64,000 nt of DNA from an uncultured Bacillota bacterium (GTDB taxonomy: Bacteria; Bacillota_I; Bacilli_A; RFN20; CAG-826). The notes beneath the pieces were generated by a model. That model worked only from the letters and a program-made list of their open reading frames with translations. It made no database searches and was not told the origin of the DNA. This document shows, piece by piece, positions 1-64,000 of the stretch. Position 1 is the first letter of the stretch. The number at the start of each line of letters is the position of its first letter. Made by a program: the position numbers and the translations under genes. The stretch lies in the NCBI GenBank assembly GCA_949287245.1, contig CASEFL010000002.1:1-64000 (forward strand), in the 5' to 3' direction.

Positions 1-41
1 AATTTAACGAGGAATAACTTCTCCTCGAGTGTTCTTTTCAT
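1..41 (-). CDS. 5' end of a truncated gene running off the left edge
   Basis: An ATG at 41-39 on the minus strand opens a frame that stays open for the 13 codons left in the window and reads MKRTLEEKLFLVK. A strong Shine-Dalgarno GGAGG lies about 9 nt upstream (complement of 51-55). The product cannot be recognised from so few residues. The gene lies downstream of the tmRNA gene in the same direction. I rely on the ribosome binding site plus the open frame, so this is a probable rather than certain gene. Confidence 0.5.
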   Translation of the reverse strand, partial: MKRTLEEKLFLVK

Positions 42-105
42 AGAAAAAATCCTCCATTCATCTTACCCTACTTGGGCAAAATTATGGGGGATATTTCATC
101 TTTTA

Positions 106-507
106 TGGTGGAGCCGAGGGGAATCGAACCCCTGTCCGAAGGATTCCTGGCCTTCACTTCTACAGTTTAGACCTTGCTAACTTCATAGGAGGACAAGCAA
201 GATCGATGTCCTTCCTATATAGACTTATTGGTTTTTCGTTCGATGGTTTAAGTCACGACCCTAGACTTAGCCTTTATTTGTTCCGCCTAACTCTTCCTCT
301 AAAGGCAAAGGAAGGTAGACGTGCCCGTTCTCCTTAATGAGGAGAAAACCCGTAGGTTACTAATTAAGCCGCGGCATAGGAAACGCGGCTTGTGCTTTGT
401 TTCCAGAAAGGATAACTATTGTCAGTTATTTTGTTTTGATGTTAGAGCTCATCACGCCACTGCCATCAAAGCCTGGATATATCCCCCGTCAAAACCGGAA
501 CGACCCC
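106..507 (-). ncRNA. ssrA: tmRNA (SsrA), ribosome rescue RNA
   Basis: Transfer-messenger RNA frees stalled ribosomes and tags the unfinished protein for proteolysis. The 5' end GGGGTCG (507-501) pairs with CGGCTCC just before the encoded ACCA 3' end (106-109), forming the tRNA-like acceptor stem. A T-arm with GGTTCGATTCC-type sequence is visible near 118-135. By alignment with the Bacillus subtilis resume site, the tag frame begins at GAC and reads DNSYPFWKQSTSRVSYAAA, then TAA. The stop lies in a stem formed by AAGCCGCG and CGCGGCTT. The Tyr-Ala-Ala-Ala end suits ClpXP-type recognition. The resume codon is inferred by alignment; an in-frame TAA a few codons upstream limits how early it could be. 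Confidence 0.95.
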
Positions 508-538
508 ATTTCCTATAGCAATCGCCATAGGGTTATTT

Positions 539-544
539 ATTATA
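539..544 (-). promoter_or_regulatory. -10 element upstream of tmRNA
   Basis: A perfect TATAAT (minus strand, 544-539) lies 31 nt upstream of the mature tmRNA 5' end. Transcription would start inside a short leader that RNase P removes. No good -35 hexamer is seen at 16-18 nt, so the assignment rests mainly on the -10 element and its position. Confidence 0.45.
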
Positions 545-550
545 CGTAAA

Positions 551-690
551 AAACTATACATTTCCTTATTTTTCTTATAAATCGAAGCAATCAGTCGCTT
601 TTTGCAGGGTTTTCTTTAGAAAATTTTTCTTTCTTATTTTCTTCATATATAGCAATTTCTTTGCAATTCTTAAGTGAATAGGGGGGGTGA
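551..690. other. AT-rich intergenic stretch, no gene seen
   Basis: This stretch between the divergent tmRNA promoter and the export-cassette promoter is AT-rich and holds no supported reading frame. A run of seven G at 681-687 is the only odd feature. I see no stable hairpin or RNA gene in it. Confidence 0.5.
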
Positions 691-695
691 AATTC

Positions 696-750
696 CTCTA
701 CAGACCGTAGAGAATGTTAACATTGTCAAGAGGGGTGTTTTTTTGATAAT
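696..750 (+). promoter_or_regulatory. Promoter and two adjacent palindromes of the SipW-type cassette
   Basis: A sigma-A-like promoter is visible: -35 TTGTCA (723-728), a 16-nt spacer and -10 GATAAT (745-750). Just upstream are two inverted repeats. The first is CTCTAC-N5-GTAGAG (696-712). The second is the perfect 12-bp palindrome AATGTTAACATT (713-724), which overlaps the first two bases of the -35. This layout suggests a regulator binding at or beside the -35 box. The regulator itself is not encoded nearby. Confidence 0.65.
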
Positions 751-805
751 AGCCGCATCCCATTCGTAAAGAAGGGACTTTTGGAATCTCTTTAGGAGGT
801 ATGTT

Positions 806-1462
806 ATGCATAAGAAATTCCTTACCTTTGCTCTTCCTGTTGTTGGCGCCGCGGCAATTGTTGGTTCTGCCTACTCTGCCTGGACTTTCACAAGTGATAT
901 ACATGGCAATGGTACCATTACCGGCACAATTAATGTCACTCCGTTAAGTGAAGAAATTGAAGTTACTTTGGAATATGACACTTTTACTCTTGTCCTTGAC
1001 CAAGGCGGTGTGAATAACTTGAGCAATCACTCTGTTGGTATTACCGCTTATGTCACTGATGATAGTGGTTCTTCTATTGCCTTAGATGATGAAAATAACA
1101 CCATTACGGCCACCGTTACATGGGTTGGTTATCAAGAATTGCTCGTGACAAACGATATTGCTTTAACTTGGTCTGCATCAATGGCTGCTACTAATACAAG
1201 CGATGATAGTTATGCAAATAACCTTGCCTCTTGGGTAAGTTATGCAGGAACAAGCAATGCTTCTTTTGGAAGCTCCAGCACTTCTACAAGCGATGGAAAA
1301 ACCGTTACTTTTTGGAAAGTTGAGGTTCCTATGGATTTTGTCTATGCCTTAAAGCCTCAATCCATTGAGAGCTACAATTCTATGGTATCTGATCTTGAAG
1401 GAAAGAACGTCTCTATCAACATCAGTGTTACTGCAGCGCTCAAGGCTAAAACAGGCGCTTAA
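806..1462 (+). CDS. Secreted protein with SipW-dependent-type leader (TasA/CalY-like)
   Basis: A 218-residue secreted protein, first gene of the cassette. The N-terminus (MHKKF, then a hydrophobic run to about residue 20, then GSAYSAWTF) resembles the class of signal peptides cut by SipW-type peptidases, as in TasA and CalY. The mature part is rich in Ser, Thr and beta-branched residues, has almost no Cys and looks like a beta-sandwich. No LPXTG motif or C-terminal membrane anchor is present. AGGAGG at 794-799 sits 6 nt before the ATG. By analogy with TasA it may be a surface or matrix fibre subunit. Only the leader type and the neighbouring peptidase support that; the mature sequence is not recognised. 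Confidence 0.7.
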   Translation: MHKKFLTFALPVVGAAAIVGSAYSAWTFTSDIHGNGTITGTINVTPLSEEIEVTLEYDTFTLVLDQGGVNNLSNHSVGITAYVTDDSGSSIALDDENNTITATVTWVGYQELLVTNDIALTWSASMAATNTSDDSYANNLASWVSYAGTSNASFGSSSTSTSDGKTVTFWKVEVPMDFVYALKPQSIESYNSMVSDLEGKNVSINISVTAALKAKTGA

Positions 1463-1515
1463 TTCGTTTAAAGAATTTCTTATTTTTCTATATAAAGAAG
1501 AAAGGGGGGCTCATT

Positions 1516-2148
1516 TTGAACCGATATCGCATGATTCTCGCTTCTATTATTGTGCCCCTCTTTTCTTTTTCTTCTGTTGTTGGGGTAGGTTATGCCTCGG
1601 GGTGGTATTTCCAAGAGACAGAACCAGAAGCCAATTTAGAAGCTCTTATTGACGTAAAAGGACTCGCTAGTCTTGGTACGATCACCTTTTATGAAAATGA
1701 AGAATACGAAGAACATCGTCTTGTTTTTGATACCTTTGAAAGTGGTAATTTAAGTTTTTATCCTGCTTTAGATTGGACCTATGAAAATTATCGCGTAACA
1801 AGCGAAAATGATCATGACTTTATTGCTACTTGGACGGTTGATTTTCCTACCTCTCCTGCCGGCACGATTCAAATGAAAGATTACATCATGTTTTCTGGCA
1901 TAAATGACCAACAATTAGGAGAAATTGGTCTTAATAATGGAGTATGTTCATATTCCATTAAAAATTATCTTCCCTCCACTTCAAATAGTGTCTCTTTCTC
2001 TACAACGCCAAAATTTCAATGGATTGAGGGAAAAAGACCAGAGGAAGTTGAAGAATATAACGCTGTGATTGATGCGATTAAAGATTTGCAAACAAGTGAA
2101 ACAGACAAAATTACAATTACTTTGACCATATCATATGAAGAAAATTAA
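1516..2148 (+). CDS. Second secreted protein with SipW-dependent-type leader
   Basis: A 210-residue protein with a TTG start 6 nt after a G-rich ribosome binding site (AAAGGGGGG, 1501-1509); an ATG five codons later is the alternative. The leader (MNRYRMILASIIVPLF, then VVGVGYASGWYF) follows the same pattern as the preceding gene: a hydrophobic core, then Gly/Tyr/Ala and aromatic residues. The body (ITFYENEEYEEHRLVFDTF, and later KFQWIEGKRPEEVEEYNAVIDAI) loosely parallels the first protein, which also ends with a Pro-x-S/E-[IV]-E-x-Y-N segment. The two are probably distant paralogues. The gene overlaps the next by 14 bp. Confidence 0.65.
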   Translation: MNRYRMILASIIVPLFSFSSVVGVGYASGWYFQETEPEANLEALIDVKGLASLGTITFYENEEYEEHRLVFDTFESGNLSFYPALDWTYENYRVTSENDHDFIATWTVDFPTSPAGTIQMKDYIMFSGINDQQLGEIGLNNGVCSYSIKNYLPSTSNSVSFSTTPKFQWIEGKRPEEVEEYNAVIDAIKDLQTSETDKITITLTISYEEN

Positions 2149-4447
2149 AGCCTTAGGAATTTTGTTTTCTGCTTTAGCTATTGGAGCAGTATTAATCCCT
2201 GTTGGTGGGGCGACTTTTTTCTATGGTCAAAAGAGTGTAAATACAAGCCATAACGCTTATGTAAATTACGATCCCATACGGGAAAATCATATTTTTAATG
2301 ATGAATACGACCAAGTTTATTCTGGTCAAAAATTTTATGATGTGTATTTTGCTGCGCAAATTGCCATAAAACCCGGCACAACTGACGAGGTAATTACAAG
2401 TAGCAATTTAACAAACGTATCTGAGTTTAAACCAAATAATCCCACTTATGGTGGGTATGAGATTCCAGCTTTTGGTTATTTTCCTAATGATTCTATTCCT
2501 AATGATTCTAATCCAAATACCTACTTAGAAAATAATCCTATCTATTACAAATCCATAACAAATGTCACATTCATTACGACAAGTGACTTTCTGGAAATTG
2601 GCAATCCTCAAGTCAATTTATGGGACAAACATGATTATCGATTAAATTTCATTGGTTGGTCTTTAACGCCTACAAGTTGTTATGCTAATTATGTTCGAAC
2701 TCAAGATGAATGGTGGACAAACCCAGAATACGAAACTGTCCCTTGGCCAACACGTGGTCAGGGAACTTTCCCAAATCCACAAAGAGGGAAAGGCGCACAC
2801 GCAAGCGGTGATGACGCAGGAAAAAAATATTATGTACTCCCAGGATATTATCCCTATAGCAATGATTTTGTTCCCTTTAGACAAAATTTGCTTTTAAGTA
2901 ACTATGATGAATATGTTCAAAACATAGATGGAGATCCAGTCGCCAATGACTTAGTTTTATATCCAATCTATTCCTCTGGGAAAAACTATTATTATTCCGA
3001 TAGACGTGATTCTGACATTGATTTAAGCAATGAATTAAAAGATTCTATTACCTTTTCACAAAACGGCTCTTCAAGACAAATGTTATTCTCAGGAATTCTT
3101 TCAAATGTAATTACAGAAGGAATGCCATCAAAAAGAACGGAAAGTGATAACGGCGAAGAATACATGGTTTATCGCGTAAATAGCGTGAAACTAGAAAATA
3201 GCGACACTTTGGTTATTGAAGACCATATTGATAGTTCGGATGCTTCATGGAGTGAAAATGATGATGGAAAGGTAAAAATTGAACGCACCTCGCAATTTAA
3301 TGGTTACTACAACATATATCTTGTTACCTTTAACTTAGATAATGCTTGTGATGGTGGTACCAAATATCTTACAGATAACGACCTTTATACTTTAAATAAT
3401 CTATTTCAAAGTCAAAATATCCATCCATATTCTCTAGAGATTTGTTCTGAAACGTGGTCTAAAAATATAGGGTACCATATTTGGACTTCTCATAATGACC
3501 ACGACTACCGTTCTTTCGCGATTGTTTATGAACGTTTATATGAACCCCGTCTTATTGCTGGTCCTACTGGCGGCATGGATTATGAAGGCTCTTCCTTAGA
3601 ATACGAGAAAGAAAACTATTTTGTCCAAACAGGAAATAATGTATTCCGTATTATGAATGTACCTTTGGATGGTACAGTTGAGAATCGTTATACATCTAAT
3701 GATGTTTCTGCTATCGCTGATAGCACTTGGTTTGCCATTCAAGCTGCTTCCGATCAAAATTTTACTTATGACATGAACATTGTAGATGATTCATTACTTA
3801 GTAATCTTCCTACCATACAAGTTAACCAACAAACGGAATATTTTTATTCTCAAAGTTTGCTAGAAAAATATCAGCAAGGCCAGGATTATGGCGAACATAA
3901 TCCAACATTAACTAATATTTCGAATTTCCCCCTCGTCCATATAAAAAATCCAGGAAACTATGATATTGAAATTCACTTAAATTTAGAAAATTTTGCCGAC
4001 AACACCTCTGAACCTGCTGGAATTGCTTCTATTGATATTTATGTCCACCGCCGTGTTGTTCATTTTATTAATATTCTTTTTGCAACATATGAGGATATTT
4101 ATGCTGAAGAAAACCAAAATACCTATTTCCGTGGTGAAGATGAAAGTAGCGTATTACAAAACTATCTAAAAACAGATAACTATCAATACCGTTGCGATCA
4201 ATTTGTAGAAAATGAACTTTTAACTGGAGAAACTGAATTTTATTCTTACAACAATCGAGGCGACATTCATACTTTTAAAGATTTATTAACAAAACTTGAA
4301 AATGGCGAATTAACCGCTGACCGTCAAGGTTATTATCTTGCAGATATTGTAACAGGAAGAATTTTCACAAAAGAAACTATTCAATCTAATCCGTTTTCTG
4401 TAGATAGAAGCTGTGTTCTTATTCTTGTACCTAAACAATCAATTTAA
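2135..4447 (+). CDS. Large secreted protein of the SipW-type cassette
   Basis: A 770-residue protein with an N-terminal leader (MKKIKALGILFSALAIGAVLIPVGGATFF). It has no later membrane segment and no LPXTG motif, so it is likely released or held non-covalently. Around residues 170-275 it carries the pattern Y-R-L-x-F-x-G-W-S-L followed by L-V-L-Y-P-I-Y, reminiscent of Listeria-Bacteroides/InlB B-repeat modules (YxFxGW...LYPxW). The rest is rich in Asn, Tyr and Asp and is not recognised. There is no clear Shine-Dalgarno. The start lies inside the 3' end of the upstream gene, suggesting translational coupling. It may be the major surface or adhesive component; that is inference. Confidence 0.6.
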   Translation: MKKIKALGILFSALAIGAVLIPVGGATFFYGQKSVNTSHNAYVNYDPIRENHIFNDEYDQVYSGQKFYDVYFAAQIAIKPGTTDEVITSSNLTNVSEFKPNNPTYGGYEIPAFGYFPNDSIPNDSNPNTYLENNPIYYKSITNVTFITTSDFLEIGNPQVNLWDKHDYRLNFIGWSLTPTSCYANYVRTQDEWWTNPEYETVPWPTRGQGTFPNPQRGKGAHASGDDAGKKYYVLPGYYPYSNDFVPFRQNLLLSNYDEYVQNIDGDPVANDLVLYPIYSSGKNYYYSDRRDSDIDLSNELKDSITFSQNGSSRQMLFSGILSNVITEGMPSKRTESDNGEEYMVYRVNSVKLENSDTLVIEDHIDSSDASWSENDDGKVKIERTSQFNGYYNIYLVTFNLDNACDGGTKYLTDNDLYTLNNLFQSQNIHPYSLEICSETWSKNIGYHIWTSHNDHDYRSFAIVYERLYEPRLIAGPTGGMDYEGSSLEYEKENYFVQTGNNVFRIMNVPLDGTVENRYTSNDVSAIADSTWFAIQAASDQNFTYDMNIVDDSLLSNLPTIQVNQQTEYFYSQSLLEKYQQGQDYGEHNPTLTNISNFPLVHIKNPGNYDIEIHLNLENFADNTSEPAGIASIDIYVHRRVVHFINILFATYEDIYAEENQNTYFRGEDESSVLQNYLKTDNYQYRCDQFVENELLTGETEFYSYNNRGDIHTFKDLLTKLENGELTADRQGYYLADIVTGRIFTKETIQSNPFSVDRSCVLILVPKQSI

Positions 4448-4461
4448 GAAAGGAGACGCCA

Positions 4462-5472
4462 ATGAATCATCTTACTTTACCTATATTTGAAATGACTAAG
4501 ATTGAGGCCACGTCGATGGCGGTCTCGATTGTGGTTATTGCCTTCTTAACGATTGGTTTTGGCGTGCTCTTTTATCTTTATTATCATTACTATAAAAAAT
4601 GCGTGAAAGGCGGTCTAGAAGACTCCTATTTAAAAGAAGAAATCATTAAGGAAAATCCTTCCTATTTTAAAAATGTAGAAAAAGTCATTTACGATGATTC
4701 TTTATCCTTAGAAGAGAAATATGAATCTGTACCTACCATTCAAGAACACGTAAAAGACGTATTAATGAGAAAGAACGGGCTTAAATTTCTTGCCAATACC
4801 GTCCTTGTTCTTGTTTATCTTGCTTGTTTATCCGTATTAATCTTTGCTGCGACATCCCGTGCTTCAGGAGAAGTATTTCCTTTTGGTAACACTTCTTGTG
4901 TGGTTATTCGTACGGGATCTATGGAAGAGGTTAATCCCTCGAATGGTTATATAAAAGAACATAATCTAACGGACCAAATTGAAACCATGGCCTTAATTGG
5001 GTTAGATAAGGTCGAAAACGAAGAGGCAATGGAACAATATAAAATTTATGCGATTGAAGGAGATAATCGAATTTTAGTTCACCGTTTAATCACCATTAGA
5101 GAAAACGAGGAAGGCGATACGGTTTATACTTTTAGAGGAGATGCAAACTCCGCTAGCTTTAACGAGGAAATTGATGTTCCCTTTGAACAGATTATTGGCG
5201 TCTATAATGGCTTCCAAAATGTTGGTCTTGGCATGACGGTTGCATATTTACAAAGCGATATTGGTATTATTGCAGTCTGTTTTGGCTTAATTCTTATTGG
5301 TTGTTATGACATCTTTGAAATCATCTTAGGGAAAAGAATTGAAGAAAGAAAACAACTTCTTTATCCCATTATTGATGGTGAAACAAAACACCATATCTTG
5401 GAATCTTCTAGTTTACATTCTCGTTTAGAACTTCAAGAAAAGAAGCCTCATATAGAGGAACCAAAAGAATAA
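4462..5472 (+). CDS. SipW/ER-type signal peptidase I
   Basis: A membrane serine protease (336 aa) that would cleave leaders of exported proteins. TM1 spans about residues 17-42, TM2 about 108-130, and TM3 about 268-292. The catalytic Ser is S153 in R-T-G-S-M-E. The general base is a His, H207 in I-L-V-H-R-L-I, not the Lys of ordinary bacterial enzymes. The box F-R-G-D-A-N (224-229) follows. Ser-His chemistry is the mark of the SipW/archaeal/eukaryotic class. An AAGGAG ribosome binding site precedes the ATG and the gap from the upstream gene is 14 nt. The three upstream leader-bearing proteins are its obvious substrates. The extra N-terminal TM and the roughly 65-residue cytoplasmic loop before TM2 are longer than in B. 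subtilis SipW (about 190 aa). Confidence 0.85.
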   Translation: MNHLTLPIFEMTKIEATSMAVSIVVIAFLTIGFGVLFYLYYHYYKKCVKGGLEDSYLKEEIIKENPSYFKNVEKVIYDDSLSLEEKYESVPTIQEHVKDVLMRKNGLKFLANTVLVLVYLACLSVLIFAATSRASGEVFPFGNTSCVVIRTGSMEEVNPSNGYIKEHNLTDQIETMALIGLDKVENEEAMEQYKIYAIEGDNRILVHRLITIRENEEGDTVYTFRGDANSASFNEEIDVPFEQIIGVYNGFQNVGLGMTVAYLQSDIGIIAVCFGLILIGCYDIFEIILGKRIEERKQLLYPIIDGETKHHILESSSLHSRLELQEKKPHIEEPKE

Positions 5473-5480
5473 ATATAAAG

Positions 5481-5503
5481 CGACGATAAAATCGTCGTTT
5501 TTT
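5481..5503 (+). terminator. Rho-independent terminator of the SipW-type cassette
   Basis: CGACGAT-AAA-ATCGTCG forms a perfect 7-bp stem with a 3-nt loop, followed by TTTTTT. It lies 9 nt after the signal peptidase stop codon. Confidence 0.9.
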
Positions 5504-5865
5504 ATTTAAAAAAAATAGCTAAATAAGCAAGGATAGGTTAAGAAAAGCATCGTCTTTTTCTCATAGATAAATGTTTTTTAATAATCTCTTTCTAAAGAAG
5601 GAATGTTGTAGACTTATTCAAAGAAGGCTCAATGGTAAGTTAACTGACCTCTACTTTAAAGTGAGAAGAGAAAACAAAAATGACTCTTCCGTTTAAACTC
5701 CTAGAGGACTCATGATCGATATCCGTCGTTTAAAAACTCTCTAAAAGAAGAAGTAAGATTCTACGAAAAGATAGAAAGCAGCTACATTAAGAACAAAGGA
5801 AATATACAAAAACAATAAATACGTAATGAAATATACTTTGTCTGTTGCAACACTACATTCCTTTT
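5504..5865. other. Intergenic stretch between convergent terminators, no gene seen
   Basis: About 360 bp between the cassette terminator and the terminator of the minus-strand membrane-protein gene. It is AT-rich and purine-rich (many AAGAAG-like runs). Only very short frames without ribosome binding sites occur, and I see no RNA fold or repeat. It may be decayed sequence. Confidence 0.45.
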
Positions 5866-5897
5866 AATAAAAAGGCTGTTCCATTTGAAACAGCCTT
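5866..5897 (-). terminator. Terminator after the membrane protein gene
   Basis: On the minus strand AAGGCTGTT and AACAGCCTT form a stem with a short loop, followed by TTTTTAT. It lies about 20 nt past the stop codon at 5918. Confidence 0.85.
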
Positions 5898-5917
5898 AAA
5901 AGAAATTGTCGTATTTC

Positions 5918-7096
5918 TTATTCCATGACAGGACCGCGCATTGTTTTAAAGATGGTGTAAATAACACGGACCGCAATAACCATCATGAAAATAGTCATAG
6001 ACATGACATAGTTACTACCACCAAACATAAAGCCTAAAATCATGGCAATCACAGAGCAAGAGAAGGATTCAAAATATACAACTTGTTGCGCATCCCAGAA
6101 ATTTAAAGGCCGATACGGATTGTTCTTTCCTCTTGTTGCTAAGAAGACAATTAAACCCATAACAAAGATAGTTCCTACCACAATAGCGGAAAGAATGCCT
6201 ACGGTTGTCCAACCAACACTCCATTTAGTTGAGGCATAGCCTTCATCAAGGAAAGTACCCCATTTAAGACGAGAGGCTGCTCGATATTCATAAGAATCCA
6301 CAGCAGGAGCTTCTTCTTCAAAGGTCGGTTTTAAAAGCTCAACAAGAGTCTTATTTTGATATTCACTAGCGTCCCATTGATAACGAATCGCCGTGCCACT
6401 TGTTTCGCCATTCTCGTTTGTGTGATTGGGTAGAAGCACCAAAATATATCCATCTTTTGCAAGGAAAAGAGAAGAAACTTGATACATTTCTTCACCATTT
6501 GGATCTTGGCTTACCTCTTCATCCATAATGAAGTCAAAGAGTTCTTGCACTTTACCTTCATAAAGATTTTGATAATCATAATAAACCGCAAAATCGATAA
6601 TGGTTTCTTCGCTTACAACTGGTGGTTCAGAAGAAGTAGGAAGAGAACTGGAAGAAGAATCTTCCCCGCTTGGTAACTCGACGATTTGTCGCGTTACGGT
6701 ATGGAAATAGGCACCATTTTTATTCTCGCCATAGGCTTTCGCCCAAGAAGAATCCACATCCACTAAAGCCCCATCCTCAATACGGAGAGTAACACCTTTT
6801 TCTTCCATATCATGAACAAATGAAGCAGTTGGTGTAACTAATCCATAATCAGAAGAAGTAATAAAACTAGACGCATTCATATTCCCCATAGAGACTGCCG
6901 TGGGAATTAGGGCAATGACAATCGATAAAACGACAACAGGAAGAGAAGCCCACCAAGGCTTTTCTCTTGCAAGCAAACACGCTCCGTTGCTATATAAAGT
7001 TTTAAACCAATAGCAAAATCCAAACCACACACGGCTCCAGAAGGCCTTTGCTTTGCTTACCTTTTGACTACTTTGTTTCTTTTTTTGTTTCGACAT
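5918..7096 (-). CDS. Membrane protein of unknown function
   Basis: A 392-residue integral membrane protein. I chose the ATG at 7096 because AAGGAA lies 8 nt upstream; an in-frame ATG at 7162 has a poorer site. The N-terminus is very basic (MSKQKKKQSSQKVSKAK). TM1 spans about residues 52-70, followed by a roughly 230-residue external region with a Ser-rich linker (GEDSSSSS). Three C-terminal TM segments follow at about 298-325, 342-362 and 365-385. The layout of one N-terminal TM, a large outer domain and three C-terminal TMs recalls DUF1189-type proteins, but I cannot confirm the family. The lipoprotein gene lies upstream in the same direction; that gene has its own terminator, so co-transcription is doubtful. 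Confidence 0.65.
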   Translation of the reverse strand: MSKQKKKQSSQKVSKAKAFWSRVWFGFCYWFKTLYSNGACLLAREKPWWASLPVVVLSIVIALIPTAVSMGNMNASSFITSSDYGLVTPTASFVHDMEEKGVTLRIEDGALVDVDSSWAKAYGENKNGAYFHTVTRQIVELPSGEDSSSSSLPTSSEPPVVSEETIIDFAVYYDYQNLYEGKVQELFDFIMDEEVSQDPNGEEMYQVSSLFLAKDGYILVLLPNHTNENGETSGTAIRYQWDASEYQNKTLVELLKPTFEEEAPAVDSYEYRAASRLKWGTFLDEGYASTKWSVGWTTVGILSAIVVGTIFVMGLIVFLATRGKNNPYRPLNFWDAQQVVYFESFSCSVIAMILGFMFGGSNYVMSMTIFMMVIAVRVIYTIFKTMRGPVME

Positions 7097-7258
7097 GTTG
7101 TATTCCTTACTTCGCTTCTTAAGAAGCGATTTTGCATCGCTAAGATACGCTAAGAACGTCATTCTTTCTACTAAAGAATGAATTTCTTGCCATTACTTTG
7201 CGAAATTTTTAATTTATGAATAAAAATAATGAATTTTTGCAAAGATTTTGTGCTTTTT

Positions 7259-7286
7259 AAAAAGTCTCCTTAAAAATGAGGGAGAC
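7259..7286 (-). terminator. Terminator after the lipoprotein gene
   Basis: On the minus strand GTCTCC (7286-7281) pairs with GGAGAC (7269-7264) across an AT-rich 11-nt loop, followed by TTTTT. It lies 10 nt past the lipoprotein stop codon. Confidence 0.75.
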
Positions 7287-7295
7287 GAATAAATC

Positions 7296-9629
7296 CTATT
7301 CAAGAGGCAAAAAGGGATAAACCACTTTATTTTGAACCCGTATATCGATTGTTGAGCCTTCCGAATAATTAACAACAACAACATAAGGAAGACCCTCTTT
7401 CCCATAACGGTTATATTCTCCAAGAGAAAATCCGTTCTCTAAAAGCAGAGCCTTATATTGCTCAACATACTCATCAAATAAAGTAGAGCCTAAATAAGAA
7501 TAATTATTAGAAATGATAATTTCTGTGTAACCCTTATTCCCTAAATACCAGTAATCGTTTAATTCTGCATTATAAAGGAAAGGAACTGTATTTTCGTATC
7601 CTTCCATCCAACTTGTGGTTGCTAAGGCTTCATAAACACTAGGTACAGCCTCTTCCCATGTTGTTGGTGCAACAAAAGCGCCTCCTAAAGAGGAAAAATC
7701 AATATTGGTAGGTAAGTCGTTTCCATAGGAAATCAACGCCTTATCTTCTGCAGTAATCGTATTTTTATATTGATAACCAGTAAAAGAAGAAGTTTCCTCA
7801 TCAAAAGTAAAACGAAGCGTGCCTTCAATTAAGAAGTCGCCATTTGGCCCTAAAGGAAGAATTTCTTCAATTTTTCTCACATTTTTCCGTAAAGTTAATG
7901 ATCCATCATTTTCTAAAGAGAATACTTCAGGAGCAATTTTTCCTAAACCAATGTAATCATCAATTGAGGTATAAGAAGAATCGACATCATCATAAATTCT
8001 TGCAACAAGTTGTTCTTCTTCATTTTCCTCCACAACAAAAGGAGCAACTCCACTTCCTTCTTGATAAACAAAGCCAGAATAAGTGTGATAGTACTCATTT
8101 GTGGAACCTGGGGCCGTATTAATGACAACCTTATCCCATAAGGCAATATTGTCTTTGACAGTCAATGTTGAAGTAATTGTTTCGTTAGCGATGTTATAAG
8201 TTGTAATTTGATACCCTGCTGTGGAATTAAATTTCTCTAATGCTATTTCAATTTTGCTATCTTCAACATTTTCATAAGGGGTAATTTCATCAATAACTTT
8301 GCTCTCTTTAAAAATTAAATCCATTTCAAAATGGAAGACACCCTGTTCTGCAAGAAGAACTTCTCGAGAGTCAGCATGAATGGAAAGAAGATTTCCTTCT
8401 TCATCCACTTTCGCCTCCATATTAATAACAACACCCATGCCATCAGGATCTCCAGTGAAGGAGCTGACAAGGTTTTGATATTGATAACCAAAATAACGAT
8501 AGGTTGTGGCATCCACTTTTCTAAAAGCTTCTAAGTCTAAATCCTCTAAAGTAGGTAAAAATGCATCAAACTTTTCGCCTGTATAAAACGTCTCATAAGT
8601 GTTTGTAGGAGAAAGATATTCTTCTAATAATTCACCTTGTTCTCCTTTTTTATATGTATAAAGCTCTTCCGCGCCATTTTTGTAATCAAGGACGCTCGCG
8701 CGATTATTTTTATAATCAAGAGTTCTCTCTTCTTTGGCATAAATCGCATCAATATTTTCATCTAAATACCGATATAAAGAAGCTTCATAGGTAAGAATGT
8801 TTTCTTTCATGAAACTTAAATTCTCTGTCGATAAATGTTCATTCGACATAGAGAAAGAAGAAAGGAAAGATTCAATCCCCTCGTGAGTGGAAGTCCCAAC
8901 ATGAGTAATAATCCCAATTGTTGCATCAATCATTGTTGAAACAGAACCATCTTCATCTTTAAAGTTCGGAGTAAAACCAATTTGTAACTCATCTCCCTTA
9001 ACGGGACGAATATATGCTCTTTGAATGTAAGAAGTGTAATTTCCTAACCCAAACATGGAGGCAAAAATCGTAATAACATTCGCATCTTCAATATAAAAAT
9101 AGTCGCTTTGAAGAAGAAGGTCGTCCGCACCAAAATTAACGTCTTCCCTTGTTAAAAGATTAAGATAATTTAGTTCAGTTGTAGAATGATAAGGAGAGGT
9201 AACTCCTTCATCATCTGTATAGGAAAGGGCATTCAAAACTTCGTATTTATCATTCTTTTTCTCAACCGAATATAAAAGTTTTTCTCCATCCTTTTCAAAA
9301 CTAGGAAGGGCAACGGTCGCCGTAGTACCATTTAAATCCACAATATAGTCATCAGTTAAAACCATGGGACTAACTAAGGAACCATCGCTTCCTAAATATC
9401 CATAAGTATAGTTATTCGCAGTTCTAGCTTTATTTATAAAATCTAGAATTTTTTCGCGTTCTACTTCTTCCTCGATTGTTGGGCCAGGAGGTAAAGATGA
9501 TGATCCTGTAGTAGATGAGGGTTGTCCACTGCTTGATCCTAAAGCAGAAGAACTACTAGAAATCGTAGGATCACAAGCCGTTAAAAGAAGAAGTGCGGAA
9601 GCGGCAAGCACAAACAAAGTTTTTTTCAT
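7296..9629 (-). CDS. Large lipoprotein of unknown function
   Basis: A 777-residue lipoprotein. The start is the ATG at 9629, with AAAGGA 6 nt upstream. The signal peptide is MKKTLFVLAASALLLLTAC with the lipobox L-L-T-A-C, so Cys19 would be lipidated. A Ser/Thr/Pro/Gly-rich linker follows (roughly residues 24-53), and then a long acidic extracytoplasmic region with no TM and little Cys. I recognise no domain. Repeated short patterns of the type Y-x-Y and L-x-x-F-D-E hint at duplicated beta-rich modules, but that is only an impression. It may act at the cell surface; no neighbour fixes its role. Confidence 0.65.
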   Translation of the reverse strand: MKKTLFVLAASALLLLTACDPTISSSSSALGSSSGQPSSTTGSSSLPPGPTIEEEVEREKILDFINKARTANNYTYGYLGSDGSLVSPMVLTDDYIVDLNGTTATVALPSFEKDGEKLLYSVEKKNDKYEVLNALSYTDDEGVTSPYHSTTELNYLNLLTREDVNFGADDLLLQSDYFYIEDANVITIFASMFGLGNYTSYIQRAYIRPVKGDELQIGFTPNFKDEDGSVSTMIDATIGIITHVGTSTHEGIESFLSSFSMSNEHLSTENLSFMKENILTYEASLYRYLDENIDAIYAKEERTLDYKNNRASVLDYKNGAEELYTYKKGEQGELLEEYLSPTNTYETFYTGEKFDAFLPTLEDLDLEAFRKVDATTYRYFGYQYQNLVSSFTGDPDGMGVVINMEAKVDEEGNLLSIHADSREVLLAEQGVFHFEMDLIFKESKVIDEITPYENVEDSKIEIALEKFNSTAGYQITTYNIANETITSTLTVKDNIALWDKVVINTAPGSTNEYYHTYSGFVYQEGSGVAPFVVEENEEEQLVARIYDDVDSSYTSIDDYIGLGKIAPEVFSLENDGSLTLRKNVRKIEEILPLGPNGDFLIEGTLRFTFDEETSSFTGYQYKNTITAEDKALISYGNDLPTNIDFSSLGGAFVAPTTWEEAVPSVYEALATTSWMEGYENTVPFLYNAELNDYWYLGNKGYTEIIISNNYSYLGSTLFDEYVEQYKALLLENGFSLGEYNRYGKEGLPYVVVVNYSEGSTIDIRVQNKVVYPFLPLE

Positions 9630-9695
9630 ATAAAATCCTTTCACTGTGACGATTTTTGCTAGTTTTTAATTAATGTCAAGGAAAAGGAAAATAGA

Positions 9696-10754
9696 TTAAT
9701 CAATGTCTAGAAGATAAAGCGGAACAGCATCCATCAAAGTTTCTTCTTTTCTTTCAAATACTCGCACGTCAGGAAGGCTTTTCTTAAACGTAATAGCGTT
9801 TTCTTTAAAGGGATCATAGGCGCGTACTAAAATCCCTTTTTCAAGAAAATTTTTGGCAAAATAAAGTGCGCTTTTCCTTACTTCACTTTTCTCTTCACCC
9901 AGTCCAAGTAAAGCGATAGATACCCTGTGAGATTGAGCATATTCCGTGTACTGCTCAATAAAAAATTGCAAATTTTCTTTGTGATTTGCAAGGAATTTTT
10001 CTCCAAATACATAAGACGCGGCAAAAAATCCTTCTTCTCCATAAGGAAAAAGGACATATTTATTCCCACCTTTTGGGCATAAAGGAGTGTCATTTAAAAG
10101 ATGATTAATAAAATCTGCGTTAAAACCATTTCTTTTTCCAGATTTTGCAATCTCAATCTTATAAAGATCTTTTGTTACAAAATAAGAAAGATAGGAACAC
10201 ATAAATTTTTCTAAATCGTCAAAGGAAAATAAACGTCCTTTTCTTTTTATTTCTTTTCCTAAAAGAGGAAAAATATTTGTTTCCTGTTTTGGATTCTCAC
10301 ATCCTAAATAAAGGAAGGTTGGTTTTTCTTCATCTAAAACTTCAAATCCTTTAAAGGAAAAACAAGGGAGGTAATAAAAATGAGAAGAATGTTTCTGAAC
10401 AAAATGCGATATTTTTTCTCCTTCGCCTGGTTTTAAAAGCCCTCGAAAGAAAATGTCTTTTTTCTCTTCTTGAAGATATTGTTCAAAGGATGAATCCCAA
10501 AAGGGAGAAGCAAGAATAATGACATCTACTTCTTTTTTAACTTCATCAAAGGAGTAAGAAAAATCTCCTCTAATACAATTCATTTCTTTTTCAGAGGATG
10601 GATCTTTTACCATAGGAAAGATTCCTTTATCCCATAAGGAACTTTCTTCTTTGCTTAAAAAAGAAATATATCGATGTTTTGCTTTTAATACCTTTCTTGC
10701 AAAGGCCAAACTTCTCATAAAATTTGGGCCTTTCCCTACAATAAAAGCTTTCAT
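9696..10754 (-). CDS. Degenerate UDP-glucose/GDP-mannose dehydrogenase-like protein
   Basis: 352 residues that follow the whole UGDH plan in weak form. There is an N-terminal Rossmann-like strand (residues 1-20). A segment E-K-P-T-F-L-Y-L-G (143-151) matches the family's D..PdRi..G region. A helix T-K-D-L-Y-K-I-E-I-A (194-203) parallels the T-K-I-S-F-I-N-E-I-A dimer/active-site helix. The C-terminal segment A-L-L-G-L-G...A-Y-D-P (281-315) matches the second Rossmann domain. Key residues are lost: the GxGxxG loop reads G-K-G-P-N-F, the helix Asn is Ile, and no GGSCFPKD Cys motif is present. It is probably inactive as a dehydrogenase. Its ATG abuts the upstream gene's stop, with GGAG 5-6 nt upstream. 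Family assignment is inference from pattern. Confidence 0.5.
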   Translation of the reverse strand: MKAFIVGKGPNFMRSLAFARKVLKAKHRYISFLSKEESSLWDKGIFPMVKDPSSEKEMNCIRGDFSYSFDEVKKEVDVIILASPFWDSSFEQYLQEEKKDIFFRGLLKPGEGEKISHFVQKHSSHFYYLPCFSFKGFEVLDEEKPTFLYLGCENPKQETNIFPLLGKEIKRKGRLFSFDDLEKFMCSYLSYFVTKDLYKIEIAKSGKRNGFNADFINHLLNDTPLCPKGGNKYVLFPYGEEGFFAASYVFGEKFLANHKENLQFFIEQYTEYAQSHRVSIALLGLGEEKSEVRKSALYFAKNFLEKGILVRAYDPFKENAITFKKSLPDVRVFERKEETLMDAVPLYLLDID

Positions 10755-11096
10755 TTAGTCTCCGTAATCGCTCCCACGACTTTTATCTTCCACAAAAATT
10801 AATAAAGGGTCCGTAATGTCGGTAATTTCTCGATAAATATAACCTTCTATTTCTAAAAAAGGAGTTTCATAGTTCGCAGTAAAGACAACACGATGATTTT
10901 CTTTCACTTCCTCTTTTAATTTTTGCAGAATTTTTGGAAATTCATCTCTCCTTCGTTCCTTAAGATTTTCTAAAGCATATAAAAATCCAGGTTCTATGTA
11001 AAAGCGGTCACCTTCATCATTTTCATAACATAAGCATAAAGGATGCTCTTGATCTTTAATTTCTTTATATTCTTTATTTAATTCGCAGCATTCCAT
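10755..11096 (-). CDS. Small acidic protein of unknown function
   Basis: A 113-residue soluble protein rich in Glu, Asp and Lys, with Cys3, Cys4 and a C-L-C pair near residues 21-23. No family is recognised. The segment R-F-Y-I-E-P-G-F-L-Y-A-L-E-N-L-K could start an alpha/beta domain. It is followed without a gap by the UGDH-like gene, so the two are probably one transcript. No Shine-Dalgarno precedes the ATG. Instead TAGAAT lies exactly 6 nt upstream, suggesting a leaderless mRNA. Confidence 0.55.
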   Translation of the reverse strand: MECCELNKEYKEIKDQEHPLCLCYENDEGDRFYIEPGFLYALENLKERRRDEFPKILQKLKEEVKENHRVVFTANYETPFLEIEGYIYREITDITDPLLIFVEDKSRGSDYGD

Positions 11097-11108
11097 AGGA
11101 GAATTCTA
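11097..11108 (-). promoter_or_regulatory. Putative leaderless promoter (-10) of the 113-aa gene
   Basis: The minus strand reads TAGAAT (11108-11103), then TCTCCT, then the ATG. A start site 6-7 nt after the -10 would place the A of ATG at or next to +1. A weak -35 (TACTTA) lies 17 nt upstream. The intervening GCGCGC run is unusual for this AT-rich genome. Confidence 0.45.
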
Positions 11109-11136
11109 GCGCGCGTGATAGCATTTAAGTAGGACT

Positions 11137-11934
11137 ATGATTAAATATATTTTCACTGATATTGATGGAACACTCTTCTCACATACCTTAAGAAAGGTTC
11201 CAGAATCCGCCATTAAAGCCATCCGTGCTTTAAAAAAGAAAGGGATTCGAATCTTTTTATCTAGTGGAAGAAATTTTTATCTCATTCGGAAAACAGGGAT
11301 TTTAGATCTTGTTCATCCAGACGGGCTGGTGATGATGAATGGGGCAGCAGTTGCCTTAGGAGATGCTTTAATTTATAAATACCCTATTCCCCAAGACGTT
11401 GTTGATGCCATGATTATGTTTTCTTATCGCTTAAAATTTGGGTTAACTCTTATTGAAGAAAAAGAAGGTCATATTAATTTTATTGATGACCGCGTAATTG
11501 ACGCACACGCAAAATACGGAACAAGATTCCCTCAACCACGAAAGTTCCCTATCCCTTATGACAGAACGGTATATCAGATGATTGCTTTTTGCGATTCTTT
11601 TGAAGAAATACTCTTTCTCCCCCACCTTCATAACTGCAAAGCTGCTAGATGGGATGAATTCGCTGTGGATATCATGCCAAAGGATAGCGATAAGGCAAAA
11701 GGGATTGCCGCAGCTTTAGAATGCGAAGGAGCAAGTAAAGAGGAAGCCTTATCGATTGGTGACGGAGCAAATGATATCGAAATGCTTCAATATACAGGAG
11801 TATCTATCGCCATGGGGAATGCCGCCCAAGAAGTAAAAAACATCGCCACGTTCACTACTGACACCATCGATAATGATGGTTGGGCAAAAGCAATGATTTA
11901 TCTCGGTCTTATTAAAGAAAAAGATGTTTTCTAA
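11137..11934 (+). CDS. Cof-type HAD-IIB sugar-phosphate phosphatase
   Basis: A cytosolic HAD-superfamily hydrolase of 265 aa, a normal Cof length. Motif I is D-I-D-G-T (residues 8-12), motif II the S-S-G-R segment (about 42-45), and the C-terminal motif is G-D-G-A-N-D-I-E-M-L with the metal-binding Asp. The IIB cap sits between. Such enzymes dephosphorylate sugar phosphates, FMN or pyridoxal phosphate; the substrate cannot be read from sequence. The start is preceded by TAGGAC. The stop codon directly abuts the stop of the convergent rlmH gene. Confidence 0.88.
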   Translation: MIKYIFTDIDGTLFSHTLRKVPESAIKAIRALKKKGIRIFLSSGRNFYLIRKTGILDLVHPDGLVMMNGAAVALGDALIYKYPIPQDVVDAMIMFSYRLKFGLTLIEEKEGHINFIDDRVIDAHAKYGTRFPQPRKFPIPYDRTVYQMIAFCDSFEEILFLPHLHNCKAARWDEFAVDIMPKDSDKAKGIAAALECEGASKEEALSIGDGANDIEMLQYTGVSIAMGNAAQEVKNIATFTTDTIDNDGWAKAMIYLGLIKEKDVF

Positions 11935-12414
11935 TCATTTGTGATAAGGCTCATGCCTAGCAATTTTAAAAGCACGATATATTTGCTCAAGAAGTACAAT
12001 TCTACAAAGTTGATGAGGTAAAGTTATCTTTCCTAAAGATAAGCAAGCGTTCGCGCGTTTTCTTAAACAATCATGGTGCCCTAATGAGCCACCTATAGCA
12101 AAAGTCACCGTTCCATCTCCTCGAGGATAAGAATCCATTAAAAACGAAGAAAACTCTTCAGAACTCAACTCTTTTTTTCCTAAATCAAGAAGAATTAAAA
12201 ATTCTCTTGGCTTGATTTTACTAAGAAGGGCTTGAGATTCCTTTTCTTTTATTTGCTCTTCTTCTTTAAAAGAAGGATGAAAAGGAATTTTAATATCTGG
12301 GACCTCTACAATTTCTAAGTTAGTGTAGGAAGAGAGACGTTTTTGATACTCTTTTTCGGCTTCTTTAAAATAGTTCTCCTTTAAAAACCCAATTGCCAAA
12401 ATTCTTGTTTTCAT
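11935..12414 (-). CDS. rlmH: 23S rRNA (pseudouridine1915-N3)-methyltransferase RlmH
   Basis: A SPOUT-class methyltransferase (159 aa) acting on the mature 70S ribosome at helix 69. The C-terminal knot region is typical: F-A-I-G-G-S-L-G-H (SAM-binding), then L-S-L-G-K-I-T-L-P-H-Q-L-C-R-I-V-L-L-E-Q-I-Y-R-A and the ending H-E-P-Y-H-K. The ATG at 12414 overlaps the TGA of the upstream walJ gene (ATGA), so the two are translationally coupled. Position next to walJ is conserved in Bacilli. Confidence 0.95.
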   Translation of the reverse strand: MKTRILAIGFLKENYFKEAEKEYQKRLSSYTNLEIVEVPDIKIPFHPSFKEEEQIKEKESQALLSKIKPREFLILLDLGKKELSSEEFSSFLMDSYPRGDGTVTFAIGGSLGHHDCLRKRANACLSLGKITLPHQLCRIVLLEQIYRAFKIARHEPYHK

Positions 12415-13178
12415 GGCCACGGATGCCCTCCATAAACATTAATCCACTGCTTTAAACAAGTAAGAGAAATGTCATTTCTACCTAATTTTTCTAAAGCATT
12501 TTTTGCACTCGTTAAGGCAAACTCTTCCTTATTACATTCTTCGGATAAATGGGCAAGGTAAATTTCTTTGGTATTAGGACCTACAATATCGACGAAATAT
12601 GAGGCGCACTGCTCATTTGATAAATGGCCTTTATCGCCTTTAATTCTTCTTTTTAAGGGCAAAGGGCGAGAAGAGGAAGCGAGCATAAAAGGATCGTGAT
12701 TGCTCTCTAAAACTAAATAGGTCGGATTTTCAATATAGGGAAAAATATCAATCGGAAGAAATCCAGTATCCGTTATGTAAACTAAACTTTCTCCCTCTTT
12801 CTCTTCGATACGAAATCCACAAGAAAATAAAGAATCATGAGATGTAGGGAAAGCAAGAACGGATAAGTTTCCAAAGACCATTTTTTCTCCTAAAGGTAAA
12901 AGATAATCCTTCTCTTTGTATTTAGGAGAAAGAGCATATATCTCTGGTCCTTTTCGCCTGCCTTTCCGATAAATTGTTTTTACAGTAGAAATATGATCAA
13001 AATGCGTATGGGTTATTAAAAGTGCGTTAATATCGGATAATTTTAAATGATGAGCACTTAAAAAAGCTTCTAAAACCTCCCTTGGCCTTCCCATGTCAAT
13101 TTGTAAAACGCTTTCCCCGTCTGTCACCAAAAAAGCATTTCCTTTACTTCCTGAACCAAGGGAAACAAAAGAAAGCAT
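12411..13178 (-). CDS. walJ: Metallo-beta-lactamase-fold hydrolase WalJ/YycJ
   Basis: A 255-residue MBL-fold metallohydrolase. The metal-binding signature T-H-T-H-F-D-H is near residues 55-61, with a later T-S-H-D and T-D-T-G pair. The N-terminal S-L-G-S-G-S-K-G-N-A is typical of YycJ. In Bacilli it is linked to the walRK regulon and to DNA replication/repair coordination. Here it lies between dnaB and rlmH with no walR or walK in the window. It starts 2 nt after the dnaB stop, so co-expression is likely. Confidence 0.88.
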   Translation of the reverse strand: MLSFVSLGSGSKGNAFLVTDGESVLQIDMGRPREVLEAFLSAHHLKLSDINALLITHTHFDHISTVKTIYRKGRRKGPEIYALSPKYKEKDYLLPLGEKMVFGNLSVLAFPTSHDSLFSCGFRIEEKEGESLVYITDTGFLPIDIFPYIENPTYLVLESNHDPFMLASSSRPLPLKRRIKGDKGHLSNEQCASYFVDIVGPNTKEIYLAHLSEECNKEEFALTSAKNALEKLGRNDISLTCLKQWINVYGGHPWP

Positions 13179-13180
13179 AC

Positions 13181-14662
13181 TTAATCTTCAAGGTCCTCCG
13201 TCGGTTCGTTCTTTGCACTCATAATTTGTTTTAACATATCCGCTTCAGGAGTATCAAAACGAGAATAGGATTTGCTAAAAAGGAAATAAACAATTCCGGT
13301 ACGACCATTTCTATTTTTGGCAATATTAATTTCTGTCACGGACATTGAGGCTTTATCTTCTGTTCCACTTGAAGCGGCATCCACACTCTCTTGTAACTTT
13401 GCCCCAATTTCTGTCCCACCTTTTTTCCCACCATTATTTGAGTAGTAATCCGATCGATACATTAACAAGACCAAATCAGCATCTGCTTCAATTGCCCCAC
13501 TTTCACGAATGTTTGAAAGCATGGGCACACCTTTAGGATTGTTATCGGCATCCCGGTTTAACTGACAAAGGGCAATAACAGGAACATTAAGAGACCTTGC
13601 TAATTCTTTTAAAGATTTACTAATAAACTGAACTTCTAAAGCCCGGCTTTCTAAGTGTTCGGTGCTTAATAAATTCAAATAGTCGATAACAACAAGTCCT
13701 AAATCATCGTGGGCTGCTTTTAACTTTCTTGCTTTTGCTACAAGTTCACCAAGAGGCAAGTTTGGGGTGTCGTCAAAATAAATAGGAAGTTCAGACACTC
13801 GGCGAACCGCTTCAGCGATTTGTGCTTTCTTTCTTTGGTCTAAATACATTGGATTTAATAAATCATCCCCGCTTACATGAGCTTCCGAAGAAAGAATTCT
13901 CTGCATGATTTGTTCGGCAGGCATTTCGGCTGAAAAAAACGCAACGGGTTTATTTGTCTTTTTTGCCGCATTTACCGCTAAATTAATCGCAAAAGCTGTT
14001 TTCCCAACAGATGGACGAGCAGCAATAACAACAAGATTTCCTTTTTGCCAGCCGTGAGTAAAACGGTTTAGATACACATAACCAGTATCAATCCCTGTAA
14101 TTCCGTTTTGGCTACGTTTGCTTTGGGCTTCTAATATTTTTTCAACAGTTTTAGCAACAACCTCAGCGCTTCTAAATTCCCCTACAGAACGTTTTGAGGC
14201 AATATCCATAAATTCTTGAGAATATTTAGAAAGAAACTCTCCGATATCTTTAAACTCTCCTGTTTTTGTATAAAGATCCTTTGCTTCATCCATTTTTGCT
14301 AAAAAATCCCGCAAAACTGCCTGATCAGAAACGATTTTTATGTAGTGGTCAACATTGTCAGGAGAAGTAACAAGTTCTAAAAGTTCAAAAAGATAGGCAT
14401 TTCCACCAGCCTCATCTAAACAGTGCGCATTAATAAGTTCATTAATAATAGCTTGTACATCAATTGGGTCGCGACGATCCGCGACCGCTTTAATTGCACG
14501 AAAAATCAAAATATGCCTGGGGTCGATGCCGGAGAAAGAATTTTCAGTTAAAGAGGCAAGCCCTAAAGCACAAGCATCTGGATCAATAATCATTGACCCA
14601 AGTACAGCTTGTTCTGCATAAAGATTATTCGGGACAGGAAAAGAATACTTTGCACTTGCCAC
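13181..14662 (-). CDS. dnaB: Replicative DNA helicase DnaB (DnaC of Bacillus)
   Basis: A hexameric helicase that unwinds DNA at the fork (493 aa). The N-terminal DnaB domain (about 10-115) opens with V-P-N-N-L-Y-A-E-Q-A-V-L-G-S. The RecA-like domain has Walker A A-R-P-S-V-G-K-T, Walker B L-V-V-I-D-Y-L-N-L-L, and the C-terminal N-I-A-K-N-R-N-G-R-T-G motif. A Ser/Gly-rich insert (S-S-G-T-E-D-K-A-S) and the acidic tail T-E-D-L-E-D are small peculiarities. It is 1-2 nt from both rplI upstream and walJ downstream, a single operon. Confidence 0.96.
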   Translation of the reverse strand: MASAKYSFPVPNNLYAEQAVLGSMIIDPDACALGLASLTENSFSGIDPRHILIFRAIKAVADRRDPIDVQAIINELINAHCLDEAGGNAYLFELLELVTSPDNVDHYIKIVSDQAVLRDFLAKMDEAKDLYTKTGEFKDIGEFLSKYSQEFMDIASKRSVGEFRSAEVVAKTVEKILEAQSKRSQNGITGIDTGYVYLNRFTHGWQKGNLVVIAARPSVGKTAFAINLAVNAAKKTNKPVAFFSAEMPAEQIMQRILSSEAHVSGDDLLNPMYLDQRKKAQIAEAVRRVSELPIYFDDTPNLPLGELVAKARKLKAAHDDLGLVVIDYLNLLSTEHLESRALEVQFISKSLKELARSLNVPVIALCQLNRDADNNPKGVPMLSNIRESGAIEADADLVLLMYRSDYYSNNGGKKGGTEIGAKLQESVDAASSGTEDKASMSVTEINIAKNRNGRTGIVYFLFSKSYSRFDTPEADMLKQIMSAKNEPTEDLED

Positions 14663-14663
14663 C

Positions 14664-15125
14664 TTACTTATCCTCCGATATATGAACCGTTACAGTACCA
14701 AGAACTTGCCCTGCACTTCCCTTATATAATTCGATGCGCAATTTTGTATAACCAAAAGCGTTTGCAGGATATTTATCAATAAACTTTCTTTTATCAATTT
14801 GAATACCCCATTGTTCCTTTAAACCTGCCTCAATTTCTTTCGGAGAAATTGTGCCAAACATCCTTCCGTCTTTCCCTGCTTTTGCTTTAAATTCAACAGA
14901 AAGATGCTCTAAGCGTTTGGCAACTTCTTCTGCTTCTTCCTTTAAAGCTACTTGTCTTTTTGCCTCCTGTGCTTCTAAGGCTTTTAATCGATTTAAAGAT
15001 TCAGGCGAAGAAATAACCGCTAATCCTCTAGGAATAAGAAAATTATTGCCATATCCATCAGAAACATTCACAACTTGGCCCTTTTTACCAACACCTTTAA
15101 CATCAGCTAACAAAATAATTCTCAT
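14664..15125 (-). CDS. rplI: 50S ribosomal protein L9
   Basis: A 153-residue bL9. The N-terminal RNA-binding domain is typical (D-V-K-G-V-G-K-K-G, then V-S-D-G-Y-G-N-N-F-L-I-P-R-G-L-A), followed by the long connecting helix rich in Ala, Glu and Lys, and a C-terminal domain starting near G-R-M-F-G-T-I-S. It lies between gdpP and dnaB, the usual Bacilli order. Its ATG has a good ribosome binding site (AGGAGGTAATT). Confidence 0.97.
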   Translation of the reverse strand: MRIILLADVKGVGKKGQVVNVSDGYGNNFLIPRGLAVISSPESLNRLKALEAQEAKRQVALKEEAEEVAKRLEHLSVEFKAKAGKDGRMFGTISPKEIEAGLKEQWGIQIDKRKFIDKYPANAFGYTKLRIELYKGSAGQVLGTVTVHISEDK

Positions 15126-15134
15126 AATTACCTC

Positions 15135-17204
15135 CTATTTATGATTCTCTAATCCTTCGCTTGTCCTTGCAGTATCTAGATATTCTTCTAATACCTCATT
15201 TAAGGCAGCTAATACCTCAGGAATCGTCTTCACATGATACATATGGTTAGGAAATTGGCAGCCAGCCATTTGGAAATGACCGCCTCCTCCAAGTTTTTCT
15301 GTTAAAAGCTGAACATTAACCGTTCCATCACTCCGACACGATAACGATATGGTTTGAGAATCAATTTTTCCTGCGACAAAAACGGCATTGACCCCTTTAA
15401 TTTGCATCGCTTGATTCGCCGCCCTGGCTAAAGAAGCGCGCTGCATAATTCCGTCTTTTTCATCAGCATCACACCATACAATTCCAGGTTTTAAGGTTTT
15501 CATTGAAGACAAAATTTTTGTGGTTAAAGAAAATTCTTCATACCCGTCTTTCAAAAATTCATAAGCGCGGGAATTATCCGCACCATATTCCTTTAAAACC
15601 TCTGCTGCTTCAAAAGTCATTGAACCCGTAGCTTTACTTTTAAAGAATTCTGAATCAAGAAAGATACCGCTTAACATAATCGTGGCAGAAGAAGGAGCCA
15701 AATTAATCTTTGGATTCGCAGTTGCATACCGAATTAACATCGAAATTAATTCACAGGCGGAAGATGCACTTGGTTCAATTTGGGATAAAACAGGGTGTTC
15801 AATAAACTTTTGCCCGCGCCGATGATGATCAATCACGACTACTTTGTTACTTTGCTCGATTAGTTTTGGGCTTAAAGTACGAGAAGGGTCCGAAACATCA
15901 ACAACAATTACTAAAGTGGATGCTTTGCATTCTTTTAATGCCCCGTCAGGAGTAACAATCATCTTTTCAAATTCTGCTTTGGTATAAGAACCGCAGAAGG
16001 CAAGACGGGCCTTTGTTTCAAAATGCGTTTGTGAATACACAATTTGACACTTAATTTTCTTTTCTTGGCTATTTTCATTAATCCAATCAACCATAGCCTT
16101 AATTCCCAAACAACTTCCAATTGCGTCCATATCGGCCTCTTCATGACCCATGACAATGACATTAGATGCCCCTTTAATTAAGGAAATTAAAGAATCGGCA
16201 ATCGCTCGATATTTCACTTTCGACGTCGCTTCTTGAGAAACTGTTTTCCCGCCAAAGAAGCGGAGTTCATGACCAAATTGAGAAACAATAACTTGGTCCC
16301 CTCCTCTGGACATGGCTACATCAAGAGCGCTTGCGGCCATATCATTCAACCGTAAAGGGTCGGGCATGTCATAGGCAAAACCGCAAGATAAAGTCAGACG
16401 ATTAATATCTCCTTTTACCTTTTCACGGATGGTTTCCAAAATAGCAAAACCATTCTCTTCCATTCTTCGTAAATTCGCTGCATTAGAAACACAAAAATAT
16501 GTTGAACTTCTAACTCTTCTTAATACTGTTCCATAAGAACGGAAATAGCTTGTAATTTCATTCCGGATATCGTTAATTTTATCTGCCGTTTCATCAGTAT
16601 CTCCTGCAGCATCATTAAAATTATCAATAGAAATGATACCAATAACTAAGGTTTGGTCCCGGTTATAAGAAATCGCTTGTTCAATATCTGTAATGTCTTT
16701 AAAGATAAAAACCCGCGGATCAGAAAGGAAAGAAACGTTGTAAACTGCCCCACCTAATTCAACTTTCACAGTTTTGGTTGATGGCCCATTTACAAGCGGG
16801 CTAAGACCAGGAATAACATTAAAAATTTCCGCATCAATTAAATCTAGCTGGCGATCATGGAAGAGGTTGCTTGTCCATAAAACAACATTATCATCATCAA
16901 CAATAACTAAACCAACTTCCCCAAAGTCATAAGCTTCTTGTAAATCTGCACCAATTAAAGAGGCAGTAGAAATGTCATTTTGAATTCTTGTGTGTCCTAA
17001 ATGAACCAAAGAAAAGAAAAAGAATAAACAATCAACAACCAAAAAGAAGGAAAGTCCTGCAACTAGATAAATAAGAGAATGAGGAATTTCTTGAAAACCA
17101 TAAAAATTAAAGTAATAAAAAATTAAAGCCGTACCTGTGATAACAGCCTCAAAGAGAACAAGTATGGCAGCAACGATACGATATTTCCGAATACTTTCTA
17201 ACAT
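15135..17204 (-). CDS. gdpP: Cyclic-di-AMP phosphodiesterase GdpP
   Basis: A membrane-bound enzyme (689 aa) that hydrolyses c-di-AMP. Two N-terminal TM helices (about 9-30 and 42-66) lead to a degenerate PAS domain, then a degenerate GGDEF domain (about 180-300), then DHH and DHHA1 domains. The metal sites are visible: G-H-E-E-A-D-M-D-A-I-G in the DHH part, V-I-D-H-H-R-R, and the DHHA1 signature L-G-G-G-G-H. The length is close to the B. subtilis enzyme (659). TATAAT lies 9 nt upstream of the ATG, just past the preceding terminator, so it may have its own promoter. Confidence 0.95.
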   Translation of the reverse strand: MLESIRKYRIVAAILVLFEAVITGTALIFYYFNFYGFQEIPHSLIYLVAGLSFFLVVDCLFFFFSLVHLGHTRIQNDISTASLIGADLQEAYDFGEVGLVIVDDDNVVLWTSNLFHDRQLDLIDAEIFNVIPGLSPLVNGPSTKTVKVELGGAVYNVSFLSDPRVFIFKDITDIEQAISYNRDQTLVIGIISIDNFNDAAGDTDETADKINDIRNEITSYFRSYGTVLRRVRSSTYFCVSNAANLRRMEENGFAILETIREKVKGDINRLTLSCGFAYDMPDPLRLNDMAASALDVAMSRGGDQVIVSQFGHELRFFGGKTVSQEATSKVKYRAIADSLISLIKGASNVIVMGHEEADMDAIGSCLGIKAMVDWINENSQEKKIKCQIVYSQTHFETKARLAFCGSYTKAEFEKMIVTPDGALKECKASTLVIVVDVSDPSRTLSPKLIEQSNKVVVIDHHRRGQKFIEHPVLSQIEPSASSACELISMLIRYATANPKINLAPSSATIMLSGIFLDSEFFKSKATGSMTFEAAEVLKEYGADNSRAYEFLKDGYEEFSLTTKILSSMKTLKPGIVWCDADEKDGIMQRASLARAANQAMQIKGVNAVFVAGKIDSQTISLSCRSDGTVNVQLLTEKLGGGGHFQMAGCQFPNHMYHVKTIPEVLAALNEVLEEYLDTARTSEGLENHK

Positions 17205-17222
17205 AGTGGCTCCATTATAAAC

Positions 17223-17245
17223 AAAAAAGGCACCTTATAGGTGCC
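17223..17245 (-). terminator. Terminator after the UPF0173 gene
   Basis: On the minus strand GGCACC-TATAA-GGTGCC is followed by TTTTTTG. It separates the upstream transcript (ending at 17268) from gdpP. Confidence 0.9.
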
Positions 17246-17267
17246 TCAAGCAACAGGAAATGAATTT

Positions 17268-17870
17268 TTAATTATCTTTTTTAAGCAAAACGCTTTCATT
17301 TAATCGCACAAGCATGGCGCGATTGCTATGTATTTTCATAGCTTGTTCCATATCAAAATCTCTGCCAACATGCATGTGCATAGGAATTAGGTGTTTACAG
17401 TCCATAATCTCTGCTGCTTTGGCAGCATCCTCTGGACCCATGGTATAAAAGCCATCAATAGGTAACAAAGCATAATCAATATGTTTTTCTTTTAGATTGG
17501 CCATTTCAGGAATCAAATCAGTGTCTCCTGCATGATAAATGGTAATTCCATCAACCGTAATTAAATAACCCACAGTTTCCTCTTTTTTATGATGGGAGTT
17601 ATAAGCAGGAACCGCTTCAATATGAAAACCAAAATAATCAAATGACCGATAAATACCTCCATCCAAAGCCTGCTTTGCATGAATAAAAATTGTTTGTTTC
17701 TTTCTTACAATTTTCTCAATCGCGTTATGGTCATAATGCTCATGAGTAACAAGAACGATATCCGCAGGAGTTAAATACCCGTCTCCGCGGTAAGGATCAA
17801 TAAATAAAACCCGCCCTTCTGATGAAGTAAGCCGCCATGAAGCGTGCGCTTGATAGAAAAGTGTTGCCAT
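17268..17870 (-). CDS. UPF0173-type metal-dependent hydrolase
   Basis: A 200-residue MBL-fold protein with the motif T-H-E-H-Y-D-H-N-A (about residues 42-50), a later Y-H-A-G-D-T-D and a C-terminal H-M-H. This matches the short UlaG-like/UPF0173 group. The physiological substrate is unknown. GGAGGGAAT precedes the ATG by a few bases. The upstream 203-aa gene ends 8 nt before it, so they share a transcript. Confidence 0.85.
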   Translation of the reverse strand: MATLFYQAHASWRLTSSEGRVLFIDPYRGDGYLTPADIVLVTHEHYDHNAIEKIVRKKQTIFIHAKQALDGGIYRSFDYFGFHIEAVPAYNSHHKKEETVGYLITVDGITIYHAGDTDLIPEMANLKEKHIDYALLPIDGFYTMGPEDAAKAAEIMDCKHLIPMHMHVGRDFDMEQAMKIHSNRAMLVRLNESVLLKKDN

Positions 17871-17878
17871 ATTCCCTC

Positions 17879-18490
17879 CTACTTATCAAATAAAAATCCC
17901 TCTTTAAAGTATCTCTCACCCCACGAAGAAGGAAAGTATTTTTCCGGCAAAAGAAATATTTCCTTAGAAAATGAAGGTGCAGAAAGAATTAAATTTAACC
18001 CCAAGTGCAAAGTGCTTACATGAGCAATAATCCATTCGGTAATTGTTAAATAAATAGGGACATCAAGATGAAAAGATTCCGGTAACAAGTATGAAGAAAC
18101 GCGCGATAAAGGTTCGTTAATTAAATGTAAAAATTCTTTCGTTTTCTTATCAAGAAAATCATATTTACCCCGCAAAGCACGTATTTTTTTACAGATTTCT
18201 TTATACATTGATGGATTTTTTTCTACCTTTAAAGAAGGCGAATGAAGAATCCAAATGGGATGTTCATAACTTCCTTTATGAAAATCCCATTGTTGAAAAA
18301 CATAACCAAATGATACTTTCCCGTTTTCAAAAACTTTCTTTCTTTTGTAGTAATTCAACGTTAAAAATCCAAGTAACCGATTTTTTAGTGTTTCGCGGTT
18401 TAATAAAAAAGCATAATCTTTTTTCGTAAATGAAAGTCGTTCTTTCTCATAAAGAACATTTGCTTCCTGAATTATTTTCTCAAAATCCAT
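17879..18490 (-). CDS. Protein of unknown function (203 aa)
   Basis: A basic, aromatic-rich protein with no recognised domain. A moderately hydrophobic stretch near the C-terminal third (Y-L-T-I-T-E-W-I-I-A-H-V-S-T-L-H-L-G-L-N-L-I-L) could be an amphipathic or single membrane helix. The ATG at 18490 is preferred because GATAAT lies exactly 6 nt upstream and TTCACT 17 nt before that, a leaderless promoter. An in-frame ATG at 18511 would lie upstream of that -10. No Shine-Dalgarno is present for either. It is co-directional with the hydrolase gene downstream. Confidence 0.5.
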   Translation of the reverse strand: MDFEKIIQEANVLYEKERLSFTKKDYAFLLNRETLKNRLLGFLTLNYYKRKKVFENGKVSFGYVFQQWDFHKGSYEHPIWILHSPSLKVEKNPSMYKEICKKIRALRGKYDFLDKKTKEFLHLINEPLSRVSSYLLPESFHLDVPIYLTITEWIIAHVSTLHLGLNLILSAPSFSKEIFLLPEKYFPSSWGERYFKEGFLFDK

Positions 18491-18525
18491 AAAAACATTA
18501 TCATCTATCATTCATTTTAAGTGAA
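18491..18525 (-). promoter_or_regulatory. Putative leaderless promoter of the 203-aa gene
   Basis: The minus strand shows TTCACT, a 17-nt spacer, GATAAT (18502-18497), GTTTTT, then the ATG. Spacing and lack of a Shine-Dalgarno suggest transcription starts at or beside the start codon. Confidence 0.45.
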
Positions 18526-18571
18526 GTATTGGATAAAACGTGCTACATTCCCGTGCTAGTGGAGGATATAC

Positions 18572-19975
18572 ATGGTTAGCAAAAAACTTGCCTTAGACGT
18601 AATCAACATCGCCCTCAGTACCGGCGGAGATTACGCTGAACTTTATGTAGAAAAAACAAACACTGAAGTTATCCATATTGATTTAGGAAAAGTGGAATCT
18701 TCAGCAAGAAACGTTTATCTTGGCGCAGGACTTAGAATCTTTAAGGGCCTAAATTCTCTTTATGGGTACACATCAGACTTGTCGAAAAAAGGGCTTTTCT
18801 CTTTAGCGAAAAACTTATCCGCAGGTTTTTCAGATAAACAGCAGCTTGTTGTGAAAAATTTTAGAAAAGAAAAAACTCCTAAGATTTGTCCAATTGAAAA
18901 TCCTGTGATTGATGTTGACGATAACGAAAAAGTTTCTTTCCTAAAAAAGATTGATCACGCAACACATATCGATCCCCGAATTGTTCGTAGTCACACTCAC
19001 CTAACTACAACGAGAAAAACAATTGAAATATATAAAGCCGAAGAGGAAAGTGGTTCGCACATCGAGACAATTGAAGATGTCGCAAGAATTGTTACAACAG
19101 CTACCGCAAAAGAAGAGGAAAAAATAGAATCAGGTTCAGTTAATTTTGGTGCCTCCGCAAGTTGGGATACTTTTATCAAAAAAATCAATCCTCAAGAGTT
19201 TGGAGAAAAAGCTGCCAAAAAAGCTTTATCTTTATTTAACGCAAAAGAATGCCCTTCAGGAAAATTTCCTGTTGTTATCGGTAATGGTTGGGGAGGAGTT
19301 CTCTTCCATGAGGCCTGCGGTCATAGTTTAGAAGCCTCTTCTACAGCAAAAGGACAGTCTGTGTTTTCAAATTGTATTGGCAAGCAAATTGCTTCTCCTT
19401 TGGTTTCTGCCTTTGATGATGGTTCGCTTCATAACTACTGGGGCAGCACAAATATGGATAGTGAGGGTGTAAAAACCAAAAAGAATGCCCTTATTAAAAA
19501 CGGGATTTGTGTTGGTTATTTAATTGACAAATTAAATGGACGAAGACTGAATATGGCACCCACTGGTTCTTGCCGAAGAGAAGATTATAGTTCCACCCCA
19601 ACATCACGGATGAACAACACCTATATTGCTCCTGGTAAAGATAACCCTGAAGATATTATTCGGGATACGAAATTAGGATTATATGTTGTTGATTTTGGTG
19701 GTGGATCCGTTGATACAATGACTGGTGAATTTAACTTTGCCGCAACCGAAGCCTATATTATCCGCGATGGAAAAGTTGCTGAACCAGTAAAAGGGTGCAT
19801 CCTTATTGGAACTGGCAAAGAAGTTTTAATGAATATAGATCATGTTGGTAATGACTTGGCTTTTGGATGTGGAATGTGCGGTGCTTCATCAGGCTACGTC
19901 CCTGTTACCGTTGGTCAACCAACAATCCGCGTTAAAGAAATTACCGTTGGCGGAAGAGGAGGAGAATTAAAATGA
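18572..19975 (+). CDS. tldD: Metalloprotease TldD
   Basis: The catalytic subunit of the TldD/TldE protease (467 aa, usual length). The zinc motif H-E-A-C-G-H (HExxxH) is at about residue 247, and downstream C-G-M-C-G-A-S-S-G-Y and V-G-G-R-G-G-E are family hallmarks. TldD/E degrade unfolded peptides and process modified peptides such as microcins and some RiPPs, and in E. coli degrade CcdA antitoxin. GGAGGA precedes the ATG. The gene overlaps tldE by 4 bp. No RiPP precursor is visible near it. Confidence 0.94.
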   Translation: MVSKKLALDVINIALSTGGDYAELYVEKTNTEVIHIDLGKVESSARNVYLGAGLRIFKGLNSLYGYTSDLSKKGLFSLAKNLSAGFSDKQQLVVKNFRKEKTPKICPIENPVIDVDDNEKVSFLKKIDHATHIDPRIVRSHTHLTTTRKTIEIYKAEEESGSHIETIEDVARIVTTATAKEEEKIESGSVNFGASASWDTFIKKINPQEFGEKAAKKALSLFNAKECPSGKFPVVIGNGWGGVLFHEACGHSLEASSTAKGQSVFSNCIGKQIASPLVSAFDDGSLHNYWGSTNMDSEGVKTKKNALIKNGICVGYLIDKLNGRRLNMAPTGSCRREDYSSTPTSRMNNTYIAPGKDNPEDIIRDTKLGLYVVDFGGGSVDTMTGEFNFAATEAYIIRDGKVAEPVKGCILIGTGKEVLMNIDHVGNDLAFGCGMCGASSGYVPVTVGQPTIRVKEITVGGRGGELK

Positions 19976-21291
19976 ATTTAACTTCATGGAAAGAGGCTTT
20001 AAAAGAATACGATATTCATGAATGGCAACTTAGTTACAACCATTCCTCAACATTTAGTTACCGCTTATATCATGGTGAATTAGATAAATATACCGTTTCT
20101 TCTTCCAAGCGCCTTTCTGCACAAGCCTTTTATCAAGGACACTTTGTTACTGCCTATAGCGAAGATACTAGCAAAGAAGGCTTAAAGTCCCTAGTGAAAG
20201 CTTTAGTGAATGCCGCCTCTATTTCTGAAACAGAAGCAGCAGTTGGTCTATATCCAGGAAGCCCTCATTATAAAAAGAGAAAAGTAAATCTTTTGTCCTT
20301 AGAAAATATGACCTCTCTTGATAAGATTTCCCTTGGAAAAAAGGTTGAATCCTATTTAGAAAAAGAAGAGGGAGTAGAAGATGTTATGGAAATTGCATTC
20401 CAAAACAATTTCCGGGAAGAAGAAGTTTATAACTCTTTCGGCTTAAAACTTAAAAATAAATCAGGTTCTTGGTTTTTAAGCGCTGTTGTCTCAGGAAAAG
20501 ATGGAGAACGTTCTATCGACATGGGTGATGTTGCTTATGGAGAAGATTTTTCCTCTTTTGATCCACAAAAATTTGCCGCTCATATAGGCGAAGAATTGCG
20601 TAAGAAAAAAGGGGCAACATCTTATCCAAGTGGTAAATATCCAGTCGTAATAAACCGGGAAATTTTTGCTACCTTTGTAAATTCTTACATTAATTGTTTA
20701 TCCTCCGTACGGATTCAAAAGCACACAAGTCCTCTTGAAGGAAAAAAAGATCAAAAAGTGGCTTCTTCCCGTCTTACCATAGAAGAACGACCCCTAGATA
20801 AAACAATTTTCTTTGAAAGTTGGGATGATGAACTTGTTGCAAAAAAGAACTTAACTCTTGTAAAAAATGGAGTGATTAAAGAATATCTTTATAACCGTGA
20901 GACCGCAAAAAAAGATGGGGTCGAAACGAACGCTCATGGAGTAATTGCAGGAGGCAAAGTAGATGTTGCCTCAAGTTATTTAAAAGTCCGTCCAGGAAAA
21001 GGATCTTTAAGTGATCTTGTTAAACCAATTAAACAAGGCGTTTATATCACAGATATTGCTGGATATGGTACAGGTTTAAATGCTTATAACGGTGACTTTT
21101 CTTGCCAAGCTCAAGGATTTGCCATTGAAAACGGAGAAATTACTCGTCCCTTAACTTTAATTACTTTAAGTGGAAATCTTCTTTCCTTAATGCGCGACAT
21201 AAAAGCATTCGATTCTGAAAGCAAAGAAAACCTTAATGGTATCTGCTGCCCAAATGTTTATATAAAAAAGATGTCTATTGGCGGGGAATAA
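19972..21291 (+). CDS. tldE: Metalloprotease partner subunit TldE/PmbA
   Basis: The non-catalytic half of the TldD/TldE heterodimer (439 aa). It shares the TldD fold but has no HExxxH; the equivalent region reads N-R-E-I-F-A-T-F-V-N-S-Y. The C-terminal region shows D-F-S-C-Q-A-Q-G-F-A-I-E-N-G-E and a final S-I-G-G-E, as in PmbA. The ATG overlaps the tldD stop (ATGA), so the two subunits are made together. Confidence 0.93.
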   Translation: MNLTSWKEALKEYDIHEWQLSYNHSSTFSYRLYHGELDKYTVSSSKRLSAQAFYQGHFVTAYSEDTSKEGLKSLVKALVNAASISETEAAVGLYPGSPHYKKRKVNLLSLENMTSLDKISLGKKVESYLEKEEGVEDVMEIAFQNNFREEEVYNSFGLKLKNKSGSWFLSAVVSGKDGERSIDMGDVAYGEDFSSFDPQKFAAHIGEELRKKKGATSYPSGKYPVVINREIFATFVNSYINCLSSVRIQKHTSPLEGKKDQKVASSRLTIEERPLDKTIFFESWDDELVAKKNLTLVKNGVIKEYLYNRETAKKDGVETNAHGVIAGGKVDVASSYLKVRPGKGSLSDLVKPIKQGVYITDIAGYGTGLNAYNGDFSCQAQGFAIENGEITRPLTLITLSGNLLSLMRDIKAFDSESKENLNGICCPNVYIKKMSIGGE

Positions 21292-21310
21292 AATAAATGC
21301 AAAAATTAAA

Positions 21311-21336
21311 AGACAGGCAAGAACGCCTGTCTTTTA
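21311..21336. terminator. Bidirectional terminator between tldE and the M50-like gene
   Basis: AAAAGACAGGC-AAGAAC-GCCTGTCTTTT: a 7-bp GC-rich core (21312-21318 with 21325-21331) flanked by A and T runs. It serves both convergent transcripts. Confidence 0.9.
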
Positions 21337-21368
21337 AAATTAGAAAAATAATTAAACTTTTGCAGGGA

Positions 21369-22574
21369 TTATTCCTTATTTTCATTAGAAGAATTTTCTT
21401 CTTTGTCGCTAGCAACTTCTTCCTCTTTTTTCTCTTCTAAGTTATAAGCAGAAAAATCCCAATCCGGATTCGCTTTCGCAATAATTGAAAGAGCTTCAAG
21501 AATTAATTTTTCTTCAATTTTCTGTTTCCCTGAAGGTGCTTTACGAATGATACGATCACTAGCGTCCAAAGCACGAATTGTTTCTTGATAAGATTTATCA
21601 AGTAATCCTGAAATTAAAAGATGCGCGCGAAGAGCAGGAGCGCTGCCCATCAAAGAAGCATATTTTTTTGCTTCAATGGACATTTCCTTATAAGCTTTCT
21701 CCCCTTCTTCTTTGTTCTCTTTTAATAAAAGCAAAGAAAGTTTTTGGCAAACCGCTTCTCGATAAAGACGATCCGATAAGGTTTGTTCACTTAAAATTGC
21801 CTTCTCCGCAATTGCAATTGCCTCATCAATTTTTCCTTCTTCTAAGCGTCGGTAAAAGGTAATGTCGTTAACGTTATAAGTAAAATCAGTAACAACATCA
21901 TAAACTTCAATTTCCTCTACAGGTAAACCCATAGCAACTTGATAATTCCCGAGTAAAAGCTGGTTGTAGGCAATTCTATTTGTACGATTTGTAAGAATTG
22001 TTAATAAATAACCATCATTTTTATTATCTAACGAGGCAGGGAAAATCATGTAAAAATAGAAAATTGCCCCAACCGTTAAGATTGTTGTACAAAACATGTC
22101 CCAAGATACAGCATTAGGATTTGTTTCTGCGCTTACCCCTTTAAAGACGCCAATAAGAACACCTAACACGATTGCCTCAATTAAGAAGAATACTAAAGGC
22201 ATATAAACCATTGCCTGAGGTTTGTTTTTCTCAACATCTTTCGGATAAACAAGAGTTTCTCCTGTTAAACCATCAAAGGAACGGAAACTAAAGCTCATTT
22301 TGTTTGTGTCTTTGTTTTTTGCAAAACAAAAGAAAAGAATATTCACAGAATAAATGTTATATCCTCCAATTTTCGCTCCAATAATATGCCCAAGTTCAAT
22401 AAAGATAGCATTCCCAATAACTCCAACAATTAAGGCAATAATGAGCAGCAATATCGGATTCATTAACGATCCTGCTGCTTCGCTTAATGGACGAATAACG
22501 CCAAGTCCAACACCAATCGCTATCCCTAGCATTGCGGCGTAGACTACCCATGATAGGATTTCGTTCTTTTTCAT
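21369..22574 (-). CDS. M50-like membrane protein lacking the catalytic motif
   Basis: A 401-residue membrane protein with about four TM segments (9-27, 38-62, 124-146, 163-180) and a long cytosolic C-terminal helical-repeat region (about 230-370) with an acidic tail. The TM2 end reads F-I-E-L-G-H-I-I-G-A-K-I-G-G-Y (58-72), closely matching the site-2 protease motif H-E-x-x-H...A-K-x-x-G. The first zinc-binding His is Ile59 here. The second motif survives as a P...D-G segment (D187-G188). It thus looks like an inactive rhomboid-like/M50 relative, perhaps a binding or regulatory protein. It is the last gene of the minus-strand operon and overlaps the adh stop by 4 bp. Confidence 0.6.
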   Translation of the reverse strand: MKKNEILSWVVYAAMLGIAIGVGLGVIRPLSEAAGSLMNPILLLIIALIVGVIGNAIFIELGHIIGAKIGGYNIYSVNILFFCFAKNKDTNKMSFSFRSFDGLTGETLVYPKDVEKNKPQAMVYMPLVFFLIEAIVLGVLIGVFKGVSAETNPNAVSWDMFCTTILTVGAIFYFYMIFPASLDNKNDGYLLTILTNRTNRIAYNQLLLGNYQVAMGLPVEEIEVYDVVTDFTYNVNDITFYRRLEEGKIDEAIAIAEKAILSEQTLSDRLYREAVCQKLSLLLLKENKEEGEKAYKEMSIEAKKYASLMGSAPALRAHLLISGLLDKSYQETIRALDASDRIIRKAPSGKQKIEEKLILEALSIIAKANPDWDFSAYNLEEKKEEEVASDKEENSSNENKE

Positions 22575-23755
22575 TGTTTTTCTCCTTTATTCCTATAAGC
22601 AAGACGATAAATCGCTTCACAATCTTTTATCGATAAACTTTGTGTAAGACGACCAACCGTGCGTGTGCCATCTTTTGTTACCATTAAAGCAAAACGATGA
22701 ATATCTTCTTTTTTAATTCCACATTCCTTTAAAGAAGTGCGAAGAGAGAAGCTTTTTGCAAGTTTTTCCCAAGCACTTAAAAACATTATAGCCTGCTCTT
22801 CTTTCTCTTCATGAGAAAGATTTAATAATGTTCTTCCTAAAAGAGCCAATTTATTGAGATTTTTAGCAAAAGTATATTTCGCCCATGAAGAAAAAATAAT
22901 AGCAATGCCTTCCCCGTGAGCAATCGTAGGATAACAAGCAGAAACTGCGTGTTCTAAAGGATGAACAACAAAAGATTGAACCTTTCCTATTCCGGTTAAT
23001 CCGTTGTGAGATAACGAACTTAAAAGTAGAGCTTCAGCCCGGGCTTTTTTATCTTGCAAGTCACCGATTAATTTATTCCCTGCATCGTATAGTCTTTTGA
23101 TCACAGTTAAAGCAAAATCATCACCAATTTCGCTATCCCCGTCTTCAAAAAACCGTTCAAGAGAATGTGCCATAGAATCAATAATTCCACAGCCTGTTTG
23201 AAATAAAGAAACATGATAGGTAAGTACAGGATCTTCAATAGCAAGAACCGGGCGAATAAAATCGGAATTAAAGCCACCTTTAAAATCTTCTTTATAAGAA
23301 GAAATAACACAGGAATCAGAGCATTCTGATCCTGCAGATGCAATGGTTGGTATAGCTATAACAGGATAGGCACTAGATAAAACTTCTTCCTTTTTATTAA
23401 AACGTAAAGGATCACCAATTTTCCCAAGATTTGCCGCTACACACTTTGCTACATCAATGACGGAACCTCCACCAATAGCAAGCAAGCAATCAACAGGATT
23501 GTTTTTAATGAAAGAGAGAATGTTTTCTACATGAGAAATATCCGGATTTGGAGTAATTCCTCCATACTCAATATAAGAAATTCCATGCAAATCAAGGCTA
23601 TTTAATACGATTTTTCGTAAACCGCTAGAGACAAAGTGCTTTTCTCCATAAAGCAAAAGAACTCTTTTCCAAGAAGAAAGATACTGACCTATATCAGAAG
23701 ATACACCTTCACCAAAGATTATTTTTGTCCGTGGATAAAAAGAAAATTCTTCCAT
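22571..23755 (-). CDS. Iron-containing alcohol dehydrogenase
   Basis: A group III Fe-ADH (394 aa) of the butanol-dehydrogenase type. The NAD(P)-binding motif G-G-G-S-V-I-D-V-A-K is near residue 95. Metal ligands are in C-G-I-I-D-S-M-A-H-S-L-E and F-V-V-H-P-L-E-H-A-V-S, with H-G-E-G-I-A-I following. It likely reduces aldehydes in fermentation. Its ATG overlaps the stop of the TetR gene (TAATG), so the regulator and enzyme are co-translated. The substrate is not readable. Confidence 0.9.
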   Translation of the reverse strand: MEEFSFYPRTKIIFGEGVSSDIGQYLSSWKRVLLLYGEKHFVSSGLRKIVLNSLDLHGISYIEYGGITPNPDISHVENILSFIKNNPVDCLLAIGGGSVIDVAKCVAANLGKIGDPLRFNKKEEVLSSAYPVIAIPTIASAGSECSDSCVISSYKEDFKGGFNSDFIRPVLAIEDPVLTYHVSLFQTGCGIIDSMAHSLERFFEDGDSEIGDDFALTVIKRLYDAGNKLIGDLQDKKARAEALLLSSLSHNGLTGIGKVQSFVVHPLEHAVSACYPTIAHGEGIAIIFSSWAKYTFAKNLNKLALLGRTLLNLSHEEKEEQAIMFLSAWEKLAKSFSLRTSLKECGIKKEDIHRFALMVTKDGTRTVGRLTQSLSIKDCEAIYRLAYRNKGEKQ

Positions 23756-24309
23756 TAATCATGCTCCTCTTTTGCCATGGCTACTAAGGCAGGATAAAGC
23801 TTGTCATTAGCAAGATTGGCAAATTTTCGCATTCTTTTTTCAAATCTTAGAGGAGTCACATCCAAATCACGAAAAACAAAACGGAATTCATCCTCAACAA
23901 TAGAACCCATTCTTCTGGCTAAAATTCGTGCTTCTTTTTTATTTAAGCCTCCTTGTTCAGGCAAAACGGCAATTTCTAAAAACTTTGTCATCATTTTTGA
24001 TAAAACAAAACTATCCGCAATATCATGGGCAGAAGATCCATAGGTTGCCTTTAAAAACGCAAAATGATTTTTTGCATAGCCAACCAATTTTAAAATCGCG
24101 TTTTTAGGATCTTTTGCTCGATCTAAATCAGGAATCCGTTCGTCAAGAAAAATTTCACCGATTAAATCGTAAATATTTCGATAGTGATAATAAAAGGTTT
24201 GACGATGAACCTTACATTTTTGGCACAAAGAAGTAACGTTAATTTGATCTAAAGACATTTGCTCCATCATTTCTTTTAAAGCGTCTTTAAATTTTCCGTT
24301 TGTTCTCAT
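23755..24309 (-). CDS. TetR/AcrR-family transcriptional regulator (DhaS-like)
   Basis: A 184-residue regulator. The N-terminal helix-turn-helix reads I-N-V-T-S-L-C-Q-K-C-K-V-H-R-Q-T-F-Y-Y-H-Y (about 20-42), a typical TetR recognition helix. The C-terminal ligand domain resembles the TetR_C DhaS/YcnC type. It is embedded in the operon between psuG and adh, overlapping both, so it may regulate that operon. No clear operator is seen in front of the P-type ATPase or the ABC gene. Confidence 0.85.
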   Translation of the reverse strand: MRTNGKFKDALKEMMEQMSLDQINVTSLCQKCKVHRQTFYYHYRNIYDLIGEIFLDERIPDLDRAKDPKNAILKLVGYAKNHFAFLKATYGSSAHDIADSFVLSKMMTKFLEIAVLPEQGGLNKKEARILARRMGSIVEDEFRFVFRDLDVTPLRFEKRMRKFANLANDKLYPALVAMAKEEHD

Positions 24310-25211
24310 TGAGATACCTCACTATAAGCAACTGCAATTTCTGCAGCGAGAAGAGCGTTACTTTTTACAAGAGCAATATTTGTTTCTAAAGATTCTCCTT
24401 TTGTTAATTCAACAATTTTTCCAAGAAGGAAAGGAGTTATGGCCTTACCTTTTATTTCTTTTCTTTCTGCTTCTTTTAAAGCCTCTTGAATGATAGGGTT
24501 AATTTTTTCTATGGGCAGGGCAAGTTCTTTTGGGCAAGGATTGGATACTAAAATCCCTCCTTTTAAGGATAATTGACGCCTGGCATAAATAATATTGGCA
24601 ATTTCTCTTGGATGACTTGCAACATAATCAACAGGAAGCCCAGAATCTTGGCTATAAAAATCCGCTAAATGAGGTTGTTGGTAAGAAAGAACAGTCACCC
24701 CTTCTGTTTCTAATACTTCTAATGTCTTAGGAAGATCAAGAATCGCTTTCACTCCAGAAGAAACAACTGTGATGTTATGCTCTCCAAGTTCTTTTAAATC
24801 GCGAGAAATATCAAAAGTCTCTGATGCCCCGCGATGCACGCCCCCAATGCCGCCTGTAGCAAAAACCTCAATTCCTGCCATTTCGGCAAGAATTATTGTT
24901 GCGCTTACCGTTGTTGCGCCCCACTTCTTTAAAGCCACAACAATAGGTAAATCTCGCCGAGAGACTTTCTCAACACCATCTTTTGTAGCTAACTGATAAA
25001 TTTCTTCCTTACTAAGGCCAATAACAGGTTCACCTTCTACAATACCAATTGTTGCTGGAATTGCCCCCTTCTCACGGATTTCTTTTTCTAAAAGAAGGGC
25101 TGTTTCATAGTTTTTAGGATAAGGCATTCCATGAGAAATAATCGTGCTTTCTAAGGCCACAACAGGCTTTTTGTTTTTTAAAGCATTTATGACTTCTTGA
25201 TTAATTCTCAT
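24306..25211 (-). CDS. psuG: Pseudouridine-5'-phosphate glycosidase
   Basis: Splits pseudouridine 5'-phosphate to uracil and ribose 5-phosphate. 301 aa, normal length. Family segments are A-L-E-S-T-I-I-S-H-G-M-P-Y-P near the N-terminus, A-T-G-G-I-G-G-V-H-R-G and V-S-S-G-V-K-A-I-L-D. The ATG at 25211 overlaps the ATPase TGA (ATGA). The usual partner kinase psuK is not adjacent, so phosphorylated pseudouridine must come from elsewhere or the kinase lies outside the window. Confidence 0.95.
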   Translation of the reverse strand: MRINQEVINALKNKKPVVALESTIISHGMPYPKNYETALLLEKEIREKGAIPATIGIVEGEPVIGLSKEEIYQLATKDGVEKVSRRDLPIVVALKKWGATTVSATIILAEMAGIEVFATGGIGGVHRGASETFDISRDLKELGEHNITVVSSGVKAILDLPKTLEVLETEGVTVLSYQQPHLADFYSQDSGLPVDYVASHPREIANIIYARRQLSLKGGILVSNPCPKELALPIEKINPIIQEALKEAERKEIKGKAITPFLLGKIVELTKGESLETNIALVKSNALLAAEIAVAYSEVSQ

Positions 25212-27664
25212 ATTTTCTCTTGCCCTTTCTTTTTCTTTTTTGCGCAAAGAAAGTTTACTAATAAATATACTAAACCAACACCAAAGGAAATAGATAAGAG
25301 CAAAATCAAATGTGACGTGTTCATTCCGGTTAATTGAATATCAAAGAAGTTTAAAGACAATCCAGCATCAATACCAAAAGCGATACCACCACACGCGAGT
25401 AAGCCAAAGAAAACAATTGCGCGATATAAATCAAAAGGCAAACAAACCTGGAATAAAATGAAATAAGCCATAATTGAAAAACCGATTACGGCACAATTTT
25501 TTGCAATATCTAACGGCAAAAATTCCGGATTAATAAAGGAAATAAGGTACATCGTTAGAACAATAAGAATGGAACAAGACCCTGCGGGAATTGCCTTTTT
25601 CAAAATATTTTTCACAAAAGAGCCTTGTAACTTATCATTCGTGGGCTGTAAAGCTAAGAAAAATCCACCTGCACCAATAGAGCCAACCTCCCAAATAAAC
25701 ATGTTTTTTGTAGAGAAAGGATAATTTGGTCCTCCAGCCCAAGAAACAATCAAAAAGATAAGAGAGAGCACCATAGCAAAAACGGTTTTGGACAAAAAGA
25801 GAGAGGCGGTTCGTTGAAGGTTGTTGATAACTCTACGACCTTCCGCAACAACATCCGGTAAACGAGAAAAATCATTCTCTAGAGAAACAATATGCGAAGC
25901 ATTTCTTGCCGCACTTGAACCAGACGCCATAGCAATGCTGCAATCTGCTTTCTTTAAAGCAATGATGTCATTTACCCCGTCTCCAGTCATAGCCACTTTA
26001 TGACCTTGACTTTGAAGTGCTTCAACAAGCAAAGCTTTCTGTTCTGGTTTAACGCGACCAAAAACAGAATATCTTTCAGCTAATAAGGGAATGTCTTGAT
26101 CACTAACATTAGCAAGAGATATATAAGAGTTTGCATTAGGTACACCACACTCCTTAGCAATAGAAGCGACAGTGTCGGCATTATCTCCGGAAATAACTTT
26201 AATCGAGACGCCGTTTTGAACAAACCACTCAATATTTGCTTTCGCATCTTCTTTCACATGATCACTTAAAACAACCAACCCAACCATAGAAAGCTTTGTA
26301 GGAAATTCTCCGTTTTTAAAAACATAAGGAGAAAAATAAAGGCCTAAAACACGGAAACCTTTTTTTGTTAAAGAATCCATTCTCATGGTTAGTTCTTCAT
26401 TCTTTTTCCCTGTTACAATATCCGGTGCACCAAGAAGAAAAGAACCGATTCCTGCAAAACTAGCAGCACTCCATTTTCTTTCAGAATCAAAAGGAATTGC
26501 GGCGTTTTTTGAATATTCAGGTCCTTTCCCTACATAATTAAGTAAAGCTAAAGCTGTGTTATTTTCATCGCCTGTGGCGCTTAATAATGAGCGTAAAAGA
26601 CGTTTAATTTCATCCTCACTTTTGTCTGTTCCTAAATAAACATCTTTAACCACTAAGGTACCGTCTGTTAAAGTCCCTGTTTTATCAAAGCAAAGAACAT
26701 CAACACGCGCTAACATCTCAATGCAATATAACTCTTGCACATTCATTCTTTTTTGGGCCAAGTTAATAATCCCAATTGTTAAGGTTAATGAGGTTAAAAG
26801 ATATAGACCGGCAGGAATCATTGCGGTTAATGATCCAGAAAAACGAATAGCAAATTCTTGATAAGAGGCAAAAGTAAGACCGTCTCCCCCATAAATGCTT
26901 TGAATAATCCAAGTAATAAAAGTCATTAAACCAATAAAAATGGCAATAATTCCACACCAAAAGAAGAGCTTAAGATAGGTACCCTTAAGTTCACTATTTG
27001 GTCGTTTAAATTGCTTTGCGGCCGCATTTAATCCTTCTACGTAATTTGCTAACCCTACACGGTTGACCTTACAACGAACCTTCCCTGAACGAACATAAGA
27101 ACCAGAGAATAATTGATCACCAACCTTTTTTAAAACACTGTCACTTTCCCCGGTAAGCAAAGATTCATCCATCTCGCACTTTCCGTTCATCACCAAACAA
27201 TCAGAAGGTACTTGATCCCCGCTAGAAAGAAGAAGGACATCCGATAAAACAAGTTCTTGAGGAAGAATTTTTTCTTCTTTTCCGTTCCGGATAACCGTTG
27301 TTTTAGGATCTGTTAATAAACGCAGTTTATCAACCAACCTTCTTGCATTAATATCCGCTAAAACTCCTAAAATAATGTTACATAAAATAGGAATAAGAAA
27401 GAAAAAATATGTGATGTTTACTTGCGCACAAATCATCATGATTGCAATTGCAAAAAACACTAAATTAAAGAAAGAAAAAAAATTATCACAAAATATTTGC
27501 CAATAAGTTTTTGTAACTTTTTTTGGGGTCTTATTCACCAAGCCATCTTTTATTCTTGATTCCACCTGATTCGAGTTTAACCCAAGAGCAAAATCAACCT
27601 CATAAGTTGGTGCAGAGGTAATTTTTTGAAGCATTTCTTCTTTTTTAAACGACACTTTTTTCAT
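25208..27664 (-). CDS. Cation-transporting P-type ATPase (CtpE-like)
   Basis: An 818-residue P-type ion pump. T-G-E-S (171-174) is the actuator loop, D327 in D-K-T-G-T-L-T is the phosphorylated Asp, and T-G-D-G-V-N-D closes the P domain. About ten TM helices are visible, with six after the P domain. The M4 motif reads M-I-P-A-G-L (282-287), where Ca2+ pumps have P-E-G-L. The surrounding L-L-T-S-L-T...V-Q-E-L resembles actinobacterial CtpE, a calcium transporter. The ion here is uncertain. The gene leads the psuG-tetR-adh-M50-like series and follows the ABC gene by 20 nt. Confidence 0.88.
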   Translation of the reverse strand: MKKVSFKKEEMLQKITSAPTYEVDFALGLNSNQVESRIKDGLVNKTPKKVTKTYWQIFCDNFFSFFNLVFFAIAIMMICAQVNITYFFFLIPILCNIILGVLADINARRLVDKLRLLTDPKTTVIRNGKEEKILPQELVLSDVLLLSSGDQVPSDCLVMNGKCEMDESLLTGESDSVLKKVGDQLFSGSYVRSGKVRCKVNRVGLANYVEGLNAAAKQFKRPNSELKGTYLKLFFWCGIIAIFIGLMTFITWIIQSIYGGDGLTFASYQEFAIRFSGSLTAMIPAGLYLLTSLTLTIGIINLAQKRMNVQELYCIEMLARVDVLCFDKTGTLTDGTLVVKDVYLGTDKSEDEIKRLLRSLLSATGDENNTALALLNYVGKGPEYSKNAAIPFDSERKWSAASFAGIGSFLLGAPDIVTGKKNEELTMRMDSLTKKGFRVLGLYFSPYVFKNGEFPTKLSMVGLVVLSDHVKEDAKANIEWFVQNGVSIKVISGDNADTVASIAKECGVPNANSYISLANVSDQDIPLLAERYSVFGRVKPEQKALLVEALQSQGHKVAMTGDGVNDIIALKKADCSIAMASGSSAARNASHIVSLENDFSRLPDVVAEGRRVINNLQRTASLFLSKTVFAMVLSLIFLIVSWAGGPNYPFSTKNMFIWEVGSIGAGGFFLALQPTNDKLQGSFVKNILKKAIPAGSCSILIVLTMYLISFINPEFLPLDIAKNCAVIGFSIMAYFILFQVCLPFDLYRAIVFFGLLACGGIAFGIDAGLSLNFFDIQLTGMNTSHLILLLSISFGVGLVYLLVNFLCAKKKKKGQEKI

Positions 27665-27684
27665 GCAATCTAGATTTTAGCAGG

Positions 27685-30555
27685 TTAATCACTTCTTAGG
27701 GCGTTCACTGGGTCTTTTTTTGCAGCAATTCGGCTAGGAATTAAGCCTGATGCCCAAGAAAGAATTGTGGATAAGACAACCATTGCCAAAGATACATACC
27801 ATGTGAGCATGGCGATGTTTCCTAAACGCTCACCAACAAAGATTAAATTTAAAATGCGATTTGTAGGAACACACATTAAAGCCGAGATGGCAATTCCTAA
27901 AACTCCTGATATTGCGCCAACAACCAGGCATTCCACTTCAAACAGGCGCCCAACGTCTTTTTTCCTTGCTCCACACGCTCTTAAAACACCAATTTCTTTG
28001 GTCCTTTCTAAAACAGAAACATAGGTAATAATGGCCATCATAATCGCGCTTACCATTAACGATAAAGAAGCAAAAACCACTAAAACCATAGAAATTAAAT
28101 CAACTAATGTAGTTATAGAGGAAGTAAAGTCACCCATTAAATCAGAATATAAAATTTGTTCATTCCCTTCTTTGCCTTCGTTATAAGAATCTAGCCGCGA
28201 AAAAATCTCCGCTTTTGTTGTTAAGCTTGTTGGAAAAATCAAAATTGAAGTTACATTGGAATAGCTATCAACATAAGCCAAAAAATCAACAAATCGAATT
28301 CCGTTTGCCGTTGAAGAAAAGAAAGAAGGATTAAAAAATTTTGTTAGATAGGTAACGATGGTAGTGAAAGTTAAATTTTCTTCTCTTTGTAGTTTTTCAA
28401 TTTCACTAGCGACCTCTTGTTCTCGAAAATCTGCGCCAATCTGGCGTGCTTTTTCTAAAAACGGTGTGTGAGAATAACTGTAAGTATAGGTATTATTTTT
28501 AAGGTTATACGAATCAAAATATGCCCAACAAAAGGAGGTGGCAACATCTTTTAAGGAATTTTGTAAAGTTATCGCTAAAGAGATCTTAAGAGAATTCAAA
28601 TCCGTTTCTTCCTCTGTTACTCCCCTTAATTCCTCGACTACTTGATTCATCTTCTCGTTAAGAACTTCTAAACCATCACGCCCACCATTCTCTTCAGGAA
28701 TAAACCAACTTGTTGTTGAAGACTCCTTAATTCCTTTTGCTCCTTCACTTAAAGAATCATTAACAAAGTAATCTGTTAGACTAGATAAGTAACCAATAGA
28801 ACTAGGCATTAACGAAACAAAAGACTCTTCAGAAGGACGAATAACTCCAACAATTTTTAGTTCAATTGCATCTTTATCATCTTTTTCGTATAGCGAGGCC
28901 AAATCTTGAGTAAGCGGATTTTCATATAAAGTGATTTCTTTTATCACTTTCCTTCCTTTAACAAATTCACCTGTCTGCATTCCTTCTATTAAGGAAACTT
29001 GAGTCACTTCATAAGCAGGGACATTAAGGGTTGTTTTTTCCTTATATAAAGTAGAATTTGGGAACGCTTTAAAAGTTTTTCCTTCAAAATTTGATGTAGA
29101 AATAATCTCTTCAAAGGATAAAGATTTTGGAGCGTCTTCTTTTGAAGAATAAAAGCCTAAATCTACTAAAGTTTGAACATCAATGCGGTTGTATTCATCT
29201 GTAATCAAAACAACCTCGTTCATGGATTCTGGATATTTTCCATAAATAAGGTCATACATCCCTTCTAAACCTTCTTTTTCTCCGTAAAGTTCATGAAATA
29301 CAGTGGAAGGAACTGCACTTAAAGCGCTGACAAGGCTTGCACCTAATGTAGCGTCCTTATATTGATCAATAACCTTATAAATACCAGAACCAGCTTCTAC
29401 ACCAAGTTCAGTAACGACATTAAAACTCAATCCCTCGCGGTTATATAAAACCGAACGAGCAAGTCCGTCTTCTACAAGTGGATCAAGAACATTTTCCGCA
29501 TACTCTCGATTGTTTAAATTGTTTGAATGACTAACGTAGGTGTATATATTTCCGTTATAAATATACATCTTATCTGTATCAGGAAAAGGATCAGGAGTAA
29601 TGTTATCTTCTCCAACTTGACTATATTGAGTTTTGCTAATCGCAATAGGCATGGTAGAAGCAATTGAACTTTCTACACGAGCAACATAGAAAGAAAAGCC
29701 TTCAGCAATCGCTAAAACAAAAGCAACACCAACAACACCAAAACAAGAAGCAATAATGGTTAAACAAGTTCTCGCCCTTTTATTTGCTAAAGATCCTAAA
29801 CTACTTTGCAAGGAAGCAAAAAAGGACATAGATGTATGTTTTTGGATTTTTTGTGTAGGATTTGCAGGGATTTTACAATCTACCGGTGAGGTATCACTGA
29901 TAATTTTTCCATCCTTCATCTCAATAATTCGATCTGCATAAGTTTTTGCTAGTTCGGCATTATGAGTAACCACGACTACAAGGTGGGTTTTGGCAATTTC
30001 TTTTAGTAAATCCATCACCTGAACGGAAGTTTTACTATCCAATGCCCCAGTAGGTTCGTCCGCTAAAATAACCGAAGGGTCATTCACGAGTGCGCGCGCA
30101 ATCGCTACCCTTTGCATTTGTCCTCCTGAAAGTTCATTTGGTTGTTTATAGGCTTCTTCTTCAAGACCAACAAGCTTTAAAGCGTTTAACGCTTTTTGTT
30201 TTTGTTCCTCTTTTTTTAAACCATGAAGCATTAAAGGAACTTCAACATTTCTAATTACTGAATAATGAGAAATTAAATTGTAGTTTTGGAAAACGAAGCC
30301 AATATGCGCATTTCTGTAAGTATCCCAATCCTTATCTTTGTATTGTTTTGTGCTTGCTCCGTTTACAAGTAAATCTCCTTCTTCATAATGATCAAGTCCG
30401 CCTATAACGTTTAAAAGAGTTGTTTTTCCACATCCAGAAGGACCTAAAATCGCCACAAAACCAACATCAGAAAAAGTTAAGTTAATCACCCCTAAAGTAA
30501 AAGCAGGTTCACCTTCTAATCGGTAAATTTTCTTTGTTCCTTTTAGTTCAATCAT
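27685..30555 (-). CDS. MacB-type ABC transporter, ATPase fused to FtsX permease
   Basis: 956 residues. The ABC domain (about 1-220) has Walker [11 protein letters not shown], the signature [15 protein letters not shown] and Walker [13 protein letters not shown]. It is followed by a TM at about 265, a long external region (about 290-790) and three C-terminal TMs in an FtsX domain ([12 protein letters not shown]). This is the mechanotransmission type used for peptide export or resistance. The ATG at 30555 has AAGGA 5 nt upstream; a more distal ATG lies on the -10 box. The roughly 500-residue outer domain is much larger than in MacB, suggesting a particular surface substrate. Confidence 0.88.
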
Positions 30556-30580
30556 AGCGGTCCTTGTGTTTTGATATTTC

Positions 30581-30586
30581 ATTATA
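30581..30586 (-). promoter_or_regulatory. -10 element for the ABC transporter operon
   Basis: Perfect TATAAT on the minus strand (30586-30581), 25 nt upstream of the chosen start. No strong -35 is seen. This promoter would drive the ABC, ATPase, psuG, tetR, adh and M50-like genes. Confidence 0.5.
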
Positions 30587-30597
30587 AAGGAAAGCGC

Positions 30598-31050
30598 TTA
30601 AAGTTTTCTTTTCTTTTGAAAATATGAAGTAAGAAGGCGAGAACATTCCTCTTCTTTTATGCCAAAATTCACTAAAGGACGTTCATGAAGAGAAGGAATA
30701 TCAAAAACACGATAGCGAGAGACAAGCGCTCCATCTTTAGGGTCTTTTGCGCCAAAAATTACTTGTTGAATTCGCGCTTGAAGTATTGCGCCTGCGCACA
30801 TTAAACAAGGCTCAAGTGTGACATATAAAGTACAACCTTCTAAATGCCATGTTCCAAGTTTTTTTGCTGCTTTTTCCATAGCAACAATCTCAGCGTGACG
30901 GCTTATGGATAGTTGTTTTTCTCGCTCATTATGCCCTTTTGCAATGATTGTCCCGTTTTTTAAAATAAGCGCTCCAACAGGAACTTCTCCCTCTTTTTTT
31001 GCTTCTTCCGCCTCTTTTAGAGCAAGAAGCATAATTTCTTCATCATTCAT
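30598..31050 (-). CDS. tadA: tRNA-specific adenosine deaminase TadA
   Basis: Converts A34 to inosine in tRNA-Arg(ACG). 150 aa. The zinc site is H-A-E near residue 54 and P-C-L-M-C-A-G near 84-90, as in all TadA. An open frame extends 28 codons upstream, but that part overlaps the SRP RNA and does not resemble TadA. The ATG at 31050 gives the normal length. It has no Shine-Dalgarno; TATAGT with TGN lies 6 nt upstream, so the mRNA is probably leaderless. Confidence 0.93.
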   Translation of the reverse strand: MNDEEIMLLALKEAEEAKKEGEVPVGALILKNGTIIAKGHNEREKQLSISRHAEIVAMEKAAKKLGTWHLEGCTLYVTLEPCLMCAGAILQARIQQVIFGAKDPKDGALVSRYRVFDIPSLHERPLVNFGIKEEECSRLLTSYFQKKRKL

Positions 31051-31065
31051 AAAATCACTATAGCA
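31051..31065 (-). promoter_or_regulatory. Extended -10 promoter of tadA, leaderless
   Basis: The minus strand reads TGC-TATAGT (31065-31057), GATTTT, then the tadA ATG. The TGN extension may make up for the lack of a -35 box. Confidence 0.45.
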
Positions 31066-31088
31066 GGAAAATTTTAATACAAAATAAA

Positions 31089-31169
31089 AACCACCGCACA
31101 AGGCGCCGGACCTTAAGGCTGCTTGGTTCCCCACCTGACCTGGTTCAATCTTCTTCCTTTGCGATGGCC
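31089..31169 (-). ncRNA. ffs: Signal recognition particle RNA (small bacterial type)
   Basis: The scaffold RNA of SRP, which with Ffh targets nascent membrane proteins. It has the conserved core GAACCAGGTCAGG...GGAACCAAGCAGCC with the GGAA tetraloop-type tip. The outer ends GGCCATCGCA (31169-31160) and TGCGGTGGTT (31098-31089) pair over ten positions. It is about 81 nt, so lacks the Alu domain of B. subtilis. TTTTTATTTTG follows as termination signal, and TATAAT lies 5 nt upstream. Confidence 0.95.
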
Positions 31170-31174
31170 TTTTT

Positions 31175-31180
31175 ATTATA
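31175..31180 (-). promoter_or_regulatory. -10 element of the SRP RNA gene
   Basis: Perfect TATAAT on the minus strand 5 nt before the RNA 5' end. It lies between the end of serS and the RNA. Confidence 0.65.
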
Positions 31181-31185
31181 CCTTT

Positions 31186-32469
31186 TTATTTCTTAGGGAG
31201 AATTCTTTCTTTTCCTCTCATGAAAGGACGTAAAACTTCAGGAATGATAACGGAACCGTCTTCTTGTTGACATTGTTCAAGTAAGGCTGGGAAGACACGA
31301 GAAGTAGCAAGGCCTGATCCATTAAGGGTGTGACAATAATGCGTTTTACCATTTTCGTCCTTATATCGGATCATTCCACGTCTTGCTTGATAATCTCTAG
31401 CATTGGAAACAGAACTTACTTCTTTATAAATTCCCATTGACGGAATCCACACTTCAATATCGTAAGTTCTTGCCATGGAGTGACTGCAATCTCCTGCAGC
31501 AAGTTTATCTAATCGATAGGTTAAACCTAGTCCTTGTAAAAGGCGTTCCGCTTTCTCTACCATTTCCGTAAAGGCGTTATCCGATTCATCCTCTTTTGTA
31601 TATTGCACCATCTCAACTTTATTAAATTGATAACCACGAATCATTCCACGCTCTTCTGTTCGGTAACTTCCTGCTTCTTTTCGATAACAAGGGGTGTATG
31701 AAAAATATTTTTTTGGTAAATCTTCTAAGGATAAAATTTCATTACGATGAAGGTTTACTAAGGCTGTTTCTGCAGTAGGAAGTAAGAATTTTTTTGGTTC
31801 AAGGCCTTCTAAATAAAACACTTCCTCTTTAAATTTTGGAAATTGCCCGGAAGTGTATCCAGAATCTACATTAAGAAGATGAGGAGGTAAAATAAAGTGA
31901 TAACCATCTTTTAAATGCTCAGAAATGAAGTAATTTAAAAGTGCCCACTCAAGTTCTGCTCCTTCTCCTTTATAAATCCAAGTTCCCGAGCCAGAAATTT
32001 TCGCCGCTCTTTTATAGTCAATAATATCCAAAGATTCTGCTAATGTAACATGGTCTTTTGGCGTGAAAGAAAATTTTTCTTTGCTCCCCCATTCACGAAT
32101 AGGTTGATTGTTTTCTTTTCCGCCTCCAATAAGGTCGTCATCTGGTAAATTCGGCAAAACCTCAATATTTTTTTGGATTTTTGCTTCAATATCTTTTAAT
32201 TCTTCTTCTTTATCTTTGTTTTGTGCTGCTAAATTTTTAACTTTCACAAAAATAGAAGATGGGTCTTTTCCTTCTTTTTTATAGGAAGGAACTAAGGCGC
32301 TTAAACGGTTTTGTTCTGCCTTATTACTTTCAACCTCTTTTCGCAATTCTCTTCTTTTTTGAAAAAGAGATAAAAGCAAAGAGGGATCAAAATCCCATAA
32401 TTTTTTCGCTAAAGCTTCCTTTACATATTCTGGACGTTCTTCAATTAATTTTGGATCAATCATAATCAT
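31186..32469 (-). CDS. serS: Seryl-tRNA synthetase
   Basis: A class II synthetase of 427 aa. The N-terminal coiled-coil arm (about 28-100) contacts tRNA-Ser. Motif 2 is C-Y-R-K-E-A-G...R-G-M-I-R-G-Y-Q-F-N-K-V-E and motif 3 is N-G-S-G-L-A-T-S-R. The ATG at 32469 has GGAG 5 nt upstream and overlaps the stop of the glycosyltransferase gene (TAATG). No T-box or other leader is visible; the gene is expressed as part of the gyr-linked transcript. Confidence 0.97.
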   Translation of the reverse strand: MIMIDPKLIEERPEYVKEALAKKLWDFDPSLLLSLFQKRRELRKEVESNKAEQNRLSALVPSYKKEGKDPSSIFVKVKNLAAQNKDKEEELKDIEAKIQKNIEVLPNLPDDDLIGGGKENNQPIREWGSKEKFSFTPKDHVTLAESLDIIDYKRAAKISGSGTWIYKGEGAELEWALLNYFISEHLKDGYHFILPPHLLNVDSGYTSGQFPKFKEEVFYLEGLEPKKFLLPTAETALVNLHRNEILSLEDLPKKYFSYTPCYRKEAGSYRTEERGMIRGYQFNKVEMVQYTKEDESDNAFTEMVEKAERLLQGLGLTYRLDKLAAGDCSHSMARTYDIEVWIPSMGIYKEVSSVSNARDYQARRGMIRYKDENGKTHYCHTLNGSGLATSRVFPALLEQCQQEDGSVIIPEVLRPFMRGKERILPKK

Positions 32470-33473
32470 TATTTCTCCCCAAGTAAGGCGCGATAAAATT
32501 CTACATACTTTTTTCCAATTTGTTCTAAGGAATATGACATTCTTGCATTTTTTGTATAATTTTTAACGAGAAGACTTTTTTCTTTCCCTCCATTCTGCAT
32601 CGCTTGAATGAGTTCTTTTTCTTCATAAAACACAAAACAGTTTTTGTCTTTTTTTAAGTAAAAACTTTGAGAATATTCTTTATAAATAAATATGGGTAAA
32701 TTACACGCAAAAGCCTCAAGAGTGGTAATTGTATCTGGTTCGCGAAGATAAAGGACAAGTGTTGCGCTATGAAGCAAACTACGATAAACATCATCAGGCA
32801 AACTAGACTCTAAAAACACATTCCCAATTCCTTTTTTTATCCATCTCCGATAATGCCAAGTGGATTGGTGTTTCTTGCTAAAACCTAAGAAAATAAAACG
32901 GAAATCTCTCATTTTTAAGGCTAAACTGTTTAAAAATTCAAGTTTTTTTGTCTCTTTATAATCGCCAAAAACCACAATGATTTTTTCGTCTTTCCGAATA
33001 TTAAAATATTGTTGATAAACACTTTCTTCTTGCTGATCTAGTAAAACAAAGCGTGCAGAATTCACTCCTGGAAGTAAAATCTCCACTTTTTTATGAGAAA
33101 GCCCTTCATCAAAAATAATTCCTTTTCCTTTTGCGTCGGGCACAAAAATTAAGTCGCTATTTTTTAATAATCGAAGAGCTTTCGCTTTTAAGGGGCGATA
33201 ACCATCTTCTTCCTCTTCTCCTAAAAAGGAAAGAGGTGTTTCAGCTTCGCAATAGAAAGCGCTTGTAACAACTTTCGCTCCAGAATCCTTTGCTTTTAAG
33301 GCAAAAAGTTCATCTTCAGGAGAAAGAAGGTGCACAATATCCGGAGAGGCCGTTAAAGAATCAACAAGACGAACGCCATTTAATTCTAAGGAACCTTTGA
33401 TGTTTTTCCGATAACGAGAAGCAAGATAAGTACTACTTTTTTTGCTTTGGTTATAACGGACATATACCTTCAT
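32469..33473 (-). CDS. Glycosyltransferase, family 4-like
   Basis: A 334-residue GT-B-type glycosyltransferase. The N-domain starts M-K-V-Y-V-R-Y-N. The mid region N-S-D-L-I-F-V-P-D-A...V-E-I-L-L-P-G-V-N is the GT4 hinge. The donor-binding part is S-L-P-D-D-V-Y-R-S-L-L-H-S-A-T-L-V-L-Y-L-R-E-P-D-T-I-T-T-L-E-A-F-A-C-N-L-P. It is predicted cytosolic or peripheral and may build glycolipid or polysaccharide. It sits between gyrA and serS with 1-bp overlaps on both sides. The acceptor is unknown. Confidence 0.8.
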   Translation of the reverse strand: MKVYVRYNQSKKSSTYLASRYRKNIKGSLELNGVRLVDSLTASPDIVHLLSPEDELFALKAKDSGAKVVTSAFYCEAETPLSFLGEEEEDGYRPLKAKALRLLKNSDLIFVPDAKGKGIIFDEGLSHKKVEILLPGVNSARFVLLDQQEESVYQQYFNIRKDEKIIVVFGDYKETKKLEFLNSLALKMRDFRFIFLGFSKKHQSTWHYRRWIKKGIGNVFLESSLPDDVYRSLLHSATLVLYLREPDTITTLEAFACNLPIFIYKEYSQSFYLKKDKNCFVFYEEKELIQAMQNGGKEKSLLVKNYTKNARMSYSLEQIGKKYVEFYRALLGEK

Positions 33474-36106
33474 TATTCTACCTCATCAGGAGTAGGGTTA
33501 TGAAGGGAAGAGGTGTCTTCTTGCCCGCTTTCTAAGCTAGGATTTATTTCCTCTTCTACTATCACTTCCTCTTCGTTTTCTTCTTGATGAGGGAGAATGG
33601 TTAAAGAGGCAACTTTTTGCCGACCTTCTAACCGAATAATCTTTACTCCTTGGGTATTTCTGCCGGCAATTTTCACTTGACTTAAAGGAGTGCGAATAAC
33701 AATTCCTTGGGTGGTGATGACCATTAAATCTTCATCTCCTTGGACAGCGCGCATAGCGGTCAATTCGCCATTTTTCTCGCCCATCTTTAAAGATAAAACA
33801 CCTTTTGCTCCACGGGAAGTTAAACGATACCCATCGTAATGATGACTTGTCCCGTCTTCATCAACAACCGTTGTGTCTTTCGCATAACTAATTTTTCCAT
33901 ACCCTTTATCGGTAAGAACTAAAATGCGATCTCCTTCTAAGGAGGTTGTAATATCAACGGCGCGTTCACCTTCTCCTAGCGAAATTCCTTTCACTCCAGC
34001 AGCACTTCTCCCCATAGAGCGAACATCTTCTTCATGGAAACTACAAACTCTTCCTGATGAAGAGGCAAGGGAAATAATTGCTGCGCCGTTTGTTCTTTTT
34101 ACATCTAAAAGGGCATCTTCTTCTTTTAAGGTTAATGCTCGTTTTCCGTTAACGTTAATGCGTTCAAACTCTTGTAGAGGTGTGCGTTTTACTACTCCAT
34201 TTACGCTAGCAAAGAATAAATAATCGCTTTCTGGGTAGTCATCGCAAGCAACAATAGAAACAATTTTTTCTTCTTCCTCTAATTTTAATAAGTTAACAAT
34301 TGGTAAACCTTTCGCATCACGCGACCCTTCAGGAAGAGCGTATCCTCTCATTCGATAAACTTTTCCTAAAGAAGAGAAGAAAAGAAGGTCCGTATGGGTT
34401 TTTGTGTGCACAAGAATGTTTACCATATCTCCTGCTGTTGTTTTAATACCTGTTACCCCTCTTCCTCCACGATTTTGGGTTCTAAAGGTATCATCATCCA
34501 TTCTTTTGATATAGCCATTCTTTGTTAAAACAACAACAATGTCTTTTTCAGGAATTAAAGATTCTGAGTCAATATCCGCAAGTTCGTTACTAATTTCTGT
34601 TAAACGCTTATCTCCATATTTTCTCTTAATCTCACTGATTTCTTGAATAAAGAGATCAACAATATTTTCTCGAGAAGATAAAAGATTTTGATAACCAGCA
34701 ATGGTGGCTTTTAATTCATTTAATTCTCCACGAAGTTTTTCTTGTTCTAGGCCTTGCAAACGTCTAAGTGTCATTGCCAAAATCGCTTGGCATTGATCTT
34801 CTGTTAATCCAAATCGTTCCCCTAAACGAGAAATAGATTCTTCATCGTTATTTGAATTACGAATAATTGAGATAACCTCATCAATTTCATCGTGAGCAAT
34901 AATTAAGCCTTCAACAATGTGTGAACGTTTTGCGTCACGATTTAAACGATATTTTGTTCTTCTTGTTAATACATCTATTTGGAAATCGATGTAATTTTGA
35001 AGAAGTTCTTTCATTCCTAAAGTTTTTGGTTCACCTTTGACTAAGCAAAGATTAATTACTCCAAAATTCACTTGTAATTGAGTGTGTTTTAAAAGGTTAT
35101 TCATCACAACTTCAGGAATAAAGCCATGTTTAATTTCAATAATGACACGAATCCCTGCTTTATTCGATTCATCTCGTAAATCAGAAATCCCGTCAATCAC
35201 TTTATCGCGAACAAGTTTCGCAATTTCTTCAACCATTGCACTCTTATTCACTTGATAAGGGATTTCACTCACAATAATTCTTGAACGCCCGTTTGTAGTT
35301 TCTTCAATCTCATAACGAGAACGAATAGAAAAGGTGCCGACACCGGTTTCAAAATAATCGTGAATACCTTTTCTTCCTAAAAGAATTCCTCCTGTAGGAA
35401 AATCAGGTCCCGGTAAATATTGTTGCATAATTTCTAATGCACTTAATTCAGGGTTTTTTGCTAAGGCAACTAAAGCATCAATTGTCTCAGAAAGATTGTG
35501 AGGAGGCATGTTTGTTGCCATACCAACAGCAATCCCTTGGGCACCATTGACAATAAGATTTGGGAAACGAGACGGCAAGACAACTGGTTCTTTTTCTGTA
35601 CCGTCATAATTGTCCATCCAATCTACCGTATCTTCATCTAAATCACGGACCATTTCGGTTGCTAAACGCGCCATTCTTGCTTCGGTATAACGCATGGCCG
35701 CTGCTTCATCTCCGTCAATTGAACCAAAGTTCCCGTGTCCATCCACAAGGGGATAACGCAAAGAGAATCCTTGCGCCATACGAACAAGAGTTAAATACAA
35801 AGCGGAGTCGCCATGAGGGTGAAAACGCCCCATCACATCACCAACTACTTTCGCGCATTTTCGATAAGGCTTTCCTGGTAGCATTCCTGTATTTTGCATA
35901 CCATAAATGACCCGTCTTTGTACTGGCTTTAAACCATCACATACATCAGGAATAGCTCGTGATGTAATTACCGACATCGAGTAGGCTAAGAAAGCAGACC
36001 GAACCTCTTCAACAATTTCTCGGTCACTTAAACCGGTATCAATTCCTGCTTTAGGAAGATCATCAGTCTCTTCTACAACTTGCTCTTTTTTCTCTTCATC
36101 TTTCAT
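33473..36106 (-). CDS. gyrA: DNA gyrase subunit A
   Basis: The breakage-reunion subunit of gyrase (877 aa). The active-site Tyr lies in A-A-A-M-R-Y-T-E-A-R-M. The quinolone region contains H-P-H-G-D-S-A-L-Y. The C-terminal domain has the GyrA box as Q-N-R-G-G-R-G, where Q-R-R-G-G-K-G is more usual, followed by six-bladed-propeller repeats and a long acidic tail (E-E-N-E-E-E-V-I-V-E-E-E). It overlaps the next gene by 1 bp and follows gyrB by 12 nt. Confidence 0.97.
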   Translation of the reverse strand: MKDEEKKEQVVEETDDLPKAGIDTGLSDREIVEEVRSAFLAYSMSVITSRAIPDVCDGLKPVQRRVIYGMQNTGMLPGKPYRKCAKVVGDVMGRFHPHGDSALYLTLVRMAQGFSLRYPLVDGHGNFGSIDGDEAAAMRYTEARMARLATEMVRDLDEDTVDWMDNYDGTEKEPVVLPSRFPNLIVNGAQGIAVGMATNMPPHNLSETIDALVALAKNPELSALEIMQQYLPGPDFPTGGILLGRKGIHDYFETGVGTFSIRSRYEIEETTNGRSRIIVSEIPYQVNKSAMVEEIAKLVRDKVIDGISDLRDESNKAGIRVIIEIKHGFIPEVVMNNLLKHTQLQVNFGVINLCLVKGEPKTLGMKELLQNYIDFQIDVLTRRTKYRLNRDAKRSHIVEGLIIAHDEIDEVISIIRNSNNDEESISRLGERFGLTEDQCQAILAMTLRRLQGLEQEKLRGELNELKATIAGYQNLLSSRENIVDLFIQEISEIKRKYGDKRLTEISNELADIDSESLIPEKDIVVVLTKNGYIKRMDDDTFRTQNRGGRGVTGIKTTAGDMVNILVHTKTHTDLLFFSSLGKVYRMRGYALPEGSRDAKGLPIVNLLKLEEEEKIVSIVACDDYPESDYLFFASVNGVVKRTPLQEFERINVNGKRALTLKEEDALLDVKRTNGAAIISLASSSGRVCSFHEEDVRSMGRSAAGVKGISLGEGERAVDITTSLEGDRILVLTDKGYGKISYAKDTTVVDEDGTSHHYDGYRLTSRGAKGVLSLKMGEKNGELTAMRAVQGDEDLMVITTQGIVIRTPLSQVKIAGRNTQGVKIIRLEGRQKVASLTILPHQEENEEEVIVEEEINPSLESGQEDTSSLHNPTPDEVE

Positions 36107-36118
36107 AATCTAGCCTCC

Positions 36119-38161
36119 TTAAATATCCAAATTCTCCGCAAAACGGGCATTTTCGGAAATAAATTGCTTTCTTGGTAAAACATCTTCACCCATTAAATCA
36201 CTAAAGATTTTCTCTGCTTGTGCAGCATCATCAACAGTAATACGAATCATTTTTCGCACCTCAGGATTCATTGTTGTCTCCCAAAGTTGTTCTGGATTCA
36301 TTTCTCCTAATCCTTTATAACGTTGGACAGGGTGACCATCTTTTAACTGTAAAGCGCGTTTAAGTTTTTCTAATTCTAAATCGTTATAAGCGTAGTAAGC
36401 ACTGCCTTTATAATCCACTTTGTAAAGAGGGGGTTGTGCAATGTACACATATCCCCCTTCAATTAATGGGCGCATAAAGCGGTAGAAGAAAGTTAAAAGC
36501 AAAATACGGATATGATCGCCATCAACATCAGCATCGGTCATGATCACAATTTTATGATAACGAATCTTTGTGGCGTCAAAATTTTCACGAATCCCGCCGC
36601 CAATTGCTTGAATCATATTTCCGATTTCAACGTTTTTAAAAATGTGTTCTTCTCTTGCTTTTTCAACGTTTAAAATTTTTCCTCTTAAAGGAAGAACCGC
36701 TTGTGTTTCCCGGTCACGGCCATTTTTAGCGGAACCTCCTGCGGAATTTCCCTCAACAATATAAAGTTCACATTTTTCTGGATCTCGAGAAGAACAGTCC
36801 GCCAATTTTCCTGGTAAAGAGGAAATTCCTAAAGCATCTTTTCTTGCTGTTTCTCTTGCTTTTTGTGCGGCAATTCTGCCTCTTGCAGCAAGTTTTGCTT
36901 TTTCAATAATCGCTTTTCCTGCTACCGGATGCTCCATAAGGTATTGCATAAGTTGTGTGCCAACAATCGAAGAAACGATTTTTCGGACTTCACTATTCCC
37001 TAATTTTGTTTTTGTTTGCCCTTCATATTGTGGGTTTGGATGTTTAGCAGAAATAACGCAAGTTAACCCTTCACGACAATCGTCGGTAGTAAGATTAGGA
37101 TCTTTCTCACTTAAGAGTTTCATTTTTCGTGCATAATCATTTAATGTGCGATTTAAGGCAAGATTAAACCCTTCAACATGGGTACCACCTTCTTTTGTGG
37201 AAATGTTGTTACAGAAAGAATAAATTCCATCAGTAGTGTAATAATCTGTCCACTGCATGGCAATTTCTGCATAAATCCTTAATTCCTCACCGCCAACAAG
37301 AGTAACTTGTTCGGCTCCTTGACAATAAATAACATCAGGATTTATGGCATTCTTTCCGGAATTGATAAAGGAAACATATTCACGAATTCCTCCGTTATAA
37401 AGGAAAGATTCTTGTAAGTTTGGTTCTACACGAGAATCAGTAATAGAAATCTCTACTCCACCATTTAAAAAAGCCATTTGCCGTAAATGATTTTTAATGG
37501 TTTCGTATTGATAATGAGTTGTTTCGGTAAAAATAGTAGGATCAGGCTTAAAAGTTACTTTTGTTCCATGTTCTTCATTAGAAACATCACCAATTCTTTC
37601 TAAATGTTCAACGATATTTCCGCCATTTTCAAAACGAGTGCGATATAAGCCGCCTTCTTTTGCCACTTCAACTTCACACCAAGAAGATAAAGCATTGACA
37701 ACAGAGGCACCAACACCATGTAGTCCACCAGACACTTTATATCCGCCGCCACTTCCGAATTTGCCACCAGCGTGAAGAATAGTAAAGGCTGTTTCAACAC
37801 CCGATAACCCTGAATCATGAACGATATCAACAGGAATTCCCCGCCCATTATCCGTTACCGTGATTGATTCATCTTTATTAATGATGACGTTTATTTTTGT
37901 GCAGTACCCTGCTAAAGCTTCATCAATTGCATTATCAACAATCTCCCATACTAAATGGTGAAGACCAGCAGAGGCTGTTGTTCCAATATACATTCCCGGT
38001 CTTTTGCGAACTGGTTCTAAGCCTTGTAAAACTTGAATGTTTTCAGCAGTATAAAGTTCATCTGCCTTTTCGATGGTTCGCTCGTTGGTTGGAACTTCTA
38101 CTTGTCCATAAGTAATTCCATCTTCCTTCTCAACGACAGAATCTTTTTTCTCTTCTTCCAT
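36119..38161 (-). CDS. gyrB: DNA gyrase subunit B
   Basis: The ATPase subunit of gyrase (680 aa). The GHKL ATP site is E-I-V-D-N-A-I-D-E-A with D-N-G-R-G-I-P and G-L-H-G-V-G-A-S-V-V-N-A-L-S. The TOPRIM domain has V-E-G-N-S-A-G-G-S-A and D-A-D-V-D-G-D-H-I-R. The N-terminus carries an extra acidic 30-residue lead before D-E-L-Y-T-A-E-N-I-Q-V-L. AGGAGG precedes the ATG. It is 20 nt after recF. Confidence 0.98.
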   Translation of the reverse strand: MEEEKKDSVVEKEDGITYGQVEVPTNERTIEKADELYTAENIQVLQGLEPVRKRPGMYIGTTASAGLHHLVWEIVDNAIDEALAGYCTKINVIINKDESITVTDNGRGIPVDIVHDSGLSGVETAFTILHAGGKFGSGGGYKVSGGLHGVGASVVNALSSWCEVEVAKEGGLYRTRFENGGNIVEHLERIGDVSNEEHGTKVTFKPDPTIFTETTHYQYETIKNHLRQMAFLNGGVEISITDSRVEPNLQESFLYNGGIREYVSFINSGKNAINPDVIYCQGAEQVTLVGGEELRIYAEIAMQWTDYYTTDGIYSFCNNISTKEGGTHVEGFNLALNRTLNDYARKMKLLSEKDPNLTTDDCREGLTCVISAKHPNPQYEGQTKTKLGNSEVRKIVSSIVGTQLMQYLMEHPVAGKAIIEKAKLAARGRIAAQKARETARKDALGISSLPGKLADCSSRDPEKCELYIVEGNSAGGSAKNGRDRETQAVLPLRGKILNVEKAREEHIFKNVEIGNMIQAIGGGIRENFDATKIRYHKIVIMTDADVDGDHIRILLLTFFYRFMRPLIEGGYVYIAQPPLYKVDYKGSAYYAYNDLELEKLKRALQLKDGHPVQRYKGLGEMNPEQLWETTMNPEVRKMIRITVDDAAQAEKIFSDLMGEDVLPRKQFISENARFAENLDI

Positions 38162-38181
38162 ATTTAAGCCTCCTATTGAGA

Positions 38182-39216
38182 TTAAAGGGTAATTGTTTTT
38201 GAGCCATAAATATGCGGCTCTGTTCCAGTTAGAAAGGTTTGTCCTAGCTGCGGGAGAAATTTTGCTAAATTCGCTCCATGTTTTGCGTCAAGTTCCCCGA
38301 AGACATCATCAAGAATTGCTACTGGCTTTTTCTCTTCAGAAAATAAAAGAGAAGGGGAAATTTTAAGTGCCAACGCTAAAAGTCGACCCTCTCCTTGGGA
38401 AGCAAAATTGCTTGCCTCTTTTTCATCTAGCATAACCATAAAGTCTTCACGATGCGGTCCAACTTGTGTCATTCCAGCAAGACGATCACGTTCTTTATAT
38501 TTTTCATAAAGAGTAATTGCTTTCTCTTCAAAGTTTTCCTCTTCTAAGAAAGGTCGATAAAGAAGTGAAACGGTTCTCTTTTCTCCAAAAAGAGCGTTTG
38601 CAGTCTTTTTGAATAAAGGCTCAAGTTGAGAAAGGAACTTTTTTCGATAAGAAACAATAACTTTTTCTTCTTTAATGAGTTGTTTTGTTAATGTTTCTAG
38701 CATTAATTCATCCTTAATGCTTTTTAATACAGCATTTCTTTCTAGCAAAAGATGACGGAACGATCGTAGAGCCATTAAGTATTCAGGAGAAATTTTTGCA
38801 AGACTCTCATCAAGGAAGAGGCGTCTCACCCCTGGAGAAGCACGGAAGAAGTGAGTATCTTCTGGAGTGAACAAGACGGTATTAAACATTCCTGATAACT
38901 CCGATAAACGAGAAAGAGGAGAACTATTAATTAGAACAGCACGCCCACTTTCTTTTAGGATAATCTCAATCTTCTTAGAAATTCCTGCTTCTTCAATTTC
39001 TCCTTTGATGTAAGCTTCTTTTGTTCCGAATTCAAGCATGTTCTTTATCTCGTTTGTCCGCCAACTTCTAGCAAGAGACAAAAGATAAATCGCTTCGACA
39101 AGATTGCTTTTTCCTGTTCCATTCCCTCCAACAATTTCATTTACTTGAGGAGAAAAGGAAACGGATAAGCGATGGTGGTTTCGGAACTGACGAAGTGCGA
39201 GAGTTTTAAGAATCAT
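38182..39216 (-). CDS. recF: DNA replication and repair protein RecF
   Basis: An SMC-like ATPase that helps load RecA at gaps (344 aa). Walker A is G-G-N-G-T-G-K-S-N-L-V-E-A-I. The signature region is S-Q-G-E-G-R-L-L-A-L-A-L-K and Walker B is P-V-A-I-L-D-D-V-F-G-E-L-D. The ATG overlaps the upstream S4 gene by 4 bp. Confidence 0.96.
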   Translation of the reverse strand: MILKTLALRQFRNHHRLSVSFSPQVNEIVGGNGTGKSNLVEAIYLLSLARSWRTNEIKNMLEFGTKEAYIKGEIEEAGISKKIEIILKESGRAVLINSSPLSRLSELSGMFNTVLFTPEDTHFFRASPGVRRLFLDESLAKISPEYLMALRSFRHLLLERNAVLKSIKDELMLETLTKQLIKEEKVIVSYRKKFLSQLEPLFKKTANALFGEKRTVSLLYRPFLEEENFEEKAITLYEKYKERDRLAGMTQVGPHREDFMVMLDEKEASNFASQGEGRLLALALKISPSLLFSEEKKPVAILDDVFGELDAKHGANLAKFLPQLGQTFLTGTEPHIYGSKTITL

Positions 39217-39443
39217 TCTTCTTTTTCTTCAAGAAGAAGAATTTCTTCAAAAATTTTGATTTCATCACCTTTGTGAAGTTTTCTTCCTCTTCTTGTTTCT
39301 TTTTCTCCATTCACAAAAACATCATTACAAGCAAGGAAAGTTTTTGCCTCCCCTCCTTCTTGAATGATGTCAGCAAACTTTATTAGTTGCCCTAAGGTAA
39401 TTTCCTTAGTGTGAATTTTAATAATTGTTCTTTTTGGCTCCAC
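39213..39443 (-). CDS. yaaA: S4-domain RNA-binding protein (YaaA/RlbA type)
   Basis: A 76-residue S4 protein with the core I-T-L-G-Q-L-I-K-F-A-D...N-D-V-F-V-N-G-E-K-E-T-R-R-G-R-K-L-H-K-G-D-E-I. It is found between dnaN and recF across Bacilli. It starts with GTG at 39443. No Shine-Dalgarno is present. TAAAAT lies 6 nt upstream and the palindrome TACTACGTAGTA lies just before it, so it may be leaderless and regulated. Together with recF, gyrB and gyrA it forms a transcript separate from dnaN. Confidence 0.9.
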   Translation of the reverse strand: MEPKRTIIKIHTKEITLGQLIKFADIIQEGGEAKTFLACNDVFVNGEKETRRGRKLHKGDEIKIFEEILLLEEKEE

Positions 39444-39466
39444 GTTATTATTTTACTACGTAGTAG
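39444..39466 (-). promoter_or_regulatory. Promoter-like -10 with palindrome before yaaA
   Basis: The minus strand reads TAAAAT (39455-39450), AATAAC, then the GTG start. The 12-bp palindrome TACTACGTAGTA overlaps the upstream edge of the -10, a likely operator. The DnaN terminator lies just before it. Confidence 0.4.
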
Positions 39467-39483
39467 TAAAAAAGACTAGCAAA

Positions 39484-39510
39484 GAAAAAGAGACGCTTAA
39501 AGCGCCTCTA
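39484..39510 (-). terminator. Terminator after dnaN
   Basis: On the minus strand GAGGCGCTT pairs with AAGCGTCTC (one G-T pair), followed by TTTTTC. It lies about 20 nt after the dnaN stop and separates dnaN from the yaaA-recF-gyrBA group. Confidence 0.8.
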
Positions 39511-39529
39511 AAATGATTTTTACTTCAAT

Positions 39530-40660
39530 TTATCTCGTCTTCATTGGTGTGATAATTTCTAAAATACTATCATCATCTGGATTTCGTAAAACAAAGGGTT
39601 TCATTTCCCCAAGGAAACTAATAGTAATGGATTCTGAACCTAAAACACGGATGGCCGCAGTCATGTAATCACAATTCATTGCTACTGTTAATGGATTCCC
39701 ACTAAATTCAAAAGTTTCAATCGCTTCTGTTGCCGCACCGTTAGCATCAGAAGAAGAAGATACAGTAAGAGAGTCTTGATCCATTGTTAAACGGACAACT
39801 TTTGTTTTTTCATTAATAAGTAAAACAGATACACGTTCTAAAGCGGCGATAAGCTGCCGCGAAGAAACGTCTAAATGACGGGTAAAAGATCCAGCAGAAT
39901 AATTAGGAGAAGCAGGGAAAGCGCCGCTAATTAACCGGGTAGTGACAACGGTGTTTCCAAAAGAGAATACCGCACGATCTTCGCCGGCAGAAAAATATAC
40001 CTCACCCACGCCATCAAACATTCGCACAATTTCTTTTAATGCATCAGCAGGAATGTTTGCTTTTAAACTTAACTCTGGATCGCAAGGGATTGATTTTTTT
40101 GATAGACGAGCGCCATCTGTGCCAATGGCAGTAAGTGTTCCGTTTGAAGCAGTTAAATTAATTCCTCGCAAACTCGCATAAAGAAGTCTTGTTCCTGAAG
40201 CGGCAGCAAAGGCGGTATCATCAACAAGTTCAATTAAGGTTGGCGCTGGTAAAATAAAAGGAGTACCAGCCGGCTCTAAATCAATATCTGGATATTCTTC
40301 TGCATCAATGCATCGTGGTTCAAATTTTGTTTTGCCTGAAATTAACCGTGAATAATCTCCATCAATAACTTCAAAAGTTACTTCTTCTGATTCTAGACGA
40401 CGGATAATGTCGTTAAATAAGCGCGCTGAAACAAGTGTTGATCCCTCAGTAGTATCTTTTAAAACGATTTCGCCATTGACTTCAAAAGGAATATAAGTCC
40501 AAATTGAGATACTTCCATTGCTTGCTGTTAGTTCTAATCCTTTTGAAGAAACTTCCATTTTATAATTTTGTAATAAATTATTTGCGGTAAGACTAGGAAT
40601 TGCTCTAGAGGCGATATTAACGGCTTTTGCTAATTGTTCTCGTTTAATGGTGAATCTCAT
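39530..40660 (-). CDS. dnaN: DNA polymerase III beta subunit (sliding clamp)
   Basis: The ring-shaped processivity clamp (376 aa). The N-terminal M-R-F-T-I-K-R-E-Q-L-A-K-A-V-N-I-A-S-R-A, three repeated clamp domains and the C-terminal M-T-P-M-K-T-R-type end (I-I-T-P-M-K-T-R) are typical. AAGGAG precedes the ATG by 6 nt. The gap to dnaA holds part of the origin. Confidence 0.97.
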   Translation of the reverse strand: MRFTIKREQLAKAVNIASRAIPSLTANNLLQNYKMEVSSKGLELTASNGSISIWTYIPFEVNGEIVLKDTTEGSTLVSARLFNDIIRRLESEEVTFEVIDGDYSRLISGKTKFEPRCIDAEEYPDIDLEPAGTPFILPAPTLIELVDDTAFAAASGTRLLYASLRGINLTASNGTLTAIGTDGARLSKKSIPCDPELSLKANIPADALKEIVRMFDGVGEVYFSAGEDRAVFSFGNTVVTTRLISGAFPASPNYSAGSFTRHLDVSSRQLIAALERVSVLLINEKTKVVRLTMDQDSLTVSSSSDANGAATEAIETFEFSGNPLTVAMNCDYMTAAIRVLGSESITISFLGEMKPFVLRNPDDDSILEIITPMKTR

Positions 40661-40695
40661 ATGCGCTCCTTGTTCTTTATTATTTTATTCTTTTT

Positions 40696-40746
40696 AATTA
40701 ATAGTAATAATAAGCTTATCGAAATTGTGGATAACTTTGTGGATAA
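40696..40746 (-). other. oriC unwinding region between dnaA and dnaN
   Basis: Two perfect DnaA boxes TTATCCACA (minus strand; 40746-40738 and 40734-40726) lie 3 nt apart. They are followed by a short linker and then the 3-nt-periodic run TTATTATTACTATTAATT (40713-40696). This matches the plan of the B. subtilis basal unwinding element: tandem boxes, then DnaA-trios, then AT-rich DNA. The AT-rich continuation reaches the dnaN leader. The trio assignment is inference from pattern and position. Confidence 0.7.
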
Positions 40747-40792
40747 CTCACTTTTAACTATTTTTACATTTCCCACAAAAAAGTAGATTTTA

Positions 40793-42151
40793 TCAAAGTT
40801 TTAACTTTGCCTCTAAACGTTTCACGGCACGGGCTAACTCGGGGTCATCTTTCAACGATTTTTCCACTTTTTCTACACCATTAATCACAGTTGTGTGGTC
40901 GCGTCCTCCTAACGCTGCCCCAATTTTGGCAAACGGGGCATCTAAAAGATCACGACATATATACATAGTGATATGTCTTGCTAAGGCAACTTGAGCTGTA
41001 CGAATTTTGCTAGTTAATTGGCTTATCGTTAAACCGTAATAAGTAGCGACAGTTGAAATCACCTTTTCGATTGAAAGAGTTTGTAAATCGTCACGAACTT
41101 CTGCTAGAGGATTTACAGCAGCAACAGCAGTTTTTAAATCAATATGTTTTGTGGGGGCTAAATTCACAGCATGGAACAAAAGCCTTGCAAAAGCCCCTTC
41201 TAATTCACGAATATTTTTACCAAATTTATCTGCAAAATAAGTAATAACCTCAGGATCAAACATATCAATATTTAAATTGTTTGCCTCGATTTTTAACTTT
41301 AAAATCGTTTCACAAACCTCTCGTTCAGGGGCGCTAATAGAAAAAGGCAATCCTTGAACAAAACGGGTTTTGAGGCGGTCGCTTAATCCATCAATTTTGT
41401 ATGGATGCTGATCACTGGTTAAAACAATTTGTTTTCCTGAAGAGTAGAACGCATTAAAAATCGAAAAGAACGTTTCTTCCGTACTAGGTTTTTTGGCAAA
41501 AAACTGGATATCATCGACTAAAAGAACGTCAACGTTGTTTGTGAACCAATCCGTAAAAGATGTAGTTTTTTCACCCCGTAAATAACGGGTATATTCTTCA
41601 ACAAAATCATGACTTGTGATGTATAAAGCACGTAAGTCTGGTCTTTTCTCACGGATAGCGTTTCCTATTGCCTGCAATAGATGTGTTTTTCCAAGACCAG
41701 AGTCTCCATAAATTAAAATTGGGTTATACAATTCACCGGGTCGTTCGGAAGCGATTAAAGAGGCTTGATAAGCTTCGCGGTTACTGGCACCAGTTACAAA
41801 GTTTTTAAAAGTGTAAGAAGAATTAAGGTGTGAAGATGAAAAATAGTCGTAATTCGCAGTTATTTTTTCTGCTTTTTTAATTTTTTCTTTGGAAATATAT
41901 TGAACAACAAAGTCGCTTTGCGTCACTTCCTGAAGACATTCGTTGGCTAAATCAAGAAAAGAAGGAGAAGATAAGGTAGCCTCCGCTAAAGAGGAGTTTG
42001 CCACGACATAGACAGTTTTTCCGTCAATATGATCAATATAAGTATCCTGAAAAAAGGGTTCAAAGAACATGGTGTCTTGTATACGTTCTTTTATTAGTTC
42101 TAGTGTTCTGTTCCAAGTTTCAGAAATGGTGGAGTTAGAAATAGCATTCAT
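40793..42151 (-). CDS. dnaA: Chromosomal replication initiator DnaA
   Basis: The AAA+ initiator that binds and opens oriC. The chosen ATG at 42151 gives 452 aa starting M-N-A-I-S-N-S-T, matching the usual domain I start; an upstream ATG would add 24 unmatched residues inside the origin. Walker A is G-D-S-G-L-G-K-T-H, Walker B is V-D-V-L-L-V-D-D-I-Q-F, and the domain IV signature is G-G-R-D-H-T-T-V-I-N-G-V-E-K. No Shine-Dalgarno precedes the ATG; TGA-TACACT lies 10 nt upstream, so the leader would be only a few bases long. Confidence 0.97.
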   Translation of the reverse strand: MNAISNSTISETWNRTLELIKERIQDTMFFEPFFQDTYIDHIDGKTVYVVANSSLAEATLSSPSFLDLANECLQEVTQSDFVVQYISKEKIKKAEKITANYDYFSSSHLNSSYTFKNFVTGASNREAYQASLIASERPGELYNPILIYGDSGLGKTHLLQAIGNAIREKRPDLRALYITSHDFVEEYTRYLRGEKTTSFTDWFTNNVDVLLVDDIQFFAKKPSTEETFFSIFNAFYSSGKQIVLTSDQHPYKIDGLSDRLKTRFVQGLPFSISAPEREVCETILKLKIEANNLNIDMFDPEVITYFADKFGKNIRELEGAFARLLFHAVNLAPTKHIDLKTAVAAVNPLAEVRDDLQTLSIEKVISTVATYYGLTISQLTSKIRTAQVALARHITMYICRDLLDAPFAKIGAALGGRDHTTVINGVEKVEKSLKDDPELARAVKRLEAKLKL

Positions 42152-42197
42152 AACGCGATTGAGTGTATCACGACACGCGCTCATGTGCGAGATGTTA

Positions 42198-42455
42198 TGT
42201 GGATAAGTTAGAGTTATCCACAAATTGTAAAGAGAAAAGAAGCGATATTAACTACTGAATATGTTTTCCACAAAATTATGCTGTGGATAACTAGATATTT
42301 ACAAAACTGTGGATAAAATTTTGTGGATAACTTAGCATTTTCTTTGGTTTATCCACAAAAGTTTTAGTTAAAAACCTTATGTGAAACCGAAATAATTACG
42401 ATTTTTCCACCAAAATGTGGATAAGTAATCAACAACGCTGTGGATATGTGGATAA
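42198..42455. other. oriC DnaA-box cluster upstream of dnaA
   Basis: Perfect 9-mers in either orientation (TGTGGATAA or TTATCCACA) are at 42198, 42214, 42282, 42308, 42322, 42349, 42416 and 42447. One-mismatch copies are at 42264 (TTTTCCACA) and 42439 (TGTGGATAT); the last two overlap by one base. This is the upstream half of a bipartite origin, as in Bacillus. It lies between the divergent dnaA and rpmH genes and also covers the dnaA control region. Confidence 0.95.
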
Positions 42456-42533
42456 CTCTAATAAAAACATAATCTTAAGAATAAGAAAAAATATTTTTTT
42501 CTCTCTTCTTACGCGCACACGTGTATATTTATG

Positions 42534-42562
42534 TTGAGTTGGCGAGGTTCCATTACTATAAT
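42534..42562 (+). promoter_or_regulatory. Promoter of the rpmH-rnpA-yidC operon
   Basis: -35 TTGAGT (42534-42539), 17-nt spacer, -10 TATAAT (42557-42562). It lies just right of the DnaA boxes, 38 nt upstream of the rpmH start. Confidence 0.8.
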
Positions 42563-42599
42563 CACCCGCGCTACTAAGCCATTTCGGAGGATTTAAATT

Positions 42600-42734
42600 A
42601 TGAAAAAAACGTATCAACCATCAAAAATTAAACATGCTCACGTTGCAGGGTTCCGTGCTCGCATGGCCACACATAATGGAAGAAAAGTTTTAGCTCGTCG
42701 TCGTGCAAAAGGTCGCGCTAGAATCTGCGCCTAA
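42600..42734 (+). CDS. rpmH: 50S ribosomal protein L34
   Basis: A 44-residue bL34. It reads [12 protein letters not shown], then the conserved H-x-x-G-F-R-A-R-M-x-T-x-x-G-R-K-V-L-x-R-R-R-A-K-G-R core, ending A-R-I-C-A. GGAGG lies 8 nt before the ATG. It is the first gene rightward from oriC, the universal position. The C-terminal Cys is unusual; most L34 proteins end in R-x-x-L-S/T-A-type residues. Confidence 0.97.
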
Positions 42735-42768
42735 TTTTTTGTGAGTCTTTTTAATTAAGGAAGGCGTT

Positions 42769-43095
42769 GTGAAAAAAGAGTTTCGAGTTAAAAAGCATAA
42801 TGAATTTCTTACCATTAAAAATGTAGGTCGTCGCTTAGTTTCCAATAGTTTGTATATTTATTACACACAAAATTTGCTTAATCATTCCCGCGTCGGTATT
42901 CAAGTTACCAAACGGTGCGGGAATGCCGTTAAAAGAAATCGAATTAAGCGTCAAATTCGAGCGATATTATCTCAATCCTTCTCCTTTGACAAAAAGATCG
43001 ATCTTATCATTCTTGTTCGTCCATCTTTCCAAACTGATCAATTTGAAAAAGAAAAATTGGAATTAATAAAGCTGCTTGGCCAGCTGGAGATATAA
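42769..43095 (+). CDS. rnpA: Ribonuclease P protein component
   Basis: The protein subunit of RNase P (108 aa), which with the RNA subunit matures tRNA 5' ends. Typical segments are R-V-K-K-H-N-E-F, then R-V-G-I-Q-V-T-K-R-C-G-N-A-V-K-R-N-R-I-K-R-Q-I-R, the RNR motif helix. It starts with GTG after AAGGAAGG. The yidC start follows its stop by one base. Confidence 0.96.
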   Translation: MKKEFRVKKHNEFLTIKNVGRRLVSNSLYIYYTQNLLNHSRVGIQVTKRCGNAVKRNRIKRQIRAILSQSFSFDKKIDLIILVRPSFQTDQFEKEKLELIKLLGQLEI

Positions 43096-43096
43096 A

Positions 43097-44683
43097 GTGA
43101 AGAAAAGCACAAAAGCAAAAATTCTTGGGGTAATGGCCTTATTAACGGGAGGCGTACTTCTTTCAAGTTGTACCGCCTCATTTTGTACTGACCTTGATCG
43201 TGCAAATATGGCCTATCCTTATGACACAGGCGTAACGGTTTATGTCGATAAAGAGGATGTTCCTACACAATATGAAAGTACAGCTTGGGCTGTATTTGAA
43301 GAAGAAGGGAACGACACTCTCTATGCCTATATTCCTGTCGATACTAATGGCAACTTTACCGCCAAAAACGCAACCTTAATCAATACTTTAATTAATTCTT
43401 TTGAAAAAGAAGGTCTTATAACACCAAGTTATGACTACTTTAAAGAAATGGACCAACTTGTTTTAGAAGCGGCTGTTAATGCAGCGAATAAAAACCCTGC
43501 AACCTTAATTGCTGCTGATATTAATCCTTGGTCCGAACCGGATGTTCTAGGAACAGAAGAGGGAATAGTCGCCAATAACGATAGTATTTTGCGTAAATAT
43601 GGCTATTTAAAGTTTTATGGGTATGACGAAAATAACAACGGTGTTCTTTGGAAAAATTATGATGCCTGGAACGAAGAGTTAGCTCTTAAGCTAGGAGCGG
43701 AAAATGTTCCTTCTTTCGATTGGATTAACACTTATAAAGGGCAAATTAATAACTCCATAGCAACAAATATCTCTTGTATCACAACAAAAGGAGATACCAA
43801 CAAAAACTTTGGCCATTTTGGACCAGAACAAAACTGGGAAGTTCCCATGGAAACAAAAGATTGGGGATATGCATGGAGTAAAGGTTTCCTTGAAGGATTG
43901 ATTGTTTACCCTGTAGCATGGCTTCTTGATAATTTATCTTTCAGTTTTGAACCAGCATTAACAGGCTTTGGTCAAATTTGGGCGTTAATTGTTGTAACAA
44001 TCATTGTCCGTCTTGTCGTTCTCGGATTGACTTTTAAATCCACAATGGATCAACAAAAAATGCAAGCCTTACAACCACAATTGGCACGTATTCAAGCAAA
44101 ATATCCAAATAGCGATACTAATCAGGCAGAAAAGATGCGATTAGGACAAGAACAATTAGCTTTATATAAACGAAACCACGTTTCGATGTGGTCGATGATT
44201 CTTGTTTTAATTGTCCAGTTCCCTGTCTTTATTGCGGTTTGGGGCGCTTTGCAAGGAAGTGCTGCTTTAGCAACAGGGGAATTCTTAAATCTTTCTCTAT
44301 CAACCAAAGTTTCTACTGCTTTACTCGATTTTTCTGGTGAATGGTATTACAACTCTAATGGTTGGTGGACAATGCTTATCATTTTCATTCTTATGGTCGC
44401 CTTACAAATTGTTTCTGTTTTATTGCCTCAATGGCTAAACAAAAGACGTCTTAAGAACATGACAAAAACAGGAACCAATCCTGCTGCAGATAAAAACGCA
44501 AAAATGATGAAATGGGTAAATATCATCATGCTTGCTTTTACTATTTTTATCTCTTTTAGCTTACCTAGCGCAATGGCGGTTTATTGGGCCATTGGTTCTT
44601 TAATGAGTATTGCTCAAACACTCTTCACTCAGTTATATCTTTCAAAACACTTTGTTAAGAAAATGCAGAAGAAAGGGAATTAA
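43097..44683 (+). CDS. yidC: Membrane protein insertase YidC (lipoprotein type, enlarged)
   Basis: Inserts proteins into the membrane. The start is GTG at 43097, with GGAGA 6 nt upstream, one base after rnpA. The lipoprotein signal ends L-L-S-S-C, so Cys25 would be lipidated. The conserved core begins near residue 280 (Y-P-V-A-W-L-L-D-N-L), with the groove Arg in V-R-L-V-V-L-G-L-T-F-K-S and five core TMs. Between lies an external region of about 250 residues, giving 528 aa against about 260 for Bacillus SpoIIIJ. That region has no similarity I recognise. Confidence 0.93.
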   Translation: MKKSTKAKILGVMALLTGGVLLSSCTASFCTDLDRANMAYPYDTGVTVYVDKEDVPTQYESTAWAVFEEEGNDTLYAYIPVDTNGNFTAKNATLINTLINSFEKEGLITPSYDYFKEMDQLVLEAAVNAANKNPATLIAADINPWSEPDVLGTEEGIVANNDSILRKYGYLKFYGYDENNNGVLWKNYDAWNEELALKLGAENVPSFDWINTYKGQINNSIATNISCITTKGDTNKNFGHFGPEQNWEVPMETKDWGYAWSKGFLEGLIVYPVAWLLDNLSFSFEPALTGFGQIWALIVVTIIVRLVVLGLTFKSTMDQQKMQALQPQLARIQAKYPNSDTNQAEKMRLGQEQLALYKRNHVSMWSMILVLIVQFPVFIAVWGALQGSAALATGEFLNLSLSTKVSTALLDFSGEWYYNSNGWWTMLIIFILMVALQIVSVLLPQWLNKRRLKNMTKTGTNPAADKNAKMMKWVNIIMLAFTIFISFSLPSAMAVYWAIGSLMSIAQTLFTQLYLSKHFVKKMQKKGN

Positions 44684-44686
44684 TTT

Positions 44687-45286
44687 ATGAAACAATATAC
44701 CGCAAAATCTTTAGAAAAAGCTTTAGAACAAGCCTCCGAAGAACTTGGTATTCCTTCTGAAAAGATTGAATATACCCTTATTGAAGAGAAGAAAGGGCTG
44801 TTCTCAAAAAGCGTAACAATTGAAGTTTCCTTTGTAGAAGATGCTCTAGAGTATGCTAAAAATTATCTGAAAAACAGCATTGAGAGTTTAGGGGTTCCTT
44901 GTGAAATTGATGGGTATGTGGATGGCGATATTCTCCATATCACCATTAATAGTGAACGAAATCCAATTTTAATTGGTACAAGTGGAAAAACACTTCAAGC
45001 GTTAAATGAATTAGTTCGCCTAGCAGTAAGTGCTCACTTCAAACATCGTCACCGTATCTTACTTGATGTAGGTGGCTATAAAGAGGAGCGTTATGAGAAG
45101 GTGGCCCGTCTTGCTCATCGCGAAGCAAGATCTGTACAAAGAACAAAAACCTCTGCAAAACTCAATCCAATGACCCCTGACGAGAGAAGAATTGTGCACA
45201 CGACACTAAAAGGAATGGCGCACATTGCTACTGAATCAGAGGGTGATGGAAATAATCGCGCAGTTGTCATTAAATATATTGACTAG
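44687..45286 (+). CDS. khpB: RNA-binding protein KhpB (Jag)
   Basis: 199 aa with the three Jag parts: Jag-N (1-48, S-L-E-K-A-L-E-Q-A-S-E-E-L-G), a KH domain (about 75-145, I-L-I-G-T-S-G-K-T-L-Q-A-L) and R3H (M-T-P-D-E-R-R-I-V-H-T-T-L). In streptococci it binds RNA and affects cell division. It follows yidC by 3 nt, the conserved order. A terminator follows. Confidence 0.95.
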   Translation: MKQYTAKSLEKALEQASEELGIPSEKIEYTLIEEKKGLFSKSVTIEVSFVEDALEYAKNYLKNSIESLGVPCEIDGYVDGDILHITINSERNPILIGTSGKTLQALNELVRLAVSAHFKHRHRILLDVGGYKEERYEKVARLAHREARSVQRTKTSAKLNPMTPDERRIVHTTLKGMAHIATESEGDGNNRAVVIKYID

Positions 45287-45294
45287 ATAAATTT

Positions 45295-45320
45295 AGCGGA
45301 GCAAATGCTCCGCTTTTCTT
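45295..45320 (+). terminator. Terminator after khpB
   Basis: AGCGGAGC-AAAT-GCTCCGCT followed by TTTCTT: a perfect 8-bp stem. Confidence 0.9.
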
Positions 45321-45370
45321 GAGACGTTTCTGTTTAGTTTTTAAAATAAAAAAGAAAGGAGAAGAATAAT

Positions 45371-46468
45371 ATGAAAAAAATTAGCCATATTGGGTCAATG
45401 ATTCTGAACCTTGTAATGTTTCTTGGCATCGCCGCTATAGCATTAAATAGTTTTTTTACTTGGTGGGCACCGCTTTCTTCTTCTTTGCCTTCCGGCGCTA
45501 TGGCCTTTAGTGATTTTACTTTAGATTCTGCTCTTTTCTTTGCTGTTGCTGCAGTTATTACTTTTATTTATGACTGTTTGTGTTTACGGATTAAAGCAAA
45601 AGAAATTCCGCATTATGTCCGAACCTTAAAATTAATTGCTGTATCCACCTTAATGGCGTCATTTTTATTCTCGTTAATATATATTTATCCTGTTAGTGTT
45701 CGTGGACTACAAGCAATTTTTAATCCAGTTGATACTCTTTGGATTCGTTTTGTTTTACCTATTTTAGCCTTGATTAGTTTCTTAACTTTTGAACATGAAA
45801 CAAAATTAGGATTGCTTGAGAGTTTGTTTGCCATTATCCCCTCTCTCGTTTATTTTGTGACTATTTTTTGTTTGGTATATGGGAATGTTATTGGCGATCC
45901 TTATCCAATTTTTAACGCAAAAGAAACGAATCATTATTTGCCGATTTTGTATGGATTAGTAATTACTTTTGGTGTTTTTCTTCTTGCTTTAATTATTATT
46001 CCTATTCATAACGTATTTGATGATTTATGGTGCCGCTCTATTACGGTTGCTACAGCAGAAGCTGACCAATTAAGCGTTGCTAAAAAACGTATTGAAGAAA
46101 AAGAAAACGAATCTATACAAAAAGAAGAAAGTGAAGAAATTAGTCCTCAAAAAGAAGAAACAACCGAAGAAGATGCGTTGGTAAGTTATGCACCAGAAGA
46201 TTCTGAAGAGGAAGAAGAAGCAACAGAAAGAAAAGAGTTAGAAGAACAAATTAAAAAAGGAAGTTATAACGGTCGCGCCCGGGTTTATCATATTAGTAAG
46301 CATAAAGATGGAATGCGGTGGCAAGTACGTCTTGCTACAGGTAAACGCGCGATTAAACTTTTTAGAACACAAAACGATGCAATTGTTTTTGCTAAAGAAT
46401 TAGTCAAAAAGAATGGAGGAAGCATAAGAATCCATTCATTAAAAGGTAAGATGAGGAAGGAAAAATGA
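45371..46468 (+). CDS. Polytopic membrane protein with C-terminal DUF2188-like domain
   Basis: 365 aa. Six TM segments are visible (about 11-30, 48-68, 88-108, 120-140, 152-172, 192-213). A Glu-rich cytosolic linker (about 235-300) leads to a C-terminal module near 303-360: R-V-Y-H-I-S-K-H-K-D-G-M-R-W-Q-V-R, then R-A-I-K-L-F-R-T-Q-N-D-A-I and I-R-I-H-S-L-K-G-K. That is the DUF2188 pattern, a small fold with predicted nucleic-acid binding. The ATG has AAAGGAG upstream. mnmE overlaps its stop by 4 bp. The function is unknown. Confidence 0.75.
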   Translation: MKKISHIGSMILNLVMFLGIAAIALNSFFTWWAPLSSSLPSGAMAFSDFTLDSALFFAVAAVITFIYDCLCLRIKAKEIPHYVRTLKLIAVSTLMASFLFSLIYIYPVSVRGLQAIFNPVDTLWIRFVLPILALISFLTFEHETKLGLLESLFAIIPSLVYFVTIFCLVYGNVIGDPYPIFNAKETNHYLPILYGLVITFGVFLLALIIIPIHNVFDDLWCRSITVATAEADQLSVAKKRIEEKENESIQKEESEEISPQKEETTEEDALVSYAPEDSEEEEEATERKELEEQIKKGSYNGRARVYHISKHKDGMRWQVRLATGKRAIKLFRTQNDAIVFAKELVKKNGGSIRIHSLKGKMRKEK

Positions 46469-47790
46469 GAAATTTTGATGACGTTATTGTCTCATTTGCT
46501 ACTCCTCCAATTCGTAGTGCTTTATTAATTACTCGTGTTGCAGGACCGAAAGCGTTTTTCTATACAAATTGTTTGTTTTCCAAAAAAATAGATGGGATTT
46601 GCAAGAGAACCTCTTATGTTGGAACAATTTCTCAAAAAGATAAAACACCTATCGATCAAGTTGTTCTTTTAGCTTATCCCAAAGATAACTCTCCTTTAGG
46701 TGAGGATGTAGTGGAGATTATTGCACATGGCTCCCCCATAATCGGGAAAGAGATTATAGAAGCCTATATTAGTTTAGGAGCACGGCAGGCGGAACGCGGA
46801 GAGTTTTCTTTAAGAGCGTATATTAATGGCAAAATAGATCTTGTTGAAGCAGAAGCAATTAATGACATGATTAATGCCAAAACAAAAGAAAGTCAGCAAA
46901 AAGCTTTTTTATCTTTAAAAGGGGAAACCTCAAAACTAATTAATCCGATTTTAGAAGAAATTTCCTCTCTTGTTGCTGAATGTGAAGTAAATATTGACTT
47001 TCCTGAGTACGAAGAAGAGGAAAAAGATTTTTCTAATAAAGAAGAAAAAATCCAATCCTTATTACATAGAATCAACGATTTGTTAGAAGGTGGGAAAAAA
47101 GGAAAACTTTATCAAGAAGGAGTTACGGTTGCTTTAATTGGTAAGCCAAATGTTGGTAAGTCTTCCTTACTTAACGCTATTTTAGGGGAAGAAAAAGCTA
47201 TCGTTACCGATATCCCTGGAACAACGCGTGACGTAATTGAAGGACAATTTTCATATAAAGGAGTTCCTTTTCGTTTTTTAGATACGGCAGGAATTCGTAA
47301 GAGCAATGATAAAATCGAAGAAATTGGTGTTTCCCTTTCTCTTAAGGCTTTAGAAAAAGCTGATATTGTTGTGGAAGTAGTTGACGCAAGCAACCCAAGT
47401 TCATTGCCCTCAACAATTTCCTCTACGAAACCTCTAATTACCGTTTATAACAAAGAGGATCTTGTTACCACAAAGAAGAATAACGAATTATACATTTCTG
47501 CAAAAAACGGAAAAATTAATGAACTTTTAGAGGAAATTTACCAAAAACTTGGGTTTAGCGATGCAGATTGCCTGTCGCCATCTTTCTCTTCTGAACGCCA
47601 ATTATCTCTTTTATATCAAGTAAAAGAGGCATTAAAAGAAGCGGAGAATTGTTTACAAAACAATCTTCCTTTGTCGTTATTTTCTTCTGCACTTCTCCAA
47701 GCTTATAACCTATGTAAGGAAATATTAGGAAAAGAAGCGACTCGTGATATTGAAGATGAAGTGTTTTCGCGTTTTTGCGTAGGAAAATAA
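46465..47790 (+). CDS. mnmE: tRNA modification GTPase MnmE
   Basis: With MnmG it makes the 5-carboxymethylaminomethyl group on U34. 441 aa. The N-terminal tetrahydrofolate-binding domain starts D-D-V-I-V-S-F-A-T-P-P. The G domain has G-K-P-N-V-G-K-S-S-L-L-N-A-I-L and D-T-A-G-I-R-K-S. The C-terminus is F-S-R-F-C-V-G-K, with the conserved Cys. It is coupled to the upstream membrane protein by ATGA. Confidence 0.96.
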   Translation: MRNFDDVIVSFATPPIRSALLITRVAGPKAFFYTNCLFSKKIDGICKRTSYVGTISQKDKTPIDQVVLLAYPKDNSPLGEDVVEIIAHGSPIIGKEIIEAYISLGARQAERGEFSLRAYINGKIDLVEAEAINDMINAKTKESQQKAFLSLKGETSKLINPILEEISSLVAECEVNIDFPEYEEEEKDFSNKEEKIQSLLHRINDLLEGGKKGKLYQEGVTVALIGKPNVGKSSLLNAILGEEKAIVTDIPGTTRDVIEGQFSYKGVPFRFLDTAGIRKSNDKIEEIGVSLSLKALEKADIVVEVVDASNPSSLPSTISSTKPLITVYNKEDLVTTKKNNELYISAKNGKINELLEEIYQKLGFSDADCLSPSFSSERQLSLLYQVKEALKEAENCLQNNLPLSLFSSALLQAYNLCKEILGKEATRDIEDEVFSRFCVGK

Positions 47791-47795
47791 AAAAT

Positions 47796-48578
47796 ATGAT
47801 TTTTGTTGATACTCACACTCATTTAAATGATAAAGAACTTTATGCTTTATTGCCGAAGGTTATTCAAGACGCAAGAAATGTTGGAGTAAAGTTCTTTTTA
47901 ACGGCAAGTTATGATAAAGCGAGCAATTATCGTGCGTTAGAGATAGCAAACAAAGAAGAAAATTGCTTTGCTGCTTTAGGCCTTCATCCCGAAAATTTAG
48001 ATGAAATTAATGATAAAGATTGGGAAGAAATAAAAAAACTAGCCCATCAAACACACCCTTTAGCAATCGGGGAGACTGGGTTAGATTACCATTACACAAA
48101 AGAAGAAGAAAACAAAATAAAACAAAAAGATTTTTTTATTCGTCATATCGATTTAGCAAACGAATTACAACTCCCTTTAACTATTCATTCTCGTGATGCT
48201 GCAGAAGATACTTATGCTATTTTATCTACCCATCCCCCTCGTTTTGGAGCTATTCTCCATTGCTACTCTTATAGCGTGGAAATGATGAAAAAATTTCTAT
48301 TTTTACCGAACATTTATTTTGGTTTTGGTGGAACGTTAACATTTAAAAATTCGCGCATCGTCAAAGAAGTTTTGCTTTCTTGCCCGCTTGAACGGGTAGT
48401 TACAGAAACAGACGCTCCTTATTTAAGCCCAGAGCCTTTTCGAGGAAAAATGAATGAGCCAAAAAATGTTGTGCTTATTGCACAAAAAGTGGCTGAACTT
48501 CGTAATGAATCTTTAGAAACAGTTTCCAATATAATTGCTTCAAATACCGAAAAAATATTTCACGTGAAACTATTATGA
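47796..48578 (+). CDS. tatD: TatD-family metal-dependent deoxyribonuclease
   Basis: A TIM-barrel nuclease (260 aa). Metal ligands lie in D-T-H-T-H-L-N, G-E-T-G-L-D-Y-H-Y, I-H-S-R-D-A and E-T-D-A-P-Y-L-S. An earlier TTG at 47775 lies inside mnmE; the ATG at 47796 has AGGAAAA upstream and gives the family's start M-I-F-V-D-T-H-T-H. It is followed by rnmV with a 4-bp overlap, the usual Bacilli pairing. Confidence 0.93.
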   Translation: MIFVDTHTHLNDKELYALLPKVIQDARNVGVKFFLTASYDKASNYRALEIANKEENCFAALGLHPENLDEINDKDWEEIKKLAHQTHPLAIGETGLDYHYTKEEENKIKQKDFFIRHIDLANELQLPLTIHSRDAAEDTYAILSTHPPRFGAILHCYSYSVEMMKKFLFLPNIYFGFGGTLTFKNSRIVKEVLLSCPLERVVTETDAPYLSPEPFRGKMNEPKNVVLIAQKVAELRNESLETVSNIIASNTEKIFHVKLL

Positions 48579-49111
48579 AAGACTTAAAACCAGTTATTAT
48601 TGTTGAAGGAAAGTCAGATGTGCAATTTCTTGAGAGTTTTTTAGATTTTCATTTTGTTTCTGTTAATGGTTCTGCTATTTCACGTGAAACAATTGAATAT
48701 ATTAAAGAACTTGGAAAAACACATCAATTAATTGTTTTGACCGATCCAGATGCTCCTGGTATGCGCATTAGAAAAATGCTAAACGAACAAATTCCGAACC
48801 TATATCACGCCTATCTTCCAAAGGATAAATGTATGGCGCGCGGTAAGGTTGGTGTGGCAGAAAGTGATAAAGAGACGGTACAAGAAAGTTTAAAGCATTT
48901 AGTGCCGAATTCTTCTTGCTCTTCCACATCCAAATTAACAATAGATTGTCTTTATGAACTACATTTAATAGGCCACAAAGATTCTCAAAAATTAAGAGAT
49001 CATATTTCTCGAAAACTTCATTTAGGGAAAACGAACGGAAAATCATTTTTAAAACGCTGCCATAATTTAAACTTAGAAAAGGAAGATTTAGAAAGAGCGC
49101 TCTATGAATGA
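48575..49111 (+). CDS. rnmV: Ribonuclease M5
   Basis: Matures 5S rRNA. 178 aa. The TOPRIM signature is I-I-V-E-G-K-S-D-V-Q-F-L with T-D-P-D-A-P-G-M-R-I-R. The C-terminal part with H-K-D-S-Q-K-L-R-D is typical. It lies between tatD and rsmA, overlapping both, the conserved Bacilli order. Confidence 0.95.
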   Translation: MKDLKPVIIVEGKSDVQFLESFLDFHFVSVNGSAISRETIEYIKELGKTHQLIVLTDPDAPGMRIRKMLNEQIPNLYHAYLPKDKCMARGKVGVAESDKETVQESLKHLVPNSSCSSTSKLTIDCLYELHLIGHKDSQKLRDHISRKLHLGKTNGKSFLKRCHNLNLEKEDLERALYE

Positions 49112-49907
49112 AACAGAATATTTTGAAACAATTAAAACATACCGACTTTTTGCTAAAAAAGAAGTTGGTCAAAATTTTTTAATTTCACCAAAAATATCAA
49201 AAGAGATTGTTGGTTTTTTACGATGCGAATCAGAGGATAATGTTTTAGAAATTGGACCCGGCGCTGGATCTCTTTCTTTTTATCTTGCTTTAGAAAATGT
49301 AAGCGCAACTCTCATGGATATTGATGAAGCTTTGATCATCAAATTAAGAAATGATTTTAAAGATTACCCAAAGATAAAACCTGTTGTTTTTAATGCTTTA
49401 AAGGCGGATTTGCAGGGATTTTCAAAAATTTTGGGTAATCTTCCCTATTACATTACAAATCATTTATTAGAGAAAATCTTTCTTGAAGCAGAAGATGCTA
49501 GTTTAGGGGTCTTTATGGTTCAAAAAGAGGCTTTTGAACGCATTACTTCTCCGCAAAAAAGTAAAAATTATTGTCCTTTAGGAATTTTGCTTTCTTTATT
49601 AGGCAAAACAGAAAAACTTCTTACTGTGTCTCCGTCTATGTTTACCCCAACTCCCCATGTTGATAGTGTTGTCTTTCGTGTTGAGTTTCATCGAAAGAAA
49701 GATTTTTCTTATAAGAATTTTTATTTATTTTTGAAAGAAATGTTTCTTTCCCGAAGGAAGACTCTTTTCTTTAACTTTTCTAATTATGTGAAAGACTCTT
49801 CTTTAGCAAAAAATATATGGTCTAAATTAAGTTTTTCTTCATTCCTACGTCCGGAAGAAACCTCTTTAGAACAATTTCTTCTTCTTTATCACTTACTCAA
49901 GGATTGA
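49104..49907 (+). CDS. rsmA: 16S rRNA dimethyladenosine transferase KsgA/RsmA
   Basis: Dimethylates A1518 and A1519 of 16S rRNA. 267 aa. The SAM motif is V-L-E-I-G-P-G-A-G-S-L, motif IV is N-L-P-Y-Y-I-T, and the N-terminal K-K-E-V-G-Q-N-F-L is the RNA-side signature. The ATG lies within the 3' end of rnmV (8-bp overlap). Confidence 0.96.
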   Translation: MNETEYFETIKTYRLFAKKEVGQNFLISPKISKEIVGFLRCESEDNVLEIGPGAGSLSFYLALENVSATLMDIDEALIIKLRNDFKDYPKIKPVVFNALKADLQGFSKILGNLPYYITNHLLEKIFLEAEDASLGVFMVQKEAFERITSPQKSKNYCPLGILLSLLGKTEKLLTVSPSMFTPTPHVDSVVFRVEFHRKKDFSYKNFYLFLKEMFLSRRKTLFFNFSNYVKDSSLAKNIWSKLSFSSFLRPEETSLEQFLLLYHLLKD

Positions 49908-49931
49908 GGTAACTAAGAAGTGCGCTACAAT
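49904..49931 (+). promoter_or_regulatory. Promoter of ispE-glmU
   Basis: -35 TTGAGG (49904-49909) overlapping the rsmA stop, 16-nt spacer, -10 TACAAT (49926-49931). GAGGAG and the ispE ATG follow. Confidence 0.65.
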
Positions 49932-49954
49932 CCATATATAGAGGAGATACGAAC

Positions 49955-50797
49955 ATGGAAATGCATCCCATTGCCAAAATCAACGTCGCTCTAAAAATTA
50001 CTGGTTTGCGTGATGATGGGTATCATCTTATAAAAACAGTAATTTTACCTTTGGCGATATGCGATACTTTATCAATTGAAATTATCGATGGCGACGAGGA
50101 CATTTTAGAAGTCAATGACCTTTCCTTAGGAAATGTATCCACAAACCTTGTTACAAGAGCACTTCGTCTATTTTGTAAGGAATTCGGGTTATCAACGCAC
50201 TTTAAAGTACGTTTAGAGAAAAGAATTCCTGTTGAAGCAGGATTGGGTGGCGGTTCATCTGATGCTGCATGTGCATTAAAAATGGCTAGTATTTTATGCA
50301 ATGTCGATGATCCTCATCGGTTACATTCTTTAGCTTTACGTCTTGGCGCGGATGTTCCCTACTTTTTTAATGCTAGGCCCTCTCTTGTTGAAGGAATTGG
50401 TGAAAAACAACAGATTCTTTCAGGCATTCCTTCTTATTCTGTTCTTCTTGCTAAGCCAGCAAAAGGGCTTTCCACAAAAGAAGTTTATCAAGCCTCTAAT
50501 TATTTCTTGCGGAAGAATATACAAATACCAAAGGTGATTGAAGCATTAAAAAATAGTGACATTTCCTTATTAAATGAGTGTTGTGGTAACGATTTGGAAG
50601 AGCCGGCAATTAGTCTTTTACCAGAAGTAAAAACTTTAATTAATATTATGAAGGGTTTGGGGTTTACTTATGTACAAATGACCGGTTCTGGGACATCTGT
50701 TTTTGCTATTGATGAAGATAAAGAACGCTTAGAAGCGGGAAGAAAGAAATTACGTGAGGACGGCTATATGGCATTTCTTACTTCTACACTAGAATAG
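49955..50797 (+). CDS. ispE: 4-diphosphocytidyl-2-C-methyl-D-erythritol kinase
   Basis: A GHMP kinase of the MEP isoprenoid pathway (280 aa). The ATP motif is P-V-E-A-G-L-G-G-G-S-S-D-A-A-C-A-L and the N-terminus P-I-A-K-I-N-V-A-L-K-I-T-G. GAGGAG lies 8 nt before the first ATG. It implies the lineage makes isoprenoids by the MEP route. glmU follows after 11 nt. Confidence 0.95.
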   Translation: MEMHPIAKINVALKITGLRDDGYHLIKTVILPLAICDTLSIEIIDGDEDILEVNDLSLGNVSTNLVTRALRLFCKEFGLSTHFKVRLEKRIPVEAGLGGGSSDAACALKMASILCNVDDPHRLHSLALRLGADVPYFFNARPSLVEGIGEKQQILSGIPSYSVLLAKPAKGLSTKEVYQASNYFLRKNIQIPKVIEALKNSDISLLNECCGNDLEEPAISLLPEVKTLINIMKGLGFTYVQMTGSGTSVFAIDEDKERLEAGRKKLREDGYMAFLTSTLE

Positions 50798-50808
50798 AAA
50801 GGGTTTTT

Positions 50809-52191
50809 ATGAAGAAATATGCAATTATTTTAGCGGCAGGGAAAGGCTCAAGAATGAAGAGCCGCCGTGAAGATATTAGTAAAGTATCTTTCCCTCTTTT
50901 AGGAAGGCCATTGGTTAAATGGATAATTGAAGCTTTAAAGCCCTTAAATCCTGAAAAATTAATCGCCATTATCGGTTTTGGCGGGGCAACTTCCGAACCG
51001 ATCGTTAAAGAAGATTGTGAAGTTGTTTGGCAAAAAGAGCAAAAAGGTGCAGGACATGCCGTAATGCAAGTTGCCCCTCTTTTAGAAGGAAAAGAAGGAG
51101 AAACTATTATTTGTTGTGGTGACACGCCATTAATTACGACAGAACTTTATGAAAATTTATTCAAAAAGCATGAAGAGGCTAACAATTCTTTAACCATTAT
51201 GACTTCAATTTTAAAAGAGCCTCATGGATACGGAAGAATCGTGCGCAACCAAGAAGGAAATATTATTAAAATTACTGAACAAAAAGATTGTGATGATGTT
51301 GCTGAGGCGATTAAGGAAGTTAATGCTGGCGTTTATGTTTTTGATAATAAAGAACTATTCGAAGCGCTTCATCATATCAACACAAATAACGCTGCAGGGG
51401 AATATTATTTAACTGATGTTATCGAGATTTTTGCAAAAAAAGGACTTAAGGTCGGCTCTTTTGATGTAGAAGATATTAACGATACAATGGGAGTGAACGA
51501 TCGTTATCAGTTATCTGTTGCAGAAAAATATCTAAAAGCAAGAATTAATAAAGAACACATGTTAAATGGTGTTACTATCGAAGATTCTGACTCAGTTTTT
51601 ATTGGTCCAGATGTCAAAATTGGCCCTGATACTATCATTAAACCTGGCTGTTATTTAATTGGAAAAACAGTAATTGGTGAAGGGAATATTATTGGACCTA
51701 ACACATATATTGAAGATTCTGTAATTGGTCACGAGAATTCCATCATAATTTCCCATTTAACAAACATTGTTATGGGAAACAACAATAAAATAGGCCCTTT
51801 TTTCCGTGCAAGAGAAGGCGCGGTTATTGGAGATAACACATCACTTGGTAATTACGTTGAAGTAAAGAAAAGTGTCCTTAGTAACGGCGTAAAAGCACAC
51901 CATCTTACATATTTAGGGAATGCGCAAATTGGTGAAAATACCAATATTGGGTGTGGTGTCATAACAGCAAACTATGACGGAAAAAACAAAAACAATACAA
52001 ATATTGGAAAAAATGTATTTATCGGTTGCGACTCAACGTTGATAGCTCCTATTAGCGTCGGTGATAATGCTTTAATTGCCGCGGGATCCACAATCACAAA
52101 AGATGTTCCTGATAATGCTGCCGCTTTTGCTCGTGCGCGACAAGAAAATAAAGAAGACGATGCATTACGAATTCTAAATAAGAAAAAGTAA
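50809..52191 (+). CDS. glmU: Bifunctional GlmU (GlcN-1-P acetyltransferase / UDP-GlcNAc pyrophosphorylase)
   Basis: Makes UDP-GlcNAc. 460 aa. The N-terminal nucleotidyltransferase has L-A-A-G-K-G-S-R-M and the C-terminal left-handed beta-helix shows many I-G-x-x hexapeptides, with the acetyl-CoA end I-A-A-G-S-T-I. AAAGG precedes the ATG. It is a sign of cell wall or polysaccharide precursor synthesis. RelB operators begin directly after its stop. Confidence 0.97.
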   Translation: MKKYAIILAAGKGSRMKSRREDISKVSFPLLGRPLVKWIIEALKPLNPEKLIAIIGFGGATSEPIVKEDCEVVWQKEQKGAGHAVMQVAPLLEGKEGETIICCGDTPLITTELYENLFKKHEEANNSLTIMTSILKEPHGYGRIVRNQEGNIIKITEQKDCDDVAEAIKEVNAGVYVFDNKELFEALHHINTNNAAGEYYLTDVIEIFAKKGLKVGSFDVEDINDTMGVNDRYQLSVAEKYLKARINKEHMLNGVTIEDSDSVFIGPDVKIGPDTIIKPGCYLIGKTVIGEGNIIGPNTYIEDSVIGHENSIIISHLTNIVMGNNNKIGPFFRAREGAVIGDNTSLGNYVEVKKSVLSNGVKAHHLTYLGNAQIGENTNIGCGVITANYDGKNKNNTNIGKNVFIGCDSTLIAPISVGDNALIAAGSTITKDVPDNAAAFARARQENKEDDALRILNKKK

Positions 52192-52195
52192 TTTG

Positions 52196-52320
52196 CGTTA
52201 CAAAATTACATAATGTAACGTATTATGCGTTACATTTTTTATTTATATAATTATTAATTTTTCCTAGTAAAAAACATTATTTTTATTGATATGTAACGTA
52301 AATAGCGTTACATTAATCTT
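52196..52320 (+). promoter_or_regulatory. Promoter and twin operators of the RelB-macrodomain pair
   Basis: Two identical-plan inverted repeats TGTAACG-N7-CGTTACA lie at 52214-52234 and 52292-52312, 78 bp apart, with a further half-site CGTTACA at 52196-52202. The promoter is TTGATA (52286-52291), 17-nt spacer, TACATT (52309-52314), then AATCTT and the ATG at 52321. The right operator covers the spacer and most of the -10 box, the usual place for autorepression by an RHH antitoxin. There is no Shine-Dalgarno, so the mRNA should be leaderless. Confidence 0.8.
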
Positions 52321-52599
52321 ATGAGTAAAACAACATTAAATTTACGGGTTGATGAGGACCTTAAAAAAGAAGCAGAAAAGGTTATAAAAAGACTAGGTTT
52401 ATCAACAACAGCCTGCGTTACATTATTTTTAAAAGCTTTGGTAAGGGAAAAGAAAATTCCCTTTTCGATTTCTTCGGAGTCAAAACGCACCACAGCTATA
52501 ACAAAGGAACGTACGGTTAAAACTCCGTCTAGTATCACAAAAGATGAAGAATCGAAGAAAGAAAAGCTAAGTTTAGCCAAAGCGATTGAATTGTTATGA
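52321..52599 (+). CDS. RelB/DinJ-type antitoxin
   Basis: 92 aa. The N-terminal ribbon-helix-helix part reads T-T-L-N-L-R-V-D-E-D-L-K-K-E-A-E-K-V-I-K-R-L-G-L-S-T-T-A-C-V-T-L-F-L-K-A-L-V, the RelB/DinJ pattern. The C-terminal half is charged and probably disordered (E-S-K-R-T-T-A-I-T-K-E-R), ending in a short helix A-K-A-I-E-L-L. In RelB proteins that part wraps the toxin. No RelE/YafQ toxin follows; instead a macrodomain gene overlaps by 4 bp (ATGA). It likely represses its own promoter at the twin operators. Confidence 0.88.
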   Translation: MSKTTLNLRVDEDLKKEAEKVIKRLGLSTTACVTLFLKALVREKKIPFSISSESKRTTAITKERTVKTPSSITKDEESKKEKLSLAKAIELL

Positions 52600-53387
52600 C
52601 CTTTTATGATGAATCTTTGCTTAATGAAATGATTTCCATTTTGCTTTCTCTTTATCCTAATTTTAGTTTTTTAAATCGCTTATATCCGCAAACAATAAAA
52701 GGAAAGAGAGCGTTATTAAGAGGACTAATGAATTTAGTTCCTGCCCCTTTTTCTCATCAACGATTTTTTGATTTGGAAAATATTCTTTTAGAAAGTGAAA
52801 AAGAGGAGAAAGAAGCGGTAAATTCAATGTTTTTGCCAGCCTCTGCCTATGACAAAATCACCCAGTTTAAAGGGGATATTTGTTTATTAGAAGTAGATGC
52901 TATTGTTTGTTCGCATTCTGAGGAATTTTTAGGCTGCTTTGTGCCTGATCATTTTTGTTTAGAAAACAACATTCATAGTGCGGCAGGAATTGAATTACGT
53001 AATGATTGTTATTTTATAAAGCAAAGCAATAAAAAGCATATGGTTCCAGGTTTTGTTGCGATTAGTGACGGTCATCATTTGCGCGCTAAAAAAGTCATTC
53101 ATGCACTTTTACCCAAGGCGGATAAACGACCAACAAATTTAGATTATCATCTATTAAAAGTGTGCTATGAAAATATTTTACGTTGTGCTTATCAAGAAAA
53201 AATTAAAACACTTGCTATTCCTACTCTTGGTACGGGGTCATCTGGTTTTCCTAAGAAAGAAGCTTTTTCTATCGCCTTTGATACAGTAGAAGACTTTTTA
53301 TTAGAGAAAAAAGACGCACCTATCGTTATTTTTGTTACTTATACCTCTGAAGATCATAATATTGTGGAGGAAAGTATTGGCATCTAA
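52596..53387 (+). CDS. Zinc-macrodomain protein with altered ADP-ribose motif
   Basis: 263 aa, the full length of the zinc-dependent protein-ADP-ribose hydrolase (SauMacro/SpyMacro) group. The N-terminal helical region has G-K-R-A-L-L-R-G-L-M-N-L (36-47). G-D-I (93-95), the zinc ligands C114, H119 and C121 in G-C-F-V-P-D-H-F-C, H-S-A-A-G-I-E-L-R and the C-terminal G-T-G-S-S-G-F-P-K-K-E-A are kept. The usual N-A-A-N-S after D-A-I-V is C-S-H-S-E here (105-109), so both Asn are lost. Known relatives sit beside SirTM and lipoylation genes; this one sits behind an antitoxin gene. It may be a reader, inactive partner or altered enzyme; the role is unknown. Confidence 0.85.
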   Translation: MTFYDESLLNEMISILLSLYPNFSFLNRLYPQTIKGKRALLRGLMNLVPAPFSHQRFFDLENILLESEKEEKEAVNSMFLPASAYDKITQFKGDICLLEVDAIVCSHSEEFLGCFVPDHFCLENNIHSAAGIELRNDCYFIKQSNKKHMVPGFVAISDGHHLRAKKVIHALLPKADKRPTNLDYHLLKVCYENILRCAYQEKIKTLAIPTLGTGSSGFPKKEAFSIAFDTVEDFLLEKKDAPIVIFVTYTSEDHNIVEESIGI

Positions 53388-53410
53388 GATTGGTTTATAA
53401 AAAAGAAAAA

Positions 53411-53435
53411 CCTGCCCCTTTCGAGGCAGGTATTT
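53411..53435. terminator. Terminator between the macrodomain and ppdK genes
   Basis: CCTGCC-N8-GGCAGG (53411-53430) flanked by AAAAA and TATTTTT; can serve both convergent transcripts. Confidence 0.85.
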
Positions 53436-53451
53436 TTATAAGGAAAAGCGA

Positions 53452-56109
53452 TTACTTTTTGCTAGCACGCATCTTGAGGATGTTTGCTTGTGCTGCAGCA
53501 AGACGCGCAAGAGGTACACGGAATGGTGAACAGGAGACGTAATTGAGTCCTACGCCATCATAGAAGGCGATAGAAGCAGCATCTCCACCAGTTTCGCCAC
53601 AAACTCCGACCACTAAGTCCTTACGGGTTGCGCGGCCTCTTTCAAAGGCCATCTTTACGAGTTCGCCAACACCTTCAACATCAATGGTTTGGAAGGGGTC
53701 GAATTCGTAAATCTTTCTATCGTAATAATAGGGTAAGAATTGACCAGCATCATCACGAGAGAAGCCCATGGTAAGTTGGGTAAGGTCGTTGGTACCAAAA
53801 GAGAAGAATTCTGCTTCTTTTGCGATATCTCCGGCACGGATACAAGCACGCGGAATTTCAATCATCGTTCCAATCTTATAGGAAAGACGATGTCCTGCTT
53901 TGGTAAGTTCAGATTCAACAGCGGAGGTGACAACATCTTTCGCCCACTTGAATTCTTTTACTTCCCCTGCAAGAGGAATCATGATTTCCGGTTCCACATC
54001 GTGTCCAAGTTCCTTACTCGCTTTTAAGGCTGCTTGGATAATGGCTGTAGCTTGCATGCGATAAATCTCTGGATAAGCAACACATAAACGGCAGCCACGG
54101 AAGCCCATCATAGGATTTGCTTGATGGAGTTGGTTGATACGATCTTTAACCTTATCTGTGCTTACTCCTAAGGCTTTTGCAATACCCTCGATTTTTTCAG
54201 TTTCATGAATTTCAGGAAGGAATTCATGGAGAGGTGGGTCAAGTAAACGGATGCAAACGTGGCTATCAGGATTTGCCATGTACATCGAATAGAAGTCTTC
54301 GACTTGATAGGGACGAAGTCTTTCTAAGGCTGCCTCTCTTTGTTCGGTTGTGTCGCTTAAAATCATACTTCTCATATTGAGAATGCGATCATCAGCGAAG
54401 AACATCCGTTCTGTACGGCATAAACCAATACCTTCGGCACCAAATTTACGAGCATTTTCTGCATCCATGGGAGTGTTGCAGTTTGCACGAATCTTTAAGC
54501 GACGATATTTGTCGGCCCATGCCATCATGCGACCAAAGTCACCGCCAAGATCAGCGGGAACCATGGGGATTTCCCCTTCATAAACATTTCCAGTTGTGCC
54601 ATCGACAGAGAAGACATCTTTTTCTGTGTAGACTTTATCACCAATTGTCATTGTCTTCTTGGTTTCATCGATAATGGCGGCAGTGCAGCCAACAGTGCAG
54701 CATTTGCCCATCGAACGAGCAACAACGGCAGCGTGAGAAGTCATACCACCACGAGAAGTGATGATTGCCTCCGCATTCACCATACCAATGATGTCTTCAG
54801 GAGAAGTTTCTGCACGGGCTAAAACAACTTTGCGCTTTGCATCGTGTTCCGCTTTTGCTTCTTCGGCTGTGAAGACAAGGTGACCAGTTCCAGCACCAGG
54901 AGAGGCGGGAAGGCCAGTAATAATTGGTTTTAATTTCTTTAACGCTGCTTGATCAAAAGTGGGGTGGAGTAAGTCGTTGAGCATTTTTGGTTCAACGCGA
55001 AGAGTTGCTTCTTCTTCATCAATTAATCCTTCATCCACTAAATCACAAGCAATTTTTAAGGCTGCGCGAGCGGTTCTTTTTCCGTTCCGAGTTTGTAAGA
55101 AATAGAGTTTCCCTTTTTCAATGGTGTACTCCATATCTTGCATGTCTTTAAAGTAGTGCTCCATGTTTTTGATGGAAGCAATAAATTCTTTATAGACATC
55201 AGGCATTCTCTTTGCGAGCTCATCAATATGAAGAGGAGTACGGACACCTGCGACAACGTCTTCTCCTTGAGCGTTTGGTAAGAACTCTGCATAAATCTTA
55301 TTCTCACCAGTGGATGGGTTACGGGAGAAGGCAACGCCAGTTCCGCAATCTTCACCCATGTTACCAAAGACCATTGTTTGGACGTTAACGGCGGTGCCCC
55401 AGCTATAAGGAATGCCGTTCATTTGTCGATAGACATTGGCCCGTTCGTTATCCCAACTACGGAAGACTGCAGCAACAGCTTCTTTTAATTGGGTATAAGG
55501 ATCTGTGGGGAAGTCCTCACCAAATACGTTTTTATAGTAGGCTTTATATTTTGCTACCAAATCTTTTAATTGTTCGGCAGTAACTTCGGTATCAAGTTTA
55601 TAGCCGTGTTCTTTCTTAATGTCATCAAGCATCTTGTCCATATCGGTACGTGGATGGCCTTTTGCAATGTTTGTAAACATTAAGATGAAACGGCGATAAG
55701 AGTCATAAGCAAATCTTTCATTGCCTGTTGCTTTTACCATAGCCGCACAAGTCTCGTCATTTAATCCAAGGTTAAGGATGGTGTCCATCATACCGGGCAT
55801 GGAAACACGTGCACCAGAACGGACAGAGACGAGTAGTGGCATACCATTGCCACCAAATTCTTTTCCTGAAATCTTTTCGATTTCGTGGATATGAGCGACA
55901 ACATCGCTCCAAACCTCATCAGGGATTTTCTTTCCTGATTCATAGTAGAGGTTGCAGGCTTCTGTAGAGATGGTGAAGCCACCAGGGATATTCATTCCTG
56001 CAGCGGTCATCTCGGCGAGCCCGGCTCCTTTTCCTCCAAGAATGTCTTTTCCGAGTTTTTTCTCGTGAGCTTCTTTGAAGGAGAAGACATACTGCTTCTT
56101 GTCTGCCAT
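53452..56109 (-). CDS. ppdK: Pyruvate, phosphate dikinase
   Basis: Interconverts pyruvate, ATP and phosphate with PEP, AMP and PPi. The ATG at 56109 follows AGGAGG and gives 885 aa; an upstream open frame (48 codons) has no match. The N-terminal ATP-grasp part starts F-S-F-K-E-A...L-G-G-K-G-A-G-L-A-E-M. The phosphohistidine lies in G-G-M-T-S-H-A-A-V-V-A-R. The C-terminal PEP domain ends G-V-C-G-E-T-G-G-D...V-S-C-S-P-F-R-V-P. It is a common glycolytic device in anaerobic Bacilli using PPi. Confidence 0.97.
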   Translation of the reverse strand: MADKKQYVFSFKEAHEKKLGKDILGGKGAGLAEMTAAGMNIPGGFTISTEACNLYYESGKKIPDEVWSDVVAHIHEIEKISGKEFGGNGMPLLVSVRSGARVSMPGMMDTILNLGLNDETCAAMVKATGNERFAYDSYRRFILMFTNIAKGHPRTDMDKMLDDIKKEHGYKLDTEVTAEQLKDLVAKYKAYYKNVFGEDFPTDPYTQLKEAVAAVFRSWDNERANVYRQMNGIPYSWGTAVNVQTMVFGNMGEDCGTGVAFSRNPSTGENKIYAEFLPNAQGEDVVAGVRTPLHIDELAKRMPDVYKEFIASIKNMEHYFKDMQDMEYTIEKGKLYFLQTRNGKRTARAALKIACDLVDEGLIDEEEATLRVEPKMLNDLLHPTFDQAALKKLKPIITGLPASPGAGTGHLVFTAEEAKAEHDAKRKVVLARAETSPEDIIGMVNAEAIITSRGGMTSHAAVVARSMGKCCTVGCTAAIIDETKKTMTIGDKVYTEKDVFSVDGTTGNVYEGEIPMVPADLGGDFGRMMAWADKYRRLKIRANCNTPMDAENARKFGAEGIGLCRTERMFFADDRILNMRSMILSDTTEQREAALERLRPYQVEDFYSMYMANPDSHVCIRLLDPPLHEFLPEIHETEKIEGIAKALGVSTDKVKDRINQLHQANPMMGFRGCRLCVAYPEIYRMQATAIIQAALKASKELGHDVEPEIMIPLAGEVKEFKWAKDVVTSAVESELTKAGHRLSYKIGTMIEIPRACIRAGDIAKEAEFFSFGTNDLTQLTMGFSRDDAGQFLPYYYDRKIYEFDPFQTIDVEGVGELVKMAFERGRATRKDLVVGVCGETGGDAASIAFYDGVGLNYVSCSPFRVPLARLAAAQANILKMRASKK

Positions 56110-56139
56110 TGATTCCTCCTGAGACAAATAAATTATCGT

Positions 56140-56203
56140 GGGTAAACACCCAGCGCGTATAAATATACCATGTGCGCGCGTGAATGGGAAAAAGAACTCC
56201 CAT
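56140..56203. promoter_or_regulatory. Divergent control region of ppdK and the FGGY kinase
   Basis: In the 149 bp between the two starts: the inverted repeat GGGT-AAAC-ACCC (56140-56151, in the ppdK leader), an extended -10 TGG-TATATT for ppdK on the minus strand near 56163-56171, and the inverted repeat ATGGGA-N8-TCCCAT (56184-56203). These could be operators. No regulator gene is adjacent. Confidence 0.4.
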
Positions 56204-56258
56204 CTATTGCGTATTTTCTTTCTTTGTTGGTAAATAGTAGAGGTTAGGAGCAAAGATT

Positions 56259-57839
56259 ATGAAAGATGCCCTATTTCTTACCATTGATTTTGGAACGCAA
56301 AGTGTTCGCGTCGGGCTTTTTGATAAAAAAGGTCATCAGGTGGCGATAGAAAAGGAAGAATATCAACCACCCTATTTCAGCAAAATGCCGAATTACGCTG
56401 AACAAAACGTTGATACGTATTTGGAATATTTATCAAAGGCGTCGCATCGGTTAATGAAAAATCACAAGGAGAAAATTCCTTTGATTGTGGGAACCACGCT
56501 TTCTTGTTTTCGTGATACCGCTGTTTTGCTTGATAAAGAGAAAAAGCCATTAAGACCATGTATTCTTTGGCTTGATCAACGAATGGCGGAAAATTCTAAG
56601 CCTTTACCCTTTTTCTCGCGCCTTGCATTCTCGCTTGTGGGAATGACAGATACTGCGAACTTTAATCGTGCGCGTTGTGTGGCAAATTGGATTAGAGAAA
56701 ACGAGCCAGATATTTGGAAAAAAGTTGATAAATATGTTGGGATTTCTACTTATTTTATTTACTCTTTAACGGGTAATTTGGTTGATTCTGCTAGTGCTTT
56801 AGCAGGGCATTATCCCATCGATATGAAAAAACAAAGATGGTATAAAAATCCAATGCATCACTTAAAGGGGCAAATTTTTGGAATTGAAGAATATATGCTT
56901 CCTAAACTGGTTCCTTCAGGGACAATGGTAGGTAAAATTACGAAAGATGCCGCGATAAAGTTTGGTTTTCCTGAAGGCCTACCTTTATATATGGCAGGAA
57001 GCGATAAATCTTGCGAAACATTAGGTCTTGGGGTCATTGATGATACTAACGCTGCTGTTTCTTATGGGACAGCATCAACAATTGAAACAACACGTGATTC
57101 TTATGCGGTAAGTGAGCCGTTTTTACCGGGATATCCTTCTTGTGTTCCTGGATATTACAACATGGACATTCAAGTATATCGAGGATATTGGATGATTAAC
57201 TGGTTTTTAAATGAATTTGGAGGAAGAAAATTAGGGCCGAATCTCGAAGGTCCTTCCGCGGTAGATTTTGATAAAAAATTACCTTTAGTTTCTCCTGGCT
57301 CTGATGGATTAGTTTTACAACCTTATTGGGGGCCTCCTCTTTCGCGTCCTTTGGCCAAAGGGGCAATTATCGGTTTTTCTGATTCGATTACCCAAGAACA
57401 TTTTTATCGTGCGATTGTAGAAGGAATTGGTTATGCCCTTCGCGAAGGTTTAGAAAAGTTTGAAAGAAAACTTCATCATCGGATTCCGGCTTTAAGGGTA
57501 TCTGGAGGGGGATCACGTTCTGATGAAATTTGTCAAATTACCGCGGATATTTTTGGAAAGCCAGTAACGCGGGTGCAAACTTATGAATCTTCTTCTTTAG
57601 GGGCCGCTATTGCGGGTTTCCTTGCCGCAGGAGAATTTCAAAATTTAAAAGAAGCTGTTTCTTCGATGGTTGAAACACGCGAAACTTTTTATCCTAACGA
57701 AGAAATTCATGAGAAATATAACTTCTTATATGAGAATGTTTATTTGAGACTTTATCCTCGTTTAAAAAGCATTTATCGCGAAATTAAAAATTTCAATTTT
57801 CGTGAAGAAAAAGAGGGAATTGCAGGGAAAAAGCAATAA
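56259..57839 (+). CDS. FGGY-family carbohydrate kinase
   Basis: 526 aa. The N-terminal ATPase loop is T-I-D-F-G-T-Q-S-V-R-V-G-L-F-D. The C-terminal domain has R-V-S-G-G-G-S-R-S-D-E-I-C-Q-I-T-A-D-I-F-G-K-P-V and S-S-L-G-A-A-I. It resembles xylulose/ribulose-type kinases, but the sugar cannot be told. AGGAG precedes the ATG. It is divergent from ppdK, and no sugar transporter or isomerase gene is nearby. Confidence 0.88.
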   Translation: MKDALFLTIDFGTQSVRVGLFDKKGHQVAIEKEEYQPPYFSKMPNYAEQNVDTYLEYLSKASHRLMKNHKEKIPLIVGTTLSCFRDTAVLLDKEKKPLRPCILWLDQRMAENSKPLPFFSRLAFSLVGMTDTANFNRARCVANWIRENEPDIWKKVDKYVGISTYFIYSLTGNLVDSASALAGHYPIDMKKQRWYKNPMHHLKGQIFGIEEYMLPKLVPSGTMVGKITKDAAIKFGFPEGLPLYMAGSDKSCETLGLGVIDDTNAAVSYGTASTIETTRDSYAVSEPFLPGYPSCVPGYYNMDIQVYRGYWMINWFLNEFGGRKLGPNLEGPSAVDFDKKLPLVSPGSDGLVLQPYWGPPLSRPLAKGAIIGFSDSITQEHFYRAIVEGIGYALREGLEKFERKLHHRIPALRVSGGGSRSDEICQITADIFGKPVTRVQTYESSSLGAAIAGFLAAGEFQNLKEAVSSMVETRETFYPNEEIHEKYNFLYENVYLRLYPRLKSIYREIKNFNFREEKEGIAGKKQ

Positions 57840-57840
57840 T

Positions 57841-58815
57841 TTATTGGTGATTAGCAGGTTCATCTAGAGAAACATCTATGCTTTGAGCCTGCTTTTTTAT
57901 TACTTTTTTGGACACAAAATAAAAGCCAATTGCTGCGGCAATTAAAAGAATTGCGCCAAGGAGATATTCCCACCATGGAGTTATTTGGTATATCCAAGTA
58001 ACGCCTCCATTTTCCGCAAGAGTTACTACGTCTTGATTTAAATACATCGCAGGAATACTGCCTAAAACGAATCCTAAAACAACCTCAAAAGTCTTTTGTC
58101 GGTGATTCGTAATAAGGGAATTCATGATTTTTGAAGAGGCAATTGCGCCTAAAACAATGCCCAAAAGCAAACAAAGGGTAATTCCCGTTCCTGAAGGAAT
58201 TCTCTCAATATTGTGGAAAATGGAATTTTCACCTAAATAAATATCCGCGGTTGGTTGATATAAGCCAAAAATATGAAGAATCATCGCGCCAGAAATACCA
58301 GGAACGATACAAGCGGCCATCGCGACAAAACCAACAAGAATAACCAAAGGGTAAATCCACCATAAGCCTTCGACAAAATACTGTTCTAAATCAAAATGCC
58401 AATAAATCTTTGATAATAAGGAGAGAATTCCAATACCTGATGCAAGAAGAAAACCTAATACCAATAAAACATAATCTTTCGTTTTCATTTCTTTAAAAGA
58501 AAGCTCACGGGTGATGATAGGAAGCGTGCCTAAAAGCAAACCGGTAAAAAGGCAAGAAATCGCAAAAGGGGCTAAGTTATAACCAAAATGAACCGCAATT
58601 AAAAGCGTAATTGCAGAAAGCACTGCTCCTAAACAAATAGGAATTAACGTCATTGCTGCTTTTTTAAAATCCGTGCGTAAGCGAGAAATATTACCTACTA
58701 ATTTTTCATAAATACCCACAACAATCGCCATTGTTCCGGCAGAAACTCCCGGCACCATTCCTAAGCCAAAAGAGGTGCCACGGATAAAATCACTAAACCA
58801 TTCTTTCTTATTCAT
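57841..58815 (-). CDS. DUF368 membrane protein
   Basis: About 324 aa with eight or more TM helices. The family signature G-M-V-P-G-V-S-A-G-T-M-A-I-V-V-G-I-Y-E is at the N-terminus. A second copy C-I-V-P-G-I-S-G-A-M-I-L-H-I-F-G-L-Y lies at mid-length, an inverted-repeat fold. DUF368 proteins (PopT type) have been linked to undecaprenyl-phosphate translocation. Several ATGs are possible; M-N-K-K-E at 58815 fits the family best but has no clear ribosome binding site. It converges on the kinase gene. Confidence 0.88.
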   Translation of the reverse strand: MNKKEWFSDFIRGTSFGLGMVPGVSAGTMAIVVGIYEKLVGNISRLRTDFKKAAMTLIPICLGAVLSAITLLIAVHFGYNLAPFAISCLFTGLLLGTLPIITRELSFKEMKTKDYVLLVLGFLLASGIGILSLLSKIYWHFDLEQYFVEGLWWIYPLVILVGFVAMAACIVPGISGAMILHIFGLYQPTADIYLGENSIFHNIERIPSGTGITLCLLLGIVLGAIASSKIMNSLITNHRQKTFEVVLGFVLGSIPAMYLNQDVVTLAENGGVTWIYQITPWWEYLLGAILLIAAAIGFYFVSKKVIKKQAQSIDVSLDEPANHQ

Positions 58816-58861
58816 AGGCAACATGATAATGAGAATTAAGCGGAAATCCATAAATAAGTGA

Positions 58862-58874
58862 TAAAATCTCTTTC
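58862..58874 (+). promoter_or_regulatory. Extended -10 of the flavodoxin gene, leaderless
   Basis: TGA-TAAAAT (58859-58867) is followed by CTCTTTC and then the ATG at 58875. There is no Shine-Dalgarno and no good -35. Confidence 0.4.
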
Positions 58875-59429
58875 ATGAAAACGTTAATTCTTTATAAAAG
58901 TAATCAAGGGAATACAGAAAAGTATGCCCAGGCCATTGGAGAAAGTGTGCGCGCTGATGTCATGAAACTTTCTCGTAAAGGTCTTAAAATGTGCAAAAAC
59001 TATGACACAATTGTTTTTGGTGGTTGGGTCCGAGGAGGGGTGATTCAAGGACTCGATGATTTTTTGGCAATTTACGATGAAATTGATGACAAAAACCTTA
59101 TCGTTTTTGCGGTAGGAATGTCCGTGCCAACAAAAAACGGTCGTCAAGATTTAATCAGCCGCAATTTGTTAGACCTTTATCATTTGCGGTTTTATCAATT
59201 CCGAGGTTCCTTTGATTATAAAAAATTAAAATTTCCTCAAAATATTATGATGAGAAAATCAATCGAGATGTCTTTAAAAGACCCATCGATCACTCCAGAA
59301 AGCGATCCTCACGTTTTAGCTTCTCTTCTTGATCACCCCTTAGAATATTACGATCAAGAGAAAGTTGACCGCGTAATTTCAGTTCTTCATATGATTGAAG
59401 CAGAAGAAATCGATTCAAAGAAAGCATAA
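58875..59429 (+). CDS. Flavodoxin-domain protein
   Basis: 184 aa. The FMN phosphate loop is Y-K-S-N-Q-G-N-T-E-K-Y-A near residues 7-18, and the F-G-G-W-V-R-G-G segment matches the flavin loop. The C-terminal part (about 110-184) is longer than in plain flavodoxins and resembles HemG/menaquinone-dependent protoporphyrinogen oxidase-like proteins. A redox role is likely, but the partner is unknown. pth follows after 4 nt. Confidence 0.85.
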   Translation: MKTLILYKSNQGNTEKYAQAIGESVRADVMKLSRKGLKMCKNYDTIVFGGWVRGGVIQGLDDFLAIYDEIDDKNLIVFAVGMSVPTKNGRQDLISRNLLDLYHLRFYQFRGSFDYKKLKFPQNIMMRKSIEMSLKDPSITPESDPHVLASLLDHPLEYYDQEKVDRVISVLHMIEAEEIDSKKA

Positions 59430-59433
59430 GAAA

Positions 59434-60006
59434 ATGAAATTATTTGTTGGATTAGGAAATCCTGGAAAAGAATACGAAGGGACAAGACACAATTTAGGGT
59501 TTGATGCTCTTGATGCCTTTGCTCTTTCTATAGGTGCAGATATTGACCGTGTTGGCTTTAAGGGAGAATACGGAATTTTTAAAAACCCTGCATTTCCTGA
59601 ACCAATTATCTTATTAAAGCCCCAAACCTTCATGAATTTATCTGGTGAATCTGTGCAAGCTCTTGCCTCCTTTTATCACCTAGAAGCAAAAGATATTGTC
59701 GTGGCTTATGATGAAATGGCCCTTCCAGAAGGAAGTTTAAGAATTCGCCCAAGCGGCTCCTCTGGTGGTCATAAAGGGATAGGATCAATTATTAACTACT
59801 TGCACACAGAACAAATTGCACGTATCCGTATTGGTATTGGCGAACCTCCTTTTCATAACCCGGTTGATTTTGTTTTAGGAAAACCTTCTATCGAAGGAAG
59901 AAAGAAAATTGATGAAGCAATTAAACTTGCTGCAAAAGCCTTTGCCCTTATTGCCTCGCAAGGATTAGAAATGGCAATGTCAATTTGTAATGGAAAAAAG
60001 TCATGA
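59434..60006 (+). CDS. pth: Peptidyl-tRNA hydrolase
   Basis: Recycles peptidyl-tRNA. The ATG at 59434 gives 190 aa starting M-K-L-F-V-G-L-G-N-P-G-K-E-Y. The catalytic H-N-L-G-F is present, and P-Q-T-F-M-N-L-S-G is the second signature. It overlaps mfd by 4 bp (ATGA), the standard Bacilli pair. Confidence 0.97.
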   Translation: MKLFVGLGNPGKEYEGTRHNLGFDALDAFALSIGADIDRVGFKGEYGIFKNPAFPEPIILLKPQTFMNLSGESVQALASFYHLEAKDIVVAYDEMALPEGSLRIRPSGSSGGHKGIGSIINYLHTEQIARIRIGIGEPPFHNPVDFVLGKPSIEGRKKIDEAIKLAAKAFALIASQGLEMAMSICNGKKS

Positions 60007-63000
60007 ACAAAGATTTGTTTTCTTTATTTGATGAAAAAAACATTTCTTCCCTATCTTCTTTAAAAGAGCATCTTGTTTTAACTTCTCCTATTGGCGTGGG
60101 AGTTTTCTTTGCCTCTTTATTTAAAAAAACACCAGGAAGTTATGCAATTTTGGCTACGAATCAATATAACGCACAAAAGATTTATGAGGCGTTATTAAAT
60201 TTTTTAGAAGAAGGAGAAGTTATCTTTTTCCCTTCAGATGAACTATTAAGAGCAGAAGCAGTTTCTTCTTCAAAAGAACTCATGGCACAGCGGCTTTATG
60301 CCATGGATTTAGCCTTGAGAAAAAAAGATAAAATTCTTGTTACACACCCTTCCGCTTTGCTTCGATATTTAATGGACCCTGAACTTTTCCAAAAGATTTC
60401 TATAACCTTCAAAGTGGGAAAAGAATATAACTTAGGGGAACTCCCTGATCAGTTAATCGCTTTAGGATATAAAAAAGTTAATAAGATTGATCAAAGTTTA
60501 CAATTTGCTTTGCGCGGAGATGTTTTAGATATTTACTCGGTTAATGAAAATAAACCGATTCGTTTAGAGTTTTTTGATGATGAATTAGAATCAATTCGGG
60601 AGTTTGATATTGAAACACAAACCTCATTAGAGAAAAGAGAATCTTTTACGGTTTTGCCAGCAACAGAAGTTCTTTTTTCCGATGAAGAATTTTCTTCTTT
60701 GGTTATGAAAGCAAAGGAGGAACTTGATAAAGAAGTTGCCTCTTTGCCATATGAAGAAAGTAGTCAATTACGCCTAAATTTTGAAAACGACTTGTCTTCT
60801 TTAATGGAGCATACATCTTCTCCTAGCGTTTATCGATATTTGGGATATGGAAGTAAGAATCCTCACTCCATTCTTGAATACTTAAAGCCCTCTTTCTTGT
60901 TTGCGGTGGATAAGGAAGGAGTCGAAACATCAATCAACCAGTTGATGCAAGAATCGGGAGAATATTATGCAGAATTGCGTTCCCTTCATCGTTTAATAAA
61001 AGGACCGCGACATTACATGACTTTTCAAGAAGCTGTTCCTCAAAAGTGTGCATTTTATTCCTCTTCCCGTTTTGCCTCTTCCGAAAAAGATAAAGTAATT
61101 CGTATTCAGGAGGCGACCTCTTTAGGAACGGGCATTTCTGCTATGGGGCCAACCATTGAAAGTTACCTAGAAAATGGTTATCAAGTGATTATTTGTGGCG
61201 GAGAAGGGGAAAAAGGGGAGTTAGCAGCAGAATATTTTAAAGATCATCATATTCCCTATGAATTTGTGGATGGGTTTACTCTCCCTACCAGCAAAGCAGC
61301 GATTTCTAAACAATATTTATCAAGTGGATTTGAAATTTCCTCCTTAAAAATTTGTTATTTGACTCCTAACGAACTTTTTGGTCGAAGAACGGTTACTACT
61401 CGTTTTACTGCGCGTTTTAAAAACGCCACAATTCTTCGTTCTACGGACGATTTAAAACCGGGAGATTATGTTGTTCATGAATATCGAGGAATTGGACAAT
61501 TTATTGCCATGGAGAATAAGGAAATTAATGGAATTCGCCATGACTATATTAAGGTTGCCTATGCGGGAGGGGAAACTTTATACGTTCCTTTAGAACAATT
61601 CCGATTAATTCGCAAATATGCAGGAAGAGAAGGGGTGGCACCGCGTCTTTCTCATCTTAACGGAAACGATTGGAAAAAGAAAAAATCTCATATTGAAGAA
61701 AAGGTTAATGAACTTGCTGATCGTTTATATACTCTTTATAAAGAACGAGCCTTTGAACCAGGATTTGCCTTTCCTAACGATGATGAATTTCAAAAACAAT
61801 TCGAAGATGAATTTCCTTATGAATTAACTCCTGATCAAAAGAAAGCTTTAGAAGAAATTAAAAGCGATATGGAATCTCCCAAAATCATGGATCGACTTTT
61901 ATGTGGAGATGTAGGCTTTGGTAAAACGGAGGTTGCTTTTCGCGCCGCATATAAAGCTTTACTAGCAGGAAAACAAGTTGCTCTTTTGTGTCCAACAATG
62001 TTATTAGCGCGACAGCATTTTGAGTTAGCAGAAACGCGTTTTCTATCAAAAGGAGTAAGAATTGCGCAGTTTTCTCGTTTAATTCCTCAGAAAAAAATGA
62101 AAGAACAAATCCAAGGGTTAAAAGAAGGAAAAATTGATTTTGCTATTGGGACACACGCTTTACTTTCCTCTAGTATTGAGTTTAAGGATTTAGGTTTGTT
62201 TATTATTGATGAAGAACAACGGTTCGGTGTGGAACAAAAAGAAAAAATCAAAGAAATGAAAAGAAGAGTAGACGTGCTTACTCTTTCTGCAACCCCCATT
62301 CCAAGAACTTTACAAATGTCTTTACTGGGCGTTCGTTCTTTATCAGAAATCACTACTCCGCCAGAAGGAAGAATGCCTATTCAAACCTATGTTGTACCTT
62401 TTAGTTTTCATGTAATTGGAGAATTAATTTCTCGTGAATTATCTCGTGGTGGGCAAGCATTTTATGTATATAACAAAGTAAGTACGATATATGAGAGAGC
62501 CTCTCGTTTACAAAAACTTCTTCCAGGGGCACAAATTGGGGTAATACATGGCCAAATGAATAAAGAAGAAGTCGAAGATACAATGACGTTGTTTTATGAG
62601 GGAAAAATTGATGTATTGGTGGCTACTTCCATCATTGAAAATGGGATTGATATTCCTAAGGCAAATTTAATTATTGTGGAAAATGCAAATTATTTTGGTT
62701 TATCTCAGCTTTACCAAATTAAAGGAAGAGTAGGAAGAGGAGATCGAATTGCCTATGCCTATTTAATGTATCGCCCAGAGAAGCGAATGAGTGAAGAAGG
62801 AGAAAAAAGATTAAAGGCAATTCAAGAATTTACTGATCTTGGTAGTGGTTACAAAATTGCTCAACGCGACCTTATGATTCGTGGAGCAGGAGATATTTTA
62901 GGGGCAGAACAAGCAGGTTTTATTGATGCAATTGGGCTTGATTTATATTTATCCATGTTAAGTGAAGCTGTAGAAGAAAGAAAAACAGGAATCAAAAAAG

Positions 63001-63467
63001 AACCTCCAAAACCTGTGAAATTATTAAATATTGATGCCTATATTCCTGATGATTATGCAATTAATAGCGATAAGTTAGTCATGTATCGTGAGATAGAAAA
63101 CCTAAAAAATAATCAAGAATTGCAGGATTATATGAAAAAAACGCGTGATATTTATGGCCGTTTTCCTGCTCCATTAGAACGGCTTTTTCAAAAGAAAGAA
63201 TTGGACATCCTCTTAAAAGGAGAAGAATTTGATTCTTTAGAAGAAAATATGAATTCTTATGATTTATTTCTTACCAAAGCCTTTTCTAAGATTAATGGTA
63301 TCGGAATTCTTCTTTTTGAGGCTTTAGGCCCTATGCTTACGGTGGTAAAGGTGAGTTATAACAATCAACAATTGCGAATAAGTTTAAAGAAAACGGAGGA
63401 TTGGTTTGCGAATTTAATGCGTGTAATAACGACCATTGATTCTTTGTATCGAAAAGCTTCTTTGTAG
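60003..63467 (+). CDS. mfd: Transcription-repair coupling factor Mfd
   Basis: Removes stalled RNA polymerase and recruits UvrA. 1154 aa. The N-terminal UvrB-like part is followed by the RNAP-interaction domain (D-Y-V-V-H-E-Y-R-G-I-G-Q-F), the translocase with Walker A G-D-V-G-F-G-K-T-E-V and D-E-E-Q-R-F-G-V-E-Q, and the C-terminal TRCF domain (P-D-D-Y-A-I-N-S-D-K-L-V-M-Y-R-E-I). Length and domain order are normal. Confidence 0.97.
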   Translation: MNKDLFSLFDEKNISSLSSLKEHLVLTSPIGVGVFFASLFKKTPGSYAILATNQYNAQKIYEALLNFLEEGEVIFFPSDELLRAEAVSSSKELMAQRLYAMDLALRKKDKILVTHPSALLRYLMDPELFQKISITFKVGKEYNLGELPDQLIALGYKKVNKIDQSLQFALRGDVLDIYSVNENKPIRLEFFDDELESIREFDIETQTSLEKRESFTVLPATEVLFSDEEFSSLVMKAKEELDKEVASLPYEESSQLRLNFENDLSSLMEHTSSPSVYRYLGYGSKNPHSILEYLKPSFLFAVDKEGVETSINQLMQESGEYYAELRSLHRLIKGPRHYMTFQEAVPQKCAFYSSSRFASSEKDKVIRIQEATSLGTGISAMGPTIESYLENGYQVIICGGEGEKGELAAEYFKDHHIPYEFVDGFTLPTSKAAISKQYLSSGFEISSLKICYLTPNELFGRRTVTTRFTARFKNATILRSTDDLKPGDYVVHEYRGIGQFIAMENKEINGIRHDYIKVAYAGGETLYVPLEQFRLIRKYAGREGVAPRLSHLNGNDWKKKKSHIEEKVNELADRLYTLYKERAFEPGFAFPNDDEFQKQFEDEFPYELTPDQKKALEEIKSDMESPKIMDRLLCGDVGFGKTEVAFRAAYKALLAGKQVALLCPTMLLARQHFELAETRFLSKGVRIAQFSRLIPQKKMKEQIQGLKEGKIDFAIGTHALLSSSIEFKDLGLFIIDEEQRFGVEQKEKIKEMKRRVDVLTLSATPIPRTLQMSLLGVRSLSEITTPPEGRMPIQTYVVPFSFHVIGELISRELSRGGQAFYVYNKVSTIYERASRLQKLLPGAQIGVIHGQMNKEEVEDTMTLFYEGKIDVLVATSIIENGIDIPKANLIIVENANYFGLSQLYQIKGRVGRGDRIAYAYLMYRPEKRMSEEGEKRLKAIQEFTDLGSGYKIAQRDLMIRGAGDILGAEQAGFIDAIGLDLYLSMLSEAVEERKTGIKKEPPKPVKLLNIDAYIPDDYAINSDKLVMYREIENLKNNQELQDYMKKTRDIYGRFPAPLERLFQKKELDILLKGEEFDSLEENMNSYDLFLTKAFSKINGIGILLFEALGPMLTVVKVSYNNQQLRISLKKTEDWFANLMRVITTIDSLYRKASL

Positions 63468-63503
63468 TTTCCTACGGATTCGACACTCGAAGAAAGAAAT
63501 GCG

Positions 63504-63517
63504 TGGTAAGATAAGCC
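63504..63517 (+). promoter_or_regulatory. Extended -10 of rqcP, leaderless
   Basis: TGG-TAAGAT (63504-63512), then AAGCC, then the ATG. No Shine-Dalgarno is seen. Confidence 0.35.
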
Positions 63518-63790
63518 ATGCGAATCGATAAGTTCTTAAAAGTTTCTCGTTTAGTAAAAAGACGTGAAGTAGCAAAAGAGCTTTGTGAAGACGGTGATGT
63601 TCTTCTTAATGGCAAAGTAGCAAAAGCGATGACCGAGGTGAAAGAAGGGGATTCTCTTATCCTCATTCTTGGAAACCGAAAGATTCACGCTCTTATCCGC
63701 GAAGTACGTCCTTATGCCAAAAAGGAAGAGGCATCCGAAATGGTTGAAATAACTATGATTGAAGATGAACGAAAGGAGAATTCTTTATGA
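63518..63790 (+). CDS. rqcP: RqcP, S4-domain ribosome quality-control protein
   Basis: A 90-residue S4 protein (YabO/HslR type): M-R-I-D-K-F-L-K-V-S-R-L-V-K-R-R-E-V-A-K-E-L-C...D-V-L-L-N-G-K-V-A-K. In Bacillus it works with RqcH in C-terminal alanine tailing of stalled chains. It sits downstream of mfd and overlaps tilS (ATGA), as in Bacilli. Confidence 0.93.
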   Translation: MRIDKFLKVSRLVKRREVAKELCEDGDVLLNGKVAKAMTEVKEGDSLILILGNRKIHALIREVRPYAKKEEASEMVEITMIEDERKENSL

Positions 63791-64000
63791 GTTTACTAAA
63801 TTACGAATTTGGTCCAAAGAATACTTATCTTGTGGCTTGCACTTATGGCCCAGACTCTATGGCTTTGCTGGATATGATGCAGCAAGATGGCGTTTCTCCC
63901 GTTGTTTGTTTTGTAGACTTTCATATTGGTGATAATTTAGCTTCAGCGCGTAAGGAAGTTGAAAAATATTGCCAAGAAAAAAACCTTGTTTTAGAGATTT
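63787..64000 (+). CDS. tilS: tRNA(Ile)-lysidine synthetase TilS, cut by the right edge
   Basis: Only the first 71 codons are in the window. TilS makes lysidine at C34 of tRNA-Ile(CAU). The segment Y-L-V-A-C-T-Y-G-P-D-S-M-A-L-L-D (14-29) matches the PP-loop region, but the usual S-G-G-x-D-S reads T-Y-G-P-D-S here. V-V-C-F-V-D-F-H-I-G matches the family's V-D-H-G-L-R region with changes. The position after rqcP supports tilS. The altered loop is notable. Confidence 0.8.
   Translation, partial: MSLLNYEFGPKNTYLVACTYGPDSMALLDMMQQDGVSPVVCFVDFHIGDNLASARKEVEKYCQEKNLVLEI

What the first reader, a model, noticed from the sequence alone, without database searches (positions are those of the whole stretch)
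52321..53387. RelB/DinJ-type antitoxin coupled to a zinc-macrodomain protein in place of a toxin
Seen: an RHH antitoxin frame with a disordered C-terminal tail overlaps by 4 bp a 263-aa zinc-macrodomain gene. No RelE, YafQ or HigB frame lies nearby, and both genes sit between one promoter and one terminator. Known: RelB/DinJ pair with RNase toxins, DarG is a macrodomain antitoxin to DarT, and zinc-macrodomains usually accompany SirTM and lipoylation genes. Inference: this is a toxin-antitoxin-like module in which the macrodomain protein is the partner of the antitoxin, either as a new effector or as a sensor of ADP-ribosylated targets that tunes the repressor. I do not know of this pairing as a described system.
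Basis: partly seen in the sequence, partly recalled or inferred. Interest (0 to 1): 0.78.

Follow-up and report, generated by a model that had tools for sequence, protein, structure and literature searches.

The report
RelB-controlled operon with degenerate zinc-macrodomain
In one genus of small-genome gut Bacilli, a DNA-binding protein that descends from a toxin-antitoxin antitoxin sits in one self-controlled operon with an ADP-ribose-binding-type protein that has mostly lost its catalytic residues yet is kept by selection; this looks like a small regulatory circuit, not a poison-antidote pair.

Summary
In detail: a RelB/DinJ-family RHH gene (52321-52599) overlaps a zinc-macrodomain gene (52596-53387) by ATGA, and the genome has no YafQ, RelE/ParE or sirtuin gene. 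The pairing is not chance. In 18 of 37 genomes of the genus the same macrodomain clade (single origin) lies downstream of the same RelB, directly in 13 and with a DUF362 4Fe-4S gene between in 5. The pair stayed together through rearrangements. It was not found outside the genus: 0 of 71 sampled Zn-macro loci.
The toxin-antitoxin reading is not supported. This RelB lacks the DinJ toxin-clamp segment, forms its own clade, and persists under purifying selection in 12 genomes without the macrodomain. It has a dedicated operator, TGTAACG-N7-CGTTACA. The own genome holds exactly two copies, both in the relB promoter, and no others within 2 mismatches. The site recurs before relB in most relatives, macro-less ones included.
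The RelB-linked macrodomains have degenerate active sites: 16 of 17 lack part of the catalytic set, against 2 of 71 others. dN/dS stays at 0.11-0.19.
Best reading: an autorepressed operon of a re-purposed solitary antitoxin and a probably non-catalytic macrodomain reader. Direct contact between the two proteins is untested; a fused-chain model gave no confident docking.

The parts
52321..52599 (+). relB-like gene: N-terminal RHH domain, variable disordered linker, conserved C-terminal mini-helix (SLAKAIELL)
   Evidence: Pfam RelB, TIGR02384; alignment; model; dN/dS 0.07-0.18 across close pairs
52596..53387 (+). zinc-macrodomain gene: Cx4HxC zinc motif intact, but NAAN->CSHS, catalytic Asp->Glu and active-site arene lost
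   Evidence: RelB-linked clade 96/94 support
52292..52312 (+). proximal operator TGTAACGTAAATAGCGTTACA, overlapping the -10 box of the relB promoter
   Evidence: one of only two sites in the genome; conserved position 16/29 bp before the start codon in G111, G047, G096, G164
52214..52234 (+). distal operator TGTAACGTATTATGCGTTACA; with flanking bases and a T run it also scores as an intrinsic terminator after glmU
52286..52314 (+). putative promoter TTGATA-17-TACATT; the start codon follows 7 bases later without a Shine-Dalgarno, so possibly leaderless
   Evidence: (consensus match only) and sequence
53410..53431 (.). bidirectional intrinsic terminator shared with the convergent pyruvate phosphate dikinase gene

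Best explanation
An autoregulated, genus-specific operon. A solitary, re-purposed RelB (RHH dimer) binds TGTAACG-N7-CGTTACA over its own -10 box, and a second copy about 78 bp upstream, and so represses its own transcription together with that of the downstream Zn-macrodomain. The macrodomain is descended from the SirTM-type ADP-ribosyl hydrolases but has lost most of the catalytic set, so it most likely works as a binder (reader) of an ADP-ribose-type ligand or modified protein, not as a toxin. Strongly supported by sequence: operon, operator, RelB family, degenerate active site, purifying selection. Inferred: repression itself, ligand binding, and any feedback of the macrodomain on the repressor through the RelB tail (a plausible extra step, roughly 35%).
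For: Exact operator GTAACG-N7-CGTTAC: 16 places in 37 genomes, 14 of them directly upstream of this relB. In the own 1.1 Mb genome there are two copies, both in the 130 bp before relB, and none with 1 or 2 mismatches. The 8-mer GCGTTACA lies within 120 bp upstream of 18 of 24 relB copies, including macro-less G068, G083, G158, G165, G160 and G161, against 0.0098 expected per 120 bp; none of 7 YafQ-linked DinJ genes of the genus has it. RelB-linked plus orphan RelBs form one clade apart from YafQ-linked DinJs (97/94) and lack the PNxxTxxAxxE segment those share. RelB-linked macros form one clade (96/94). The full catalytic set is present in 1 of 17, against 69 of 71 RelB-free Zn-macros. dN/dS is 0.11-0.19 even where the zinc ligands are gone (G167/G169, 0.11). 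No sirtuin in the own genome.
Against: No binding, repression or expression data exist. The G104 and G168 relB genes lack the operator. In G129, the genome whose macro keeps every catalytic residue, relB and macro are separated by DUF362, so the ancestral unit may have been a three-gene operon. Zinc ligands are intact in the window's own copy, so some activity cannot be excluded.
Confidence: 0.62

Rival explanations
1. Macrodomain as sensory co-regulator: the RelB C-terminal helix docks on the macrodomain, and an ADP-ribose-type ligand changes repressor-operator affinity, analogous to conditional cooperativity with the toxin replaced by a metabolite sensor.
For: Macro of this clade never found without RelB (18 of 18); pair kept together when moved away from glmU in G157 and G159 and when glmU left in G146/G154/G155/G156; C-terminal SLxxAIxxL conserved; catalysis lost but gene under selection.
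Against: The C-terminal helix is equally conserved in macro-less orphans. A fused-chain model gave no confident docking: tail pLDDT 38-49, against about 65 for the helix in RelB modelled alone. Mirror-tree signal (partial r 0.42) is not specific, since rsmA gives similar values.
Confidence: 0.33
2. True toxin-antitoxin pair with a new toxin: the macrodomain is toxic and RelB neutralises it.
For: Antitoxin-toxin gene order, 4-bp overlap, autoregulation, and the asymmetric distribution (RelB without macro in 12 genomes, macro without RelB in none).
Against: Vertical, mostly syntenic inheritance and no trace of mobility (no relative in viral contigs; outside this genus none of the sampled loci is RelB-linked). 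No toxin-clamp segment. DUF362 between the genes in five genomes. Zinc and catalytic residues lost with no conserved replacement motif.
Confidence: 0.08
3. Ordinary co-transcription: an active ADP-ribosyl hydrolase that happens to share a promoter with an unrelated autoregulator.
For: Zn ligands and His intact in the window copy; macro frequently missing next to a retained RelB; the association arose only once.
Against: Pair conserved over 20-60% identity and through several rearrangements; loss of NAAN/Asp/arene in 16 of 17 copies; no sirtuin writer in the own genome.
Confidence: 0.22

Closest known systems
DinJ-YafQ / RelBE type II toxin-antitoxin systems
   Same: RHH antitoxin of the RelB/DinJ family upstream of and overlapping the second gene; palindromic operator over the promoter
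   Different: No RelE/YafQ-fold toxin anywhere in the genome; the toxin-clamp segment is replaced by a disordered linker; the antitoxin persists alone
SirTM/Zn-Macro ADP-ribosylation operons (Rack/Ahel; PMC11490716)
   Same: Zn-Macro fold with the N-terminal 3-helix bundle (model of the G155 homologue: TM 0.94 to 8rsj); Cx4HxC zinc motif in the window copy
   Different: No SirTM, LplA or GcvH-L neighbour and no sirtuin in the genome; NAAN, catalytic Asp and arene lost; RelB instead of SirTM as partner gene
DarTG
   Same: Macrodomain protein in a two-gene unit
   Different: Different macrodomain type (DarG model E=0.18, far below cut-off); no DarT gene next to it; gene order and regulator differ
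GDAP2-like macrodomains
   Same: MacroD-type fold that has lost catalytic residues, arene and NAAN (as described in PMC11490716)
   Different: Eukaryotic, no zinc loop, no RHH partner

Membership tests
DinJ-YafQ/RelBE type II TA | RelB/DinJ-family RHH protein | tested here: met
   TIGR02384 69.7 bits over cut-off 45.65
DinJ-YafQ/RelBE type II TA | Adjacent RelE/ParE/YafQ-fold toxin | tested here: not met
   No PF15738 or PF05016 match in the own genome
DinJ-YafQ/RelBE type II TA | Antitoxin C-terminal toxin-clamp region | tested here: not met
   PNxxTxxAxxE segment shared by YafQ-linked DinJs of the genus is absent; PDB DinJ/RelB matches end before the C-terminal helix (profile positions 49-75 of 93)
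DinJ-YafQ/RelBE type II TA | Autoregulatory operator at own promoter | tested here: met
   By sequence only:
DinJ-YafQ/RelBE type II TA | Toxicity of gene 2 neutralised by gene 1 | not testable with these tools
   -
Zn-Macro ADP-ribosyl hydrolase (PRK04143) | Macro fold plus N-terminal 3-helix bundle | tested here: met
   (model is the G155 homologue, 263 columns aligned to 8rsj, TM 0.94)
Zn-Macro ADP-ribosyl hydrolase (PRK04143) | Cx4HxC zinc motif | tested here: met
   C114, H119, C121 of the window protein; lost in 8 of 17 RelB-linked copies
Zn-Macro ADP-ribosyl hydrolase (PRK04143) | NAAN motif, Asp/His dyad and active-site arene | tested here: not met
   CSHS; Glu for Asp, His kept; Ser at the arene position; features as defined in PMC11490716
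Zn-Macro ADP-ribosyl hydrolase (PRK04143) | Score above the equivalog cut-off | tested here: not met
   182.8 bits vs 272
SirTM/Zn-Macro operon | Linked macrodomain-associated sirtuin | tested here: not met
   No SIR2-family match in the own genome
DarTG | DarG-type macrodomain | tested here: not met
   NF048014 11 bits vs cut-off 250
DarTG | DarT ADP-ribosyltransferase gene adjacent | tested here: not met
   Neighbours are glmU and PPDK; DarT was not searched genome-wide

The most novel reading that the evidence does not exclude
A domesticated antitoxin repressor and a catalytically dead zinc-macrodomain form a ligand-sensing switch: the macrodomain reads ADP-ribose, an NAD-derived metabolite or an ADP-ribosylated protein, and tunes RelB at its operator. 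This would be a toxin-antitoxin control circuit in which a metabolite reader has replaced the toxin.
Probability: 0.3. Interest if true: 0.75.

Novelty: new variant of a known kind. Interest (0 to 1): 0.5.

Why it matters
It gives a clean natural case of an antitoxin that has left the toxin-antitoxin world and become a dedicated regulator with a defined, testable operator, tied to a Zn-macrodomain lineage that lost catalysis several times yet is kept by selection. That makes two open questions testable: what solitary RelB proteins do, and whether bacterial macrodomains can act as pure ADP-ribose sensors in gene regulation.

Tried and rejected
Classical TA with a hidden RNase toxin: rejected (no YafQ or ParE/RelE in the own genome). 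Horizontal defence or mobile module: not supported (no viral-contig relatives, PADLOC shows nothing relevant, and the plasmid matches shown are ordinary Zn-macros or other macrodomain proteins, some annotated with a sirtuin next to them). SirTM partner elsewhere in the genome: rejected. Pseudogene decay of the macrodomain: rejected by dN/dS; only the G141 copy is frameshifted. Mirror-tree test of coevolution: looked positive but the rsmA control is similar, so inconclusive. Docking proxy by reading through the stop codon in G155 (RelB and macro in frame there): no confident contact; weak, because RHH dimerisation is missing and only confidence values are returned. RelB as a wider regulon regulator: no further operator within 2 mismatches in the own genome. 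Literature search for RHH or RelB with macrodomain found no description of the pairing (open-access papers only).

Full report
Observation. The window carries a 92-aa RelB/DinJ-family RHH gene (52321-52599) overlapped by ATGA by a 263-aa zinc-macrodomain gene (52596-53387), both on +. The pair lies between glmU and a convergent pyruvate phosphate dikinase gene. The whole genome (1.12 Mb, 97% complete) has one such macrodomain, one RelB of this type, no YafQ, no ParE/RelE toxin and no sirtuin.

Distribution. In 37 genomes of the genus the macrodomain of this clade occurs in 18, always downstream of a RelB of the same type. The two are adjacent in 13: G000, G111, G047, G096, G164, G146, G154, G159, G155, G156, G104, G157, G168. 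A DUF362 4Fe-4S gene lies between them in 5: G024, G167, G169, G141 (macro frameshifted), and G129, where the order is inferred across a contig break. The usual place is rsmA-ispE-glmU-relB-macro-PPDK. The pair stays together where glmU has left (G146, G154, G155, G156) and where it has moved (G159, G157). Twelve genomes keep the RelB without this macrodomain (G068, G083, G147, G149, G150, G151, G158, G160, G161, G162, G163, G165). Among 80 Zn-macro loci from genome contigs, RelB sits directly upstream in 8, and those I could match by contig are this genus's own genomes; a ninth locus, L162, is G129, where relB lies on another contig. None of the remaining 71 has RelB, and most have a SirTM neighbour. 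The contig scan required the motif GCFVP[GD]H, so it cannot see relatives that lack it. RelB-linked macros form one side of a branch, 96/94 support: one origin, then vertical inheritance.

The RelB. It has an intact RHH domain, a variable disordered linker and a conserved terminal helix (S[LI]xxAIxxL), present with or without the macrodomain. Genuine DinJ proteins with YafQ partners in the same genus and family carry a PNxxTxxAxxE segment that this group lacks; the two groups separate at 97/94. Purifying selection holds both in pairs (dN/dS 0.09-0.18) and in orphans (0.07-0.11).

The operator. TGTAACG-N7-CGTTACA occurs twice in the own genome, at 52214-52234 and 52292-52312, with no other site up to 2 mismatches. 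In 37 genomes the exact inner palindrome occurs at 16 places, 14 of them directly before this relB. GCGTTACA lies within 120 bp of 18 of 24 relB starts, expected 0.0098 per 120 bp from the fetched stretches, which include the operators themselves; the YafQ-linked DinJs of the genus lack it. The proximal site overlaps the -10 box. This is strong sequence evidence for an autorepressor, retained in macro-less genomes; binding itself is inferred.

The macrodomain. The model of the G155 homologue matches Zn-Macro crystal structures including the helical bundle (8rsj, TM 0.94). Ariza et al. (PMC11490716) define the hydrolase by Cx4HxC, NAAN, the Asp/His dyad and an arene, and show that zinc coordination is strictly tied to activity. 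The window protein keeps C114/H119/C121 and the His, but has CSHS for NAAN, Glu for Asp and Ser at the arene position. Across 17 RelB-linked copies only G129 has the full set; 8 have lost zinc ligands, in three separate groups on the tree. Among 71 RelB-free Zn-macros 69 have the full set (Fisher p 2e-14, not corrected for relatedness; the C and H of the zinc motif were part of the scan pattern). Copies without zinc ligands are still under purifying selection (G167/G169 dN/dS 0.11). So these are probably non-catalytic proteins that are kept for another use.

Mechanism. Best supported: RelB represses its own operon, and the macrodomain is a co-expressed ADP-ribose-type reader. Whether the macrodomain feeds back on RelB is open. 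A read-through fusion model (G155, where the genes are in frame; the stop codon read as Gly) gave a low-confidence tail, no better than RelB alone. Distance correlation between the two proteins beyond glmU (0.42) is matched by a control gene. The conserved tail in macro-less genomes says that it has at least one role independent of the macrodomain.

Verdict. I found no description of the pairing in open-access papers.

Noticed in passing
window 52212-52236: The distal operator plus T run doubles as a predicted terminator of glmU; the same layout is seen in G111.
   Followed up: partly
window 52286-52321: The relB promoter places the start codon about 7 bases after the -10 box without a Shine-Dalgarno: possibly a leaderless transcript.
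   Followed up: no
L053:8000-9115, L127, L126, L065, L062/L050: A DUF362 4Fe-4S gene lies between relB and the macrodomain in five genomes; it may be an ancestral third member of the operon.
   Followed up: partly
L116:4146-4325, L051:6912-7100, L053:7003-7212, L129:5106-5297: A 59-69 aa short charged protein (SHOCT-like by eye; no Pfam hit for the L053 copy) follows the macrodomain in several relatives.
   Followed up: partly
L124:6585-6884: A second RHH gene with the same linker plus C-terminal helix layout lies upstream of the relocated pair in G157.
   Followed up: no
L063, L134, L135: glmU is shortened to about 334 aa in the macro-less clade, against 460 aa in the window, so the C-terminal part is missing.
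   Followed up: no
L051 and L129 upstream of relB: G104 and G168 lack the operator and have TGTATATACA-type palindromes instead, hinting at an operator switch.
   Followed up: no
L065:7998-8863: The macrodomain of G141 is frameshifted (pseudogene or assembly error).
   Followed up: no
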